From positions 1-56,787 of IMG/VR virus record IMGVR_UViG_3300028610_000868: a stretch of DNA of 56,787 nucleotides; one strand, written 5' to 3'. The position numbers were made by a program, and so were the translations under genes. This document shows, in pieces, positions 1-56,787 of this stretch; positions within the stretch are counted from its first letter, which is position 1, and every line of letters begins with the position of its first letter. The DNA comes from a virus. A model generated the notes under the pieces. The model was given only the letters and a program-made list of their open reading frames with translations, was not told the origin of the DNA and ran no database searches.

Positions 1-491
1 CGGCTCTGAATTGTCATATTAGTGCTACGCATAGCAGCTTTACCCTCAGATACGGCTTTAACATCCTCTTCGGTGAAGTCAAAACTAAACCGAGGGTTTT
101 TTGTGTTTAGGGTTCTCTTTCCAGTTTCTTTGTTAGGTGGAATATCCTTAACCGCCTTGGCCAAGGCACATCTGAACTCAAAGTTAACTTTTCCACAATC
201 AAAGTACAGCTTTTCAATAATTGCGTCGTCATGTTTGTGTTGGACGGCATCAACAGTAAACCCATCTGCATTTTTTAACAGGTTTGATTTATGTCTTAAT
301 GCCAATAACCGCGCTATACCAAGGGACTCAAATTCAAACCCATAATTTTTAAGAGAGGCAACAATAATACCATCATCATCATTGTATCCACGTATTCCTT
401 CCTGATCCAACACCAAACCATCTATACCAAGCACCGTAGCTAGGTTAGTTGTGTCAAGTATTAAACTGACTGTATCACTAGATAATCTCAC
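1..491 (-). CDS. 45: Sliding clamp, T4 gp45-like (partial, C-terminus outside window)
   Basis: The minus strand is open from a GTG at 491 to the window edge, about 163 residues. The N-terminus (MRLSSDTVSLI) resembles the start of T4 gp45 (MKLSKDTTALL). A later stretch around residues 137-158 (FTEEDVKAVSEGK) matches the gp45 segment beginning IKAEDLQQLLRVS. The clamp would encircle DNA, tether the polymerase and, in T4, activate late transcription together with gp55. The GTG overlaps the polymerase stop as GTGA, so translational coupling is likely. In T4 the clamp gene lies upstream of 43, with 44, 62 and regA between them, so this order differs. Assignment is from remembered family sequence and is moderately sure. 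Confidence 0.62.
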   Translation of the reverse strand, partial: MRLSSDTVSLILDTTNLATVLGIDGLVLDQEGIRGYNDDDGIIVASLKNYGFEFESLGIARLLALRHKSNLLKNADGFTVDAVQHKHDDAIIEKLYFDCGKVNFEFRCALAKAVKDIPPNKETGKRTLNTKNPRFSFDFTEEDVKAVSEGKAAMRSTNMTIQS

Positions 492-3052
492 TCGAACAAC
501 CCCTCTTCAAATAATAGTTTCTTTTTCGTTGGCACTTTAATACCAGCGACAGAAATCATGATCTCCATTGGTCTATCTACCAACTTTTCTATCTGTATTC
601 CACGGTCTATGATAGGTATAAAATGTTTTACAAACCACGGTGGTAAAACATCTAGATCTACCGGTACAGCAATACTTTTGAACCTTCCGATAGGACTAGT
701 CAGATAAAACACAGACAATTTTGACCCAGATATTATTCTTTGGCTTTCCTTGTCACCATAACTTTGTAGACATTTGTTCCATAGTATAGCAGCAGAAACA
801 TGTCCCGGCAAGCGTAATTTCTCTTCCTTAGCGTTAAACCTTTCAGTATAATGCTCTAATTTATTAATTCCCTTTGGTGACCCTAGCCCCCTAATGTCCT
901 CTATTTCCATAAGTTCATCCTTAAATCCTACAATCTCCGGGCCTATTATATCCCAATCTTCCCCACGCAAAAGACGTTCTATGAACGTGCTCAATTTATT
1001 CTTAATTGCTTTCGGTAACGTGGTCTTTTTAATTGGCACACCCATGAACTTCATCTTATCAACGGGCTCACCATCGTTGTATACCACATGCAACATATAA
1101 TATTTCTTTCCAACATATATGCCACGGGAAGCTATAACTTCTTGCTCTGCCTTCATTATCCAGTTATGGGTTTCATCACAGAAAAAGGTATCTTCCATAA
1201 ACGCTGGGTATGAAGTGTTGATCGTCTTGCATACTTCATTTGCTAATGCAAAAGCGTCTTCCGCATTATCTTCATATGTTTTGAAGTATACAGAATCAGT
1301 ATCACCATAAACAATAGCATCTGATTCCATATCATATGCACCAGTTAATTCTTTGGCAATCGTTTTAGCCATGTGAAGTAAAACTTCGCGGCCAGATAGG
1401 GTTACCGACACAGGCATCCGTGTGTCGAAGAACTTAAAGAACCTATTACCACAGGCACCATACATCGCGTTAAGCTGGATTTTTTTGATATACTGCATAC
1501 GGTCATAGTATTCTCGCTGAGTTTTATCACCAGCGTTGCCAGCTTCCCACATCTTCTTTTTGAATTCCTTTCTTTCATCGAACCATGTTGTAAGAATTGA
1601 TGGTATAACACCAATATGATTTTGGTTGTACGCAGTGCCTGCTGCACTTATGGTCCACCCAAGTTCCCCAAACATCTTCGGCCATTTGTTTGCCGGGGCA
1701 TTCATAGACTTATTGGTATGTTCTTTCAAAAAGGTAATAGGTTCATCGGAACCTTCCCGTATTAGTTCAAATGCTCTATTACCATCTGCAAACTGGCCCA
1801 TAATAGATTCAGGACTAATATTCAAAGACCTCATTATACCCGGATATAGAGACTGCAAATCCACTGATGCTGTCCACTCATGCATTCCAACTTTAGGTGT
1901 AATAACTGTGGCACCATCATACTTTTCACTACTTGATTCTGGTGGAGTATGGTCTGGTACTTGTTTCCCCATTTCATAATGACAGTAGTTGATGATAGAC
2001 TGCTCAGCAACTTTAATAGTGCCTAGTACATCTGGAATCGGAGTAGTTGCCATATGAGATATTTGAACAGATAGTTTGATATACCTTTTCTTTTCTTCCA
2101 GCCCCTTAAGGATAACGGTATCACGAATGTTGTACCTGATGAATTCCTCAAAATTGTTTCGATACAAATCATACAATGATCCAGCGTAAGAAATCTTAGG
2201 CAAGTCTGGCAGTTCATCTTCAGCTACATGTTCTAGTTTGTAGCTTGGCTTCTCTGCCATTTCAAATTTCTTATATAAATCAAGATAATCTAATCCCACT
2301 CTACCATGGAGAACTAATTTCTTGTTGATATTACCGTACATTTGAACATCACGATAATAGGGATCACTAGTTCCATTGAAGCAAAGCTTATTACCAGCAC
2401 CCTTGTATAATACTTTGTTTGCCCTCTCGTAGATATACGGAAGGTCGAAGAAATCACTGTTCCACCCCGATATGATGTCGCTGTCGTCAAACTCTTCAAA
2501 CAAGAGTTTCAATAATTCGGCTTCGTTCTTACAAATTGTGACAGAAGCTTCATCCTTAATATCTTGTGGTATATCACGTTTTTTGAATTTTGCCCTGTTT
2601 TTGGGGGGAACGACCAAAACAATAGTTTCATCGGTATGACAATGATAGAGTGCTACTGAATTTATTGGGGCATACGGATTAGTCGGAGACGAGAATCCCC
2701 TATTCTTATCATAATCAACTTCGATATCGAGGAATGTTATATGCAAATCCCCGATCTCAGAGCCATAGAATTGCTCTGAGAGCACTTTATTCTCTGGCTT
2801 GATGTCCGACTCACATAGGACCACATTACGGTCTGTGTAAGTCTTACGGGCCTTCTGGAAGGCAAAGAAGTCCGTAAAGTCCAGCCGGGTCAATTTGTTC
2901 CCGTATAGATCACTAAATTTGCCATCTTTGTCGGGTACATAGAAGAAATAGGGAGCGTCAAACCTCTTTACAGCCCGCTCCCCCCCGGCATTTCTAGACC
3001 AAATTTTAACGAACTTTTTATTGTTTGTTAATATGGATGAGATATACGTCAT
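488..3052 (-). CDS. 43: Family B DNA polymerase, T4 gp43-like
   Basis: This is a replicative DNA polymerase with 3'-5' proofreading, 854 residues against 898 in T4 gp43. Exo I is FLDIEVD (D109, E111), Exo II is SGWNSDFFDLPY (about 195-206) and Exo III is YNIRD (307-311). Polymerase motif A is VDLQSLYPGI (397-406), motif B is KIQLNAMYGA (524-533) and motif C is YGDTDS (582-587). All catalytic acidic residues are present. Motif A has SLYPG where most family members have SLYPS. The gene lies 11 bp after the DsbA-like gene and overlaps the downstream clamp gene, so the three form one operon. It should work with the gp45-like clamp at the phage replication fork. Confidence 0.97.
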   Translation of the reverse strand: MTYISSILTNNKKFVKIWSRNAGGERAVKRFDAPYFFYVPDKDGKFSDLYGNKLTRLDFTDFFAFQKARKTYTDRNVVLCESDIKPENKVLSEQFYGSEIGDLHITFLDIEVDYDKNRGFSSPTNPYAPINSVALYHCHTDETIVLVVPPKNRAKFKKRDIPQDIKDEASVTICKNEAELLKLLFEEFDDSDIISGWNSDFFDLPYIYERANKVLYKGAGNKLCFNGTSDPYYRDVQMYGNINKKLVLHGRVGLDYLDLYKKFEMAEKPSYKLEHVAEDELPDLPKISYAGSLYDLYRNNFEEFIRYNIRDTVILKGLEEKKRYIKLSVQISHMATTPIPDVLGTIKVAEQSIINYCHYEMGKQVPDHTPPESSSEKYDGATVITPKVGMHEWTASVDLQSLYPGIMRSLNISPESIMGQFADGNRAFELIREGSDEPITFLKEHTNKSMNAPANKWPKMFGELGWTISAAGTAYNQNHIGVIPSILTTWFDERKEFKKKMWEAGNAGDKTQREYYDRMQYIKKIQLNAMYGACGNRFFKFFDTRMPVSVTLSGREVLLHMAKTIAKELTGAYDMESDAIVYGDTDSVYFKTYEDNAEDAFALANEVCKTINTSYPAFMEDTFFCDETHNWIMKAEQEVIASRGIYVGKKYYMLHVVYNDGEPVDKMKFMGVPIKKTTLPKAIKNKLSTFIERLLRGEDWDIIGPEIVGFKDELMEIEDIRGLGSPKGINKLEHYTERFNAKEEKLRLPGHVSAAILWNKCLQSYGDKESQRIISGSKLSVFYLTSPIGRFKSIAVPVDLDVLPPWFVKHFIPIIDRGIQIEKLVDRPMEIMISVAGIKVPTKKKLLFEEGLFE

Positions 3053-3063
3053 AGAATGAGCGT

Positions 3064-3366
3064 TTACTCCACGTCATTGTCATCTGGTAATCCAGCATCA
3101 CCCAAAATAGTTTCACGAACTAGCTCAAAGACGCTGTTTTCAGATGTCATTTCAACGTACTTTTCATCGTCCATAGCTTTAGCTAGTTTAGCGGCAAGAA
3201 CGGGTGGCATCCCAAATTCTTCCTTAAGATCATCCTTTATATCTTTGACGCTGGCTCGTCTGTCTTTGACCATCTGCTCTTGTGCAGAGATCTCACAGAT
3301 TCGGTCTTTTATTCTTTGAATATCTTCTGGTTTGGTAGGTAATTCAAATTCACTTGTGTTACTCAT
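3064..3366 (-). CDS. DsbA-like late transcription accessory protein (T4 sense)
   Basis: This is a 100-residue charged, mostly helical protein. The segment at about 40-90 (VKDIKDDLKEEFGMPP, then a helix ending VFELVRETIL) follows the same pattern as T4 DsbA (RAKDELGVDGKMFNRLL, then VVELYDTVF). T4 DsbA is a small dsDNA-binding protein acting at late promoters, unrelated to disulfide oxidoreductases. A GGAG ribosome site precedes the ATG. It is first in an operon with the polymerase and clamp, which fits a link between replication and late transcription. The similarity is short, so this is a moderate call; a generic small DNA-binding protein is the alternative. Confidence 0.55.
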   Translation of the reverse strand: MSNTSEFELPTKPEDIQRIKDRICEISAQEQMVKDRRASVKDIKDDLKEEFGMPPVLAAKLAKAMDDEKYVEMTSENSVFELVRETILGDAGLPDDNDVE

Positions 3367-3395
3367 TATTATACTCCATTGTTATTGTTATTGCA

Positions 3396-3409
3396 CTCGT
3401 ATATACGAG
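3396..3409. promoter_or_regulatory. 14-bp perfect palindrome in the leader of the DsbA-like/polymerase operon
   Basis: CTCGTATATACGAG is its own reverse complement. It lies just downstream of the predicted -10 box of the minus-strand promoter at 3419-3447, at about +3 to +16. That position suits an operator or a 5' mRNA hairpin. No binding protein is identified. Confidence 0.45.
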
Positions 3410-3418
3410 AAGATGAAC

Positions 3419-3447
3419 ATTATGTCACGGAAAATAATAAATTGCAA
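3419..3447 (-). promoter_or_regulatory. Sigma70-like promoter for DsbA-like, polymerase and clamp genes
   Basis: Reading the minus strand, TTGCAA is followed after 17 bp by CATAAT. The predicted start near 3412 gives a leader of about 45 nt to the ATG at 3366. Confidence 0.5.
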
Positions 3448-3452
3448 GAAAT

Positions 3453-4091
3453 TTATTCAGTATCAGCAAACCATTCCATATAACCGCCGGGAAAGTTTTC
3501 TTGATCATATAGGTATTCTTCTGTAGCTATGATGTTAAAGCGGATTATATTTAAATCTCCAGCCTCTACCGGGCTAATTGCATTTACAAATTGTGGACGA
3601 CAAGGGTATATAACAGTGGTGCCACGGTTGGCATTGAATCCAAAATCGTGGGTTGGAAATTCTAATTTACCACCCCTTACTTCGAACCTTTCATCAAAGT
3701 CTTGTTCTTCATTGAAGTCATTTAGAAAAACAACGACAGAAAAGTCATAATCTTTGACCTTCTGCCACAACATAGATTCACTACGTTTGCTTAAAAGAAC
3801 GCTGCCTTCACATGTGGCGCTTTGCCCATTGAATCCAGAAGGATACCATTCAAAGATAAATGGTGACAGAGTTTTGGTGGTAAACGTATAATATTTTTCA
3901 ATCGTTGGCATGAGGGTATTGAATATGGTTGTGATTCTCATCTCTGAAAGACGACTACCCTTATATGTAACTGTTGGTTTGCCCAATTGATCTGAGTTGG
4001 GTACAGTATTTTTCAACTTGCCCACAATGTCTTCACACTGTAGCGGTGATAACAAATCTCTTATTATGAGAAAGGGAGACTTATTGGGCAT
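3453..4091 (-). CDS. 2OG-Fe(II) oxygenase-fold protein with apparently lost metal ligands
   Basis: This 212-residue protein has the layout of phage prolyl-4-hydroxylase-like proteins: a strand block FSVVVFLND, then GGKLEFPTHDFGF, then GTTVIYPCRPQFVNAISPV and a last strand NIIRFNI. In active members an HxD motif precedes the FLND strand, and the distal ligand is the His of a HxVxPV motif. Here the first region reads CEGS and the second reads VNAISPV, with Asn in place of His. The fold looks kept while the Fe(II)-binding triad looks lost, so a structural or binding role is possible. The gene has its own predicted promoter and ends before the DsbA-like operon. Confidence 0.55.
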   Translation of the reverse strand: MPNKSPFLIIRDLLSPLQCEDIVGKLKNTVPNSDQLGKPTVTYKGSRLSEMRITTIFNTLMPTIEKYYTFTTKTLSPFIFEWYPSGFNGQSATCEGSVLLSKRSESMLWQKVKDYDFSVVVFLNDFNEEQDFDERFEVRGGKLEFPTHDFGFNANRGTTVIYPCRPQFVNAISPVEAGDLNIIRFNIIATEEYLYDQENFPGGYMEWFADTE

Positions 4092-4111
4092 AGAAACTCC
4101 AAGAATAACGC

Positions 4112-4140
4112 ATCATACTGATATGTATATAAAATTACAA
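4112..4140 (-). promoter_or_regulatory. Sigma70-like promoter for the 2OG-like gene
   Basis: On the minus strand TTGTAA, a 17-bp spacer and TATGAT lie 21-49 bp upstream of the ATG at 4091. The -35 box overlaps the stop codon of the upstream gene. Confidence 0.4.
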
Positions 4141-4644
4141 TAAGTGAGTTTTGCTTAAAAGGATATGGGGTTCTTCAGTAGTTATAGAAAGAATAAAAGG
4201 AACGTTCGTTATTCTTTTTCCTTCTACCACAACCGTCAGTTCAATGGTAGCAACATTGTCATTTTCGCACATATTCATATGTGAAGTTCTGTCATTCAAT
4301 ACTATTGAACCGTTCCCATATGTTCCGGCAGTTGCGGTATAATCCTTTACATAGAAGATATTTTTGTCTTCTTCGGTAAGGGTTAATTTAAAGGACGGAT
4401 TACCAGAAAGAGATTCCACTACTATATTTGTGGCGGGTATTGCTATCTCAGTAGGTTCAGTAGATTCAGTCACCTTTTCTTCGGACTTCTTACAATCACA
4501 TTCACACTCACTGTCATCACCACAATCACAATCGTCGGAACATTTACATTTTCCTTCAGCCACAAGCTCTTCGAAAAGTTCAAGAAGCTTCTCTTCATGG
4601 TCGTTGAAAAATTCTAATAAAGCTTCGGCATCTTTGAATAACAT
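4135..4644 (-). CDS. Hypothetical protein with acidic cysteine cluster
   Basis: This is a 169-residue protein I do not recognise. Residues 1-30 form a charged helix (EALLEFFNDHEEKLLELFEEL). Residues about 33-52 hold eight cysteines alternating with Asp/Glu/Lys (KCKCSDDCDCGDD, then SECECDCKK). A Ser/Thr/Glu linker follows, then a C-terminal half of about 95 residues that alternates like a beta-sandwich (FKLTLTEEDKNIFYVKDY, VATIELTVVVEGKRI). The start lies one base after the preceding stop, so it belongs to the upstream structural operon. The cysteine cluster could bind metal; nothing else identifies a function. Confidence 0.7.
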   Translation of the reverse strand: MLFKDAEALLEFFNDHEEKLLELFEELVAEGKCKCSDDCDCGDDSECECDCKKSEEKVTESTEPTEIAIPATNIVVESLSGNPSFKLTLTEEDKNIFYVKDYTATAGTYGNGSIVLNDRTSHMNMCENDNVATIELTVVVEGKRITNVPFILSITTEEPHILLSKTHLL

Positions 4645-4645
4645 T

Positions 4646-5134
4646 TTAAGTGTCCCCTCGCAATACCTTATTAAGACGACTCAACCGCTTGGATAGTGTT
4701 TTTCTCTTGGTAAACAAGGTCTTTCTAACACGGATTCCTTTCTTAACTCTGGCAGCTCTTTTTCCAATACGAACACGACGTGGGTCTTTACGTTTCCCAC
4801 ACTTTTCCGGGGATGTTACTAATCGCCCAGCCTTCGGTCCTGTTGTACATCTATATTGTCGTAGAAATTTATCACCATAACGACGGAATTGACGATCAAC
4901 AGCTTCAGCTAACATGCTGATTCCTTCTTGATCTAGAACTTCATTCAACTTAGTTATGATGGAATTAACTTCCGTTATAGCCTTTTCATCTAGAGTATTG
5001 TCTTTGAGGATAGTTTGAATTCGTTGTATGTCTCTACCAACCCATTCTAATTCTTCAAGAACAACTACTGTATCTTCAGCTATAGTTTCCTCGTTTAAAA
5101 AAACGCTTTCGTGTATAACGCTATTTAATTTCAT
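4646..5134 (-). CDS. Hypothetical basic protein, probable virion/DNA-associated
   Basis: This is a 162-residue protein. The first 95 residues are acidic to neutral and helical. The C-terminal 65 residues are strongly basic with two cysteines (YRCTTGPKAGRL, TSPEKCGKRKDPRRVR) and then a Lys/Arg-rich helix, suggesting nucleic-acid binding. Its N-terminus MKLNSVIHES resembles short N-terminal signals of T4 core-packaged proteins cleaved by gp21 after a hydrophobic-x-Glu. The start overlaps the preceding stop as ATGA, so it is coupled to the upstream 436-residue gene. I cannot name it. Confidence 0.7.
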   Translation of the reverse strand: MKLNSVIHESVFLNEETIAEDTVVVLEELEWVGRDIQRIQTILKDNTLDEKAITEVNSIITKLNEVLDQEGISMLAEAVDRQFRRYGDKFLRQYRCTTGPKAGRLVTSPEKCGKRKDPRRVRIGKRAARVKKGIRVRKTLFTKRKTLSKRLSRLNKVLRGDT

Positions 5135-6441
5135 TGTGGACCTCGTTGGGGATTCATGGCTTGGCCGGGTTGCTTTTCTTCCTGATCTTGTTTGGCTTTA
5201 TCCAGTCTGGCTTGGGTTTCTTCTCTGCCTGCTTGATCAGCATTAAACTGCTCTTGATTCCTTGCTGCCCGCATTTTAGCCTGTAGCTCTCTTTTTGCCG
5301 CTTGAAACTGTTTCTGTTTGTGTGCTCTTTCTTCTGGCGTATCGGTTTTTCCGAGCTTATACTTTTGTATCATTATCATTTTTTCTCTATTCAAAGAAGC
5401 CGTAGTATCATTAACATCAAGTTCTAATATCATAGAAGTAAATATAGAGGAAAATCCTTCCCCCATACCTCTTTTCCTTTTATAGTTATACTTAGCCAAT
5501 TCTGCACGTTCTTTAACCCGTTTTTCTTTTTCCTTTTCAGCATCCATCTCAGCCTGTGCTGAAATCATTTCTTCCTGTGATGCCATCTCATTTTTAGAAG
5601 ATCTCAATGCTATTTCAGCTTGGTGGGCTTTGGCCTTTTCTTCTTCTGCCTTGGCCTGTGCTGTTTCCTTTTCATTCTGAGACTTAAGCATCCCAAGAAC
5701 GGAAATCAACAGAGATTCTTTATCAGGTTCTTCGCCAAAATCATCTCCAATGTCGGCATCATCATCCCCCAATTTACCATCCATACCTTCTGGACCTTCT
5801 GGACCTTCACCACCCATATCTTCTGGACCTTCACCACCCATTTCGTCTTCACCACCCATACCTTCTGGGCTTTCATCTTCGGCCTCTGGTAAAGTAGATA
5901 TTTCATCAGCGTTATATACTGCATCTTTCGGGATGGTTGGAAACTGGGCATCAATGATTGTGAATTCATCTTTAAGTTCATACAATAGCTCTGCAAGGGT
6001 CTTATTTTCCCCGTTACCGGTTTTTTTGTAGTCTAGGACATCTGCTAACGCCTGAGCACAACGCCTCTCAAGCTCTTCAGATTGCTCCATTGGGACGGTT
6101 ACAAGCATAAGGTTACCCATGTCATCTTGAATGCCATATGAAATCACATCAGTAGGTTCATATCCACTGTTCTTTTCCATACTTTTTAGTCTGGAAGTGG
6201 CGTCATCAAGCTGAAAGGGGTATGAGGCTGATTCATTTATCTTGGATATAGAGCCTTGTAATTTAAGGGGTACGGGGGTATATCCCTTACTGCCCTTTTT
6301 AACGTTATTGTAAAAATTCAACATAAAGTCTTTCAATGACATTCTGGATTGCATAGCACCCAAACGATTACTAGGAACTACAGCTATGGAATGAGCTGTT
6401 GTAGATCCTGCTGCGGCTGTTTCATTCACTTTGTCCATCAT
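5131..6441 (-). CDS. Hypothetical virion-associated protein with Gly/Glu repeats and coiled coil
   Basis: This is a 436-residue protein. The N-terminal half (to about 180) is mixed and soluble. A low-complexity acidic tract at about 185-235 repeats units such as GGEGPEDM and GPEGPEGM. A long Lys/Glu/Ala/Gln helix at about 245-310 is a predicted coiled coil, and the C-terminus is Gln-rich and charged. A late-type promoter lies 22-29 bp upstream of the start, so it is probably made late and may be structural or a scaffold. No family is recognised. The start overlaps nothing and the stop overlaps the next ATG. Confidence 0.75.
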   Translation of the reverse strand: MMDKVNETAAAGSTTAHSIAVVPSNRLGAMQSRMSLKDFMLNFYNNVKKGSKGYTPVPLKLQGSISKINESASYPFQLDDATSRLKSMEKNSGYEPTDVISYGIQDDMGNLMLVTVPMEQSEELERRCAQALADVLDYKKTGNGENKTLAELLYELKDEFTIIDAQFPTIPKDAVYNADEISTLPEAEDESPEGMGGEDEMGGEGPEDMGGEGPEGPEGMDGKLGDDDADIGDDFGEEPDKESLLISVLGMLKSQNEKETAQAKAEEEKAKAHQAEIALRSSKNEMASQEEMISAQAEMDAEKEKEKRVKERAELAKYNYKRKRGMGEGFSSIFTSMILELDVNDTTASLNREKMIMIQKYKLGKTDTPEERAHKQKQFQAAKRELQAKMRAARNQEQFNADQAGREETQARLDKAKQDQEEKQPGQAMNPQRGPQ

Positions 6442-6462
6442 ATTATCCGAACCCTTTTCATA

Positions 6463-6470
6463 TATTTATC
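6463..6470 (-). promoter_or_regulatory. T4-type late promoter (GATAAATA)
   Basis: The minus strand reads GATAAATA 22-29 bp upstream of the start of the 436-residue gene. Confidence 0.6.
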
Positions 6471-6491
6471 ATTTTGAGCTTAAGTTGCTGA

Positions 6492-6932
6492 TTAATTGAA
6501 CTGTTCATTCTCCGTTAAAACACGGAATGTAATCCCTTTTCCCTTGCACCAGTTTCTTGCTGCTTCCCATTTCAGTTGATTTATAAAAAATATTTGATTT
6601 TCAAACATCTTGTTCTTTGGGTTTCTTGAGCGGGAAGCCCTAGTTTGTTTTTTAGGCTTTATTTCAATTAAATCCTTACACAAAGTCCCTGATGTATTTA
6701 TATACTCTATGTATAAATCTGGATAATATTTAGATGGCTTCACCCCTCCCTTCGCGGCTGGTTTAGCATAAGGAATGACTATCTCTTCAGATGACCATTT
6801 TAAAACATTGGGGTTGTTATCACAGAACACAAAAGCAGCGTATTCCCATGAAGAACGGTAAAAGACATTTGTAACATCACCCTTATACTTTTCTGGGTGT
6901 TTGACTGTGTAATACTCTTGTTGCCAACCCAT
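6492..6932 (-). CDS. 4: Head completion protein, T4 gp4 family
   Basis: This 146-residue protein matches T4 gp4: an N-terminal KHPEKYKGDVTNVFYRSSWE (close to NPHKYKGDITNIVYRSSWE in T4), then PNVLKWSSEEIVIPY, then YYPDLYIEY and LIEIKPKKQ. The last two give the D...ExK pattern of a PD-(D/E)xK nuclease fold. In T4, gp4 is needed to finish DNA-filled heads before tails attach. It lies 9 bp after the tube-like gene at 6942-7952 in the late block. The start has an AAGGA ribosome site. Confidence 0.93.
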   Translation of the reverse strand: MGWQQEYYTVKHPEKYKGDVTNVFYRSSWEYAAFVFCDNNPNVLKWSSEEIVIPYAKPAAKGGVKPSKYYPDLYIEYINTSGTLCKDLIEIKPKKQTRASRSRNPKNKMFENQIFFINQLKWEAARNWCKGKGITFRVLTENEQFN

Positions 6933-6941
6933 AATTTATCC

Positions 6942-7952
6942 TTAGAATGCGATAATGTCTGGCAGGAAGTCAATATCAGGTTTAAGTAATGGGTCTAACT
7001 TATTTAAGTTACCAGCAAGTGGACCAACAAAAGTTCCTATCGTATCAATTACAGGAATATTTGGTATTACGTCTAACCTACGAACTCTCCTTACAAGGCG
7101 CTCTGCATCAACCACCTTACCTCTTATATCGTTTAAGGTAAACGTATTTTTCTCTGGTTCTGGAGTTATTATTTTAGCGTCATCAGTTGGAGAATTAATA
7201 TACACGGAGTCATATACAAAGTTCATCATTAGGGTATTAATATCAGATTGCCCCATATCTAATTCATCAAGTGTCATGTTGATAACCTTTGGGTTTAAGA
7301 AATGATAATCAACATATTGATGGTTCTCGGCATTTTCTCCCTCTCCACCGCGCCGTTCTATTTGGCTAAAGAACCAATGTCTAATGGTGATGGTTTCGAT
7401 AAGTCCACTCTCTCCACCAGAAAGCACGCCGGGGGGCAATGGTCCTATAGATCCAGTACTAACCCTACTATTTTCTGAGGAGTTAAATCCTTTATTTTTT
7501 GGGCCTGCCTTTTCAGTGAATAGTTGATTTGCCAAAGCTGGGGGAGCATTAGCGATAGGGCTAATGCCTTTTAAGTAAGATTCATATACATTATGTGCAA
7601 CATTACCAACATCGTCATAAAATGTAACTTGCATTGTTCCGTAATCCATTTTGGTTGCAACTTTGGTTCTATAATTGTAAAAATTCACATCCACATAATT
7701 AACCGTGGGGATTGGGCGTGAGGCTTGTTTAATAGAGAAAGTTACGATGTCCGTAAGGTTATTTGTGGTCATAGACGCTTGTAGGCTATTACCTATTGGT
7801 GGCCTGAATTTAAGGGATACCGTAAAGTTAAATTTAAGCTTTGGCCGTTTAATAGTGGTGAACATATCTACCACCGGGGCATCACCGTCACCACCAGATA
7901 TATCTGGTCTACGGGATAATAGTCTGAATCTGCCTTTGTTACTATCAGCCAT
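6942..7952 (-). CDS. Tail-tube-fold protein, probably baseplate tube initiator (gp54-like)
   Basis: This 336-residue protein belongs to the gp19/gp54 tube superfamily by pattern: an N-terminal strand FNFTVSLKF, then VTFSIKQASRPIPTVNYVDVNFYNYRTKVATK and a MQVTFYDDVGN strand. A second half (about 185-250) carries IETITIRHWFF and DYHFLNPKVINMTLDELD. It is much longer than the neighbouring 197-residue gp19, close to T4 gp54 (320 residues), which starts tube growth on the baseplate. A late promoter TATAAATA lies 25-32 bp upstream. A gp19 paralogue of another role is the alternative. Confidence 0.65.
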   Translation of the reverse strand: MADSNKGRFRLLSRRPDISGGDGDAPVVDMFTTIKRPKLKFNFTVSLKFRPPIGNSLQASMTTNNLTDIVTFSIKQASRPIPTVNYVDVNFYNYRTKVATKMDYGTMQVTFYDDVGNVAHNVYESYLKGISPIANAPPALANQLFTEKAGPKNKGFNSSENSRVSTGSIGPLPPGVLSGGESGLIETITIRHWFFSQIERRGGEGENAENHQYVDYHFLNPKVINMTLDELDMGQSDINTLMMNFVYDSVYINSPTDDAKIITPEPEKNTFTLNDIRGKVVDAERLVRRVRRLDVIPNIPVIDTIGTFVGPLAGNLNKLDPLLKPDIDFLPDIIAF

Positions 7953-7976
7953 GATTAAATTCCATACCTTTTTAAG

Positions 7977-7984
7977 TATTTATA
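7977..7984 (-). promoter_or_regulatory. T4-type late promoter (TATAAATA)
   Basis: A perfect consensus TATAAATA on the minus strand lies 25-32 bp upstream of the gp54-like start at 7952. Confidence 0.8.
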
Positions 7985-8032
7985 AAAAAGGAAAGGCCCG
8001 TAAAACGAGCCTTCTTTTAAATACTTATTGGT

Positions 8033-8626
8033 TTATAATATGAAGCCACTTCCTGAGGAACCAGCACCGCCAGTAGCTTTACCGGAAACACCGTCAGGGT
8101 TAATATTCTGACGTGCATGGTCAAATCGGAAAGTAACCGTTACCTTCACAGATTCAGATGCTGCATAATCTAGGTCAGTGAAGTCAACGTTCTGTATGAA
8201 CGCGCCTTCCAAAATCCATGTTTCAACAACAGATGTATTACCATCCAGTAAGTCCATCTTAATAGCAAATTTATAATCCTGTCCAGATGGTGCAGAAGGC
8301 AAACGTGGGGCCGCAGTCAAACCAATAATACTTTGCTGTAGCTCTAGTTGTTCTTGTAATGCTGCCGTTACACCACCGTTCAAATCGTCTTCAAAGGTGA
8401 TATTAACTGGCTCAAAGATGTGTTTACCAGCAACATATCCCTTAGAGTTGTAACGATCTAGTACAACCTCTTCGAATTGTAGTTTAGGGCGGTCGGCACT
8501 TATTGCGTTCAAACGAAGCGGTTCAGAGTCACCAGCCATATTTTGAAACGTTATTGCCCACTTGTGTTTTAGGCGCGGTTGGGCAATTCCACCACCATCT
8601 ACGCCTAAGTCAGTAATTAATGCCAT
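8033..8626 (-). CDS. 19: Tail tube protein gp19
   Basis: This 197-residue protein forms the inner tube through which DNA leaves the head. Its composition and order fit the gp19 family: an N-terminal RLKHKWAITFQNM strand, KLQFEEVVLDRYNSKGYVAGKH with the typical tryptophan-free loop, FEPVNITFEDDL, then a hydrophobic ILEGAFIQNVDFTDLDYAASESVKVTVTFRFDHA. The length is near the 163 residues of T4 gp19 plus a Gly/Ser-rich C-terminal tail. It lies in the late block with its own TATAAATA promoter. Confidence 0.88.
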   Translation of the reverse strand: MALITDLGVDGGGIAQPRLKHKWAITFQNMAGDSEPLRLNAISADRPKLQFEEVVLDRYNSKGYVAGKHIFEPVNITFEDDLNGGVTAALQEQLELQQSIIGLTAAPRLPSAPSGQDYKFAIKMDLLDGNTSVVETWILEGAFIQNVDFTDLDYAASESVKVTVTFRFDHARQNINPDGVSGKATGGAGSSGSGFIL

Positions 8627-8659
8627 CGATTATTCTCCCTTGCATAGGTCTGTTTAAAG

Positions 8660-8667
8660 TATTTATA
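8660..8667 (-). promoter_or_regulatory. T4-type late promoter (TATAAATA)
   Basis: Perfect TATAAATA on the minus strand, 34-41 bp upstream of the gp19 start at 8626. Confidence 0.8.
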
Positions 8668-8704
8668 GAACCTGCATTTATTTTTTACATGTTTTCGGTA
8701 TAAT

Positions 8705-8712
8705 GATAAATA
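8705..8712 (+). promoter_or_regulatory. T4-type late promoter (GATAAATA)
   Basis: GATAAATA followed by a second overlapping ATAAATA lies 28-35 bp upstream of the plus-strand gene at 8740 and diverges from the gp19 promoter. Confidence 0.6.
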
Positions 8713-8739
8713 AATATATGTAGAATATGGAGTTAAACA

Positions 8740-9483
8740 ATGGCCTCTTTTAAACAATACGTTGCAGAAAGCATTCTTAGTGAACAGGACAAATCTGAAG
8801 TCAACGCAGATGTCATCTATCAGAAGATGTTAGATGTGTTAGATAATGCCCATATTGACTTTAGTGAAGACATGATTAATTTTCACTTGGGGAGAATCAT
8901 CAAGAACAGTAACATTAATATATCTGTAGTTATACGCGTGGAAGACCGAGATGATGTGCGTTTGGGGCGTAACAAGGATACTGGTGAATTGACCATAGTA
9001 GTGGGAAGCCGTAAAGAACTTCCAGCTAGGACGGAAATAGATGCTTTCCTATCCAAAGACCGTGCCAGAGCCCAAAAAGTAAAGGGATTCATCTCTCAAT
9101 ATCTTACTGATTTCTACAGAAACGAAGACCCTTCCCTTATTACCACGAAGTATGAAGAAGAAACTGAAGCTAATTCAAGTATTGATGACCGATACGAAAA
9201 GCTTGCCCAGCAGTTAAAAGGTCGTATGGATGACTATAATGGTATGATAGAAGACCTTCAGGGTGATATGGATACCGAAAACACCGGTAAACAGGAAACG
9301 GCCAAAAGAGCTATGAAACATTTGGCCAAAGAACAATTTGGTGATACTCTGGAAGAATTCAAGAAAATTGCCTTGAAGTTGTTCGGTGTTTCAAAACTTA
9401 TGAGCAAAGAAAACAAGGAAAAATTGTCCAATAGATTAGACAGTTTTTACGATCAGAAAATTAAGCCATTGTTGGCCAAGTAA
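8740..9483 (+). CDS. Hypothetical protein with capsid-targeting-like N-terminus, possible internal head protein
   Basis: This is a 247-residue, charged and largely helical protein, a lone plus-strand gene among minus-strand tail genes. Its first residues, MASFKQYVAES, resemble the capsid-targeting peptide of T4 internal proteins (as recalled, MKTYQEFIAEA). A gp21-type cleavage site (hydrophobic-x-Glu) would fall after E10. Residues about 155-190 predict a coiled coil. A GATAAATA late promoter and a hairpin terminator frame it as a single late transcription unit. I infer, without proof, that it is packaged with DNA in the head. Confidence 0.72.
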   Translation: MASFKQYVAESILSEQDKSEVNADVIYQKMLDVLDNAHIDFSEDMINFHLGRIIKNSNINISVVIRVEDRDDVRLGRNKDTGELTIVVGSRKELPARTEIDAFLSKDRARAQKVKGFISQYLTDFYRNEDPSLITTKYEEETEANSSIDDRYEKLAQQLKGRMDDYNGMIEDLQGDMDTENTGKQETAKRAMKHLAKEQFGDTLEEFKKIALKLFGVSKLMSKENKEKLSNRLDSFYDQKIKPLLAK

Positions 9484-9556
9484 TTATACCCCAGACGAAA
9501 TAGATGTCACGATTGGTGTGAATAAAAGAAATGATGGTCAATCAATAAAAGGCTAT

Positions 9557-9576
9557 GTCCCCTACAAGTAGGGGAC
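9557..9576. terminator. Hairpin between convergent genes
   Basis: GTCCCCTA and TAGGGGAC form a perfect 8-bp stem with loop CAAG. It separates the plus gene ending at 9483 from the sheath gene ending at 9630. There is no long T-run on either side, so it may act as a processing or transcript-end hairpin rather than a strong intrinsic terminator. Confidence 0.55.
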
Positions 9577-9629
9577 CATTAATTCCATAGTCGAGATCCA
9601 CATTGACGCTCATAAATAACGTCACCGAA

Positions 9630-11756
9630 TTATCTTATAATAGCATCGGTCCTAACAAGGCGAAGATCAACAAGAATGAACTCAACCGCTTGAACAGGCT
9701 TGATAGCTATGTCAACGATCAATTCACTACGAGCAACTACTGCCGGTGGATTATTTTGATCGTCAACCTGAGTAGCAAAATCAAATAATCCTCGACGGCC
9801 TACTAGTTCCCCTAAGAAGCTATCGACAGCCGCTTTAACATTTTGTCGTGTAATATCATCATTTGGTTCAAACAAGAAATCAAACAACCTACGGCGTAAA
9901 GTTCTGCGGATGTAAGCAGTAAGTCTGGACACGTTAACACGGTCTAATGCATCTGCTGTGGACTGTGTGGTGTTCTGAGCCAAAAGCAAGATTCCACGGT
10001 TAATGATATCGGAGAAATAATTGATATCAACAGCAAATAAGGTATCCTGTGTGCCTTTGTCTATATCATTTTCAACCCATGTCGTTGCAGTCCCTAAAAT
10101 ACCGGATACGTATCCAATGGATGTTAGGTGTGTTGCTGTACCCCGGTTTGGTCCTGCTGGTGCAAACCACAATTCGCCATCCCTATCATTGATGGCATAG
10201 GCACGTAGTGCGGATGAAGCACCGGTAGTCATGATTTCTACACCATCCGTGTTGGATGATAGACCATGTGGGTAGTAGTAAGCAGAAAGATTACTGAAAA
10301 CCTTGTTATCATCTTGCCAGCTAACTATACCATTTGCTCCAGTTGGTGGACGATCAAACGGTGTATCAGCAATGACAAATACTTCGCCGTCCATATCTTC
10401 AGCAAGTCTAACTAGTTCGTCTGTTGATTCCCAATAGCCGGGAGTCAAAGTTAAGTTAAAATCAAAACGATCTGAGCGGAAAATGCTGTTCGGGTTATTT
10501 ATTGATGCTTGAAGCTGTGTATTGATTGATACTCTACGTTCTGCATCGTTTGAACCAAGAGAAATTTCGTTCTTAAACTCCAGAGTGTTGTCGTAATTTG
10601 CAGCTTCTGCAATAAGCACTCCTTCTGCTTCATCAGCATCGAACTCGGTGGCAACAATGCTACCCGCTGTCCATGTGTCTAAAACTGAATCCAAACCATC
10701 ATACGTTGTTACAACAACGGCGAAAGCATCGTCATAAACGGATAATGGTGCAGCACCTTGACCACTAATTGGTGTATCAATTGATACGAAGAGGTTTGTG
10801 TTCAACCACAATGCGGTTGTACCACTGGAGCCATCTGCTGTAATTTCAACAGAAGAGGTTGCTCCCGATAAACCAGATGTAATACGGATTTTACCGGCAA
10901 TAATTTCAACTACTGTACCAGCATCACCCGTTACGCCCTGAATTGCAGATTCTACTTCAGAGATAAGCTCTGAAAAGTTCTGCATATCTTGACCGGCAAC
11001 GGAAACAACAAAGGAGTTAGTTCCCCCATTATCCGATACGGTTATTTCAAAACCATACAGAGTGGTGTCATTGGTTAGACCAGTATTATCAAGACCGGAG
11101 ATGTTACCTGCGTCAGTGTTGTAAGAAACTTCTTGGAAACCAGCCCTATCAATGGTATGGTCAAAGATAAAGCCTTCTTGGAATGCTGTGGTACTAAAGG
11201 AATATGATGCAAAAACGTCTACCATAGATGTATCAACAAGAGTTTTAAGCTCGGCGGATGTAACGGTTTCTTTGTAGCCGGGGGATGCCGGGACTAAACC
11301 ATTAGCAACGTTGGATTCTGCTATGAAATCTGCTACTAATTCGTTCAAATAATCGGCAGCAGCAGAAATCTTGGTGGCCCATACTAATTTTACGTTTGCG
11401 TATGTATCATCTAGGTTTACGTTTGCTCGAACAACGAATGCTCGTTCCCCAATTTCAAGGAACTTGTTTAGTGCGTCTACGCCATATTCGTTTCGGGCAT
11501 CGCCGTGTTGTGCTTGTGCCGCAGCATCTACTAGGAAACGCGGTGTTCCATAAAGTTCTGCCGACTGAGCCAAACCTGTAACAGTACGAACAACATCATG
11601 TTCGAAAGTTCCCAATGCTGCTGATACCCCATCCGACTGGAGTTTTTCATCCGCTGTAGCGATGAAAATTAGAGGTACGGTGGCTTGACGGCCCGGAATG
11701 AAAAAAGATTCTCCGATTACGTCTACTGCCACGCCGGGGCTGACTAAAGTTGCCAT
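9630..11756 (-). CDS. 18: Tail sheath protein gp18
   Basis: This 708-residue protein is the contractile sheath subunit. The N-terminus ATLVSPGVAVDVIGES is typical of myovirus sheath proteins. The C-terminal third has the conserved assembly region, with GILLLAQNTTQS, DALDRVNVSRLTAYIRRTLRR and FLFEPND, then the strand KPVQAVEFILVDLRLVR. It is longer than T4 gp18 (659). Part of the extra length may be residues about 217-330, a threonine/glycine-rich module that closely resembles one in the giant protein at 12618-22715. A CATAAATA late promoter lies 37-44 bp upstream. Confidence 0.95.
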   Translation of the reverse strand: MATLVSPGVAVDVIGESFFIPGRQATVPLIFIATADEKLQSDGVSAALGTFEHDVVRTVTGLAQSAELYGTPRFLVDAAAQAQHGDARNEYGVDALNKFLEIGERAFVVRANVNLDDTYANVKLVWATKISAAADYLNELVADFIAESNVANGLVPASPGYKETVTSAELKTLVDTSMVDVFASYSFSTTAFQEGFIFDHTIDRAGFQEVSYNTDAGNISGLDNTGLTNDTTLYGFEITVSDNGGTNSFVVSVAGQDMQNFSELISEVESAIQGVTGDAGTVVEIIAGKIRITSGLSGATSSVEITADGSSGTTALWLNTNLFVSIDTPISGQGAAPLSVYDDAFAVVVTTYDGLDSVLDTWTAGSIVATEFDADEAEGVLIAEAANYDNTLEFKNEISLGSNDAERRVSINTQLQASINNPNSIFRSDRFDFNLTLTPGYWESTDELVRLAEDMDGEVFVIADTPFDRPPTGANGIVSWQDDNKVFSNLSAYYYPHGLSSNTDGVEIMTTGASSALRAYAINDRDGELWFAPAGPNRGTATHLTSIGYVSGILGTATTWVENDIDKGTQDTLFAVDINYFSDIINRGILLLAQNTTQSTADALDRVNVSRLTAYIRRTLRRRLFDFLFEPNDDITRQNVKAAVDSFLGELVGRRGLFDFATQVDDQNNPPAVVARSELIVDIAIKPVQAVEFILVDLRLVRTDAIIR

Positions 11757-11792
11757 TCTGATATCTCCTCAATTAGGTTATCGTGTTAATAG

Positions 11793-11800
11793 TATTTATG
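11793..11800 (-). promoter_or_regulatory. T4-type late promoter (CATAAATA)
   Basis: CATAAATA on the minus strand, 37-44 bp upstream of the sheath start at 11756. Confidence 0.6.
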
Positions 11801-11834
11801 AGGGTTGCACCAGAATTTGTAAAAATGATAAAAG

Positions 11835-12599
11835 CTAAGAACTATCTTCCCAATTATCTGTGGTTATGATAAATGGATCAAGATTCCCTTCATTTATAGA
11901 GGATGGCGTTTCGGAGAGGTCATCAGTTATTGCAACTCGAATTTGGATTTCTTTGATTATTTCGTCTCTCAGATTTACAGGGGCTGATAGATACAGACAA
12001 TATGTAAATAACAAAGTTGAAGATACTATCCTATTATCGGTACCAGCCGGATAATCTTCATCCAAACTGATAGATTGAAGAAATACTTCAATTACACTCT
12101 GTTGGTTACCGTATGCGTCTGATACTTGAATTTGTATTGATGGGTTAAACAGGAGTAATATTTGCTCCAATAATTGAAAATGTTGATCAGTATTTGATGT
12201 GTTTACGGCTAATTCCATGGAAACGTTATATGGAACAGGCTTAAGCATGGTGTGCTGTTGTAAATCATCCGGTATAGAACCGCCTCTTTTAAGTTTTATT
12301 TCCTTTCGTTCTTGGTTTTGCCCAGATAACCGATCCGTAAACAGTTCCAACCCCATTAACTGGGCACTCATTATGGGTAGTCGTACCATCTTGTTTTGGG
12401 TCTGATCAGAGAAAATATGGGAAACCACACGGTCACGACTGCCGTAGACAACAGGAACAGTCATGAGATTTGTTTGAGAAGCAAAATCATTCTTCCCCAC
12501 AGAAACCTTTAGCCCAGCAAATACGGCCATAAACTGCACGATATGCTTGCGGAGCTGCTTGTTATAATAATAGTTTTCTACTGAAATATCTGTGTTCAT
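11835..12599 (-). CDS. 15: Tail sheath stabiliser / tail completion protein gp15
   Basis: This 254-residue protein matches T4 gp15 (272 residues), which caps the tail and joins it to the head. Shared pattern: ENYYYNKQLRKHIVQFMAVF near the N-terminus, TVPVVYGSRDRV (T4 RVPITYASKEH), KPVPYNVSMELAVNTSN and FQLLEQILLLFNPSIQ (T4 MFQIVEQILPYFQPHF). It ends with TAG, the only standard-length gene I read in the window to do so. A suppressed TAG would add 12 residues before TAA. The TATAAATA motif lies only 5 bp before the ATG, so transcription from it would leave almost no leader. Confidence 0.9.
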   Translation of the reverse strand: MNTDISVENYYYNKQLRKHIVQFMAVFAGLKVSVGKNDFASQTNLMTVPVVYGSRDRVVSHIFSDQTQNKMVRLPIMSAQLMGLELFTDRLSGQNQERKEIKLKRGGSIPDDLQQHTMLKPVPYNVSMELAVNTSNTDQHFQLLEQILLLFNPSIQIQVSDAYGNQQSVIEVFLQSISLDEDYPAGTDNRIVSSTLLFTYCLYLSAPVNLRDEIIKEIQIRVAITDDLSETPSSINEGNLDPFIITTDNWEDSS

Positions 12600-12603
12600 A
12601 TCC

Positions 12604-12611
12604 TATTTATA
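12604..12611 (-). promoter_or_regulatory. TATAAATA motif abutting the gp15 start
   Basis: A perfect TATAAATA on the minus strand ends 5 bp before the gp15 ATG. A T4-type start site would fall on or just inside the start codon, so it yields either leaderless mRNA or is fortuitous. Confidence 0.4.
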
Positions 12612-12617
12612 CCACCA

Positions 12618-15600
12618 TTACACCTGTCTATAATGTGGGCCGCTGCCGCCGCCACCACCGCTATAATATGGGTATCCAATTTCAATGTTAATATCAGGGT
12701 CAATCAACACTAGATGAACAATTCCCATATAAACAGCATTTAGTGTTCCATTGATAGCGGGATTTCCTGTTGGTGCAGAACCTATTTTATGAACTGCCCA
12801 CATATCTAAAGCGACTGTTTGTGTATATATTGAAGAATTTTCTTCTATTAACCACTGTCTAGTATCTGTCATATTTAGCCACGTATCACGCAAATCTGAC
12901 TCTGAGGTAAACGAAACACCATCATTTTGAACAACCGTTGCATAAATATACAAATCATCATAAGTTGCTGGTGGTGCATCATTTACATCAACACCAGAAC
13001 TTTCCCACCATGGATTCATTCTGGAAAGATCATCACCATTGTTTCTCCACCAGTATCCACGGCGTAGGGTTGTCGCTGCACTTCCTCCAACTTTGAAACC
13101 GACAATGGTGCTATCCGACGCAGCGTATACCGGGGAGGCATTACTACTCCACGGAAGCAGTGTAATTGTTCCAGACGAACTTGCCGGTGTAACAACAGGC
13201 GTAGTTGTTGGTGTTACCGTCGGTGGTGGCCCAGAAGCAGGAGGTTCGGTTGGTGTATTGCTCGGCGTAAGGGTAACCGTAGGCGTAACATTCGGCGTGG
13301 CGGTGTTTGTCGGAGTCACAGCCGGTGTTCTCGTAGGAGTCACTGGCGGTGTATTACTGACAGATGGTGTCTTCGAAGGTGTTACCTGTGGCGTGTTTGT
13401 CGGAGTCACAGCCGGTGTTCTCGTAGGTGTTGGTGGTGGCGTACTTGACACCCCAATTGTTGGTGTTACGCTTGGTGTCTGTGTTGGGACCGGAGTCTTT
13501 GTTGGTTCTGTGGTTACTGATGGAGTTACTGTCAAAGTTGGTGTTGGTGTTGCGCTAGAACCAATGGTCGGTGTCACAGAAATCGTTGGTGTCACAGATG
13601 GTGTTGGTGTTGGTGTTGGTATAACACCATCAATTGGGTCACCATCATATTCGAAGCCCAGCATAGATTCTGTTATATTATTCCATAGATCGATATCAAT
13701 CTTTGATAATTGCCGTTCGCGGAACATTTTCCATTCATCATGCACATTTTTGCGGTGCATTTCACCACCTTTAGGATTAAGCCTATGGGCGAATGATAGG
13801 TCAGGAGTTAATCTGTCACGTAATGAAAAATCTCTAATGAAACGTAAAGTGTATGCGTTGTTTGCTTGAACATTATCATCAAGTCCTTTGATTATTAATT
13901 GGTTGTATCCAAACGGATATTCGTATGACAACATGATATCCGGGTTAACCCGCGTTGGATCAAATAAGGACAACAGCTCATTAAACGCTGTTCCTTTCAA
14001 ATCAACAGGATTATTGGGGATCATGTATGGGGTTGGGATAGTTTCTATTCCTTCCTTTGCCGTTTTAAGAGTTGTTTTATTCGTGAATCCACCACGAAGA
14101 GGAACATCACTTAGTCTGTTTTCAACCCAGAAATAATATGTGAGGACTTCATTTCCCGTGTTTGGGTTTATGCTATTATAAACACTGTATGGGGTATCTA
14201 GTTTATAAAGAATTGCATCTATTTCTTCCTGTGTTGGAGTCGATGCCGGTGCAATAACATGTATCAATTTACCGGGTAGAGTTGCCCGGAAATTATTAAA
14301 TTCAATGCCAGATCCAAAAGATTGTGTTGAGTGGTATACACCATCTACATAAACAAACACATCTGTGTTTAACGAACCCCCCGCGTCTGTGTATGTGCTG
14401 TTCTCTATTGTTTCATTAACAAAATCAAAGTGTTCGTCTCTTTCTTCTACCCAAGTTGGAACTTCTTCTGTTCCATCATTGCGGTAAACAACCGTTCTAG
14501 TTGTCCCGCTTTTTCTATCAGATATAGGTATTGTGGCATCGTTTTCCTGAATCACTGCTTCATCATATTCAGAAGGTGGTAAATCAGATTCTGTCCATTG
14601 AAATAGATTGATCTCCCCCCAGTTAGCTAATGTTCCCCAGTTTTGGAAACGGATGTTTTTATTTGATTCAACGTTTTTATCATCATATGGCAAATAACCT
14701 TCGGAATTAGTATCAAACCAAACGATGTCTTTCTTGTCAGAATGCCAAAAATTGTCTAGACCAGTAGAACCATCTGCTGGAGAATTGTATCTTGCCGGAT
14801 CAATATTTTGTCTACGGTCTACCACTGCGATAGCTTTAGAATAGTATTGTTGACGGGCAGGGTTCCATATTGATATCTCTGTAACTACCTCTCCTGCTTG
14901 CCTATTGATAATGCTGGCCGGATTCTGTGCCTCGTAATTGTAACCTAAAGTAATCACAAAAATTGTGTTCGAACTAGGTTTGAATGTTCCATGTGTAAAT
15001 TTTATTAGGGTGTTAGTTACAAATTCAAACCCATTTCCTTCATCGAGAATATTAATAGTTGACCATGGATCTGCCGGAGTTAAAAGAACCCCAACCCATG
15101 CTGCATCCGCAGCATGTTCTAATCGTAGATATTCTTCTCCGTTTGCTGTGAAATATCCGGGTTCACCATATCCAGCAACAGGCGCTGCACCAACATCCTC
15201 ATAATATTCCAAGGGAACAGTTGTGAAATATATCCTGTCTCGTGGGGATAACTTCTCAGCTTGATCTGGCTGATCAAACCAACGAGTACTGTCATCCAGT
15301 GTTATTGGTATAAATGTAATATCCGAAACACCAACGTCAGAAGAAGGATCTTTAAATTCTAAACGTAGTTCATTGCGCACCACATCATTTGTAAACAATC
15401 TCATTTCTGGATATATTTTTTCTTTGGAATCCCCAAAAGTGCCCAAGCGATATGCCCAGAACTCATCTATAATGAGCTGGTTATATGCCACTTGGTTAGA
15501 GAAAGCATTTGCTGCAAAGTTAGTTCCTTTTTTCTGAATCATCCCCCGATAAAATGTGAACTGTGCTTTATCAGTTATACCAATATCATCAGCATAATCA

Positions 15601-18600
15601 AATGGCCCCTCATATCCAAGAGCTTTTCTAACCCTTTTTGTGATGTCATCTCCCTCCTTTGATCGGTGGGGGCTATATGCTCTTCGTAGAGATTCAATTG
15701 CGGATTCAATATTTTGAATTTGTGTTCTATCCAGAACAACATTACCACCAACGTTTGGACGAAGCGTAAACCCTTCTTGTCTGTCAAATTCTAAAGAAAC
15801 CCGTGGAATATTAATTCCTAAGAAAGGATCGTATAATAAAAGACCGGCAGTACTATAATTTTCAAATTGTAGAATGTGCTCATACCCGTCAAAAAATAAA
15901 TGCATCCCTTGCATAGTTATAACATCATCGGTATTTTCTAAATTTGCTTGTCTTCTACTATTTGACAACTCAATTTGAGTTTGTATATCTCTCCTGCTAA
16001 CAATGATATCATTGGAAGACAAATTATTATTATTCTTGTCATATATTCGCTGATCAGTGATAAGATCTAATTTGGTTCCCTCTAGAACATTAGATAAAAT
16101 TCCTGTCTCGTGTTGTATAGTTACAGAATTTCCGTGTGGATTCAATGTTATTGTTGGTAGACGTGTTGAATCAACAGCGATATTTAATATAATATCACCA
16201 CTACCATTATCAGAAAATGTTATATTTGATCCATTTCTGGCGTGAGCTTCAGACGCTGCTAATTGAAATACACCACTTGTTGCGGTTTTAATAATATAAT
16301 ATGGTATGCTGTCTGCTATTGGGTTTTCAAATTCTGCTGGCAACGTGCCCTCTGGGGAAGTTAATGTTACAAGAGTTCCGGTAACCCATGTAACATTTTC
16401 TGGGCCAACAAAAGTATCACTTATATGTTCTGGTACTACTACAAATTCTTCTGGCAATGTTTGTGTTCGTCTACGAGTGTTGTATATGAATTCAATCAGT
16501 TGCTCTGTGGACATCTGCCAATCGTTGATTTTACCAGTATTTTGATCTCGGTTGGTACTGTCGGTATCAGTGTATAATACACCCTGACTCTCAAGATAAC
16601 TACCATATCCGTTGATAAAGTCAACCATATTCTGGACACCAGAGATGGTGATTGGAGTTGGATGCTCTTGCACCACGCGGTCATCTATGAAATGTTGTTT
16701 CCAATATTGTAGAACTGATCTTGCGGAGAAAGCAGTAAAACTATTCTTTACTCTGCCAATATACTGCTGTTCACTTCCTTCATTTACCGGGGATATGGAA
16801 TTAGTTCCGTTGATAGCATCTTCCCTTGTTGGAGTTAATCTAAATTCTCTATCATTGTCCCTTATCAGATAGTACAGTTTTGTTGTCCCAAACACTTCAA
16901 AGTCGGCAGGGTCACCATATGCCGGGGTAATCCCGTTTGAGCCCCAAGTAACACCAATCCCCGTTATCCATGTATCGGGCATGTCAACCGCAGTTTCTGG
17001 CTCTAAATATCCATCGACTGTATTATCGGTAATTATGTATTCCTCATTAACTTCAATCCTAGTACGCCTCTCCGTTGGGCTATAGAAAGAAGATACTACA
17101 GTGTATGTTCCATTAAAGTTTGTGGAATCAATTAAATCAAAGGATGTTCGAGGAGGGAAAAATTTAACAACATTGTCCTTGACATAGAAAATCTTATCAA
17201 ACGTAATAGTGCTGAATTGATTTCCTGTTGTTCCACCATAAGTTATACCAGAAGGAGTAGCCGTTACAAACAAATCAGTATCAGTGATAACCACCGACGT
17301 TGTTCCACCAATGGTATTGCTGGAAATCATAAGGTTACCATCTCGTATTGATATGATACCATATGGATCGCTTGGATCATTTATTTGAATATTTATTTCA
17401 TCAATCAACTCTTCAAATGTCTGGGCATCACTTCCCTCAATAGATAGGGGGAAAGCGAATGCACCATTAAATAATATCGATGCCGAGTATACCGTGGAAT
17501 CATTTGCTAATCCAGTTGCTGTTTCTAATGAAATAGTCTCAGAATAGTTAACCATATCAAATCCAAAACTATCTTGAGTTAATGCGTCATCAAGTTTAAA
17601 ACTAAATATCTTAAATGGTGGGTTTGGACTTAATACATCCCGTGATAGGGCACGTACTGGATAACTTTGCACACCAAACGTTTCAATTGGGCGACCAACG
17701 GGTGACGAATTATCAAAACTCACCGTCCAACCTAATCCAGAATCATTTTCGTTTGCAAACGAAGATGGAGTAGATAGGAGTGTGGTTATTAGTGAGTCTA
17801 TCCAGAGATCTCGTATTCCAGATGTTTTCTTGAACAGAATTCCATAGTCACGATCAGTGGGATCAAAAAGAGTGCTGCTTAATTTAAAATTATCTGTGTC
17901 AATAAATGCAGAGAATTGATATGTTAACGGTACTGTCCAATCCTTCCACATTTTTCTGAATTCTGATGATACACCATCAAACCCACTGTATCGGTTAAAG
18001 TGAATGTACCATTGGTTTAATCCGTTTACTTGAAAGAGATTGCCATCAATATCAACATCTCCATGAAAAACAATATCCAAATGACTACGAACTTTATTTA
18101 CTATGTCCGTTACTTGTAAACAAACAACATCTACCAAATCCAAACCAAAGGACTGGTTAAAAAATTTAAGTGGTTGTAATTTAAATGCAACAATTAATTC
18201 ATCGTATAAGCGGTTGGAAGATATTGACCATGCCCACTCTGATGGTCCCAACTGCCCATAAACATAATCAGCATTAGGTGTAACAATAAATTCATTTAAT
18301 GCAGCATCAAAAAGGCCACGCACAGCTACGTTTACTGAGTTATTACTGTTCCAGTATGGCGGCAGAACGGCATCTGGAACATACCCATCCAGCGTGTCAG
18401 TAGCTTCCATATTAACTGGAATGTAAGTGAACAAGATGGTTATTTGCCCAGCGATACCAGTTCCAGCGTCACCATTTGGTGCATCGTATCCAATTGGAAC
18501 AATTCCAGTTAGGATGTTTGTCCACATTGCCGCAAGCCACTTGCGTGTTAGAGTTGGGTCTAAATACTCCGCATCCCACCAAGTTGGTTTCGTTATATAC

Positions 18601-21600
18601 CCTTGTAATACCCACGGCTCCAAATGCGGCAATGGTGTTCCATATACGTTGTTATATAGTGCTTCCCAATGGGCGATATCATTAGATGTTTCCAATCCCG
18701 TTACGGGATCAGTTGTGATATCAGTATACGCATAGTTCCATGTGAACGGATTGTTTTGCACGTATCCAGAATTGGTGAGGGGGGTTTGGATGTTTAACTC
18801 TCTCACATATCGGGAAAACTGCTCTTGTGATTTAAGATCATATGCAATATCATTTTGTGTAATGGAAAAATCAAATTTTGATGTAAAGTTAGGTGGTGTT
18901 GCCCCACTACCCAAAATTGAAAATAAGTCTTCTTCAACCCCCAACAATATGTTGGCATACAATAGTGTAATATCCAGCTCTTCCCAAACACTCAACGAGT
19001 TTAGGCGATACAGCGTTCTTGTTGACGCGGAAACATCTACTTCAATAACTAAATCTCCAGTTTCAACTGGATTATCGTCAATTAATGTTGGGAATGGATC
19101 TCCAACATTTATTGTTTCTAATGTGGTGTTTAGGGAAATTGTGTTAAATAAAATTGATAGTGCTGCTTGATTGAAATTAACATCCAGCCGGTGACCATCA
19201 TGGTGTACTAACTGCAAAATTTCTGTTGCTTCATCTATAAGTAGGTACGGTGTAAGTGATTGGGCAAGACCAAAGAAAGGAATGGTTGCTATCCAATTTT
19301 TTATACCTGCGCTGGTTGTTAAATCCCAAGTTGTACTATCGCCAAACCACTGGTCCAGCCTATCGTTTCTTTCAAATACAGTTTTAAGTTCTGCCTTAAC
19401 GTATGTAGTCAGATCCTCAACATTATTAATGCCTGACTGGTTCAGATAATCCACTATATTGGCACTTAACATTTCACGTAAGCCATTCTGTAGTGAGTCA
19501 TATTGTGCGTTGGCAAAAGATATAATATCAATCGGATTGGTGTTATTAACAAACATAGATGAAATAAGGGTATCCATTCCATCATTGTGTTCTTTGATGC
19601 TGCCCCCAAGTCCATAATTAACGGCTTGGTCTATATGATAAAAATTATTAAACCCACTATTAGATACGCCAATTGCTGTTTGTGCATCAATGATTGTACT
19701 AAAATGCCGGAAAATATCAGTCAGATTTACGTTTTTTCTGTTTTCGTGACTTACATTGAAATATAGTTGGTTTGGTATTTCCCAGAAACCATCAGCAACT
19801 ACCGGAATATATTGCTCCTTGCCAAGGCCGTGTTTCCATATGCTTTGATACTCGTTGTTTAGTTCTCTAGTATCATAATAGATGTATAACTCACCAGTTT
19901 CATCATCAACTAGCCCTTGTTCAAATTGATAATCTTGTGCGGGTTCATCAAAATCTATTTTCTGATCAATGGTGAGGAAGTACTCACCATCTTCTGCATC
20001 TCTGTATCGGAACAGATTGCTTGCAAAAATAAATGGTTCATTATGTATATCGTATACATTGAACCACGGGTACTGGGCTCTTTCTGATTTAACTTGTTCT
20101 ATCCTTCTGGTATCGACCAAGTTGAATAGTTCTACCCCAGATCCGGTGTTTACAATAACTGCTCTCTTGCCAATGTCCTCAATATCATATTCACCAAGTT
20201 CTATTCGTATAATGTCATCTTCTGTAATTTCAAACGTGGGTGCAAATATGATTCCCCCGGTGTAATCTGGGCTAAAATCAGATTGAACATCATTAAAATT
20301 ACCATACTGGCGAACATCATTAATGTATACCCTAATATCACCTTCTTGATAATCCTCAAACAAACACAAATCATGCAAAGAAGAATCAAGTATGAGCAAC
20401 GCTCCAAAGATTGATGATCCGCCGGATAAAATTTTAAATTCTTGATATGCCAATCCCCAAAGGGTTGCTTTGGTTGCATCAGTACTACTTCCCACAAAAT
20501 CACTTAGCATAGGGTTAGGTGTGGGTTCAACGCTTGACGCCAAAATGTTTTCAAGTCCTTGGAACTGCCAATGATAAGTTTCAACAGATATCCAATTATC
20601 ACCCAAAGAGGTCGTTATTGGTGCTATATATGACCCTAAATCCACTGGATCACCCGGTGCTGGTATGGGTGTTTCTAAGAACATGCGGGTGACCCAACGA
20701 GAGTTTGGGGTTAGTTGAACAAACTCTGAGGATGCTACGTTTCTTTCACCAGTATTGAAACCAAAACTCCCAAATTTTATAGATACACCTTCAGTGAGGT
20801 CTGCTGTCAAATTTCCAAATTTATGATGAAACAGAATCGTTGTACCGTCTACGATAGTTATTTCGTCTCCATCAACTACCGTCGTGTCTATGATTTCGAA
20901 GAGTGTTGGTTCCTGTGTTGTGTCGGCATATGATACTTCGGTATTCCTACGATATTTCCATGTTTTATCAGCATATGAATGATGTGATAATTTAACAAAT
21001 GGAAAGTATTCTATTATTGGCTGTTGGGCTCTTAGTTTTCCTGTAAAGCTGTTTATCTCTGTGATATGAATCCATTTGTTTTCATCAACCCAATCATTAT
21101 TTTGTGCTAAATCAATAAGATGAGCGTCATTGTTAATGTCTATTAAATATGAGTAACCATCTAGCATTACATCCCACGCGGAGAGGACACCCCATCTTTT
21201 CAGTTGATCATTAGCGGTATCATACCAAAGTTGTCCAACCGAAAGAGCTGGTGGTTCCGTATCGCCTTCCATATCTGTTAACACTCGCTCACGAACGATG
21301 TCATATGATATTGCAGTTTGATCGAAGAACACACGGTCCAAGCCAAGTTGATCTGATGTTAGCAAGTTTTCAATTATATAATCACCGGCAATACCCGTGT
21401 CATTAATTCGTAGAATGTCCCCTACCCGATATGTGCCATCTAAAAAATCTTTAGCCCCATTCGTGTCGGTGAACACGTTAGAGCCTAACGTTGTTCCATC
21501 TAGTCCGTTGGTGGTTCTACTTAATAGGCTAATGTGTTTAACCCAAATGATATCGCCCATTTCATTATCGACACTGGCTTCCGCAAGGGATTGTGGAAAC

Positions 21601-22715
21601 ACTGAAAGTGAAAATGGGCCTCTACTATAAGGGGCATTGCAAATTTCGTTGTATTCAGATTCTACTGAGCGTATTAACGGCTTGGTGGATATTCGTGTCC
21701 AATCAAACTCGGCGTCCGTGAAGTCTTCTGTTACTATGATTGAAGTAACGTTGTCCACTATATGAACTTCGCGTGTTTCAACACGCCAAAGCCTAATCGG
21801 TTGCGCAGTTGCGCTATCTTCGGTAGCAAACACATAATCTTTTGTAAACAAGTCAGTAAAGTCACCATCCACAAAGATCTTTCTACGATCTGCATCTATT
21901 CCTGTTATTGGCAATTCAGTATTAGATACCTGCCCATAAATATCATTGACCCCCAGCACAATATCATAATCCCCTGTATCAAACACAAGATCAGTGGTGT
22001 TATCTAGAACGTTATATGACGAAGCGAGTACTTTTGCTGCTATAGGATTCACTAAAGCCCCAGACAAAATAGCAAGTTCTCCATCTCTAAATGTTGTAGT
22101 TAAGTTTTCTTCAACTTCGACAGTGTTAGTAAATTCGTCATAACTCACGATAGTGTGAATTGGCATTGATGTGGTAACTGCACGTAAAGTTTGTGTGTAA
22201 CGCGCTTCTACCCAATTACAGTGATTTTTAATTGTAATATATTGTGGTGGATCATTGAGATCGGTTGATGCCCAAAAATAGTCTTGGTAATTGATTAATT
22301 TGTCTATGTCTATAGGCGGAATCCAGTTGAATTGGAGACTGCTTCCCCATTCATTAAATCGGTCAAGATCCACGCCCAGTAAGGCTAACCTGTTCATAAA
22401 ATCTTGGAACGATAGGAACCAGTCGAGGTTACCAACCTTATCATATACAATTGGCTGAAGCTGATTTGCTTGTCTATACTCGGTTGGTTCAATTATCTGA
22501 CGTAATTCTGTGATAATTGATTCGTCTAGAGATCCTATAATACCTACGATTCGTTCCACTTCATCTTTAGTAAAGAACCGGTTAAACAGATTATGGTTTA
22601 GCCCTTCCAATAACTTAGCATTATCCAAGTTAATTGCTGGAAGCAGCTTATTTAAATCTGTTCCGGGTTTATTATAATCTGAAAGATTCTTGGCGCTCAC
22701 GAAAACCTCATACAC
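12618..22715 (-). CDS. Giant baseplate/tail-fibre protein (gp7 position), 3365 residues
   Basis: One uninterrupted frame encodes 3365 residues directly downstream of gp6, the place of gp7 in T4 (1032 residues). The N-terminal 150 residues are helical (KNLSDYNKPGTDLNKLLP, then FNWIPPIDIDKL). Most of the rest is beta-rich with repeated YDTANDQLKRW-like and IDINNDAHLIDL-like units. Residues about 1725-1830 match a module in the sheath protein. Residues about 3030-3190 are a Pro/Thr repeat tract, followed by a final domain of about 170 residues rich in Trp/Tyr/Gly that ends in YYSGGGGGSG. It is probably a virion baseplate wedge/fibre component with an exposed tip. No specific family is assigned. 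Confidence 0.8.
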   Translation of the reverse strand: MYEVFVSAKNLSDYNKPGTDLNKLLPAINLDNAKLLEGLNHNLFNRFFTKDEVERIVGIIGSLDESIITELRQIIEPTEYRQANQLQPIVYDKVGNLDWFLSFQDFMNRLALLGVDLDRFNEWGSSLQFNWIPPIDIDKLINYQDYFWASTDLNDPPQYITIKNHCNWVEARYTQTLRAVTTSMPIHTIVSYDEFTNTVEVEENLTTTFRDGELAILSGALVNPIAAKVLASSYNVLDNTTDLVFDTGDYDIVLGVNDIYGQVSNTELPITGIDADRRKIFVDGDFTDLFTKDYVFATEDSATAQPIRLWRVETREVHIVDNVTSIIVTEDFTDAEFDWTRISTKPLIRSVESEYNEICNAPYSRGPFSLSVFPQSLAEASVDNEMGDIIWVKHISLLSRTTNGLDGTTLGSNVFTDTNGAKDFLDGTYRVGDILRINDTGIAGDYIIENLLTSDQLGLDRVFFDQTAISYDIVRERVLTDMEGDTEPPALSVGQLWYDTANDQLKRWGVLSAWDVMLDGYSYLIDINNDAHLIDLAQNNDWVDENKWIHITEINSFTGKLRAQQPIIEYFPFVKLSHHSYADKTWKYRRNTEVSYADTTQEPTLFEIIDTTVVDGDEITIVDGTTILFHHKFGNLTADLTEGVSIKFGSFGFNTGERNVASSEFVQLTPNSRWVTRMFLETPIPAPGDPVDLGSYIAPITTSLGDNWISVETYHWQFQGLENILASSVEPTPNPMLSDFVGSSTDATKATLWGLAYQEFKILSGGSSIFGALLILDSSLHDLCLFEDYQEGDIRVYINDVRQYGNFNDVQSDFSPDYTGGIIFAPTFEITEDDIIRIELGEYDIEDIGKRAVIVNTGSGVELFNLVDTRRIEQVKSERAQYPWFNVYDIHNEPFIFASNLFRYRDAEDGEYFLTIDQKIDFDEPAQDYQFEQGLVDDETGELYIYYDTRELNNEYQSIWKHGLGKEQYIPVVADGFWEIPNQLYFNVSHENRKNVNLTDIFRHFSTIIDAQTAIGVSNSGFNNFYHIDQAVNYGLGGSIKEHNDGMDTLISSMFVNNTNPIDIISFANAQYDSLQNGLREMLSANIVDYLNQSGINNVEDLTTYVKAELKTVFERNDRLDQWFGDSTTWDLTTSAGIKNWIATIPFFGLAQSLTPYLLIDEATEILQLVHHDGHRLDVNFNQAALSILFNTISLNTTLETINVGDPFPTLIDDNPVETGDLVIEVDVSASTRTLYRLNSLSVWEELDITLLYANILLGVEEDLFSILGSGATPPNFTSKFDFSITQNDIAYDLKSQEQFSRYVRELNIQTPLTNSGYVQNNPFTWNYAYTDITTDPVTGLETSNDIAHWEALYNNVYGTPLPHLEPWVLQGYITKPTWWDAEYLDPTLTRKWLAAMWTNILTGIVPIGYDAPNGDAGTGIAGQITILFTYIPVNMEATDTLDGYVPDAVLPPYWNSNNSVNVAVRGLFDAALNEFIVTPNADYVYGQLGPSEWAWSISSNRLYDELIVAFKLQPLKFFNQSFGLDLVDVVCLQVTDIVNKVRSHLDIVFHGDVDIDGNLFQVNGLNQWYIHFNRYSGFDGVSSEFRKMWKDWTVPLTYQFSAFIDTDNFKLSSTLFDPTDRDYGILFKKTSGIRDLWIDSLITTLLSTPSSFANENDSGLGWTVSFDNSSPVGRPIETFGVQSYPVRALSRDVLSPNPPFKIFSFKLDDALTQDSFGFDMVNYSETISLETATGLANDSTVYSASILFNGAFAFPLSIEGSDAQTFEELIDEINIQINDPSDPYGIISIRDGNLMISSNTIGGTTSVVITDTDLFVTATPSGITYGGTTGNQFSTITFDKIFYVKDNVVKFFPPRTSFDLIDSTNFNGTYTVVSSFYSPTERRTRIEVNEEYIITDNTVDGYLEPETAVDMPDTWITGIGVTWGSNGITPAYGDPADFEVFGTTKLYYLIRDNDREFRLTPTREDAINGTNSISPVNEGSEQQYIGRVKNSFTAFSARSVLQYWKQHFIDDRVVQEHPTPITISGVQNMVDFINGYGSYLESQGVLYTDTDSTNRDQNTGKINDWQMSTEQLIEFIYNTRRRTQTLPEEFVVVPEHISDTFVGPENVTWVTGTLVTLTSPEGTLPAEFENPIADSIPYYIIKTATSGVFQLAASEAHARNGSNITFSDNGSGDIILNIAVDSTRLPTITLNPHGNSVTIQHETGILSNVLEGTKLDLITDQRIYDKNNNNLSSNDIIVSRRDIQTQIELSNSRRQANLENTDDVITMQGMHLFFDGYEHILQFENYSTAGLLLYDPFLGINIPRVSLEFDRQEGFTLRPNVGGNVVLDRTQIQNIESAIESLRRAYSPHRSKEGDDITKRVRKALGYEGPFDYADDIGITDKAQFTFYRGMIQKKGTNFAANAFSNQVAYNQLIIDEFWAYRLGTFGDSKEKIYPEMRLFTNDVVRNELRLEFKDPSSDVGVSDITFIPITLDDSTRWFDQPDQAEKLSPRDRIYFTTVPLEYYEDVGAAPVAGYGEPGYFTANGEEYLRLEHAADAAWVGVLLTPADPWSTINILDEGNGFEFVTNTLIKFTHGTFKPSSNTIFVITLGYNYEAQNPASIINRQAGEVVTEISIWNPARQQYYSKAIAVVDRRQNIDPARYNSPADGSTGLDNFWHSDKKDIVWFDTNSEGYLPYDDKNVESNKNIRFQNWGTLANWGEINLFQWTESDLPPSEYDEAVIQENDATIPISDRKSGTTRTVVYRNDGTEEVPTWVEERDEHFDFVNETIENSTYTDAGGSLNTDVFVYVDGVYHSTQSFGSGIEFNNFRATLPGKLIHVIAPASTPTQEEIDAILYKLDTPYSVYNSINPNTGNEVLTYYFWVENRLSDVPLRGGFTNKTTLKTAKEGIETIPTPYMIPNNPVDLKGTAFNELLSLFDPTRVNPDIMLSYEYPFGYNQLIIKGLDDNVQANNAYTLRFIRDFSLRDRLTPDLSFAHRLNPKGGEMHRKNVHDEWKMFRERQLSKIDIDLWNNITESMLGFEYDGDPIDGVIPTPTPTPSVTPTISVTPTIGSSATPTPTLTVTPSVTTEPTKTPVPTQTPSVTPTIGVSSTPPPTPTRTPAVTPTNTPQVTPSKTPSVSNTPPVTPTRTPAVTPTNTATPNVTPTVTLTPSNTPTEPPASGPPPTVTPTTTPVVTPASSSGTITLLPWSSNASPVYAASDSTIVGFKVGGSAATTLRRGYWWRNNGDDLSRMNPWWESSGVDVNDAPPATYDDLYIYATVVQNDGVSFTSESDLRDTWLNMTDTRQWLIEENSSIYTQTVALDMWAVHKIGSAPTGNPAINGTLNAVYMGIVHLVLIDPDINIEIGYPYYSGGGGGSGPHYRQV
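13135..13630. repeat. Minisatellite-like Pro/Thr-coding repeat tract
   Basis: The DNA is an imperfect 12-18 bp repeat built on GGTGTTNNNGTNGG. It encodes TPTxTPxVTP-type repeats in the giant protein. One 35-bp unit occurs exactly at 13303-13337 and at 13393-13427, a 90-bp period. It codes for a flexible, probably extended linker before the C-terminal domain. Confidence 0.85.
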
Positions 22716-22734
22716 AATATCAAGTGATTAGTAT

Positions 22735-22742
22735 TATTTATC
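22735..22742 (-). promoter_or_regulatory. T4-type late promoter (GATAAATA)
   Basis: GATAAATA on the minus strand, 20-27 bp upstream of the giant gene start at 22715. Confidence 0.6.
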
Positions 22743-22772
22743 TCACTTGCATGTGATGGAAAACCGTCATTT

Positions 22773-25679
22773 TTACTGGCGAAGAGTTTGGGGATCTAAA
22801 GACTCCACTATTTCCACTTGGTCAACGGTGAAATCAACCTGAATTATTTCATCTTCTCGTGATAGTACTTGATATAAGTCACCAAATTCATTTGTGTTAA
22901 GTATCGGAACCAATACAACAGAATCCAGTGCTGTGGGTAAGGTAGAATGAATGAATGCTGACAGTTCTGAAAAATAGAAAGTTTCACCAAATTCCCATAA
23001 TCTTATATCAAAAAATTCAATTACTGCATCTACTATACTCGTCTTAATCTGATTATTACTGAGACTGCGGTCAGCAGAACGAATAACTTTGATTGTTGCT
23101 TGAACTTCTGTAGCAGCATTGGAACCAAACAATATCTTGATATTACCCGGATGTAATATCACAGTATCCGATATCATTTTATTTTCCAATAGCTCTTGAT
23201 AATCCCCTCTAAGCTGGAATGGTGTTGGTGCTTCTGGTTCAGCAGATAGATTACCATTTAGCCATAATCTAAGATTTCTAGCGTACCCACGGGTTATAAC
23301 ATACATATCTACAATATTAGAAGAGGCAGGATCTATTAAATGATACCTTGGTGTTCGGTGAAACCATGCAAAGTTGATTCCTTCCTTACCATTTTCTCTC
23401 TTCCATAATTGGTCCACTTGGTTTGGATTGATTGCCTGATCTTCATTCCATTCCTCTTCCGGGTTGATACTTTGATATGCGGTTTGGAAAACCCACGGAT
23501 CATTGATTGTTTCCCTGTTAAAATAAACATAGTCTGTCGGGCCAAAGAGATAAGCTAGATCAACATCATCTGGGATGCCGTCACCATTGGCATCATCCGG
23601 CATGATATATAATTTGTTAATATCGATCAATCCAGTATTTTCTCCGGTGTCTATTATTACTTGTCCCAATACATCAAAATCATAATTTTGTGTTAACAGG
23701 GCAGAAGCACCGGTATTAGCCATCAGTACAACCACTGTATCAAGATTGGTATTCAGAGTATCGGTGGTTATAACCGAGCCATCGCTAACATTCCAAAATT
23801 TTGTCTCTTGGCTATGAAAAATTATGCGTATTGATTCATAACATAGTTCCCAATCCGTACCAGCTAAAGAGGAAACACTGAACCAGTATTCGGTGCCAGT
23901 TAAGTCTTCCACCCATGCTGACCCGTTGAAATCAAAATATTTGGTGGACGGTTTATTATTAGTAGCGTCCACTAATCTACTTTCTATAAGAGTCCGTTCA
24001 GTTTCTGTGAACTCAGTTTTAATGGCCGTAGGTGCTATGCCCTCAATTATAAAGCGAGTAAAGAAAGCCCCAGAAGATAACAACGGTTCAATATGGTTGT
24101 CAATTAATGAGGCAATCAATGCTTCGTGATTTGGTGGATCTTCATCAGGAAGCACACTTGAATAGATGGTTTCACATATTTCGTCAACGTCATCCTCAAC
24201 GTTGAAGTATATCACCCCATCATCTCCAAATATCTTTACATTATCATAGCTTTCACTTGGGTCATGCCATGGAATGTACTTTGAGTCCCCAGCAAATGTT
24301 CGGTTAACTGACCGCAATTTTAAAATGGTGTTATCTTGTAATAAGAATTCATTATAATCACGCCCATTAACCATACGGTCTTGTGTGTAATACACCGCTG
24401 GTGCTGTTTTTCGTATATGCTCTATATCCTCTGATGGAGCAGAATTTTGAATTGGGGTTAACAGTGACACGGTTAAATTAAAGGTTTGCTCTTTGGCCTC
24501 GGGGTCATTGTATGTGAACGAACTTCCAACATCTTGTATAGCCGTTGTGGGAATTGGATTATCTGTGTTGGCCGATTCTCTTGACCATATTTCAAATGTT
24601 CCGTTTGGTATGTTTGCAAATTTTCCGTCACCAAATATCACACGGAACTGATCATCATCCAACGTCTCAATTTCATATCTGTTTCTGTTTGTTTCACTGG
24701 TGAACACAATGTTTTGTCCACCAGCCGTATCAACCTCTATCCATTCTCCGAGACGAGTTTCAGCGTTGAAATCCTCACTATCCTCTAGAATTTCCCCGGT
24801 GTCTGGATCAATATTATTAATGAAGATGTCAGTTTCGTTACTGTTTGAAAGAAGAACATCATATGTTTGGTTGGGGGTTATACCATCAAAAGATGTCTCA
24901 GTACGGGAAAGTGTACCTTGTTTCGTATACATGAAAAATCCGGTGTTCTCTGAAGAATCTCCCAATCCGTCATTCAAATATAAAACACCGAGGTTCAAAT
25001 CTTTTTCTGGCCTTGTTTCTAATGGGCCAAATTCATTTAAATCAGAACCAACTAATTCCATTGGTAATGTTTCACTTGAAACTGTGATTGAGTATGGAAG
25101 GGTGTTAGTTGATAGGGAACTATTGATAAATTTATACTTCTCAAATAATACGTCTTGAACTTGTACCCGGTCAGATGGTGAGACAACCCCAAACTGTTGA
25201 TCCAACACCCTATTCATAATTAGGATAAACTGTTCTTTCCAATTATCATTGTTAGTGTCATTCCAGCGTATTGTGGAATTGGACAAATCATTGCCAGCCG
25301 AATCAAACACGCGCTCAGTGGTGCTGACGCTGGTTAATTTAACTAATCCTCTGGCAGGTATGTTTCTATTAGAGTTGTAAGACAGTAACTTAGCTAAACG
25401 CAGGATGGATTCTTTTCTTTCAGCAGTAGAAATAAAATTCTCGTGGGCATTCATATCAAAACGATATGCATCCAATTCTGCCAAATATGCAAATAGTTCA
25501 AGAAGAGCAACTAGTTCAGAGCTTTCTATAAAGTCATTAAATTCTTCAGGATAGTATAATTTCAGATAATCAAGCATGGACTCCTTAATTGTCTGGAAAT
25601 CCCATGCAGCAAAATTAACTTGTTGAAAAGCCTCATATGCTCTTTCCCAATTTTCTGCTCTGTTTATAACTCTAGTCAT
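22773..25679 (-). CDS. 6: Baseplate wedge subunit gp6
   Basis: This 968-residue protein matches the gp6/gpJ family. The first 120 residues carry the family signature: FAAWDFQTIKESMLDYLK, FNDFIESSELVALLELFAY, LDAYRFDMNAHENFISTA and RKESILRLAKLLSYN. Later come a 'YTQDRMVNGRDYNEFLL' segment (about 435-450) and a C-terminal gpJ-like region (IKVIRSADRSLSNNQIKTSIVDAV, then FYFSELSAFIHSTLP). T4 gp6 is 660 residues, so this one carries extra middle domains. It forms the ring that changes conformation when the sheath contracts. It follows gp25 by 23 bp. Confidence 0.95.
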   Translation of the reverse strand: MTRVINRAENWERAYEAFQQVNFAAWDFQTIKESMLDYLKLYYPEEFNDFIESSELVALLELFAYLAELDAYRFDMNAHENFISTAERKESILRLAKLLSYNSNRNIPARGLVKLTSVSTTERVFDSAGNDLSNSTIRWNDTNNDNWKEQFILIMNRVLDQQFGVVSPSDRVQVQDVLFEKYKFINSSLSTNTLPYSITVSSETLPMELVGSDLNEFGPLETRPEKDLNLGVLYLNDGLGDSSENTGFFMYTKQGTLSRTETSFDGITPNQTYDVLLSNSNETDIFINNIDPDTGEILEDSEDFNAETRLGEWIEVDTAGGQNIVFTSETNRNRYEIETLDDDQFRVIFGDGKFANIPNGTFEIWSRESANTDNPIPTTAIQDVGSSFTYNDPEAKEQTFNLTVSLLTPIQNSAPSEDIEHIRKTAPAVYYTQDRMVNGRDYNEFLLQDNTILKLRSVNRTFAGDSKYIPWHDPSESYDNVKIFGDDGVIYFNVEDDVDEICETIYSSVLPDEDPPNHEALIASLIDNHIEPLLSSGAFFTRFIIEGIAPTAIKTEFTETERTLIESRLVDATNNKPSTKYFDFNGSAWVEDLTGTEYWFSVSSLAGTDWELCYESIRIIFHSQETKFWNVSDGSVITTDTLNTNLDTVVVLMANTGASALLTQNYDFDVLGQVIIDTGENTGLIDINKLYIMPDDANGDGIPDDVDLAYLFGPTDYVYFNRETINDPWVFQTAYQSINPEEEWNEDQAINPNQVDQLWKRENGKEGINFAWFHRTPRYHLIDPASSNIVDMYVITRGYARNLRLWLNGNLSAEPEAPTPFQLRGDYQELLENKMISDTVILHPGNIKILFGSNAATEVQATIKVIRSADRSLSNNQIKTSIVDAVIEFFDIRLWEFGETFYFSELSAFIHSTLPTALDSVVLVPILNTNEFGDLYQVLSREDEIIQVDFTVDQVEIVESLDPQTLRQ

Positions 25680-25702
25680 GTTTCGGCCCGTTAATCATAT
25701 AA

Positions 25703-26080
25703 TTAGTTTTCAAAGGTCAGATTGATGTGTAATGTATTGCGCAGATCCAACTCAACATAAAACAAACTGGCAGCAATTGCCATGATTCTATTTTCAAAGT
25801 CAGTAGCCATTACGTAATCATCTTCTGATAATAAAATAACTCTTGGGTCAAACCCAATTACCTCACGCACTTGGTCATTTATTAAAACGATAGTCGGGTC
25901 ATCAAATGGTTCAAACAATAAATCCTGTATATTAGTGCCATACCCACGGAAGCCAACACGTTCACCCTTTCTGGTGAAAATGTGGTTTAGTAAGTCCTGT
26001 TCAACCATCTCAACATCAGTAAGTACAAACGACTTATCACGTTGCCAGCTCTTGAATGAAAACCCTCTATACACTGCCAT
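25703..26080 (-). CDS. 25: Baseplate wedge subunit gp25 (GPW/gp25 family)
   Basis: This 125-residue protein (T4 gp25: 132) has the family core MVEQDLLNHIFTRKGERV, FRGYGTNIQDLLFEPFDD and VREVIGFDPRV. It sits at the sheath-baseplate interface and starts sheath polymerisation. A perfect TATAAATA lies 23-30 bp upstream and an AGG ribosome site precedes the ATG. It is followed by gp6, as expected for a wedge operon. Confidence 0.95.
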   Translation of the reverse strand: MAVYRGFSFKSWQRDKSFVLTDVEMVEQDLLNHIFTRKGERVGFRGYGTNIQDLLFEPFDDPTIVLINDQVREVIGFDPRVILLSEDDYVMATDFENRIMAIAASLFYVELDLRNTLHINLTFEN

Positions 26081-26102
26081 ATTTTTAACCTGATCTTTAC
26101 TC

Positions 26103-26110
26103 TATTTATA
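26103..26110 (-). promoter_or_regulatory. T4-type late promoter (TATAAATA)
   Basis: Perfect TATAAATA on the minus strand, 23-30 bp upstream of the gp25 start. Confidence 0.8.
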
Positions 26111-26114
26111 TCTC

Positions 26115-27842
26115 TTACCGTCTCCAGAAAGGTCCACGTGTGATTGTATCAGTTCCTTCCACCTTTCCTATCGATTCTCTACCGTTTGTGCCGACATTAT
26201 CGTATTGTTTAATCCAATCCACATTATTCAAATACCCAGAATTGAGGGAGTTAACTGTATCATTGGAATCCTGCATTAATACTCTTGGCCACGGCTCATG
26301 CTCTGGAACTCTGTTTGTCCATGGGGATATTTGAGTTTCGTCTTCTTCCACCTCCGGGTTAGCTTCTAATGCTTCATCATTAATTTCTGTTGCATCATTA
26401 GCATCGTATCCAGATCCTACAGCATTTACAGTTGTACCGGCTGAAGAACCAGTAGAGATAGTGTGCGCGTGACTATCAAAAACGGACACAAACGCATTAA
26501 CTTCCCCAACAAATTCATCTAAGAAATCAATTTGGTCACGTACTGTAGTATCTTTCCCAGTTACTCGGAATCGTATATTTCCAGAATCAAAAATCACATC
26601 GTTTACTGCCGTGATATACGCGCTACTACCTACTTCTAAATTGTAATCTCCCCCCACACTTAAATCAACGTTACCGGTCTCAACACTTCCAAGAACGTCA
26701 TTCTGAATGTTGAAGCGTATATCGGCACCTACTGTTACGTTCAAGTCATCAGCAGCATGTAACCTAATTTCCCCGGTCCTAAGTTGGCTGGCAAGCGGTG
26801 TTTGTCCAGTTGCTTGTCCAGCATACATTGAAATATATGTCCCAGCCTTAAACCGTATTGATTCATCAGCAGAGAAATTTAAATCCTTACCGGAATGGAT
26901 GGATAATCTACGTTCAGCGAAGATGTCTATATTTCCAGAAGAATCCATTTCTAACCAGCTTTTACCACCACTGGCCGAAAAATACATACGTTCATTAGTA
27001 TCATCCAATATTATCTGATGACCACCAGTTGTTCTTATTCTAATGCGAGAGTTAAATGCACGGTCATCCATCTGAATGGAATGAAAGCCGGGAGTTGACC
27101 AAGAAAACACACGAGATGCTAAGAATGATGCAATGTTCTTATATCCTGTCCAATCATATCCATGATCCCCGAGCTTTTGATCCACCCAACTATCAGGTTC
27201 GGCAGATTTCATGGAAGCATTGTCACTATCAATGTATTCTTGTTTGTTGGTGGCTGGTGCTTCCTTTACAGAAGTGATTTGATAGTCTGCTGCTCTGGTT
27301 CTCCATTCAGCAGAACCCATTTGATACCCAAAGGCTTCTCGTAGTTGGGTGGCCGTTGGTTCAATGAAATCACCAGTTGATGACTGTGGACCTTGTACTT
27401 CATCATCAATGTGTTTAAATCTTCCATGCCCCAACGTATGAGTTTCTTGGTGACTGGGTAAACATCCAAGCCATATTCTACGTCGTGGATCACCGTTGAT
27501 ACATGCAATAATAGCATGTGCCCCAATTTCTGGAATAGCCCAAAACCCATAATGTACTGGGCCAATAGTAGTTTCGCTTCCTTGTATATGTCCACGGGCA
27601 TATGATTGGTTGTTAATTACCCCACCAACCGGTGATACATACCCGGCCCACGGTAGGTGTAACAACTTTTTAGGGTCATCATTATATGATGGACAAAATA
27701 TACGAAGTCTTCCTTGCTGTAAAGGATCATCGTTATCCACCACAACACCAACAGACATAACATCCGTTATGTCTGTTAGGTCCCCAGATTCTTTACTATT
27801 AGCAATAAAATCTTCAATTAGCCCATCAATCATTTCGTTCAT
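26115..27842 (-). CDS. 5: Baseplate central spike gp5 without lysozyme domain
   Basis: This 575-residue protein has an N-terminal OB-fold (about 25-130: SVGVVVDNDDPLQQGRLRIF, HLPWAGYVSP, GFWAIPEIGAHAIIACING, RRRIWLGCLP), as in gp5/VgrG proteins. The following 120 residues show no lysozyme motif. From about 255 a beta-helix-like spike follows (SGNIDIFAERRLSIHSGKDL, then DLNVTVGADIRFNIQ). The C-terminus carries VPEHEPWPR. It pierces the outer membrane as the needle tip. Its ATG overlaps the tape-measure stop (TAATG), so the two are coupled. Confidence 0.9.
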   Translation of the reverse strand: MNEMIDGLIEDFIANSKESGDLTDITDVMSVGVVVDNDDPLQQGRLRIFCPSYNDDPKKLLHLPWAGYVSPVGGVINNQSYARGHIQGSETTIGPVHYGFWAIPEIGAHAIIACINGDPRRRIWLGCLPSHQETHTLGHGRFKHIDDEVQGPQSSTGDFIEPTATQLREAFGYQMGSAEWRTRAADYQITSVKEAPATNKQEYIDSDNASMKSAEPDSWVDQKLGDHGYDWTGYKNIASFLASRVFSWSTPGFHSIQMDDRAFNSRIRIRTTGGHQIILDDTNERMYFSASGGKSWLEMDSSGNIDIFAERRLSIHSGKDLNFSADESIRFKAGTYISMYAGQATGQTPLASQLRTGEIRLHAADDLNVTVGADIRFNIQNDVLGSVETGNVDLSVGGDYNLEVGSSAYITAVNDVIFDSGNIRFRVTGKDTTVRDQIDFLDEFVGEVNAFVSVFDSHAHTISTGSSAGTTVNAVGSGYDANDATEINDEALEANPEVEEDETQISPWTNRVPEHEPWPRVLMQDSNDTVNSLNSGYLNNVDWIKQYDNVGTNGRESIGKVEGTDTITRGPFWRR

Positions 27843-30349
27843 TATCTGTCACCGGGTGTCCCCGCTACAAGCACTGCCTTGTCTGGTTCTTTCTTTTTCT
27901 CAATCCCTTGCAACGCCTTTGTTTGTGCGGTTCTTGTTATGTTTCCTTCTTTGGTTACTGCTAATATTTCTTTTTGTGTTTCTGATGTTTCTTCTGCGCT
28001 TAAATTGCCCTTTTCAGCATTGGCTTTATTTTGTTTTTCCACTTCTGCTTGGACTGTCGCTTCTCTCTTTATTTTGTTTTCCTCTACTTGACTAGCCGGG
28101 ACAGCGACAGGATTAATACCACCCATACCACCTATCGACAGGTATGCAGCGGCTTTGCCTTTAGCTCTACTTACATTAGGATCTTCTTTCACATATTCTT
28201 CGGTGGGAGTGTAAAGACCCAAAGCGGCAGCGGCACCAAGAGCAGCATCTCTAACAGCATACATGGCGTCACCAGCAATAGTAGTGGCCGTGGCAAGTTT
28301 TGGATATTCAGCCATCATACCGTCGGAAAATGTACGAACGTCAGCCCCAAACTTTGCTTCAATATCCGCTATAATATCTGGCATAGCTAACAGAGCAGCA
28401 GCAGGGCCTATTGGTGATTTAATAACGCCTTCAATCGCCTCAAGTATCATCACGTTTGATACTAATGGAGCTTTTGTTTCTGCCGCTGCCGCGTCTAATC
28501 TGATTTGCTGTTGTTCCTTAACAGCCTCTGTTACCTTGGCTTGTTCCCTCATTTGTATGCTGGTTATTTCTTCAATGCCAGCTTGCTGCATCAATATTTG
28601 AAGACGTTGTGCCCGCTCTACACCTTCCGGTCCTTGAGCAAAAGCGGCAGTCAACTCAGTACCTAACTTCTTACGCAATTCCGTCATACGTACATCAAAT
28701 GCCCCACGGTCTGTTTCAGTTAATGATTCTCTGAATCCCCTTCCTCGCTGTAATAGTTCTGCATCAGCGCCACCCATTCCTAGTTCTTCGGCTAACTGAC
28801 CAGTAAACGCTGCTTGAACTACACGCTCCGCTCCCATACGACCGCGTTCTGCTGCCAATTGCTTTCTATACTTCATAAATTCGTCAGCATTCATCCCAAC
28901 ATTATGTTGTAATAGTGAGAAGGAATCAGTTAACATGGTGGTTGCGTTGGCACCTTGGCCTAAGCTCATCATCAACCCTTGAAAACTAGGATCACTCGCC
29001 ATATCTTCAAATTCGCTGAAAAGTTCCCTCGCTGACTTGTTTGAAGTTTTCGCCATGTTTTCCACACCTTGGGTAAATGCGGAAAAGTTTCTCTGGGTGG
29101 CTTCCATTCCCATATTGGATAGGGTTGTTATTCCCTGACTTACCATATCAAGTTGGGCTTGTCCAGTAGCACCGAAGGTGTCCCGTACTATGTTACCATA
29201 GCCCTCAATTGCCTTTACTCCTTCTCCCGCAGATAACATTGCAGTTCCTGTGATTGAAGTCAACACATCCCTGTTTGTGGCAGCAAACCGTGAAGCTTCC
29301 TCTGGAGAAACACCCATAAGAAAAGAAGCGTCAATCAAATCTTTTATGTTTCCCCCACCACCAAGCTCAAATCCAGTGGCCAAAGTTTCTCGCATGGCGC
29401 TTGATGTTCTAGTTAAAAATACACCAACAGCTATTCCTATTGGACCGGTTAATTTTGATAATGAATTCGTAAAACTGTTTTGTGCTTTCTTCCTTTCCTT
29501 TTCGGCCAGTTTTGCTGCTTTAAGGGCTTCTTTGGCCGCTACCGTGGTCTCTCTGGATACTTTTAATCTAGATTTATCTTCAGTTGTTAATAGCTTTGAT
29601 ACAGATGCAAGTTTTCTATGTTCTTGGGAAAGAGCAGCATTACTACCTGATAAATTCTTTACTGACTCATCTATAGCATTCACCATGGAATTAAAGTCAC
29701 CGTCAGCTTCTCCGAATGCTTTGGATAAAGAATCCACTTGCATTCCGTTTTCATGAAGGGCATTATTAATAATTTGAATTGAGCCAAGGTAAGAGTCGTG
29801 TACTGATGATAGATCATCTCCCCTCTTTGCGGCATTCTCTGCTGCGTTCCTAAGGTGTTGCAACCCTGTTATTGCAGTTTCGTTTTTGTCATGATGCTCT
29901 TTTATTACATCGGATAGAGTTTCTATACCCTTACCAAGATCTTCGTTCTTTTCAAAGATATCATCAGATTGTTTTATTTGGTCTTTTAGGCTTGCGGATA
30001 TGTTTGATATAGAGTCAGAAACCAGAGATGTGCTACTTTTTATGGCACCGCTTGAAGCAGATAATTCATCCTTTATGGTCTTGGATATTTTATCTAAATT
30101 TTTCCCAGATTCCTTTTTTAACTTATTCTGCTCTTTGGTTATCGCTTTTTCTTCTTTCTTCGCTTCTTTAAGGGATGTGTTGGCCTTCTCTAAATCACTA
30201 AAAGATTTAAGCAATGCTGAAGAAGAAAGGCCACCCCCAGTATCATCACTCATACCTGTTTTTCCGCCAGCAATAGCTTTCGCCGTCACACCAGTATGGC
30301 GTTCAATAAGTTCTAGGTATCTTACTGCTTCTTTTGACAATTCAGCCAT
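27842..30349 (-). CDS. Tail tape measure protein (gp29 equivalent)
   Basis: This 835-residue protein is dominated by coiled coil (about 40-290, Lys/Glu/Ala/Ser-rich), followed by a hydrophobic Gly-rich stretch (LTGPIGIAVGVFLT, about 300). A long helical region then contains small hydrophobic patches (MLSAGEGVKAIEGYG, AALLAMPDIIADIEA). This is the usual architecture of tape measure proteins, and the position directly upstream of the spike fits. T4 gp29 is 590 residues, so a longer tail is possible. The call is from architecture and context, not motif. Confidence 0.72.
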   Translation of the reverse strand: MAELSKEAVRYLELIERHTGVTAKAIAGGKTGMSDDTGGGLSSSALLKSFSDLEKANTSLKEAKKEEKAITKEQNKLKKESGKNLDKISKTIKDELSASSGAIKSSTSLVSDSISNISASLKDQIKQSDDIFEKNEDLGKGIETLSDVIKEHHDKNETAITGLQHLRNAAENAAKRGDDLSSVHDSYLGSIQIINNALHENGMQVDSLSKAFGEADGDFNSMVNAIDESVKNLSGSNAALSQEHRKLASVSKLLTTEDKSRLKVSRETTVAAKEALKAAKLAEKERKKAQNSFTNSLSKLTGPIGIAVGVFLTRTSSAMRETLATGFELGGGGNIKDLIDASFLMGVSPEEASRFAATNRDVLTSITGTAMLSAGEGVKAIEGYGNIVRDTFGATGQAQLDMVSQGITTLSNMGMEATQRNFSAFTQGVENMAKTSNKSARELFSEFEDMASDPSFQGLMMSLGQGANATTMLTDSFSLLQHNVGMNADEFMKYRKQLAAERGRMGAERVVQAAFTGQLAEELGMGGADAELLQRGRGFRESLTETDRGAFDVRMTELRKKLGTELTAAFAQGPEGVERAQRLQILMQQAGIEEITSIQMREQAKVTEAVKEQQQIRLDAAAAETKAPLVSNVMILEAIEGVIKSPIGPAAALLAMPDIIADIEAKFGADVRTFSDGMMAEYPKLATATTIAGDAMYAVRDAALGAAAALGLYTPTEEYVKEDPNVSRAKGKAAAYLSIGGMGGINPVAVPASQVEENKIKREATVQAEVEKQNKANAEKGNLSAEETSETQKEILAVTKEGNITRTAQTKALQGIEKKKEPDKAVLVAGTPGDR

Positions 30350-30394
30350 GGTAATCCCAAATGTAAATTCTTATATCTATATTTAGTTTTTTAC

Positions 30395-30420
30395 ACAAAG
30401 ACCGAATTTCACGTCTTTGT
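30395..30420. promoter_or_regulatory. 8-bp inverted repeat between divergent late genes
   Basis: ACAAAGAC and GTCTTTGT are perfect inverted repeats around a 10-nt loop. They lie between the tape measure gene (minus) and gp26 (plus), directly before CATAAATA. The element could be an operator or a 5' leader hairpin. Confidence 0.4.
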
Positions 30421-30426
30421 ATAAAA

Positions 30427-30434
30427 CATAAATA
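30427..30434 (+). promoter_or_regulatory. T4-type late promoter (CATAAATA)
   Basis: CATAAATA lies 25-32 bp upstream of the gp26-like start at 30459. Confidence 0.6.
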
Positions 30435-30458
30435 GTTTCATAAACATGAGGATATACC

Positions 30459-31427
30459 ATGACAGATACAGAAAATCCACTATTAAAGAAAATAAGATTG
30501 CCGGGAAAAAGATTCAGACTCCCTTCCCGTGGGCTGTTTTACATGGATGGTGAACTAGATGAAGGCGTGATAGATGGCGAAGTTGAAGTATTTTCCATGA
30601 CAACGGTTGATGAAATAACATTACGTTCTCCAGAATTTTTGTTCAACGGTGAGGCAATCGAACGTGTACTTAAACGGTGCGTTCCAGAAATCAAAAAACC
30701 GTTGAGGTTATTATCAAGGGACGTTGATTACATATTGACATGTTTACGTGTTGTGTCATATGGTGGTACGTACCAAATCAATACTCATTGCCCGGAATGT
30801 GAAGACCTCCAAGGACGAACAAATGAGCGTAGGGTAGATGAGTTCCTTACAGAAGTTAGGGCGAAGGCAAACGAACAGGATGTTGATTTTGATCTTGCCA
30901 TGCTTGACGATAAGGTGCAAAAGAGATTAGAAACTCTTAGGGCAAAACGATCTGACGAACAAACATATAACGTGAATTTGGAAGGGATATTGCTCAATAA
31001 CACAACAGAGATATCTGATGAAGAACTTCTCAAGTATGATTTTATGCTATCTAATGAGCAAAAAATTCGCTTGACCCCAATGAAAATGGACAGTGCAGTA
31101 GCCACACACCAGTTTCAAAATGAAACAAACACACTAGATTTGAATGGAATTGAAGAGTTTGTATCCTTTATGATAGCATCCACTATTTTACAGGTGGATG
31201 ACATCACAGATTGGGACATGATATGTGAGTGGGCAAAAGTTTTACCTTTAGAACTTAAGAGAGAAATGGAAAAGACTGTGGAGAGGCTTAAGATGTGGGG
31301 TACCGATTTTACTTACAATGTGGTATGTAAAAACGAGGAATGTGGCTACGAGCGAAACATCAATACCCTTCTGAATCCTATAACTTTTTTTATGACACCC
31401 TCAGGATCGGAGGAGCCAAGCAATTAA
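30459..31427 (+). CDS. 26: Baseplate hub protein gp26-like, with two CxxC-type ribbons
   Basis: This 322-residue protein begins with LPGKRFRLPSRGLFY, the 'PSRG-FY' opening of T4 baseplate hub gp26-type proteins. It has half-ribbons HCPEC (about 110) and CKNEECGYERN (about 290). T4 gp26 is 208 residues; the extra length is a charged helix at about 120-185. A GAGG ribosome site precedes the ATG. Seven T residues in -1 slippery phase (31385-31391) lie 11 codons before its stop, so it may be the short product of a frameshifting pair. It starts the only plus-strand run among the tail genes. Confidence 0.72.
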   Translation: MTDTENPLLKKIRLPGKRFRLPSRGLFYMDGELDEGVIDGEVEVFSMTTVDEITLRSPEFLFNGEAIERVLKRCVPEIKKPLRLLSRDVDYILTCLRVVSYGGTYQINTHCPECEDLQGRTNERRVDEFLTEVRAKANEQDVDFDLAMLDDKVQKRLETLRAKRSDEQTYNVNLEGILLNNTTEISDEELLKYDFMLSNEQKIRLTPMKMDSAVATHQFQNETNTLDLNGIEEFVSFMIASTILQVDDITDWDMICEWAKVLPLELKREMEKTVERLKMWGTDFTYNVVCKNEECGYERNINTLLNPITFFMTPSGSEEPSN

Positions 31428-31435
31428 CCGAATTG
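31385..31435 (+). promoter_or_regulatory. Predicted -1 ribosomal frameshift site
   Basis: T TTT TTT sits exactly in the zero frame of gp26 as X XXY YYZ. Seven bases later CCTC/GAGG (31399-31402 / 31410-31413) can form a small hairpin, and CAATT/AATTG (31421-31435) a second. A -1 shift converts FFMTPSG to FFYDTLR and opens a further 79 codons. Confidence 0.6.
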
Positions 31436-31630
31436 CTGACCAGTTTTGAGGGTCAAATTAGACATTTGGTCAAAGATTGTGTTATAATTTCCCATTACCA
31501 TGAAGGTGTGGATTATCATTCTGCGTTCGAACTTACACCATACGAAAAGCAAATCATTGCTGAATTTGTGGAAAGTGAACAAGAACGTGAAATGAAACTA
31601 CGCAGTGCGTTTCTTGGGAGAATGATTTGA
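31391..31630 (+). CDS. gp51-like C-terminal extension of gp26, reached by predicted -1 frameshift
   Basis: This frame has no good start codon of its own near a ribosome site. An in-frame ATG at 31340 lies deep in gp26 and lacks a Shine-Dalgarno sequence. Read from the slippery site it gives YDTLRIGGAKQLTELLTSF, then VIISHYHEGVDYHSAFELTPYEKQII and a charged helix. The H-Y-H plus 'T-YE' pattern is what I recall for T4 gp51 hub catalysts and for the T part of lambda-type G/GT tail chaperones. The fusion product would be about 390 residues. Internal initiation at a TTG (31433) after GGAGGAG is the alternative. Confidence 0.55.
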   Translation, partial: YDTLRIGGAKQLTELLTSFEGQIRHLVKDCVIISHYHEGVDYHSAFELTPYEKQIIAEFVESEQEREMKLRSAFLGRMI

Positions 31631-32094
31631 AACTAGTTGTGGCGGGCGGTCGTAAATTTAACGATAAGACCCGCGTTTTCCGCATCTTGAATAAAATTCA
31701 TGCAGAACACCCTGATCTTGAAATTGTTTCAGGTTTAGCTAAGGGTCCAGATACCTTTGGTAAAGAGTGGGCCGAAGCAAACGGTGTTAAGTGCTATGAG
31801 TTCCCTGCCAAGTGGAAAGTGAATGGTGTTTTTGATCGGAGTGCTGGCTATAAACGAAATCGTGAAATGGCTAAATTCTCAGATGCGGTTTTACTTTTTT
31901 GGGACGGTATTTCTAAGGGAACGATGCACATGCGGGATCTAGGGTATAAACACAATATACCAGTTGCTATTGCTTATTATGATCCAGATACCGGAAAACC
32001 CCCGACAGTAACACCTAAGGGCATATCCAAAGTCCTCCGTGAAGACGAACAAATAACTCTTCGTAGGCACCGGGACAACAGAGAACATACCTAA
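31627..32094 (+). CDS. SLOG-domain protein (DUF2493-like)
   Basis: This 155-residue protein has a Rossmann-like SLOG pattern: VVAGGRKFND at the N-terminus, IVSGLAKGPDTFGKEWAE (about 35-52), a YEFPAKW strand, then KRNREMAKFSDAVLLFWDG and SKGTMHM. SLOG proteins bind nucleotides or nucleotide-derived ligands. The DUF2493 group is common in phages and of unclear role. The start is a TTG overlapping the preceding TGA (TTGA) with GGGAG upstream, so it is translated with the gp26/gp51 unit. Fold assignment is fairly sure; function is unknown. Confidence 0.8.
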   Translation: MKLVVAGGRKFNDKTRVFRILNKIHAEHPDLEIVSGLAKGPDTFGKEWAEANGVKCYEFPAKWKVNGVFDRSAGYKRNREMAKFSDAVLLFWDGISKGTMHMRDLGYKHNIPVAIAYYDPDTGKPPTVTPKGISKVLREDEQITLRRHRDNREHT

Positions 32095-32109
32095 CTTCAA
32101 TCACTAAAT

Positions 32110-32859
32110 ATGGTTATGATAAACATCGTGGCCATAGACCCCTCCCTAACCTCAACCGCTGTTGTAATCAATGGCAAAGCATACTCAATCGCCTCCGAAG
32201 ATAAGGCCCTTACTAAGAAGAAAGACTTTACTAGATGGTTCGAACTGGCTAATACACATGCAGAAATAGTGGTTACATCAAAACGCTATAAAGAAGAAAC
32301 TGTATATGCTAAATCGGAATTAGCCAAATTGGGTGCCTTTAGAACCAATGTTAATGTAATATCCAAACTAATGAATATACACTGCGAAAACGGCAAAGCC
32401 ACTATAGTTGTAGTTGAAGGTTATTCATATTCATCTGTTGCTGGACCTATTATTGATCTAGTCACCCTTGGTACGCTTTTACGGAACATGATATACACTA
32501 GACTTAATACGCAGCTTGTGATATTATCTCCCAGCTCTGTTAAATCACAAGCAGCCAAACTTACATATCCAGCCATTAAGAAAGGCAAGAAGGTTATTAA
32601 GTTTGAATACCGAAACAATGATGGTGTAATCGGTGGTAAGTTCAAAAAACATGAAATGTATCGAGCACTTACAGATAATATTAGTTTGCAAACACCGTGG
32701 GTTGATTTTTTACGAGATCACCAAGAAGAGATAATGTCACTGAAAAAAGTACCAACTCCTATAGATGATATCAACGACGCTATGTTAATGTTCCATATAA
32801 CACAAAGTTTAAATGCTGCTGATTTTAATCAATTGGTAGATACGTTAAAATCAACATAA
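32110..32859 (+). CDS. RuvC-like Holliday junction resolvase
   Basis: This 249-residue protein has the RNase H-fold pattern of RuvC-type nucleases: VAIDPSLTSTAVV with D10, a VVVEGYSYSS strand with E103, the segment LSPSSVKSQAAK, and a C-terminal DDINDAMLM with D220/D223. These would coordinate two metal ions for cutting branched DNA. In T4 endonuclease VII does this job before packaging; here a RuvC-like enzyme may replace it. There is no clear Shine-Dalgarno, and an ATG at 32116 is an equally good start. Confidence 0.78.
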   Translation: MVMINIVAIDPSLTSTAVVINGKAYSIASEDKALTKKKDFTRWFELANTHAEIVVTSKRYKEETVYAKSELAKLGAFRTNVNVISKLMNIHCENGKATIVVVEGYSYSSVAGPIIDLVTLGTLLRNMIYTRLNTQLVILSPSSVKSQAAKLTYPAIKKGKKVIKFEYRNNDGVIGGKFKKHEMYRALTDNISLQTPWVDFLRDHQEEIMSLKKVPTPIDDINDAMLMFHITQSLNAADFNQLVDTLKST

Positions 32860-32902
32860 ATTTGATCTATGTCAATTTATTATCAACTTGAAAATATTTC
32901 AC

Positions 32903-32930
32903 TTGACAAATTTTTCATTACTGTTAAAAT
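32903..32930 (+). promoter_or_regulatory. Sigma70-like promoter with no gene directly downstream
   Basis: TTGACA, a 16-bp spacer and TAAAAT. The predicted start near 32937 lies only about 115 nt upstream of a T-rich terminator. Confidence 0.6.
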
Positions 32931-32936
32931 GCTTTT

Positions 32937-33053
32937 AACCGTAGGTAATCATCCAGCTTTTAACTTCCATACCTCTATCTCTCCAAATTTGGCCTTCGCT
33001 TCGCGTTGGCCAAATTCGGGCCTAACTTCGTTTGGCCCCATTTTTGATTTTTT
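32937..33053 (+). ncRNA. Possible small RNA between promoter and terminator
   Basis: A near-consensus promoter is followed by about 50 nt with no open frame of note, then hairpins AATTTGGCC/GGCCAAATT (32986-33016) and GGGCC/GGCCC (33018-33038) and a T-run. The layout predicts a discrete transcript of about 110 nt, independent of the helicase gene, which has its own promoter at 33113. Function unknown. Confidence 0.45.
32986..33053 (+). terminator. Double-hairpin intrinsic terminator
   Basis: A perfect 9-bp stem (AATTTGGCC/GGCCAAATT) is followed by GGGCC/GGCCC and a T-rich tract (33041-33053). It would end transcripts from the RuvC-like gene and from the promoter at 32903. Confidence 0.7.
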
Positions 33054-33112
33054 TATTTTCATTTATTTAGGTTATTTTATACAGTTTTAACAGTTATCTA
33101 AAATTTTTTCAT

Positions 33113-33141
33113 TTGACTAATTTCATAGTGTTTGGTATATT
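33113..33141 (+). promoter_or_regulatory. Sigma70-like promoter for the helicase gene
   Basis: TTGACT, a 17-bp spacer and TATATT. The predicted start near 33148 leaves a leader of about 19 nt with GGAG before the ATG at 33167. Confidence 0.7.
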
Positions 33142-33166
33142 ATACAACACTATATCGGAGACAGTT

Positions 33167-34840
33167 ATGGACACATCCCCACAGATAATTACCACATTAA
33201 CACCACCAACACCAAAAAATATTTGGGACCATTGGGCAATGCCGGGGTATGAACCCCGTGAATCACAGAAAATTGCTTTAGACTGGATGGCAGAACTACC
33301 AACTAAGAAAAGATTTATTCTTTGTCAGATCCCAGTTGGTGGAGGTAAATCACCAATTGCAATATCATATGCCAGTTTCTTAGGTCGTGGGTTTCTAGGA
33401 AGTTCTTACATCCTTACACCTCAGCGTATTTTACAACGACAGTACGAAGAGTCATTTGGTGATCAAAATTTACAGTCTGTTTATGGTAAGGCCAATTATT
33501 TATGCCATACCAAACCGGGGCTTGATTGTGACATAGGCAATGATATCAAACCCGCATGTGAAGACTGCCCATCCAAAATGGCATTTGAGGCAATCAAACG
33601 CACTCCGCATGTTGTATTAAATTATAAATTGGCCTTGTTGTATTCTGAATTATTTCCGGGTGAGGACACTGTGTTTCCAATTAAAGACTTGATGGTGTTT
33701 GACGAGTGTCACACATTAGAAAATAAGTTAGTCGATCATCGGGCAGTTGAAATCACGCGTAAGCGGTGTGACCAAATGAAATTGCGTTTCTTCAAGCCAC
33801 GAGACTTGAAAGAAGCACATGAATGGATACTGGACGAATATCTTGAGGCGATTACTGAACTTTTCCTTGAATTAGAGAAGTCAGTCAAGGCCATTGATAT
33901 TAAATATGAATTTTCACATGGCGGTTTGTTACCATCGGAACTTAATGCTAAACGAAATTTCAAGAAGATTGCGCGACACCGTGATCTAGTCAAGAATCTA
34001 GTGAAAAAGGATCTTGAGACGGTGGAGCAAAGGTATGTATTGATGACGGATGATACCCGGTTCCAGTTTAAGGAAATATATGGTGCCAATTTGTTCCGGC
34101 ATATATTGGAACCAAAAGCGAATCGGTTCCTGTTTATGTCTTCCACCATTTTGAATTTTCATGAGTTTGCAACCGATATGGGACTACCAGAGGACGAGGT
34201 GGCTGTTATTTCTCTTCCGTCTGAATTTGCAGAAGACTCCCGGCCTGTTTATTTCCACCCAACATCCAAGATGGCATACGGTTGGAATAAACCTGAAAAA
34301 CAGGCACTACGTACTAAGATGTCAAATAAGGTCATTGACTTGCTAAATAATAAGCACGGCCCTGACTCTGGTATTATTCATACTGGAAGTTTTCAAATTG
34401 CCAAGTGGTTAATTTCACAACTGAAAGGAAACATAGACCACGAAATAATTTCCCATAGCGGCGACGATAATGCTAGTAGGGACGATTCTTTCAAAGAGTT
34501 CACAGATAACAAGGGGGCACGACCAATGGTGCTAGTGTCACCCTCTGCTACTGAGGGGTTGGATTTGGTAGAAGACACCGCACGTTTTGCAATATTTGTT
34601 AAGGTGCCATATCCGAACCTAAGTGATGAATGGATTACTAGACGTAAAGATCTTTCTAGTGAATGGTATCAGCGTCAAGCAATGATAGCTATCATTCAAG
34701 GTGGTGGGCGTATTGTAAGAAGCAAGGAAGATTGGGGGGTGACTTATATATTAGATGAGTCATTCAACTATTTGTGGAGTCAGTTTAAAAGATTGACACC
34801 AGATTGGTGGAAGGAGGCGTTTTTTCTTCCACATAAGTAA
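33167..34840 (+). CDS. DinG/XPD-like superfamily 2 helicase with Fe-S cysteines
   Basis: This 557-residue protein has Walker A PVGGGKS (56-62), motif II DECH (179-182) and a late arginine-finger motif IQGGGRIVRS. Four cysteines between motifs I and II (C113, C121, C131, C134) match the iron-sulphur cluster of XPD/DinG 5'-3' helicases. Such enzymes unwind D-loops, R-loops and forked DNA. The longer frame begins at a TTG inside the promoter, so I take the ATG at 33167 after GGAG. T4 has Dda and UvsW instead; a role in recombination-dependent replication with gp46/47 is inferred. Confidence 0.85.
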   Translation: MDTSPQIITTLTPPTPKNIWDHWAMPGYEPRESQKIALDWMAELPTKKRFILCQIPVGGGKSPIAISYASFLGRGFLGSSYILTPQRILQRQYEESFGDQNLQSVYGKANYLCHTKPGLDCDIGNDIKPACEDCPSKMAFEAIKRTPHVVLNYKLALLYSELFPGEDTVFPIKDLMVFDECHTLENKLVDHRAVEITRKRCDQMKLRFFKPRDLKEAHEWILDEYLEAITELFLELEKSVKAIDIKYEFSHGGLLPSELNAKRNFKKIARHRDLVKNLVKKDLETVEQRYVLMTDDTRFQFKEIYGANLFRHILEPKANRFLFMSSTILNFHEFATDMGLPEDEVAVISLPSEFAEDSRPVYFHPTSKMAYGWNKPEKQALRTKMSNKVIDLLNNKHGPDSGIIHTGSFQIAKWLISQLKGNIDHEIISHSGDDNASRDDSFKEFTDNKGARPMVLVSPSATEGLDLVEDTARFAIFVKVPYPNLSDEWITRRKDLSSEWYQRQAMIAIIQGGGRIVRSKEDWGVTYILDESFNYLWSQFKRLTPDWWKEAFFLPHK

Positions 34841-34861
34841 ACTTACAGGAGGGACAAAGAG

Positions 34862-34938
34862 GGGGCGGTTCAGGCCGTCCCTTGATGGCTAAAGTGTCAG
34901 TAATGACGCATTAACCCCCAATATTGGACTTAATGCGT
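34862..34938. terminator. Two hairpins between convergent helicase and gp46 genes
   Basis: GGGGCGG/CCGTCCC (34862-34881) is followed by a perfect 9-bp stem ACGCATTAA/TTAATGCGT (34906-34938) whose loop contains CCAATATTGG. There is no strong T-run, but the position between convergent stops supports a bidirectional transcript end. Confidence 0.5.
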
Positions 34939-34951
34939 AACCTTTGCAGCA

Positions 34952-37192
34952 TTACACAGTTTCCACGATATTAGAAAACCCATCCTTAAGTTCAACAACC
35001 ATTCTGCTTTCAAACATACTGGCTATTTCATCCCGGTGAGAAATGATAAACATTGACATGTTATCTTCTTCGGCTATTTCCTTAATCATTTTAGCAGCAA
35101 GCTGAACGCCCACGTTGCCTAGTCCGGTGTCAAGGCACTCATCTAGCATACAGAAGGAGATCTTGCCGTGACGGGCCTGTAGAATGTCCCTGAAGGCGAA
35201 AGCGAGGGCTAGATTAACTCTAGCTGCCTGACCAGAGGAAAGGTTAGTGAAACCAAGCTCTGTTCCAAATTGGGATATTCTGGCACTCATGTCAGGTAGG
35301 AACTCAACCCGGTGAGGCAAACCAAGCTTTTCAAGGTATACCATAAGCCGTTTGTTTAGGAAAGGTAAACTTCTGTCTAGTAGATTCTTTCTTACGAAAG
35401 AATCCTTTTTGGTTAACAACTTTAGCAGGAACTCTTGGTGTTTGATTGTATCATCAAGTTCGTTAAGCTGTTTTGACTTATCATTGTCAAACTCAACTTC
35501 TTTCAGTTCTTTAAGCGTGTCAGTATGTGGATTGGTTTCGGCTATTAGTTCTGCAAGTCTTTCTTTGATTAACTCTTCTTTAGTGGCCATCTTTTCAAGT
35601 TCAGCTACTGAACTAAATAAGGCTTTGCTTTTGGTCTTTTTTATAAGCTTTTGTTGTTTGGCTATTTCTTTAACAAGGTCATCTATTCTTTCTTGGGCAG
35701 TTTCAATCTTTTCTTCAATGTCATCATCCACTTTAATTTCTTGGTAGGAATTAAGTTGGATTTGAAATTGATCGTACTGTGATTGTAGCTTGATCAAGTC
35801 ATTAGATGAAAGTTGATCACCTGAAGTCAGTTCTTCATGAGTTTCATTCAAGTTTGTTAATTCTTTGTGTGTTTCGTTTCTGGATTTAGTCAGATCCCCA
35901 ACAGTAGTATCAAGTTTCTTTTTGTCTTGTTTGGATGATTTAATCACCCCATTGTTTTTTCGTATAGCAGCTTTAACTTCTTTGGTTTTTGTTTCCACAT
36001 CAACAAAGGGTTGCTTGCAATACGGGCAGGTTTCATCACCAAGCTGTTCAAGTTCCTGTTTTAGTTTTTCGTTGTCATCTTCAGCGTCTTTGATGGTGGT
36101 AGCTATGGTGTGTATTTTTTTCGAAAGGTCTTCTATTTCTTTCCGGTTTGCATCCAGTAGGGTTTTGGTGTCTTCCATTTCCCCTTCAATAGTTGCTATT
36201 TCATTTAAGCGTTTTTGTTCTTTGTCAAAGTCTACGCCCCTTTCAATAGCTTTTACTTTTTTACGGATGTTATCTATTCGTTCACGATGTGCTTGAGCTG
36301 TTTCAAGCTTGTCGTTCAGCTCACGAATGTCTCTTTCAAATTCCGCTTTGATGTTCTCATCAGTTTTGACGGCATCCTCAAACCCGACAATAGCGGTCAA
36401 TCTGTCACGTTCTTGTTCGAAGTCAACTTGTGACATAGCACCGATTTCGTCTCCAGCAGATATGATCCTAACCCGTTGTGCCTCTTCCCATTCGGCTAGT
36501 CTAACTTTTGTTGCCTCTACTTGTTTGTCGTGGCGATCCATTTCAAGGCTGATCTGTTCTTGTAGATTTTTCAGGTGAGTGAACTCTCCCTTGGTTCCCT
36601 TTATAGCCTCTTTGAGGTTCTCTGCTTTATCTGTAAGTTCAGTGTAACCAAATAACTCTTCCATGATACTGGTTTGATTGGTCTTGGTTGCATGTCGGCT
36701 TGGTAGATCTAGGAACGGTTTGAATGTGGCGCTAAATACAATAATTCTAGAGAACACGTCAAATGGTAGTCCAATAATTCTTTCTATTTCTTTGTTTGTG
36801 TTTAGGATACTATCACGGGTTTTGTCATCGTCCCCAACAAACCAACGAACATCTGCTTTAGTTTTGCTCTTTCTTATACGAACAATCTTGTAAGTTATTC
36901 CATCTTTTTCGAATACAACAGACACTTCAAGATTTTTCTTGTTGATGTTGTTGATAAGACTTCCCTTATCCACATTGGAAATGGTTCTATCATATAAGGC
37001 AAATGACAAGGCATTCAATATAGCTGTCTTACCACTACCGTTGCTGTCAATTTGGCCATTCACAATAGCATCTAGGTTTTGACCAATGATAAGAACTGGC
37101 TCATTGAATTCAAGATTTATGACGGTATCATTGTTACCATATGACATAAAGTTACGTATGGTGAGTGTTTTGAATTGTACGGGAGTTGGCAT
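34952..37192 (-). CDS. 46: Recombination endonuclease subunit gp46 (SbcC/Rad50-like ATPase)
   Basis: This 746-residue protein has an N-terminal Walker A in DSNGSGKTAILNAL (49-62) and a long coiled coil with a zinc hook CPYC at 389-392. The C-terminal ABC signature is LSSGQAARVN (651-660), Walker B is FCMLDECLDTGL (680-691), and the H-loop is IISH (717-720). With gp47 it forms the Rad50-Mre11-type complex that resects double-strand ends for phage recombination-dependent replication. T4 gp46 is 560 residues; this one has longer coils. The start overlaps the gp47 stop by one base (TAATG). Confidence 0.96.
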   Translation of the reverse strand: MPTPVQFKTLTIRNFMSYGNNDTVINLEFNEPVLIIGQNLDAIVNGQIDSNGSGKTAILNALSFALYDRTISNVDKGSLINNINKKNLEVSVVFEKDGITYKIVRIRKSKTKADVRWFVGDDDKTRDSILNTNKEIERIIGLPFDVFSRIIVFSATFKPFLDLPSRHATKTNQTSIMEELFGYTELTDKAENLKEAIKGTKGEFTHLKNLQEQISLEMDRHDKQVEATKVRLAEWEEAQRVRIISAGDEIGAMSQVDFEQERDRLTAIVGFEDAVKTDENIKAEFERDIRELNDKLETAQAHRERIDNIRKKVKAIERGVDFDKEQKRLNEIATIEGEMEDTKTLLDANRKEIEDLSKKIHTIATTIKDAEDDNEKLKQELEQLGDETCPYCKQPFVDVETKTKEVKAAIRKNNGVIKSSKQDKKKLDTTVGDLTKSRNETHKELTNLNETHEELTSGDQLSSNDLIKLQSQYDQFQIQLNSYQEIKVDDDIEEKIETAQERIDDLVKEIAKQQKLIKKTKSKALFSSVAELEKMATKEELIKERLAELIAETNPHTDTLKELKEVEFDNDKSKQLNELDDTIKHQEFLLKLLTKKDSFVRKNLLDRSLPFLNKRLMVYLEKLGLPHRVEFLPDMSARISQFGTELGFTNLSSGQAARVNLALAFAFRDILQARHGKISFCMLDECLDTGLGNVGVQLAAKMIKEIAEEDNMSMFIISHRDEIASMFESRMVVELKDGFSNIVETV

Positions 37193-38229
37193 TATAATCC
37201 CTTGAATATGGTGATAAGTTTATCGTTGTTAATGGCGTCTGCTTCAATCTTGCTCAACATGTTTATAACTAGATCTACTGTTGTATCAAGATTTTCCAAT
37301 TCTTCATTGTTAATATTAGTATCTTCCAGAGCAACTAACTGGTCTGGATTTTCATGGAGGTTTATTTCCCTGAGTCCATATTTTTTAACCAATTGGGTTT
37401 TCAGTTTTATGCTTTGTTCGTAGGTTAGATCTATATCAACAACACAATTGACAATGGCATCTTTTCTTAAAATACTGTCAGGGGTTTTTACAATTTCTGA
37501 TAATGTTGTTCTGGCATAACTTGGGCAATCCGGCCAGTCATAGAAGAACGCATCATCTAGCCCGTATTCATATACTAGCATACCACGTTTGGTATCGTTG
37601 GCATCACTGAAGTCAGCGGGGAAGGCATTTCCAATATACGTAATGTTTCCGCCTGACTGCCTTTTGTGAAAGTGTCCAGAGAATATTCTGGTAGGTTTTC
37701 TGAAATCATCTGGGTCTGGGCCGTGTTCTTTCATTCTGGTTTCACCAGTAAGTATGAATCCTTTGAATTCAAAGTGCCCAAACCATATTGGAGTGTTGAA
37801 GTATTTGGCTAGGCCAGCGTATTCGTTTTCAAATAAGAAGGGGCACATCAATGCTCCCCCACGCCCCAGATCATCAATGACTTGTGGGGTGTTGATTATG
37901 TTGAACCCAAGTGAATCAAAGAAATTCGTGGAGTATACGTCTCTGGTTGTACGGTAGTACAGGTCGTGGTTACCTACAATGAAATAAACTGGTAGGTTTA
38001 ACTCCTGTATTAACAGGGCACCACGATAGGCATAATCCAAGGTTAGGCCGTTAATAGCAGCACGTTGTTCAAACCAATCACCCATAAAGATAATATGATC
38101 TATTTGATCGTCTGACTTTACATTATCACAGAACCAGTTTATAAAGCGAAGGCAATCTTGGTTGTGCAACTCACTGTTGTTCTTTCGCCCCCAGTGTATA
38201 TCAGTAAAACACGCGGCTTTTCCCTTCAT
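37192..38229 (-). CDS. 47: Recombination endonuclease subunit gp47 (SbcD/Mre11-like)
   Basis: This 345-residue metallophosphoesterase has FTDIHWG (D10, H12), MGDWF (D51), VGNHD (86-89), a later GHFEF and the terminal SGHFHKR. These are the two-metal ligands of Mre11/SbcD nucleases, and the length is typical of T4 gp47 (339). The C-terminal 100 residues would bind the gp46 coiled coil. It is the middle gene of gp55-gp47-gp46, with one base between it and gp55. Confidence 0.95.
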   Translation of the reverse strand: MKGKAACFTDIHWGRKNNSELHNQDCLRFINWFCDNVKSDDQIDHIIFMGDWFEQRAAINGLTLDYAYRGALLIQELNLPVYFIVGNHDLYYRTTRDVYSTNFFDSLGFNIINTPQVIDDLGRGGALMCPFLFENEYAGLAKYFNTPIWFGHFEFKGFILTGETRMKEHGPDPDDFRKPTRIFSGHFHKRQSGGNITYIGNAFPADFSDANDTKRGMLVYEYGLDDAFFYDWPDCPSYARTTLSEIVKTPDSILRKDAIVNCVVDIDLTYEQSIKLKTQLVKKYGLREINLHENPDQLVALEDTNINNEELENLDTTVDLVINMLSKIEADAINNDKLITIFKGL

Positions 38230-38700
38230 TTACTTTTTCTCTTTTTTTTCTTTTTTAAGTTCTTCCCTTTCTTTACGATAATCTTCCATGTAAGCATCCG
38301 AGGGTAATTCCCCCATAGAGATAAGTATAGCATCTCTGTTCAATCTATGCTTCTTTTCTTGCGAAACATATTGCCAAAATGTGTGTTTTATTGCTTGAGT
38401 GAAGTAAGCGAAGGGATTATCGTACTTTTCTAGATCAAAACTACGCCACGCCCTGACAACATTTGTCACTGCAACACTCTTCATATCCTCAATGTGGGGG
38501 CTGTAATCAGAGTATTCATATCTACTTCCATACCGAGCAGCTAAAAGCATGATCATTTTGGCGAACTCATCCGTCATTTTATCTTGTTCGTGGCATTTTC
38601 TAAGTTCGGCCAGCATGTCTTTGTTATTTAAATAATTTTTTTTCTTTTTTATCTTTGGTTTTGGTTCTTCCGTGACTTTCTTTTTAGTTGATTTTGCCAT
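38230..38700 (-). CDS. 55: Late-transcription sigma factor gp55
   Basis: From the ATG at 38700 this is a 156-residue protein. The core (about 40-120) has MIMLLAARYGSRYEYS, IEDMKSVAVTNVVRAWRSF and DLEKYDNPFAYFTQAIK. The last is nearly the DPEKSNNPFAYFTQI of T4 gp55. gp55 lets host RNA polymerase recognise TATAAATA, which matches the promoters seen here. A frame beginning at 38835 runs through the promoter at 38741-38769 and is not credible. An ATG at 38712 is an alternative start. It is promoter-proximal to gp47 and gp46. Confidence 0.93.
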   Translation of the reverse strand: MAKSTKKKVTEEPKPKIKKKKNYLNNKDMLAELRKCHEQDKMTDEFAKMIMLLAARYGSRYEYSDYSPHIEDMKSVAVTNVVRAWRSFDLEKYDNPFAYFTQAIKHTFWQYVSQEKKHRLNRDAILISMGELPSDAYMEDYRKEREELKKEKKEKK

Positions 38701-38740
38701 GTTATTTACCATATTATTGTTTTTAGTTATATAATCTTGA

Positions 38741-38769
38741 AGTATATCACATTTTGTAATAAAGATCAA
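38741..38769 (-). promoter_or_regulatory. Sigma70-like promoter for gp55-gp47-gp46
   Basis: Minus strand TTGATC, a 17-bp spacer and TATACT. The predicted start near 38734 lies upstream of both candidate gp55 starts and rules out the longer frame. Confidence 0.65.
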
Positions 38770-38802
38770 TAGAATTATATATTTACAACTATTGTATGTG
38801 TC

Positions 38803-38810
38803 TATAAATA
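38803..38810 (+). promoter_or_regulatory. T4-type late promoter (TATAAATA)
   Basis: A perfect TATAAATA ends 27 bp before the GTG at 38838. It diverges from the early gp55 promoter. Confidence 0.75.
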
Positions 38811-38837
38811 TTGTCATATGCCAGAGGTATTTCATCG

Positions 38838-39536
38838 GTGAGTGATTATTATCAAGTACGACTTAGCCAGTTTGCTAAAGACAAGGGGTCTGGAGCCAGT
38901 ATCGCTGCTGGGCGTGTGTTAGCCCCCAATAATTTTGTGGGTCCTATGACTCCAGATCAAAGGAAGAATAATGAGAATGCCACGGAACGGCAAAAGGTGG
39001 TAGATGGTGGTGTGGTTATATTTGATGCTTCTCCAACTTTAGCGGAATCAAGAACAGCGGAATATGTTGATCAAGCGTTACCGGGTCCAGTTGGTATAGT
39101 TGTTTATAAGATGACTGGTAATAGACGTTTCACTATTAGTGCTAAGTTTATATCTAGAACGATTGATGAGGCAGAACTGAATTATGGCTACGTTAATCTG
39201 TTACGATCTTGGATGATTCCCCAATCCCAAAGCGGAGCTTCGGGTGAAGGCAAAACAGGCAGGCCACCAATACTTCGTTTAAATGGATATAAAAAACAAT
39301 TTAACAGCATTCCGACGGTGTTGTCTGAGATGAGTGTTAATTATCCAGAGGATGTTGATTATATTGAAGTTCCAGATCTAGCCATGGTCCCCATTATACA
39401 GAGTGTTGATGTAACCTTAATTGAATCTCATAAGAGTACATCTACTCGTCTTAGTGATGATGATGCAAAATCTAACACGCAAAAGAATGAATTTAATTTG
39501 AAAGAATTTAGAAAGGGGATATTAGTAGGATATTGA
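38838..39536 (+). CDS. Baseplate tail-tube-junction protein, gp48-like
   Basis: From a GTG at 38838, after AGAGG, this is a 232-residue protein. An upstream TTG at 38811 would fall at or before the late transcript start. The C-terminal half has PPILRLNGYKKQF, IPTVLSEMSVNYPEDVDYI, MVPIIQSVDVTLIES and FNLKEFRKGILVGY, a pattern I associate with gp48-type tube-cap proteins of marine T4-like phages. It is followed by gp53 at one base. gp54 would be the other possibility, but the 6942-7952 gene fits that better. Confidence 0.6.
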   Translation: MSDYYQVRLSQFAKDKGSGASIAAGRVLAPNNFVGPMTPDQRKNNENATERQKVVDGGVVIFDASPTLAESRTAEYVDQALPGPVGIVVYKMTGNRRFTISAKFISRTIDEAELNYGYVNLLRSWMIPQSQSGASGEGKTGRPPILRLNGYKKQFNSIPTVLSEMSVNYPEDVDYIEVPDLAMVPIIQSVDVTLIESHKSTSTRLSDDDAKSNTQKNEFNLKEFRKGILVGY

Positions 39537-39537
39537 T

Positions 39538-39885
39538 ATGGTTTTTAAGCTATACACATCTAAGAGTTCGGTAAAAAAGAAAAACTCTCGTTATGTCCAA
39601 GGAGGAGTAGCCGAGGTTGGCGAACATTTTATTCGTTGGTGGGAACGAGATGTTTTACCAAGGGATGTTATATCTGACTTTTCCTTTAAGATCACCAACG
39701 TATATGCTGGTCATCCCGATTTAATTGCTTATGATTATTATGGTAGGAATGATCTTGGGTGGTTAGTTTTGCAATATAATAATGTGGTTGATATCAATGA
39801 AGAACTTGCAACGGGGGAAACAGTGATCCTTCCATCTAAAGATCGTGTGTTCTATGAGCTGTTATCACGTTCTGCATCAAGTTAA
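39538..39885 (+). CDS. 53: Baseplate wedge subunit gp53
   Basis: This 115-residue protein contains the family core YDYYGRNDLGWLVLQYNNVVD and a LysM-like ETVILPSKDRV end. gp53 clamps neighbouring wedges in the T4 baseplate. T4 gp53 is 196 residues, so this is a compact version. It starts one base after the gp48-like stop with AGGAT upstream, and is followed 15 bp later by the hub-like gene. Confidence 0.85.
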   Translation: MVFKLYTSKSSVKKKNSRYVQGGVAEVGEHFIRWWERDVLPRDVISDFSFKITNVYAGHPDLIAYDYYGRNDLGWLVLQYNNVVDINEELATGETVILPSKDRVFYELLSRSASS

Positions 39886-39900
39886 AGGATAAGCAATCAT

Positions 39901-41841
39901 ATGTCTATCCCAGCAAACCCCTTAAATGAATCAGGAAGCACAACCTTCCGGCACATTCTTGTTGCATTTAAATATGCGGAAGATGCTTTTGATGTTAAAG
40001 AATTTAATCCGCAGGGCGTTACTGTTGGGGGGTCTGTAGAAGGGGTAGGCCCGAACATGGTTGTTATTAATGAGTTTACTGACCAACGTTTTAGTATACC
40101 AGAGGCTATTTGGGATTTTGATTTTACCCCGTGTATAGGGGTGAGTACTTCAACAAGTGTTGGTAAACTGGTAGTTGCCGATAGATTTGTGCCATACAAT
40201 TTTATAGGGTATCTTCAGAGGGAGGTATTGTCCCATTTGAATAAGGATGCTAGTGGTGCAAAGAATTTAATGTCCTTATCCCATGCAACGTTTATGCTAA
40301 AAACAATATTTACTGTAGATGAATCGACGGTGGATTCTCTTGGGGATGATGTTAGATCCCCAGACACAGTTAGAATAAATCCGTTTTTCTTTAATATTGA
40401 CAGTATCGAATCAGTGCCAGAGGTCGGATCAATAACGCCCCACACTCACATTTTGCATGTAATGGGGGCTTCTAATACAACTGGGTTGTTGCGTTCGTTC
40501 TCCAGCGTATTTCAGATGAATATAACACACAAAGAGGACACCATACACACAAAGATTCCACGGGGTACTGGTACTGGTAGCACGCTTAGATTTAGGGAAC
40601 AAGAAGATCAAGAGAACAACCAAAAGAGAAAGGACAGGATGGATTTGTCTAAACCAATGACAAGTCTTAAAGATATATTTGAGGGTTTTGAAGCTGATCT
40701 GAATCAATTGAAATACACTCACCAAGGGCAATTACAAGAGTGGCTTGAGGAGATAAATGTTTCTCATTTACATAAAATTACCGGTTCCATAAAACAAACC
40801 AAAGAACCATCCCCAGAACAGTTACCGATAAGTTATAAAATAGATCTTGACCCCCTTTATGATGATTACCAAATTGATAATCGTAATATGCCGTTTGAAC
40901 AACCAAATATACCACAGAATGAGAACGGAATACGGGTATTTCCAGTAAGACCCGGAGTCCACATTTTGGATTTGATATCAGACATAATGCTTTTATCCAA
41001 ACAGATAGGCGTAGATGCTATAAAAATCACACCGAAGACATTCAAAGTGACTGTGACTGCCATAAGAAAAAGAACGAATGAGATTGGGTATGAGATAAAC
41101 ATCAAAATACGAAGATATGATATCCCACGAAACGGTATTATACATGGGAAAACTATAGCGGATAATATTGTGGTGGATAAGGGACCGGGGGAAGCTGGTG
41201 ATAATGCTCTCCATTTTTTCTTAAATGACCCACTGGAAGGGGATGTTGATGTTGTGGCGTTCAAGTCTCATATTAATTATGATTCTGGAGATAATATGTT
41301 GGAGGAACAGGTTGAAGCTTCCGGTACCAACATTGTTTATGGGGATAGAGAACAAGCTACAGCAGAACGCAATCTAACCGTACCCTTCTTTCAATCAATC
41401 TATAGTGGCATAAGGCCGATGGTTGGTTCATATATTATTGATGGTCTTGAGAGTGCTCAACAGGCTGGTAATGTTGTTAATTTGATGGATAGATATACTT
41501 ATACGCAGACGACTGATTATGAACTTGTCATTCTGGGTAATCCCTTTCTTTTATCTGATATAAACCGCAACCCAAAGGATGTGGTAAATGATGAGGATGG
41601 GGTTGTACATTACTACCCAAAACCAGAAGTGAACCCCATGTATCTTAGACTTACAATATTTGAAAAGAGCCAGACTGATCCAGTTGAAGGTGCGGGTGAA
41701 GAAAATGAGGATATACCGGAAAGATTTTATTATGATGGGCATTACCACATAGCCAGAATAGTCAACAAGTTTGGTATAATTGGTGGAGGGAGATCTTTCT
41801 ACCAGAATTTAATATTGAAACGCGGAGATACCTTGGTGTGA
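39901..41841 (+). CDS. Baseplate hub-like structural protein, 646 residues
   Basis: The N-terminal 200 residues hold beta-rich hub-like segments (FTDQRFSIPEAIWDFDFT, VADRFVPYNFIGYL). A charged helical insert covers about 225-290 (EQEDQENNQKRKDRMDL). The C-terminal part reads ILDLISDIMLLSKQIGVDA, then QTTDYELVILGNPFLLSD and ends RFYYDGHYHIARIVNKFG with LKRGDTLV. That ending suits gp27/VgrG-like hub proteins, where a loading domain closes on itself. In position after gp53 it is a likely gp27 counterpart. Family identity is inferred, not certain. The ATG has AAGGA upstream. Confidence 0.55.
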   Translation: MSIPANPLNESGSTTFRHILVAFKYAEDAFDVKEFNPQGVTVGGSVEGVGPNMVVINEFTDQRFSIPEAIWDFDFTPCIGVSTSTSVGKLVVADRFVPYNFIGYLQREVLSHLNKDASGAKNLMSLSHATFMLKTIFTVDESTVDSLGDDVRSPDTVRINPFFFNIDSIESVPEVGSITPHTHILHVMGASNTTGLLRSFSSVFQMNITHKEDTIHTKIPRGTGTGSTLRFREQEDQENNQKRKDRMDLSKPMTSLKDIFEGFEADLNQLKYTHQGQLQEWLEEINVSHLHKITGSIKQTKEPSPEQLPISYKIDLDPLYDDYQIDNRNMPFEQPNIPQNENGIRVFPVRPGVHILDLISDIMLLSKQIGVDAIKITPKTFKVTVTAIRKRTNEIGYEINIKIRRYDIPRNGIIHGKTIADNIVVDKGPGEAGDNALHFFLNDPLEGDVDVVAFKSHINYDSGDNMLEEQVEASGTNIVYGDREQATAERNLTVPFFQSIYSGIRPMVGSYIIDGLESAQQAGNVVNLMDRYTYTQTTDYELVILGNPFLLSDINRNPKDVVNDEDGVVHYYPKPEVNPMYLRLTIFEKSQTDPVEGAGEENEDIPERFYYDGHYHIARIVNKFGIIGGGRSFYQNLILKRGDTLV

Positions 41842-41877
41842 TTAATTCACAAACTAGAATCAGTTGCACCCGGTCAG

Positions 41878-41885
41878 TATAAATA
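41878..41885 (+). promoter_or_regulatory. T4-type late promoter (TATAAATA)
   Basis: Perfect TATAAATA, 26-33 bp upstream of the portal GTG at 41912. Confidence 0.8.
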
Positions 41886-41911
41886 TAGCAAAGAACATAT
41901 AGGATGTACAC

Positions 41912-43621
41912 GTGAAAAGCAATAGTATACAGACATATTTTAAGATTGTTGACCCTAAGTCACCCAACGTGTCGATACAGGATAATCAGGACATTTCTGG
42001 TAGTCGTGGATTATATGGTAATCACGGTTGGTATCAGAGAATAGTTCAAGGATCAACCACCCGATTAGTACGTTATCGTGAGTTTGATGTCATGGATAAT
42101 GACATTGATGTTGCTCGTGCTCTTGATATTATGGCCGAGGAAATGACAGGTAATAATCCTAAGACTCGTATGCCGCTTAACATTATGATAGAGGCTGGAT
42201 CAGAGGAAAATATCCCCGGTCACGTCTTTGCAACATTGCGTGCTGCTCTTAAAACATGGACCAGAGTACATAATTGGCAGGGTGGCCGGTTGTTTTACTT
42301 AGCGAGGAACATGATCAAGTATGGTGACTGTTTCTTTGAACGAAATAAGAACAAGAACAAGCGGTTTAAATTTATCCATCCGAAGCATGTTATAGGTGCT
42401 ATTGTTAGTGAAGATGATATCACAGACATCCGTGGATGGCATGTGCAGCAAGAGTATAAGAAGCCAAACCAATATTGGCAATCAAGTGTGGCATTTCAGA
42501 CTAGCGGTGATTTAGCTGACCATAATGTTCAGTCACTAGACAAAGATAAAGTGGTACGTTTCAGTATTTTGGATGATACCTCCGATGAGGCACCGTTCGG
42601 TATTTCCGTTTTACGCCCAGCATATAGGGTATTCAAACAGAAAGAATTATTGGAAGATTCTATTCTAATTTATAGAATTTCAAGAGCCCCGGAAAAGAGA
42701 GTATTTTATATAGACGTTGGTAATAGGCCAGATCATCTAATTCCGGGTGTGTTAGAAAGATTCAGGAACCAGATCAAGCAGAAGAAAGTACCTACTCGTT
42801 ATGGTGGAAAATGGCAGGTTGAATCTGTCTATAACCCGCAGAGCATGAACGAGGATTTCTATTTTGCAAAAAGACCAAATGATGGTGGTTCAAAAGTAGA
42901 GACTTTACCGGGAGGTCAAGGTCTTGGTGAACTAACAGAACTAGATTATTTCTATCGTAAGATGTGGCGGGCGCTACGTATCCCATCATCTTATCTTGGA
43001 ACATCAACTGAAGATGGCCAAGCTGTAGAGAATGAAGCCCGTGTTGGTATTGCATACATTCAAGAAATTAAGTTTAGTCAATACATTCAACGTCTTCAGA
43101 GATATGTTGAAGATGTATTGGATGCAGAATTTAAACGCTGGATATATGATTCCGGCATTCACGTGGATTCTACCATCTACAGAATTACCTTACCTGAACC
43201 TTCTGATTATCAAGCATCTCGTCAACAAGCTATGGATGCTGATCTACTTGGTAACTTTACAACTGCCGAAGGTATACCGTTTATTGCAAAACGTACTGCT
43301 TTGGAGAGATATGCTGGGTGGTCTAAGGATGAAATTAAACGTAATGAGGACATGATCCGCATTGAAAAGGGTCTACAGGCAACGGGTGATGATCGTGATT
43401 TACCAATGATTTACCAGCCAGAAGATGCAGAAGCTGGTGGATTTGACGGTGGCACGGGCGGTGGAGGTGGAGCGGGCGCTCCTCCCTCAGAAGAAGGTGG
43501 CGATGAATTAGAGGATTTGGAAGATGAAGGTGGAGAAACTAAAGGTGGGGAAGGTGGAGAAACTGGCGAAGAAACCACATTAGGCCAAGCATCTGAAACT
43601 CCAGCACCGGAAGCTGCTTAA
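41912..43621 (+). CDS. 20: Portal vertex protein gp20
   Basis: This 569-residue protein (T4 gp20: 524) shows the portal signature: RLVRYREFDVMDNDIDVARALDIMAEEM (about 50-78), RNMIKYGDCFFER (about 131-143), EAPFGISVLRPAYRVFKQ and DIGNRP-like DVGNRPDHLIPG, then DYFYRKMWRALRIPSSYLG. The dodecameric portal nucleates the prohead and is the DNA channel. The last 60 residues are an acidic Gly/Glu-rich tail (EEGGDELEDLEDEGG). The start is a GTG after AGGA. It opens the head-assembly operon. Confidence 0.96.
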   Translation: MKSNSIQTYFKIVDPKSPNVSIQDNQDISGSRGLYGNHGWYQRIVQGSTTRLVRYREFDVMDNDIDVARALDIMAEEMTGNNPKTRMPLNIMIEAGSEENIPGHVFATLRAALKTWTRVHNWQGGRLFYLARNMIKYGDCFFERNKNKNKRFKFIHPKHVIGAIVSEDDITDIRGWHVQQEYKKPNQYWQSSVAFQTSGDLADHNVQSLDKDKVVRFSILDDTSDEAPFGISVLRPAYRVFKQKELLEDSILIYRISRAPEKRVFYIDVGNRPDHLIPGVLERFRNQIKQKKVPTRYGGKWQVESVYNPQSMNEDFYFAKRPNDGGSKVETLPGGQGLGELTELDYFYRKMWRALRIPSSYLGTSTEDGQAVENEARVGIAYIQEIKFSQYIQRLQRYVEDVLDAEFKRWIYDSGIHVDSTIYRITLPEPSDYQASRQQAMDADLLGNFTTAEGIPFIAKRTALERYAGWSKDEIKRNEDMIRIEKGLQATGDDRDLPMIYQPEDAEAGGFDGGTGGGGGAGAPPSEEGGDELEDLEDEGGETKGGEGGETGEETTLGQASETPAPEAA

Positions 43622-43647
43622 ATTTTGTCCGTAAAAAGCCCAATTAC

Positions 43648-43655
43648 CATAAATA
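43648..43655 (+). promoter_or_regulatory. T4-type late promoter (CATAAATA)
   Basis: CATAAATA, 31-38 bp upstream of the gene at 43686, just after the portal stop. Confidence 0.6.
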
Positions 43656-43685
43656 ATTAAGAGTATAGCGTTTTACAGAGGCGAA

Positions 43686-44108
43686 ATGAAACAATCGTTC
43701 CTAAATGAGATCATTATGGGAAGCACCGAACGGAGTGTTGACACCTCGTTCAGTAATTTTTTGCATGGTTCTATCAAATTAAAATCATTGAGGGAAAGTG
43801 GCACTGATGATTCTATGATAGATGATCTTGTTGTCTTTATGGAGAGTGATTCCGAGTTACACACACAGATGTCTGATCTTCGGAACACTTTGGTTAAGCA
43901 TTGGAAAAGGAATGAATATGACACCCTACTTGCTGAACAGGCTTGGTCCAGAATTGTTTCTGATGGTGTCAAGGCATATGCAGTTAAGATTCTTAAAGAA
44001 GAAAGGTTATGGGAAGAGTTTGTTACATCAGAGACCCGTCAGGCCGTAGTTAAAGGGCTTGAACATGGTCATCAGATATTACTAAAAGCAATTAAAAAAG
44101 AAGGATAA
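43686..44108 (+). CDS. Hypothetical protein in head-assembly operon
   Basis: This is a 140-residue helical protein I do not recognise. The N-terminus (MKQSFLNEIIMG) is hydrophobic-amphipathic. The middle is acidic (DDSMIDDLVVFMESDSELH) and the C-terminus is basic with aromatic residues (EERLWEEFVTSETRQAVVKG). It lies between the portal and the prohead-core genes under a late promoter, 5 bp before the first core-like gene. A head-assembly or scaffold role is likely from position alone. Confidence 0.7.
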   Translation: MKQSFLNEIIMGSTERSVDTSFSNFLHGSIKLKSLRESGTDDSMIDDLVVFMESDSELHTQMSDLRNTLVKHWKRNEYDTLLAEQAWSRIVSDGVKAYAVKILKEERLWEEFVTSETRQAVVKGLEHGHQILLKAIKKEG

Positions 44109-44113
44109 TTATT

Positions 44114-44293
44114 ATGAGTGATAAAGACAGAATTAGAGATATGGTAATGGCTCTTTCTCGTGGAGACCACGAGGAAGCACAAGCTGCTGCTAATGATGTT
44201 ATGGCTGCTAAGACAACTAGGATTACCAACGAAAGCGAAGCAGACGATGTTGACATTAAGGATGTTGATGCTAAGGAAAACAAGGATGAGTGA
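44114..44293 (+). CDS. 67: Prohead core protein, gp67-like (short copy)
   Basis: This 59-residue protein has a helix DRIRDMVMALSRGDHEEA followed by AANDVMAAKTTRI and a very acidic tail. It parallels T4 gp67 (80 residues: IEAIKSNDLVAARK, AMAARTID, acidic tail), a scaffold core component cleaved by gp21. T4 also places 67 between 20 and 21. The first 92 bases recur exactly at the start of the next gene. Its last codons overlap the next ATG by 8 bases, so the two are coupled. Confidence 0.68.
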   Translation: MSDKDRIRDMVMALSRGDHEEAQAAANDVMAAKTTRITNESEADDVDIKDVDAKENKDE

Positions 44294-44377
44294 TAAAGAC
44301 AGAATTAGAGATATGGTAATGGCTCTTTCTCGTGGAGACCACGAGGAAGCACAAGCTGCTGCTAATGATGTTATGGC
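44114..44377 (+). repeat. 92-bp exact direct repeat at the start of two adjacent genes
   Basis: Positions 44114-44205 and 44286-44377 are identical, including third codon positions, with a 172-bp offset. The identity begins exactly at each ATG and ends at codon 31. It is a recent tandem duplication or a gene-converted pair. Confidence 0.95.
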
Positions 44378-44831
44378 CGCTAAAACTACGCGTCTTAGCG
44401 CCGATGAAGATTTGACGGAAAGAATGAACCCGATGCATCAACGGCTAAATGCCATGGGGAATAGGGGCAGAGCGGCTAGGAATATGGCTCGTGGTGAACG
44501 TGGTATGCGTGGACGTGACAGAATGAATGAAGAGGATGATTATATTCCTAACTGGGACGAGGAGAATCCACAAACATGGGATGTTCAACCAAGTGACGCT
44601 GACGATACTTTAGATCCAGAGTATGTAGCACACGTTAAAGAATTGGGCAAGGTGCTTAGAAAAGATCCACGAAATAGTAAAGAGTGGGAATCCAGATCTT
44701 GGGGATTGGCCAAATTACTTGCAAAGAAGTACAATATACCAGCGGATCATGCTTGGAGAAATTTAGATAATGCCTATTATGGAAGACCACTATGGTCTAC
44801 CTATACGGGCAGGCAGAAAGGCGAAGAATGA
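44286..44831 (+). CDS. Prohead core-like protein with duplicated gp67-type N-terminus
   Basis: From the ATG at 44286 this is a 181-residue protein. The first 36 residues duplicate the preceding gp67-like protein almost exactly. It then diverges into an Arg/Met/Gly-rich stretch (MGNRGRAARNMARGERGMRG) and an acidic linker (EENPQTWDVQPSDADD). A folded C-terminal part follows (LRKDPRNSKEWESRSWGLAKLLAKKY, ending GRPLWSTYTGRQ). The N-terminal helix probably directs it to the prohead core, with the new part as cargo or scaffold. An upstream start at 44160 lies in another gene and is rejected. Confidence 0.75.
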   Translation: MSDKDRIRDMVMALSRGDHEEAQAAANDVMAAKTTRLSADEDLTERMNPMHQRLNAMGNRGRAARNMARGERGMRGRDRMNEEDDYIPNWDEENPQTWDVQPSDADDTLDPEYVAHVKELGKVLRKDPRNSKEWESRSWGLAKLLAKKYNIPADHAWRNLDNAYYGRPLWSTYTGRQKGEE

Positions 44832-45169
44832 AACTGCACGAAATTACTAACATAAAATCATCTGGGGATGCTACCAGTTTAAGTGGTGGTAAGTTACCTA
44901 ACATATTCAGGGATAATGTTGACAGTGTTAGTAAATTGCCTCGTACCAAAAAGAAGGATATGTACGGTAGTACTGGAATGAAAACTAGCGTGGATAATTC
45001 CGGCGATGGAGATGTTGGAGATGCAGGCGCTCCTGCTGCTTCACCCTCTGGTGGTGCTGCCCCTGCTGGTGGTGCTGCCCCTGCGGGTAGTGGAGCTGGT
45101 AGTGGTAGTGGTAGTGGAGCTGGAGGTGGTGGAGCCGGTGGTGGAGCCGGTGGTGGAGCTGGGTCATGA
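44828..45169 (+). CDS. Hypothetical Gly/Ala/Ser-rich protein
   Basis: This 113-residue protein starts at an ATG overlapping the preceding TGA (ATGA). Residues 1-70 are soluble and basic (MKLHEITNIKS, LPRTKKKDMYG). The last 40 residues are only Gly, Ala, Pro and Ser in short repeats (GGAAPAGG, GSGSGSGAGG). It is in the head operon, so it may be a small core or head-associated protein. Nothing more can be said. Confidence 0.6.
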   Translation: MKLHEITNIKSSGDATSLSGGKLPNIFRDNVDSVSKLPRTKKKDMYGSTGMKTSVDNSGDGDVGDAGAPAASPSGGAAPAGGAAPAGSGAGSGSGSGAGGGGAGGGAGGGAGS

Positions 45170-45253
45170 GATTAACCGCTTCGCATACGAGATTGAAGTT
45201 AAACCCTCCCATTTGGGAAGTTTTTTCCAAAAACAGCGGGGGATTGGATAAAT

Positions 45254-45523
45254 ATGTTTAAACAGTCATTTAAAGAATATTTGAAAGAATATTATAAATA
45301 CTTTAATTCGTTTTCCGACGTTGTTGATCATCATGATACTGATGATGATTCAGAGAAAGATCACGAATCGGAGAGAAAAAAAGATGATGATTTCGCCAGT
45401 GATGGTGAAAGGATCGAAACTAAAAAGCGTGGTATTAAAAAGAGACATCATCGTCGGGATAAAGAGGATTTGAACCCTCGTAGATTCCGACAATGGATGG
45501 AAATTTCAATAGCAGGCGATTAA
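45254..45523 (+). CDS. Hypothetical highly charged small protein, possible core protein
   Basis: This 89-residue protein begins MFKQSFKEYLKEYY, an aromatic/Lys helix resembling capsid-core targeting peptides, then His/Asp runs (DHHDTDDDSEKDHESERKK), then a basic region (KKRGIKKRHHRRDKED). A GGGGGA ribosome site lies about 10 bases before the ATG. A GATAAATA motif overlaps the start and is probably not its promoter. It sits between core-like genes and the protease gp21, so it may be a prohead core component. Confidence 0.6.
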   Translation: MFKQSFKEYLKEYYKYFNSFSDVVDHHDTDDDSEKDHESERKKDDDFASDGERIETKKRGIKKRHHRRDKEDLNPRRFRQWMEISIAGD

Positions 45524-45537
45524 ATTAGGATATTACA

Positions 45538-46290
45538 ATGAACACAAAAGCAAAAACGAAATTATATGAATCCCTAGAAGCCTTTGTTGACGCGGTTGCT
45601 AACAATGATACAGAAGCAGAACGCGATTCTATGAAGTCTTACATTACTGCAAAGACTAAAATTACTTTGGAATCAGGTAAGGAAAACAACATTAAGCTTG
45701 ACGGCAACGATGTATTGGTTGCTGGAAAGAAAGTTGGTACCTTTTCCCATGACGTAGAAGACTCGAAAACTTCCATCCAGTTTGAAGCTGCCGACGGCGA
45801 GAAAGCAGAATTTGCTTCCTTGGAAGAGTTGTATGGCCATATAGCTGAGAAATTCAGTGTGAAAGAAGATGCCATCAATGAAGATGACGTGGCTGAAGGC
45901 GCGGCTGATGTACAACCGGCTGTTACCAAGCAGAAAGCCGGTGCTGATAAGAGAACCAAGCGTATGGCTGACTCCAAGAAAACAAAACAGGGTGATAGTA
46001 AGGAAGGCAGCTATGATGGAGGCACTGATGTGAATATGAGTGACGCTCCTGCACATTCTGGCCATGAAGTTGATCCTCGTCATAAGACTGGGTATTATGA
46101 TCAACATGACCCACGTTCTGGCCATAAGGATAAGATTAAGGGCGGTTCTGACGCGGCACATCCGGGTGCAGCATCTGACATTGAGACAGACGGTAACTAC
46201 GATAAGCACGATGTACGAAAGTCTCATAAAAAGGGTGATCACAAGACTGGTGGTTCTGCCACCACGAAGGGTAAGCACGACAGTAAGTAA
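45538..46290 (+). CDS. Hypothetical prohead core-like protein with His/Lys/Gly-rich tail
   Basis: This is a 250-residue protein. Residues about 9-44 (LYESLEAFVDAVANNDTEAE, then KSYITAKTKITLES) follow the same helix pattern as gp67 and the duplicated module upstream (AxxxxDxxEAxxxxxxxxxAKT). A small beta-rich domain follows (about 45-110). The last 120 residues are a charged low-complexity tail of repeated HxxD/GGS/KKG units (YDQHDPRSGHKDK, YDKHDVRKSHKKG). A scaffold core role next to gp21 is likely. T4 gp22 is not otherwise visible in the window. Confidence 0.65.
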   Translation: MNTKAKTKLYESLEAFVDAVANNDTEAERDSMKSYITAKTKITLESGKENNIKLDGNDVLVAGKKVGTFSHDVEDSKTSIQFEAADGEKAEFASLEELYGHIAEKFSVKEDAINEDDVAEGAADVQPAVTKQKAGADKRTKRMADSKKTKQGDSKEGSYDGGTDVNMSDAPAHSGHEVDPRHKTGYYDQHDPRSGHKDKIKGGSDAAHPGAASDIETDGNYDKHDVRKSHKKGDHKTGGSATTKGKHDSK

Positions 46291-46301
46291 CGGGGTATAT
46301 T

Positions 46302-46937
46302 ATGGAAACGGGTCTATTAATTGAAACGTTGCAGCCTCACGAGGGTAATATCATTACCGAGGGCGTGACAGGTAAAGATGGTAAGAAGAAGTTTTACCTG
46401 AAAGGTATTTTTATGCAAGCAGATGTTAAGAATAGGAATGGGCGTAATTATCCTCTTTCCGAAATTAGCAATGTTGTATCTACCGCTGCCAATAACATTA
46501 AAACACATGGTGGTATTTTTGGTGAGCTTGATCATCCACAGACTTTGACTATTAATATGGATAGGATTTCTCATGTTATTAAAGAACTGTACATGGATGG
46601 TGCCAATGCTATTGGTAGAGCGGAACTTCTTGATACCCCAATGGGGCAAATAGCCCAGACACTCGCAGAGAGTGGTGCCCGTTATGGCGTATCTAGCCGT
46701 GGTACTGGTGATGTTGGTGATGACGGTGATGTTGGTGGTTACAACTTTGTTACGTGTGATTTGGTTGTTACACCATCTGCCGAGGGAGCTATGCCAGATC
46801 CGATCTACGAGTCGTTGCAGCAAGATGTTAAGGGCCGACGTATTTTGACATTAGCTGAAGCCGTGCAAAATGACCCGAAAGCACAAGAATTCCTTAAGAA
46901 AGAAATCTTGAAGATGTTTGCAAGTATTTTACCGTAA
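46302..46937 (+). CDS. 21: Prohead core protease gp21
   Basis: This 211-residue serine protease (T4 gp21: 212) cleaves scaffold and head proteins after hydrophobic-x-Glu. Motifs: NRNGRNYPL (45-53), GELDHP (74-79) with H78 as candidate catalytic His, MGQIAQTLAESG (114-125) and YGVSSRGTG (128-136) with the nucleophilic Ser at 131 or 132, then CDLVVTPSAEGA. It closes the core operon, as in T4. A hairpin terminator follows its stop by 24 bp. Confidence 0.95.
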   Translation: METGLLIETLQPHEGNIITEGVTGKDGKKKFYLKGIFMQADVKNRNGRNYPLSEISNVVSTAANNIKTHGGIFGELDHPQTLTINMDRISHVIKELYMDGANAIGRAELLDTPMGQIAQTLAESGARYGVSSRGTGDVGDDGDVGGYNFVTCDLVVTPSAEGAMPDPIYESLQQDVKGRRILTLAEAVQNDPKAQEFLKKEILKMFASILP

Positions 46938-46960
46938 AAAAGATTGTAAGAAAGATTGTA

Positions 46961-46983
46961 AAAGGGGCGAAAGCCCCTTTTTT
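46961..46983. terminator. Intrinsic terminator after gp21
   Basis: AAAGGGGC, loop GAAA, GCCCCTTT and a T-run. It separates convergent genes and works for the plus strand best. Confidence 0.9.
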
Positions 46984-47404
46984 ATACATGTGGGTTGAAA
47001 GTCCCAGTTCTGTTCATCTGCATAACGGAATCATCATCACCTAATTTGAAGTTACTGTCATACTCGTCATCGTATACATCAGTATTAGGGAGTAATTCAC
47101 TATCAATTTCTTTGGAGTTTTTCATATTAGCGGCTCTTCGCCTGTCCCTGCTACCACCAAGGCTGTGGCTTAGCTCAATTGCCTGTTGCCCATTTTTTGT
47201 TAGTTCACTGTTGTTATCAACTAGCCCATACTCTTGTAATTCGTACACTATATCCATCATTCGGTCTGAAGCATTATCAAAATCCAAGCGGCCATCATAA
47301 ATCGCTTTAAGTGCTCCGACATGAAGGGGGGATAATTCGTTAAAATTTAATCCACTTTCCATCAATACGTCTTGCACATCATGGCATATATCGGTAACTT
47401 TCAT
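46982..47404 (-). CDS. Hypothetical protein with winged-helix-like segment
   Basis: This is a 140-residue protein. Residues about 25-90 look like a small winged helix (LSPLHVGALKAIYDGRL, ELQEYGLVDNNSELTKNGQQAIE). The rest is basic, then acidic (SRDRRRAANMKN, DDEYDSNFKLGDDD). The same segment pattern occurs in the protein at 49525-50241. A late-type AATAAATA lies 37-44 bp upstream. Its stop codon lies in the terminator T-run. Function unknown. Confidence 0.68.
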   Translation of the reverse strand: MKVTDICHDVQDVLMESGLNFNELSPLHVGALKAIYDGRLDFDNASDRMMDIVYELQEYGLVDNNSELTKNGQQAIELSHSLGGSRDRRRAANMKNSKEIDSELLPNTDVYDDEYDSNFKLGDDDSVMQMNRTGTFNPHV

Positions 47405-47440
47405 TATTATTATTATTCTCCAATTTCTTGCTTCGTATTA

Positions 47441-47448
47441 TATTTATT
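47441..47448 (-). promoter_or_regulatory. Possible late promoter (AATAAATA)
   Basis: AATAAATA on the minus strand, 37-44 bp upstream of the start at 47404. Confidence 0.4.
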
Positions 47449-47458
47449 CATTTCGTGC

Positions 47459-47487
47459 TTGTCAAGGAGTGTTTTATAGTTTATAAT
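47459..47487 (+). promoter_or_regulatory. Sigma70-like promoter for MazG-like, deformylase and tRNA genes
   Basis: TTGTCA, a 17-bp spacer and consensus TATAAT. The predicted start near 47494 leaves a leader of about 25 nt with GGGGAAG. Confidence 0.8.
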
Positions 47488-47518
47488 CACATTTTACATC
47501 TTATTGTCGGGGAAGATA

Positions 47519-47896
47519 ATGATGGAATATGAAAACGACGCATTGTATGCTACTATTAAATTATCTAGAAAACTGCAACCTGTTGCCGAGGCTAATGACT
47601 GGAGCATATCTGATGTGCTATCTAAGGCAATAGAGGAGTTGGGTGAATTTTCGGAGGCAGTACAGATTGAACGAGGTAAAATGAAAAACAAGATGAAAAA
47701 GCTAGATGCCCCGTTCTATGAGGCTGCTGATGTAATGCAATGTATTCTGGACACCCTTTCTAGATTACATCCCAATAAGTCTCCGGCGCAGATATGTACT
47801 CTATTATACCATGCTCTACGTAGTAAAGACAAGAAATGGGAAAATGTCGTACTTGCGGAGGCGACAGTGCTTGTGACGCAAGATCATGCCCTTTAA
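47519..47896 (+). CDS. MazG-like nucleotide pyrophosphohydrolase
   Basis: From the ATG at 47519 this is a 125-residue protein. An ATG at 47522 and a TTG at 47504 are also possible; GGGGAAG at 47509-47515 suits the ATGs. The all-alpha NTP pyrophosphatase pattern is present: KAIEELGEFSEAVQIERGK (ExxE) and, about 30 residues on, YEAADVMQCILDTL (ExxD), which coordinate magnesium. Phage MazG-like proteins hydrolyse dNTPs or alarmones. It leads an early operon and overlaps deformylase by 11 bases. Confidence 0.82.
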   Translation: MMEYENDALYATIKLSRKLQPVAEANDWSISDVLSKAIEELGEFSEAVQIERGKMKNKMKKLDAPFYEAADVMQCILDTLSRLHPNKSPAQICTLLYHALRSKDKKWENVVLAEATVLVTQDHAL

Positions 47897-48404
47897 AATT
47901 CTCAAGCTTGGTAGTGAGGAACTCACAGCACCAAACCTTATAGTGAAAGACCACTGGTTTAAAACCGACCAGCTTAAGCTATTTGCTAATGAGATGTTGG
48001 CGTGTATGGCATTATCTGATGGGATTGGGCTTGCCGCCCCACAGGTCGGCAAGAACATACGGCTGTTTGTAATGAACAATTCTCCAGAAGTTTTGGTGTG
48101 CATCAATCCTGTTATAATTGAGACTTCCGAGTTTAGCAGTGTTTCTTTGGAGGGCTGTTTATCCTTCCCCGGTTTGTACCTTGATATCATACGTCCAATA
48201 ACTGTGAAGGTTGCTTATTTTGATGTGGAAGGAGACTTGGTTGAGAGGGATTTGGATGGTATATTGGCTAGATGTTTTCAACATGAACTTGATCATTTGA
48301 ACGGAATTCTCTTTACTTCTCACGTAAAAAAGATTAAACTAGATCAAGCGAGAAGGAAAGCAAAGATAACGGAAAGAAAGAAGATAAGACGAAAACGAAG
48401 GTAA
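47886..48404 (+). CDS. def: Peptide deformylase
   Basis: This 172-residue protein carries all three deformylase motifs: GIGLAAPQVG (46-55), EGCLSFPG (89-96, metal ligand C91) and QHELDHLNG (132-140, ligands H133 and H137, catalytic E134). It removes the N-formyl group of new proteins. Phage-borne copies are known in aquatic phages. The C-terminus is a very basic helix (ARRKAKITERKKIRRKRR), which could bring it to the ribosome. It is followed by a tRNA gene after one base, so both are on one transcript. Confidence 0.96.
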   Translation: MPFKILKLGSEELTAPNLIVKDHWFKTDQLKLFANEMLACMALSDGIGLAAPQVGKNIRLFVMNNSPEVLVCINPVIIETSEFSSVSLEGCLSFPGLYLDIIRPITVKVAYFDVEGDLVERDLDGILARCFQHELDHLNGILFTSHVKKIKLDQARRKAKITERKKIRRKRR

Positions 48405-48405
48405 T

Positions 48406-48482
48406 GGCTAGGTAGCTCAGTCTGGCAGAGCGGGGGTCTCTAAAACCCTGAGTCGAGGGTTCGAACCCCTCCCTAGCCGCCA
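48406..48482 (+). tRNA. tRNA with CUA anticodon (amber suppressor type), Trp-like body
   Basis: All arms pair: acceptor GGCTAGG/CCTAGCC, D-stem GCTC/GAGC, anticodon stem GGGGT/ACCCT, T-stem GAGGG/CCCTC with TTCGAAC, discriminator G and encoded CCA. The loop is CTCTAAA, so U33 is followed by CUA, complementary to UAG. The arm GGTCTCTAAAACC differs by one base from that of E. coli tRNA-Trp (GGTCTCCAAAACC). It starts one base after the deformylase stop. Confidence 0.85.
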
Positions 48483-48534
48483 AATATTTGAAACATTACT
48501 TCCTGAGTAGACTTTTTAAAAAAGATGTGCTATC

Positions 48535-48900
48535 ATGTTCCTCATGAATAACACAGACACCAAGCGTACCCCAGTAAACAGCTCTAGTATGTGGGAAATC
48601 CTTGTGCCTACGGCAAACAATGAGGGCAAGCCATTTCGTACTAGATACCACAGGGTATGGGATGTAAAAGTTCGTAGGCTTTCCCATGGGTTAACTATAC
48701 TTAGTCCTGTTAGAGGGCAGTTTGTGGCCCCGGATGGGGAATTATTTACAGAACGTATGATTCCTGTAAGGATCATGTGTCCGAGAGAAGATATAAATAA
48801 GATTATTGACTTTACTATGAGATATTATGATCAGGATGCAGTTTTGGCCTACATGATATCCTCAGATTGCATTTTAAAATATCGGGAGACAAGGCAATAA
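48535..48900 (+). CDS. Hypothetical protein
   Basis: This is a 121-residue protein I do not recognise. It alternates like a small beta-barrel (WEILVPTANNEGKPFRTRYH, VWDVKVRRLSHGLTIL, GQFVAPDGELFTERMIPV) and ends in a short helix (DINKIIDFTMRYYDQDAVLAY). An ATG at 48544 is an alternative start; neither has a clear Shine-Dalgarno. It lies between the amber-type tRNA and a phosphoesterase gene. Confidence 0.7.
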   Translation: MFLMNNTDTKRTPVNSSSMWEILVPTANNEGKPFRTRYHRVWDVKVRRLSHGLTILSPVRGQFVAPDGELFTERMIPVRIMCPREDINKIIDFTMRYYDQDAVLAYMISSDCILKYRETRQ

Positions 48901-48946
48901 TGCCAACCACAGGGGTAAAAAATGTATATAACGAAAGGAGAAATTC

Positions 48947-49504
48947 ATGAATACATTTTTTACAGGCGACCAACACTTTGGTCATAAAAACATTTGCAGG
49001 TTTGTAAATCGCCCTTTCGCTTCCATTGAGGAAATGAATGAGGCACTTATCAAGAATCATAATGACACGGTTAACCCCGGTGATGTAGTTTGGTTTTTGG
49101 GTGATTTTGGCTTTATGAGTCAAACTGGTATCAGAGCCATTCTAAGACGATTGAATGGTCAGAAGAATCTTATCTTGGGAAATCATGATAAGCCTTTTAT
49201 GAAACGCGGAAGGGAATTTATAGGCAAAGGATTGCTTAATGCCATTTTTCATTATAGAGAAATCAATATTGAAAAACAGCATATAGTTCTTCTTCACTAC
49301 GGTATGAGGGTGTGGAACAGGGCACATCACAGTTCATGGCATCTATACGGTCATTCTCATGGGTCACTCCCCCCATATCATAAATCACTTGATGTAGGAG
49401 TAGACTCTAAGGAGATAACCCCTGAATACAGACCTTATGCCTTTGAAGAGGTAAAGAGGTTTATGCAATCGAGAACGGCAGAATCGGTAGATCACCACAA
49501 CTAA
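48947..49504 (+). CDS. Calcineurin-like metallophosphoesterase
   Basis: This 185-residue protein has the two-metal phosphoesterase motifs: FTGDQHFGHKNI (D8, H10), LGDFGF (about 52), GNHD (about 80), HYGMR (about 105) and YGHSHGS (about 122). Small phage members of this family act on nucleotides or as phosphatases; the substrate cannot be read from sequence. AAGGAG precedes the ATG at good spacing. It is separate from gp47, which is the nuclease member of the same superfamily. Confidence 0.88.
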   Translation: MNTFFTGDQHFGHKNICRFVNRPFASIEEMNEALIKNHNDTVNPGDVVWFLGDFGFMSQTGIRAILRRLNGQKNLILGNHDKPFMKRGREFIGKGLLNAIFHYREINIEKQHIVLLHYGMRVWNRAHHSSWHLYGHSHGSLPPYHKSLDVGVDSKEITPEYRPYAFEEVKRFMQSRTAESVDHHN

Positions 49505-49524
49505 TTTATTTTGTTTGGTGTGAA

Positions 49525-50241
49525 TTAACCGAACTTAAGGTCGTCTAGGTTATCATCCCCATCATCCCCACCGATAGCAGCTAAGTCGTCTATTGCACTA
49601 GGGCGTTGTAGTGGTGCAGCCTTGCCACGTTTTTCTCTATGGGCTTCTAATGCTTCCTTCCCCTCTGGAGTAATGGCACCATCTGCGGTTACAAACTCAT
49701 CTTTTTTAAGCATGTCGAAGGTTTCGGAATACTTATCATTCTGTATAATATCGGTGCTAAGCTTGCCCTGACTTGCCATATTCAATATGAAGGGAGCGAA
49801 TTTGCCATAAACTGTGATATCAGCCTCCGGTGCAAAACCGTCATCTGGCTGTTCTCCTTTAACCTTTCCTGTAGTGGCTTTTTTGATTTCCGCTTTGGCT
49901 GTTTTCTTGATCTTATCCATGTTTTTCATGGTACGCTTTAAGGCGGCAGTCAAGGATTTACTGTTATTGGTTATTGCCTTCCTGTGTTTAGCAGACTCCT
50001 TTTTGTCGAAGCCACCACTTTTCTGAAGTCTAGCTACAATAGTTCTGGCCCTTGCTACAGCTTCTATTCTGCTCTGTAGCTCAGCAACCTTTTGGACAAG
50101 ATCATCACTTAGATCATCTAAAACGCCTTCATTTAACTGGGTGAAGGCCACCAGATGCTTGTATTCATTGAGTACAGCATCCATCTGTTTTGCAAGTTCC
50201 GTAAGTTCCCAGTCACTTACCATTTCATTTAGCAAATTCAT
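49525..50241 (-). CDS. Hypothetical helical protein with winged-helix-like segment
   Basis: This is a 238-residue protein. The N-terminal 130 residues are helical and increasingly basic (ELQSRIEAVARARTIVARL, AALKRTMKNMDKIKKTAKAEIKK). Residues about 150-215 resemble a small winged helix (FAPFILNMASQGKLS, MLKKDEFVTADGAITPEGKEALEAH), shared with the 46982-47404 protein. The tail is acidic (GGDDGDDNLDDL). AATAAATA lies 28-35 bp upstream. A DNA-associated late protein is possible; no function is assigned. Confidence 0.68.
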   Translation of the reverse strand: MNLLNEMVSDWELTELAKQMDAVLNEYKHLVAFTQLNEGVLDDLSDDLVQKVAELQSRIEAVARARTIVARLQKSGGFDKKESAKHRKAITNNSKSLTAALKRTMKNMDKIKKTAKAEIKKATTGKVKGEQPDDGFAPEADITVYGKFAPFILNMASQGKLSTDIIQNDKYSETFDMLKKDEFVTADGAITPEGKEALEAHREKRGKAAPLQRPSAIDDLAAIGGDDGDDNLDDLKFG

Positions 50242-50268
50242 AACAATTCCTCATTGACAATATAGAAG

Positions 50269-50276
50269 TATTTATT
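50269..50276 (-). promoter_or_regulatory. Possible late promoter (AATAAATA)
   Basis: AATAAATA on the minus strand, 28-35 bp upstream of the start at 50241. Confidence 0.45.
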
Positions 50277-50323
50277 GTAATATACGGTTTTTCCATATAA
50301 TTCATCCGAGACTAAATAAAAAT

Positions 50324-51091
50324 ATGAAAACTGTTAATACTTGGTGGTCAAAAGGCCCGTCGCCCGGTAATTTTGGGGATATACTAACTCCATTGTTAGT
50401 AGAACACTTTAGTGATCATGTTTGTGTGTTCGTCAATATGCCATTTACGTCCCCAACCTTATTTGGGACGGGGAGCATCCTTTCTCGTGCTGAAAACAAT
50501 ACTATTATCTGGGGTAGTGGGATGATGCGTGCCAGTGATCAGGTAAAGCGTGATGCCATATATCTATGTGTTCGTGGACCCAGAACGTATGAAATCCTTC
50601 AACAAAGACATGTTAAGTGTCCACCAATATTTGGTGACCCGGCATTACTTATGCCAAAGGTATATAACAGGACAGATCTTCCTAAGAGATTTGAATATGG
50701 GGTGTTTGCTCATTATGTTGATACCGAAACTGTTTCGAAATGGTATAGATACGATCAAACTGTCAAGATAATAAACCCATTGAATGCCAACCCGTTGCAG
50801 GTAATAGCTCAAACACTACAATGTGAAAGAATTATTAGCAGTTCATTGCATGGGGTGATTATAGCCCACGCTTATGGTATCCCGGCTATCTGGGTCAAGC
50901 ATTCAGATAAATTGAACGGGGACGGTATTAAGTTTCACGATCATTTTGAGTCTGTGAAACTAGTAGCTGAATGTATTGATTTTCAAGAACGTATTCCCGT
51001 AGAGGATTTGGGAAAATTTAATTATCAGGCTGGTATCAGTATTGATACTACTAAAATATCAAGAGCACTACAGAGCTATTTGAATGAGTAA
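50324..51091 (+). CDS. Polysaccharide pyruvyl transferase family protein
   Basis: This 255-residue protein follows the CsaB/WcaK-type pattern: SPGNFGDILTPLLVEHF (about 13-29), IIWGSGMM (about 66-73), YLCVRGPRTYEIL, PPIFGDPALLMP, then ERIISSSLHGVIIAHAYGIPAIWVK (about 168-192). Family enzymes add pyruvyl ketals to surface sugars. Phage copies may modify host glycans or virion glycans. It overlaps the next glycosyltransferase-like gene by 8 bases, so the two are a functional pair. Confidence 0.85.
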   Translation: MKTVNTWWSKGPSPGNFGDILTPLLVEHFSDHVCVFVNMPFTSPTLFGTGSILSRAENNTIIWGSGMMRASDQVKRDAIYLCVRGPRTYEILQQRHVKCPPIFGDPALLMPKVYNRTDLPKRFEYGVFAHYVDTETVSKWYRYDQTVKIINPLNANPLQVIAQTLQCERIISSSLHGVIIAHAYGIPAIWVKHSDKLNGDGIKFHDHFESVKLVAECIDFQERIPVEDLGKFNYQAGISIDTTKISRALQSYLNE

Positions 51092-51713
51092 TCCGTACCC
51101 AACAATAATTAGTTTTTACACACGGGCGTGGCTATATCCAAATTATGCTATTAAGATGCGGGTTGCATGTAAAGTTTTGGGGCTGGAGCATCATATTGTA
51201 TCTAGAGAAGATGCCGGGGGGTGGGTGGCGAACACCAGAATGAAGCCACAGTTTATCTATGAGGCCATACAGGAGTTACAGCGGCCAGTGTTGTGGATTG
51301 ACGTGGATGGTACTATATTACATATTCCAGAACTTCTCAGAGAAGGTTATCCTTTTGATTTTGCTGCAAGAAAGATGGGTAAGCATAGGGATAGAACGTG
51401 GCAAGTAGGTACGCTGTATTTCAATTATACCCCGGAATCCTTGGCGTTTTTGAAAGAATGGAATAGAAAGATAGTCGATGATACTTGGTCAGATGAATTA
51501 TCTTTGGATGAATTGTGGTTGGAACAGGGTGAAGAGATAAGAAATTTGAGAGTTGGTGAACTCCCCAAGGAATATTTTCAGATGTTACGGGGTGATAATT
51601 CGACACCATCTCCTAGTTCCGTTATATGTCATCGGGCATCTAAGGGTGATGATAAGATGCGGGTTATGAAAGGGATACGGGCTAAAAGGGCTGATCTTGG
51701 AACAGGCACATGA
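51084..51713 (+). CDS. Glycosyltransferase-like protein (GT-A nucleotide-sugar type)
   Basis: This 209-residue protein has a GT-A-like core: ISFYTRAWLYPNYA at the N-terminus, RPVLWIDVDGTILHIP with a DxD motif (D74-V-D76), FDFAARKMG, WQVGTLYFNYTPESLAFLKEWN and DELSLDELWLEQG. The DVD would bind metal and the sugar nucleotide. Coupled to the pyruvyl-transferase-like gene, it may build a modified surface sugar. The exact family is not certain. Confidence 0.72.
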   Translation: MSNPYPTIISFYTRAWLYPNYAIKMRVACKVLGLEHHIVSREDAGGWVANTRMKPQFIYEAIQELQRPVLWIDVDGTILHIPELLREGYPFDFAARKMGKHRDRTWQVGTLYFNYTPESLAFLKEWNRKIVDDTWSDELSLDELWLEQGEEIRNLRVGELPKEYFQMLRGDNSTPSPSSVICHRASKGDDKMRVMKGIRAKRADLGTGT

Positions 51714-51743
51714 TGTTTGATTCAAAAAAGATGATAAAAAGGG

Positions 51744-51772
51744 TTGACAAGGATTTTTTTGACATATATACT
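51744..51772 (+). promoter_or_regulatory. Strong sigma70-like promoter for the RHH-like regulator
   Basis: TTGACA, a 17-bp spacer and TATACT. The predicted start falls on about 51779, the A of the gene's ATG. The upstream text AAAAAGGGTTGACA recurs at the promoter at 52006. Confidence 0.8.
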
Positions 51773-51778
51773 TAGAGC

Positions 51779-52009
51779 ATGAACACACGAAAAGTAACAA
51801 TGAGGATGACGGATAGGGATATCCATAATACAGAATATCTCAAAGCTTTATTAGAGTCGCCAAACAAGGCAACTGCTATAAGTTCAGCATTAGAATATAC
51901 AGCAGAGCTATATAGAATGTTGAAGGCTACGGGTGATGTTTTGAAGATTCACCACCAAGATGGAAGTACTGAAATTATTACTTTTGAAAAAAGGAAGAAA
52001 AAGGGTTGA
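51779..52009 (+). CDS. Small ribbon-helix-helix-like regulator
   Basis: This 76-residue protein opens with a strand-like KVTMRMTDRDI, then a helix TEYLKALLESPN and a second helix KATAISSALEYTAELYRML, the layout of ribbon-helix-helix DNA-binding proteins. A basic tail ends RKKKG. There is no Shine-Dalgarno before the first ATG and the predicted transcript starts at that ATG, so it may be leaderless; the ATG at 51800 is the alternative. Promoters with nearly the same -35 region flank it, suggesting autoregulation and control of the tRNA region. Confidence 0.65.
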   Translation: MNTRKVTMRMTDRDIHNTEYLKALLESPNKATAISSALEYTAELYRMLKATGDVLKIHHQDGSTEIITFEKRKKKG

Positions 52010-52034
52010 CAGGATAAAAATTTTTGTGTAAGAT
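52006..52034 (+). promoter_or_regulatory. Sigma70-like promoter for the tRNA/structured RNA region
   Basis: TTGACA, a 17-bp spacer and TAAGAT; the -35 overlaps the regulator's stop codon. CATAAATA at 52036-52043, just downstream, could give late transcription as well. Confidence 0.75.
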
Positions 52035-52105
52035 GCATAAATACTTTTAACAATACAGGTTTACCCCTGTGGGCAATTAAGCCCCTTAACATTGAAAACG
52101 GAACT

Positions 52106-52243
52106 ATGAAAACTTTACTAGCGAAACAATTTATACAGCAATTACCCGCGATTCTCGCGTGTGTTCCATTGCGTGTGGAAATTGCCCGCGAGAATTATGA
52201 TAGAACCTCCGCTTTCTCAGGAGTAGGTGATAAAGAAATGTAG
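52106..52243 (+). CDS. Possible 45-residue peptide ending in TAG
   Basis: The frame starts at an ATG after GGA and encodes a hydrophobic-to-charged peptide (MKTLLAKQFIQQLPAILACV, then PLRVEIARENYDRT). It ends with TAG shortly before an intrinsic terminator. A strong inverted repeat (52151-52195) lies within it, so the transcript could instead be a structured RNA with a chance frame. Confidence 0.35.
   Translation: MKTLLAKQFIQQLPAILACVPLRVEIARENYDRTSAFSGVGDKEM
52151..52195. ncRNA. Nested hairpin in the first transcript of the tRNA region
   Basis: ATTCTCGCG pairs with CGCGAGAAT (9 bp), and inside it TTCCA pairs with TGGAA. Promoter at 52006 and terminator at 52267 would define a transcript of about 250 nt carrying it. 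Confidence 0.45.
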
Positions 52244-52266
52244 ATCACCAAAAAGAACTTCAAGAG

Positions 52267-52294
52267 AAAGCGGGCAGAAAGGCCCGCTTTTTTT
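52267..52294 (+). terminator. Strong intrinsic terminator
   Basis: AAAGCGGGC, loop AGAAAG, GCCCGCTTT and then TTTT. It ends the transcript from 52006 or attenuates it before the tRNA genes. Confidence 0.9.
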
Positions 52295-52310
52295 GCTTTA
52301 AAATTAGGGT

Positions 52311-52385
52311 TATGTAGAGAGAGACTTATAGTCTCCCGGTTAGACCAAGTACCGGCGCAAGAGTTGAAATGCCCCGATCTACATA
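52311..52385 (+). ncRNA. 75-nt cloverleaf-like RNA, not a recognisable tRNA
   Basis: The ends pair perfectly (TATGTAGA/TCTACATA, 8 bp). Inside are two arms, GAGAC/GTCTC with loop TTATA and CCGGT/ACCGG with a 10-nt loop, and a 22-nt stretch where a T-arm would be. There is no TTCGA loop or CCA. Confidence 0.5.
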
Positions 52386-52522
52386 GCGGAACTCGACCTG
52401 ATGTGGTAATCAGGTTGCCAGCCACGCGGATCACATTGGACATTCGTCCTTCGCCGCCGAAAAGAAATCCCATCACCATTTGGGTATCTGTCTCCGTCCG
52501 GTGAAACAATAGACGGCTTTAT
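52386..52522 (+). other. Hairpin-rich non-coding stretch before tRNA-Phe
   Basis: A perfect 7-bp hairpin ACCTGAT/ATCAGGT with loop GTGGTA lies at 52396-52415. Smaller ones follow: GGAC/GTCC, CCCA/TGGG and CCGTC/GACGG. No gene is seen. Confidence 0.4.
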
Positions 52523-52600
52523 GGAACTCTGGCAGAGGTGGTCCTATTGCGCCTGTTTGAAGAACAGGATATCTCCGTTCGATTCGGGGGGGTTCTACCA
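52523..52600 (+). tRNA. tRNA-Phe(GAA)
   Basis: Acceptor GGAACTC/GGGTTCT, anticodon stem CCTGT/ACAGG with loop TTGAAGA (anticodon GAA), T-arm CTCCG TTCGATT CGGGG, A and encoded CCA. Confidence 0.85.
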
Positions 52601-52608
52601 AATCACTT

Positions 52609-52639
52609 GCATAAAGTATCACTTTCCGATACTATATGC
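52609..52639 (+). ncRNA. 31-nt perfect-stem hairpin after tRNA-Phe
   Basis: GCATA-A-AGTATC pairs with GATACT-A-TATGC around the 7-nt loop ACTTTCC: 11 pairs with one A-A mismatch. Confidence 0.5.
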
Positions 52640-52653
52640 AACCAATTACTGCG

Positions 52654-52732
52654 GTGCTGTGACCGCCTCACTGTCTGTTATTATGATGGTGAGTGACCAC
52701 CAAGACTCGGTGGCCTGATAAATGCACAGCAC
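52654..52732 (+). ncRNA. 79-nt cloverleaf-like RNA, not a recognisable tRNA
   Basis: Ends pair as GTGCTGTG/CACAGCAC (8 bp). Inside are CTCAC/GTGAG with a long loop and CCACC/GGTGG with a 7-nt loop (AAGACTC). The 5-bp/7-nt arm has tRNA dimensions but lacks the T-loop sequence. Confidence 0.5.
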
Positions 52733-52738
52733 GAATTT

Positions 52739-52853
52739 AGACATGTGGCTGAGTGGATAAGTGCTAGTGGGTCTGGTAATCTAAGGGTCTTACAAACTAA
52801 TAACTTAGATTGGCTGCTAGATTAGAACAGCGGTTCGAATCCGTTCATGTCTT
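52739..52853 (+). tRNA. Irregular tRNA-like gene, 115 nt, anticodon not assignable
   Basis: Acceptor AGACATG/CATGTCT, a D-arm-like GCTGAGTGGATAAG and a good T-arm (AGCGG TTCGAAT CCGTT) are present. The middle is about 25-35 nt too long and contains a 7-bp stem ATCTAAG/CTTAGAT instead of a normal anticodon arm. The 3' end reads TCTA, not CCA. Confidence 0.5.
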
Positions 52854-52866
52854 CTAACAAACACAA

Positions 52867-52953
52867 TGCCCCTGTGGTGGAATTGGTATACACGCTAGTT
52901 TTAGAAACTAGTGGCCGAAAGGTCGTGGAGGTTCGATGCCTCTCAGGGGTACC
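52867..52953 (+). tRNA. tRNA-Leu(TAG)
   Basis: Class II tRNA. Anticodon stem CTAGT/ACTAG with loop TTTAGAA, long variable arm GGCC-GAAA-GGTC, T-arm GGAGG TTCGATG CCTCT and CCA. Nearly the same body as the tRNA at 53556. Confidence 0.9.
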
Positions 52954-53060
52954 AAATTAGTAGGTTCGAAAACGCCTTCCGGCACCAACCCAAGTGGTGT
53001 AAGGGGTACATACGACACGATTAGTACTTTCCGGCACTACTACATTTTTAAAGTAACAAT
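52954..53060 (+). other. Spacer with 5-bp/7-nt hairpin
   Basis: CACCA/TGGTG with the 7-nt loop ACCCAAG, extended by CCTT/AAGG, and a stray GGTTCGAA resembling a T-loop remnant near 52965. Confidence 0.35.
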
Positions 53061-53137
53061 GCGCTATTCCTCTAGTGGCCCAAGAGTCTGGACTTTCAAT
53101 TCAGGGAACGTCGGTTCGAATCCGACATAGCGTACCA
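53061..53137 (+). tRNA. tRNA-Glu(TTC)
   Basis: Acceptor GCGCTAT/ATAGCGT, D-stem CTCT/AGAG, anticodon stem CTGGA/TTCAG with loop CTTTCAA, T-arm GTCGG TTCGAAT CCGAC, CCA. Confidence 0.9.
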
Positions 53138-53146
53138 AAAAGCAAT

Positions 53147-53233
53147 GCCGCTGTGGTGGAATTGGTATACACGCATGTTTCAAACGCATGTGCTCGAAAG
53201 GGCATGGAGGTTCAAGTCCTCTCGGCGGTACCA
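53147..53233 (+). tRNA. tRNA-Leu(CAA)
   Basis: Class II. Anticodon stem CATGT/GCATG with loop TTCAAAC, variable arm GCTC-GAAA-GGGC, T-loop TTCAAGT, CCA. Confidence 0.88.
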
Positions 53234-53248
53234 CTTTATAGATTATTG

Positions 53249-53257
53249 TGATATAAT
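53249..53257 (+). promoter_or_regulatory. Extended -10 element (TGATATAAT)
   Basis: A TGN extension plus consensus TATAAT, 31 bp before the gene at 53288. No -35 match. Confidence 0.35.
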
Positions 53258-53287
53258 ATCAGCTTTACATGTATATAAGAGGCACTC

Positions 53288-53551
53288 ATGGCAGAGTTAT
53301 ATTCTGATACTCCGGTAAAAAGAGTTGTAATACCGTGGCGCACGCGGGCTATAGGGTGGTTTACTGGATTGCCGCACAGCTATCCACATTCTTCAAGAGA
53401 GTGGATTAGTTCCTCATTAGATGAGGCGAAAGAGTTGATTGCTACATTTTCTCTAGCAATGCATTCGCCCTTTTATACAATGCCATGTAGTACCACGTGT
53501 AAGATATGTAATATGTGCCCAGCCTTATATCGTAAAGCTGCAAGCGAATAA
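53288..53551 (+). CDS. Hypothetical small cysteine-cluster protein
   Basis: This 87-residue protein lies between tRNA genes with AGAGG upstream of the ATG. The N-terminal half is basic and aromatic (PVKRVVIPWRTRAIGWFTG). The end carries four closely spaced cysteines (MPCSTTCKICNMCP), a possible metal site. Its stop lies 4 bases before the next tRNA. I do not recognise it. Confidence 0.6.
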   Translation: MAELYSDTPVKRVVIPWRTRAIGWFTGLPHSYPHSSREWISSSLDEAKELIATFSLAMHSPFYTMPCSTTCKICNMCPALYRKAASE

Positions 53552-53555
53552 CAAT

Positions 53556-53642
53556 GCCCCTGTGGTGGAACTGGTATACACGCTGGACTTAAAACTCAGT
53601 GGCCGAAAGGTCGTGGAGGTTCGATGCCTCTCAGGGGTACCA
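53556..53642 (+). tRNA. tRNA-Leu(TAA)
   Basis: Class II. Anticodon loop CTTAAAA with stem CTGGA/CTCAG (one A-C mismatch next to the loop); acceptor, variable and T arms match the Leu(TAG) gene at 52867. Confidence 0.88.
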
Positions 53643-53664
53643 AATGTATCATATATGATACATT
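53643..53664. repeat. 22-bp perfect palindrome directly after tRNA-Leu CCA
   Basis: AATGTATCATA followed by its exact reverse complement TATGATACATT. It begins at the base after CCA and could be a processing hairpin, a terminator without T-run, or a protein-binding site. Confidence 0.6.
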
Positions 53665-53708
53665 AGACGGTTTAATGCTCTATATATAGCACATTTGATA
53701 GAAATTAT

Positions 53709-53793
53709 GCATGAGTTGGACAGCGTGGTGGGTCCATCAGACTGTAAATCTGAAGCTTCGGCCTTGTAGGTTCGATTCCTACCTCATGCACCA
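53709..53793 (+). tRNA. tRNA-Tyr(GTA), class II
   Basis: Acceptor GCATGAG/CTCATGC, anticodon stem TCAGA/TCTGA with loop CTGTAAA, long variable arm AGC-TTCG-GCCT, T-arm GTAGG TTCGATT CCTAC, A and CCA. Confidence 0.92.
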
Positions 53794-53879
53794 AACGTTG
53801 GGTAATATGAAAAGGAACCATCCACTCCCTCCGGGGACTGGTTGGCCCTTGAATTATTATCAAGTCACAAGATGAGAAG

Positions 53880-53953
53880 TAATACTATCATCTAAGGCCA
53901 AGACCTTGCCTTTGCAGCGGGGAATGTGGGTTTCAAATTCCCACTAGTATTAT
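53880..53953 (+). tRNA. Irregular tRNA, probably Gln(TTG)
   Basis: Acceptor TAATACT/AGTATTA. Anticodon stem CTTGC/GCGGG holds loop CTTTGCA (anticodon TTG). The T-arm GTGGG/CCCAC has a 9-nt loop containing TTCAAAT, and CCA is not encoded. An outer stem CACAAGA/TCTTGTG encloses it. Pairing is weaker than in neighbours. Confidence 0.45.
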
Positions 53954-53990
53954 GGGTAGGCCACCCTAGTCTTGTGGCGGATCTAATTTT

Positions 53991-54066
53991 GGGGCGGAAG
54001 CTAAAGTGGATAAGCGTTAGTCTGTAAAACTAACTATAGTTGGTTCGAGTCCAACCCACCTCACCA
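53991..54066 (+). tRNA. Class I tRNA with GTA anticodon
   Basis: D-stem GCT/AGC, anticodon stem TTAGT/ACTAA with loop CTGTAAA, 5-nt variable loop CTATA, T-arm GTTGG TTCGAGT CCAAC, CCA. One C-A mismatch lies in the acceptor. Bacterial tRNA-Tyr is normally class II, so the short variable loop is odd. Confidence 0.75.
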
Positions 54067-54351
54067 ATTTGATAGTGTACTAACACGTAAAGGTGTGTAA
54101 GAAAACAGCCAAGAGTGGCCTAAGACGAGTGCATACTACCTTGTAATGATGGGTATGCAACGTGAACTACGCATGACATAAGCAAAAGGTTCCTAAGTGT
54201 AAATCTTGTCAGCTATCATTTTTATTTTAAAATATACTGTGGTAAATTGTGGAAGAGTGCATAAATATGCATTATAGGGCAACCAATCCTATCTGTAGGG
54301 TATTTCCATTCCTATATATGAAAGGGAAAAACGTACAGAAGTATATTTTAT
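54067..54351 (+). other. Spacer with several hairpins, no gene
   Basis: Contains ACAC/GTGT, GCC/GGC and a longer stem GCATAC/GTATGC, plus TGATAG/CTATCA at its ends (54070-54218). TGCATA/TATGCA and a CATAAATA motif (54260-54267) follow. A frame at 54249 runs into tRNA-Pro and is not credible. Confidence 0.35.
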
Positions 54352-54429
54352 CGGGGATTAGCTCAGTCTGGTCAGAGCACTGCGTTTGGGGCGCAGGGGC
54401 CGAAGGTTCAAATCCTTCATTCCCGACCA
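54352..54429 (+). tRNA. tRNA-Pro(TGG)
   Basis: Acceptor CGGGGAT/ATTCCCG, anticodon stem CTGCG/CGCAG with loop TTTGGGG, T-arm GAAGG TTCAAAT CCTTC, A, CCA. Confidence 0.92.
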
Positions 54430-54439
54430 ATAAAAGAGT

Positions 54440-54514
54440 TTGCAGGTAGCCGTGGAGAGTTAGTCGTCACCACTATGATGTCAAGACTAGGCATAATAGC
54501 ATACGGCCCTGCAA
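54440..54514 (+). ncRNA. 75-nt structured RNA between the two Pro tRNAs
   Basis: Ends pair as TTGCAGG/CCTGCAA; after a TA bulge the stem continues GCCGT/ACGGC, and TAGTC/GACTA closes an inner arm. It has tRNA length but no T-loop, D-loop or CCA. Confidence 0.5.
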
Positions 54515-54525
54515 TTGAATTATCT

Positions 54526-54557
54526 CTACGCAGTTTAGTCTGGTAGAGCACTTGTTT
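54526..54557 (+). pseudogene. 5'-half tRNA-Pro remnant fused to the next tRNA
   Basis: The text CAGTTTAGTCTGGTAGAGCACTTG looks like the D-arm and anticodon stem of a Pro tRNA. It reads through TTTCGGGG straight into the first bases of tRNA-Pro(CGG). Confidence 0.5.
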
Positions 54558-54635
54558 CGGGGATTAGCTCAGTCTGGTCAGAGCACTGCGTTCGGGGCGC
54601 AGGGGCCGAAAGTTCGAATCTTTCATTCCCGACCA
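54558..54635 (+). tRNA. tRNA-Pro(CGG)
   Basis: Nearly identical to the Pro(TGG) gene at 54352, with the anticodon loop changed to TTCGGGG and two compensating T-stem changes (GAAAG/CTTTC). A tandem copy whose wobble base changed. Confidence 0.92.
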
Positions 54636-54680
54636 ATTAGTGTTGTAATGTGGCTTTCATCGCAGAGACTGAAAGTCATT

Positions 54681-54792
54681 GGAAGTGATATTAATTCATG
54701 TTAACCTATTCTCTGGGGGGCATGATAGGAGCGGGTCTATGCCCAATGGGAATAAAATAGGCCGGTACTGGGGTCATGCCCGGTACACTTCC
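54681..54792 (+). ncRNA. 112-nt three-arm structured RNA
   Basis: Ends pair as GGAAGTG/CACTTCC. One arm is CCTATTC/GAATA-aa-ATAGG enclosing GGGCAT/ATGCCC; the other is TACTGGG/CCCGGTA with loop GTCATG. It lies between Pro(CGG) and Gln(CTG). Confidence 0.55.
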
Positions 54793-54812
54793 CACAATAT
54801 TAATTTTACAAT

Positions 54813-54887
54813 TGGCCTATAGTATAATTGGCAGTGCATGAGCCTCTGACGCTCTCGGTCTAGGTTCGAATCCTAGTGGGCCAGCCA
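54813..54887 (+). tRNA. tRNA-Gln(CTG)
   Basis: Acceptor TGGCCTA/TGGGCCA, anticodon stem GAGC/GCTC with loop CTCTGAC, T-arm CTAGG TTCGAAT CCTAG, G, CCA. Confidence 0.85.
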
Positions 54888-55102
54888 AGTTTCACCAAGG
54901 ATATGGCGGTGCCAAACGTAGGCACTGTATAAGATGATGACGGTTCGAGTACGTAACATGGCAACCATCACCATAACCGTTTGTAAGCGCACATGAAGGT
55001 GAATTTGAACTGTGGTGTTCTGTGGACAGGCTGATACCGGCACAGTGTAAAGGGAAACATGGTGGAGATAACCCAAGACACCCCCACACCATAATTAATA
55101 AT
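54888..55102 (+). other. Hairpin-rich spacer, no gene
   Basis: Contains GTGCC/GGCAC with 7-nt loop AAACGTA, ACGGTT/AACCGT enclosing ATGG/CCAT, and ACTGTG/CACAGT. A TTCGAGT sequence near 54945 resembles a T-loop but has no matching arms. Confidence 0.4.
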
Positions 55103-55180
55103 GCACCCGTAGCTCAGTCTGGACAGAGCGTTCGCCTACGAAGCGAAGGGCCGAGGGTTCAAATCCTTCCGGGTGTGCCA
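55103..55180 (+). tRNA. tRNA-Arg(ACG)
   Basis: Acceptor GCACCCG/CGGGTGT, anticodon stem TTCGC/GCGAA with loop CTACGAA, T-arm GAGGG TTCAAAT CCTTC, G, CCA. Confidence 0.92.
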
Positions 55181-55218
55181 AAGTTGTGGTAAATAGTATA
55201 AACGTCGGAGAAAATATT

Positions 55219-55473
55219 ATGGATTTATATCAAAAAGCATTAAATGCTAAAAGATATAAACGTGAAGAAGAAAGATTGAAAAAACGAACAACAAAATCTA
55301 TTGAAGAAGAATTAGAAGTTGTTAAACGTAAGGATGATGAATTAAAAGAACGTATAGGAACGCGGAGTAAAGAGATAAACTCATCTCTATTGAATGAACG
55401 TTTTAGAACACTAGTTAGAGCATATCGTTTAATGAGTCATTTACAGAAACGACCTAAAGTATATCTAGTTTAA
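55219..55473 (+). CDS. Hypothetical small charged coiled-coil protein
   Basis: From the ATG at 55219 (GGAG upstream) this is an 84-residue protein. It is Lys/Arg/Glu-rich and helical throughout (LNAKRYKREEERLKKR, TTKSIEEELEVVKRKDDELKERI), ending with a basic amphipathic helix (FRTLVRAYRLMSHLQKRP). A start at 55186 lacks a ribosome site. It sits between two Arg tRNAs. A nucleic-acid-binding or regulatory role is possible; not recognised. Confidence 0.65.
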   Translation: MDLYQKALNAKRYKREEERLKKRTTKSIEEELEVVKRKDDELKERIGTRSKEINSSLLNERFRTLVRAYRLMSHLQKRPKVYLV

Positions 55474-55476
55474 AAT

Positions 55477-55553
55477 GCCCCGGTAGCTCAGTAGGACAGA
55501 GCAGCTTCCTTCTAAGGAGACCGTCGAGGGTTCGAATCCTTCTCGGGGTGCCA
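55477..55553 (+). tRNA. tRNA-Arg(TCT)
   Basis: Acceptor GCCCCGG/TCGGGGT, D-stem GCTC/GAGC, anticodon stem GCTTC/GGAGA (G-A at the end) with loop CTTCTAA, T-arm GAGGG TTCGAAT CCTTC, G, CCA. Confidence 0.88.
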
Positions 55554-55561
55554 AATATTTA

Positions 55562-55590
55562 TTGACAGTGATTAGGTGATGTGTTATCCT
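55562..55590 (+). promoter_or_regulatory. Sigma70-like promoter for the TnpB-like gene
   Basis: TTGACA, a 17-bp spacer and TATCCT. The predicted start near 55597 leaves a leader of about 24 nt before the TTG at 55621. Confidence 0.6.
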
Positions 55591-55620
55591 TTAATCTTAC
55601 GCTATTAAAGGTTATTAAAG

Positions 55621-56769
55621 TTGATATTACGAGCATATAAATTTCCTTGTTATCCTGATGAAAGGCAGAAAGCGCAGCTAGAGATTGAGTTTGCCGCAGC
55701 CCGTGCTATATTCAATTGGGGTTTAGCTACTCGTAAAGGTGAATATGAAAAGGATAAGACACGTGTTAGTAGGGTAGATTGTAATAAGCGTTTGACTCAA
55801 TTAAAAAAACATCCAGATGAATATTGGCCAGAACATATGGGTGGCACGGAATGGTTAAAAAATGCCAGTGTTACTGTATTACAATATTCGTTAATTAATC
55901 TTGATACAGCTTATAAGAATTTTTTTGAAGGTACTGCAAAGTATCCACAATTTAAAGTAAAGGGTAAAGCGCGAAATTCAGTAACTTACCCAATTTCTGC
56001 TTGTGTATATTTACATGAGGAAGAAAAGTTATGGTTAACAAACCAATATTATAGAAAAATGTCTTCGTTGAAAATTAAACGAGACCGTAAATTACCAACG
56101 GAACCAATAAAGGTAACAGTTAGTAAAGACAGGGTTGGTAATTATTTTATAAGTTTTCTTGTTAAGGAAGATATCGATCCATTACCGAAGACTGGAAAGG
56201 TGGTTGGGGTTGATGTTGGGATCACGGATGTTGTCATTACTGATGATGGTTATAAGAGTGGTAACCCGAAAAGTACTGCAAAATATGCAAAGAAGTTAAA
56301 AAAATTACAAAGGCAAAAACGCTTAAAGGAAAAGGGAAGTAATAATCAGGAGAAACTTAGGATAAAGATTGCAAAGGTTCATAAGAAAATTGCTGACACT
56401 CGTTTAACATTTTTACATAGGGAAAGCAAAAGGTTAGTAGATGAAGCAGATATTATTTCTGTTGAATCGTTGAATGTTCAGGGGATGATGAAAAACCGTA
56501 AGTTATCAAAAGCAATTGCCGATGCTTCGATGTCTGAATTTCACCGGCAGTTAGAATATAAATCACAATTTTATGGAAGAAATTTTGTTAGTATTGATAA
56601 ATGGTTTCCTAGCACAAAAACATGCAGTAGTTGTCATCATGTTGTTGATAGTATACCATTATCAGATAGAAGTTGGGAATGCCCTGAATGTGGTGTCAAA
56701 CATGACAGGGATATTAATGCAGCCATTAATATTAAAGAAGAGGGTCTCAGGATTTTAAATAATGCTTAA
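55621..56769 (+). CDS. tnpB: TnpB-like RuvC nuclease (IS200/IS605 OrfB family)
   Basis: This 382-residue protein is a full-length TnpB. It opens with the usual AYKFPCYP and a helical N-terminal domain. RuvC I is VVGVDVGITD (D198), RuvC II is IISVESLNV (E282), the zinc ribbon is CSSC (335-338) with CPEC (354-357), and RuvC III is HDRDINAAINI (D364). TnpB proteins are RNA-guided DNA nucleases using an RNA from the 3' end of their element. No TnpA is seen, and the 3' flank is cut by the window end. The start is a TTG. It sits at the edge of the tRNA cluster and may act as a homing-like element. Confidence 0.93.
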   Translation: MILRAYKFPCYPDERQKAQLEIEFAAARAIFNWGLATRKGEYEKDKTRVSRVDCNKRLTQLKKHPDEYWPEHMGGTEWLKNASVTVLQYSLINLDTAYKNFFEGTAKYPQFKVKGKARNSVTYPISACVYLHEEEKLWLTNQYYRKMSSLKIKRDRKLPTEPIKVTVSKDRVGNYFISFLVKEDIDPLPKTGKVVGVDVGITDVVITDDGYKSGNPKSTAKYAKKLKKLQRQKRLKEKGSNNQEKLRIKIAKVHKKIADTRLTFLHRESKRLVDEADIISVESLNVQGMMKNRKLSKAIADASMSEFHRQLEYKSQFYGRNFVSIDKWFPSTKTCSSCHHVVDSIPLSDRSWECPECGVKHDRDINAAINIKEEGLRILNNA

Positions 56770-56787
56770 AAGTTTTAAAAATAGGGG

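Follow-up and report, generated by a model that had tools for sequence, protein, structure and literature searches.

The locus lies in a viral record 56,787 bases long, hereafter the window, which is a 56.8-kb fragment that groups with XacN1, RAS14, and CM1, all of them jumbo phages. Its tail sheath protein shares ~50% identity with those of this group over 99% of the length, and its giant virion protein shares 37–38% identity over the whole length searched. The genes and segments concerned are as follows.

9630–11756, minus strand: contractile tail sheath protein, 708 aa (Pfam Phage_sheath_1C, E 3.7e-12; phrog_10581, E 3.5e-130; AF2 model vs. solved sheaths, Z 33)
10779–11147, minus strand: sheath insertion module, FliD/flagellin-IN-like, residues ~204–326 (predicted strands; profile match 10815–11141)
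11835–12599, minus strand: tail sheath stabilizer, gp15-like, without module (phrog_227, E 1.3e-38)
12618–22715, minus strand: giant virion structural protein, 3365 aa (phrog_10938 virion structural protein, E 1.4e-80; orthologs in XacN1, RAS14, and CM1)
17220–17576, minus strand: module of the giant protein, residues 1714–1832 (profile match 17262–17564; pLDDT 94.8; FliD Z 9.4)
22773–25679, minus strand: gp6-type baseplate wedge, 968 aa, without module (phrog_10646, E 2.6e-291)

The stabilizer gene is the sole gene between the sheath and giant-protein genes, and the wedge gene adjoins the giant gene on the side away from the stabilizer. From this position beside a gp6-type wedge, the giant protein is plausibly a baseplate protein. 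Its C-terminal part (about 13140–13630, minus strand) contains a Pro/Thr linker of the PTPTPSVTPT type, after which comes a tail that looks globular, and a 276-aa plus-strand ORF at 13039–13869 is apparently mere antisense of this part. Two phrog_4542 tail-tube-like genes lie side by side at 6942–7952 and 8033–8626 (minus strand); in the longer one (336 aa) the match is confined to residues 29–127.

Sheath and giant-protein segments

The original prediction held that the sheath and the giant protein share a domain. BLASTP of the whole proteins returned a single significant segment, sheath residues 201–306 against giant-protein residues 1713–1811 (37% identity, 55 bits, E 4e-11), with TGLTND at sheath residue 225 and TGLAND at giant-protein residue 1734, so that the proposed motif text and coordinates were right to about a dozen residues. 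The proposed sheath span, 10770–11105, locates the domain correctly but on its 5' side starts slightly inside it, as the predicted strands place the full unit at about 10779–11147. A profile of nine modules has exactly two matches in the window, at 10815–11141 (E 2.5e-35) and 17262–17564 (E 5.5e-37), E-values that are not independent because both window copies were built into the profile. As an independent test, a pairwise comparison of sheath-only and giant-only module profiles aligned 104 columns with P 2e-28 and a probability of 99.8. Judged by these comparisons, the two segments are one homologous domain, which covers residues ~206–313 in the sheath and ~1718–1818 in the giant protein, and chance is excluded. 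Near-invariant residues of the module are Tyr, Ser, Gly, and Leu, and no catalytic-looking residues were found among its conserved positions.

Predicted fold and flagellar sequence links

AlphaFold models of the two copies were built from separate alignments, the giant module in isolation (residues 1714–1832, pLDDT 94.8) and the sheath module within the full sheath, whose model aligns with solved sheath cores at up to Z 33 (residues 23–707). The predicted elements are strands 6–11, 29–36, and 40–47, helix 54–65, strands 73–78, 81–86, and 95–99, helix 102–106, and strand 113–118 in the giant module, and strands 204–212, 233–242, and 245–254, helix 261–276, and strands 282–286, 289–297, and 302–307 in the sheath. 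Both models thus contain a common strand-hairpin-helix-hairpin topology, identical in the two copies, and there is no sign of unrelated folds. The giant module aligns with FliD D2–D3 (5xlk_C) at Z 9.4 (rmsd 2.9, 105 residues) and with the insertion domain of the XM1 sheath at Z 9.2 (104 residues); FliD entries, together with sheath insertion domains, dominate the top of the structure-match list, and the E217 sheath, flagellins, FlgK, hook domains, and then the A-1(L), PhiTE, Mu, and Milano sheaths rank lower. Foldseek TM-scores against solved structures are moderate (0.4–0.57) and VIA Z-values of 8–9 lie only slightly over the level that tool calls common; the fold match therefore rests on the rank pattern and the sequence evidence together. 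Antibody and Ig chains appear in Foldseek from rank ~38 on only, at a probability of about 0.1, a weak match that does not in itself exclude an Ig fold. As modeled, the module superposes on FliD and belongs to the FliD D2–D3/flagellin insert fold, taken as a structural superfamily.

At the sequence level the link to flagellar proteins is fainter. One of the nine modules matches Flagellin_IN (PF07196), at E 3, and neither window protein does; the family cut-off is not reached, which places the module outside the Flagellin_IN sequence family. The predicted flagellin-type insertion repeat accordingly stands at the level of fold (FliD D2–D3, flagellin, FlgK) and with some sequence support, but not as PF07196 membership. 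No known family emerged when the module was searched by sequence against Pfam, PHROG, and PDB, and a pattern scan of bacterial genomes with the consensus module returned nothing. A Secretin_N hint (E 0.006) fell under the family cut-off, found no support in the fold search, and was rejected. A 65-row module profile, run against 299 Pseudomonadota genomes, gave ten matches at E <= 1e-3. Six are identifiable, five of them flagellar (FliD, FlgE, and three FlgK; best E 1e-6) and the sixth a phage sheath of the DUF3383 type; the other four are short or odd frames (L169, L170, L172, and L173) that look like chance and were set aside. Using hhalign, we aligned the module with 30 Flagellin_IN segments at P 4e-5 (prob 70). 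Taken together, these results are suggestive of common ancestry between the phage module and the flagellar domains.

It could be argued that a small Ser/Thr/Gly-rich alpha/beta fold arose separately in the two systems and that only the phage copies are mutually homologous. The modest strength of the flagellar alignment and the lack of a Flagellin_IN match at cut-off would fit such convergence. However, the reversed, composition-matched controls are empty (a smaller reversed profile of 24 rows had 0 matches in the 299 genomes, and the reversed hhalign control gave P 0.34), the hhalign register is the one that structure predicts, with helix on helix and hairpin on hairpin, and the Pfam DUF3383 sheath model independently matches residues 331–440 of the FlgE frame at E 1.7e-5, under the family cut-off. 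We regard convergence as unlikely, if still deserving of some weight. Capture of the module from host FliD or flagellin genes would likewise account for the FliD fold match, for the FliD, FlgK, and FlgE frames picked out by the phage profile, and for the Flagellin_IN alignment. Yet the flagellar link (E 1e-6 at best) is far weaker than that among phage copies (P 2e-28), so that any capture would be very old, and the fold is common to many unrelated sheaths (Mu, PhiTE, E217, A-1(L), Milano) as well as to DUF3383 sheaths. A host origin of this kind appears quite improbable to us.

Module copies in related phages

Eighty sheath relatives were fetched and ORFs classified by module count. About fifty sheaths carry one module and are mostly 690–750 aa long; two (L086 and L088) carry two modules at 822–831 aa, and three (L080, L083, and L087) carry three in tandem at 933–991 aa. 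In ten sheaths of 587–618 aa the module is missing and the remaining protein is aligned throughout. Sheath length rises by ~110–120 residues per added module. By these alignments, the module is an autonomous plug-in of the sheath. Its two insertion points flank a 'KxTVTxxEL...YSF' helix, the window type lying after it and the type represented by L062 before it. In three further sheath ORFs (L072, L085, and L091) the module's insertion place is taken by an unrelated GGTGTGA-type repeat (YTNVPLTGGTGTGAxAxVTVxGGAVTxVTV, residues ~150–270), so that the site serves as a hotspot where modules of different kinds insert.

The cultured phages XacN1 and RAS14, together with metagenomic records, served to check the multi-gene architecture. 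By profile search, one metagenomic record (G304) has 11 module matches in 8 reading frames and another (G305) has 8 in 7. The gp6-type wedges of these two records (L232 and L235; phrog_10646) are 1172–1186 aa long and contain the module, vs. the 968-aa wedge of the window, which is without it. A tail-fibre protein (L231, phrog_9729) and another fibre-like protein (L236) also contain copies, and three are present in a protein of ~600 residues. A further virion-region protein, XacN1 ORF329 (L005:14833–16041, 402 aa, phrog_11259) and its RAS14 counterpart (OP752703.1, 113080–113481), shows a single, weak match to the module (E 1e-9 by the iterated profile and 3e-4 with A4).

The copies in fibre-like proteins and wedges of some relatives could be taken to indicate a specific receptor- or glycan-binding domain for host adsorption, and an aid to adhesion has been speculated for extra sheath domains (PMC9230969). 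However, no typical binding-site motif was found in the module, its conserved positions look structural, and every sheath subunit along the tail would be an odd place for a specific binder. A dedicated receptor-binding function is, in our view, doubtful.

The head–tail adaptor (phrog_211) of XacN1, RAS14, and one metagenomic relative matches the first half of the module. Among 30 adaptor ORFs, 27 carry this match and three (two fragments and that of PA5oct) lack it; it invariably ends near module position 67. In a sliding-window profile comparison, adaptor residues ~151–230 match module columns 3–68 (P 1.4e-16) and residues ~641–710 match columns 76–119 (P 1e-7), and the scan of the adaptor alignment gave no strong match outside these two regions. 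The adaptor therefore holds one module split by an array of 'DPTxPxxGxxWYNPxxxxLxxWDGxxW' repeats, which fills the ~410 residues between the halves. The neck gene lies outside the 56.8-kb window, and for this reason the split copy is documented in relatives only. The repeat unit measures ~45–55 residues and occupies residues ~230–640 of XacN1 ORF268 (L021:3337–6270). A similar DPT-type unit occurs in the giant protein of the window (residues ~464–520, BLASTP E 5e-4), and another was seen by eye in the sheath insert of PA5oct; these occurrences in adaptor, giant protein, and sheath may point to a further reusable module that moves between the same genes.

Single-module tblastn searches against cultured phages gave no match other than XacN1, RAS14, and CM1, and the module profile had no match in PA5oct, RaK2, SCTP-2, Phosso, Atu_ph07, XaC1, 121Q, GAP32, or S-SKS1. 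In these searches the module was therefore seen, at the level of sequence, in this lineage only.

Descent, role, and known systems

XacN1 and RAS14 carry the module at orthologous places in both the sheath and the giant protein, and in XacN1 the two copies are ~39 kb apart. In a tree of 69 modules, one clade takes in all giant-protein copies (support 99/96), and sheath copies of the window type group in a separate one (100/98). The sheath modules of the window and of one relative (L001) are 84% alike, vs. only ~35–38% between sheath and giant-protein modules. These clades and orthologous places indicate that the sharing is old and vertically inherited. The exchange between two tail genes that had been proposed thus survives as an ancient event only. 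A recent swap or conversion between the copies, invited by genes separated in the window by the stabilizer alone and by their 37% identity, is highly improbable in view of the unchanged places in XacN1 despite the distance, the two separate clades, and the much closer likeness among sheath modules. Recent gene conversion is likewise rejected by the module tree, unless confined to very short stretches.

With a probability of about 0.8, we therefore consider the shared segment to be an autonomous accessory domain of ~105 residues, resembling FliD D2–D3, that derives from an old duplication or transfer, was inherited vertically, and later spread in relatives. Its unit would run strand, beta-hairpin, helix, beta-hairpin, strand, short helix, strand, plugged into the giant protein at residue ~1718, and the two copies of the window would descend from one ancestor by old duplication or between-gene transfer followed by vertical descent. 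In related jumbo phages the module was presumably duplicated in tandem, lost, and moved to the second sheath site; the gp6-type wedge, tail fibres, and the neck adaptor would likewise have acquired it, with a repeat array invading the adaptor copy. Of this reading, the homology, the predicted fold, the copy numbers, the orthologous places, and the split neck copy come directly from the comparisons above. In published sheath studies such domains lie at a distance from the tube (PMC9230969), and by analogy we infer that the module is exposed outward on the tail. The suggestion of a common surface-decoration module holds at the level of fold, FliD D2–D3 and sheath insertion domains being closest, and exposure is the part drawn from analogy. 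By the same analogy, its role would be surface decoration, as a non-catalytic decoration or spacer that may serve subunit–subunit contacts, virion stability, shielding, or perhaps weak adhesion.

More tentatively, and at somewhat less than even odds, a single mobile flagella-type block may be a general surface part of jumbo virions, used in sheath, neck, wedge, fibres, and giant proteins, in tandem and nested form, with the phage and flagellar versions sharing an ancestor. If true, surface domains of phage tails and of bacterial flagella would have a common origin. FliD-like sheath inserts have previously been isolated fold resemblances, in one case ascribed to a gift from the host. The series seen here at the sequence level, with 0–3 sheath copies, two sites, giant-protein orthologs, a split neck copy, and up to 11 copies per record, makes the growth of jumbo virions by domain copying directly traceable, and the lineage offers a sequence handle on the question of whether the surface domains of phage tails and flagella have a shared ancestry.

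The nearest known system is the insertion domain (InD) of the XM1 sheath gp6 (PDB 7KH1), which its authors found by Dali to be FliD D3-like, called unique, and proposed to be of host origin (PMC10457771). It resembles the present module as a domain inserted in a sheath with a FliD-like fold, to which the giant-module model aligns at the Z of 9.2 given above, but it is a single copy in the sheath only, whereas here sequence-homologous copies occur in several virion proteins, with none to three per sheath and one copy split. FliD D2–D3, PF07196, and flagellin D2 share the predicted fold and the order of elements, and perhaps a weak sequence similarity as gauged against controls; the module differs in sitting in a phage virion, under the Pfam cut-off, and with extra flanking strands. 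A FliD-like FD domain occurs in gp36, an auxiliary capsid protein of crAss001 (PMC10172136), and a 2025 paper lists the fold for FliD and flagellin as well as for phage sheaths, nozzles of podoviruses, and auxiliary capsid proteins, stating that the sheath domain has no direct part in contraction (PMC12846349). Evseev et al. (2022) described extra sheath domains as mostly Ig-like, located away from the tube, and more numerous in larger genomes (PMC9230969). The 'additional domain' of type 2/3 sheaths (PMC9230969), the fold of PMC12846349, and the crAss001 FD domain are, like the module, lateral beta-rich extra domains with a flanking helix that are shared across viruses; there the sharing is at fold level only and among unrelated proteins, while here it is sequence homology within one genome. 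The promiscuous Ig-like domains known from structural proteins of phages (Fraser et al. 2006, as cited in PMC9230969) appear similar as small surface domains moving among virion genes, but the module as modeled appears to have a different fold, its best matches being FliD and sheath insertion domains. In the open-licence literature we found no report of sequence-homologous copies in several virion proteins, of a 0–3 series, or of a nested neck copy. The FliD resemblance of sheath insertion domains is thus already published, and the sequence-level spread through the virion, the copy series, and the nested copy appear to be new.
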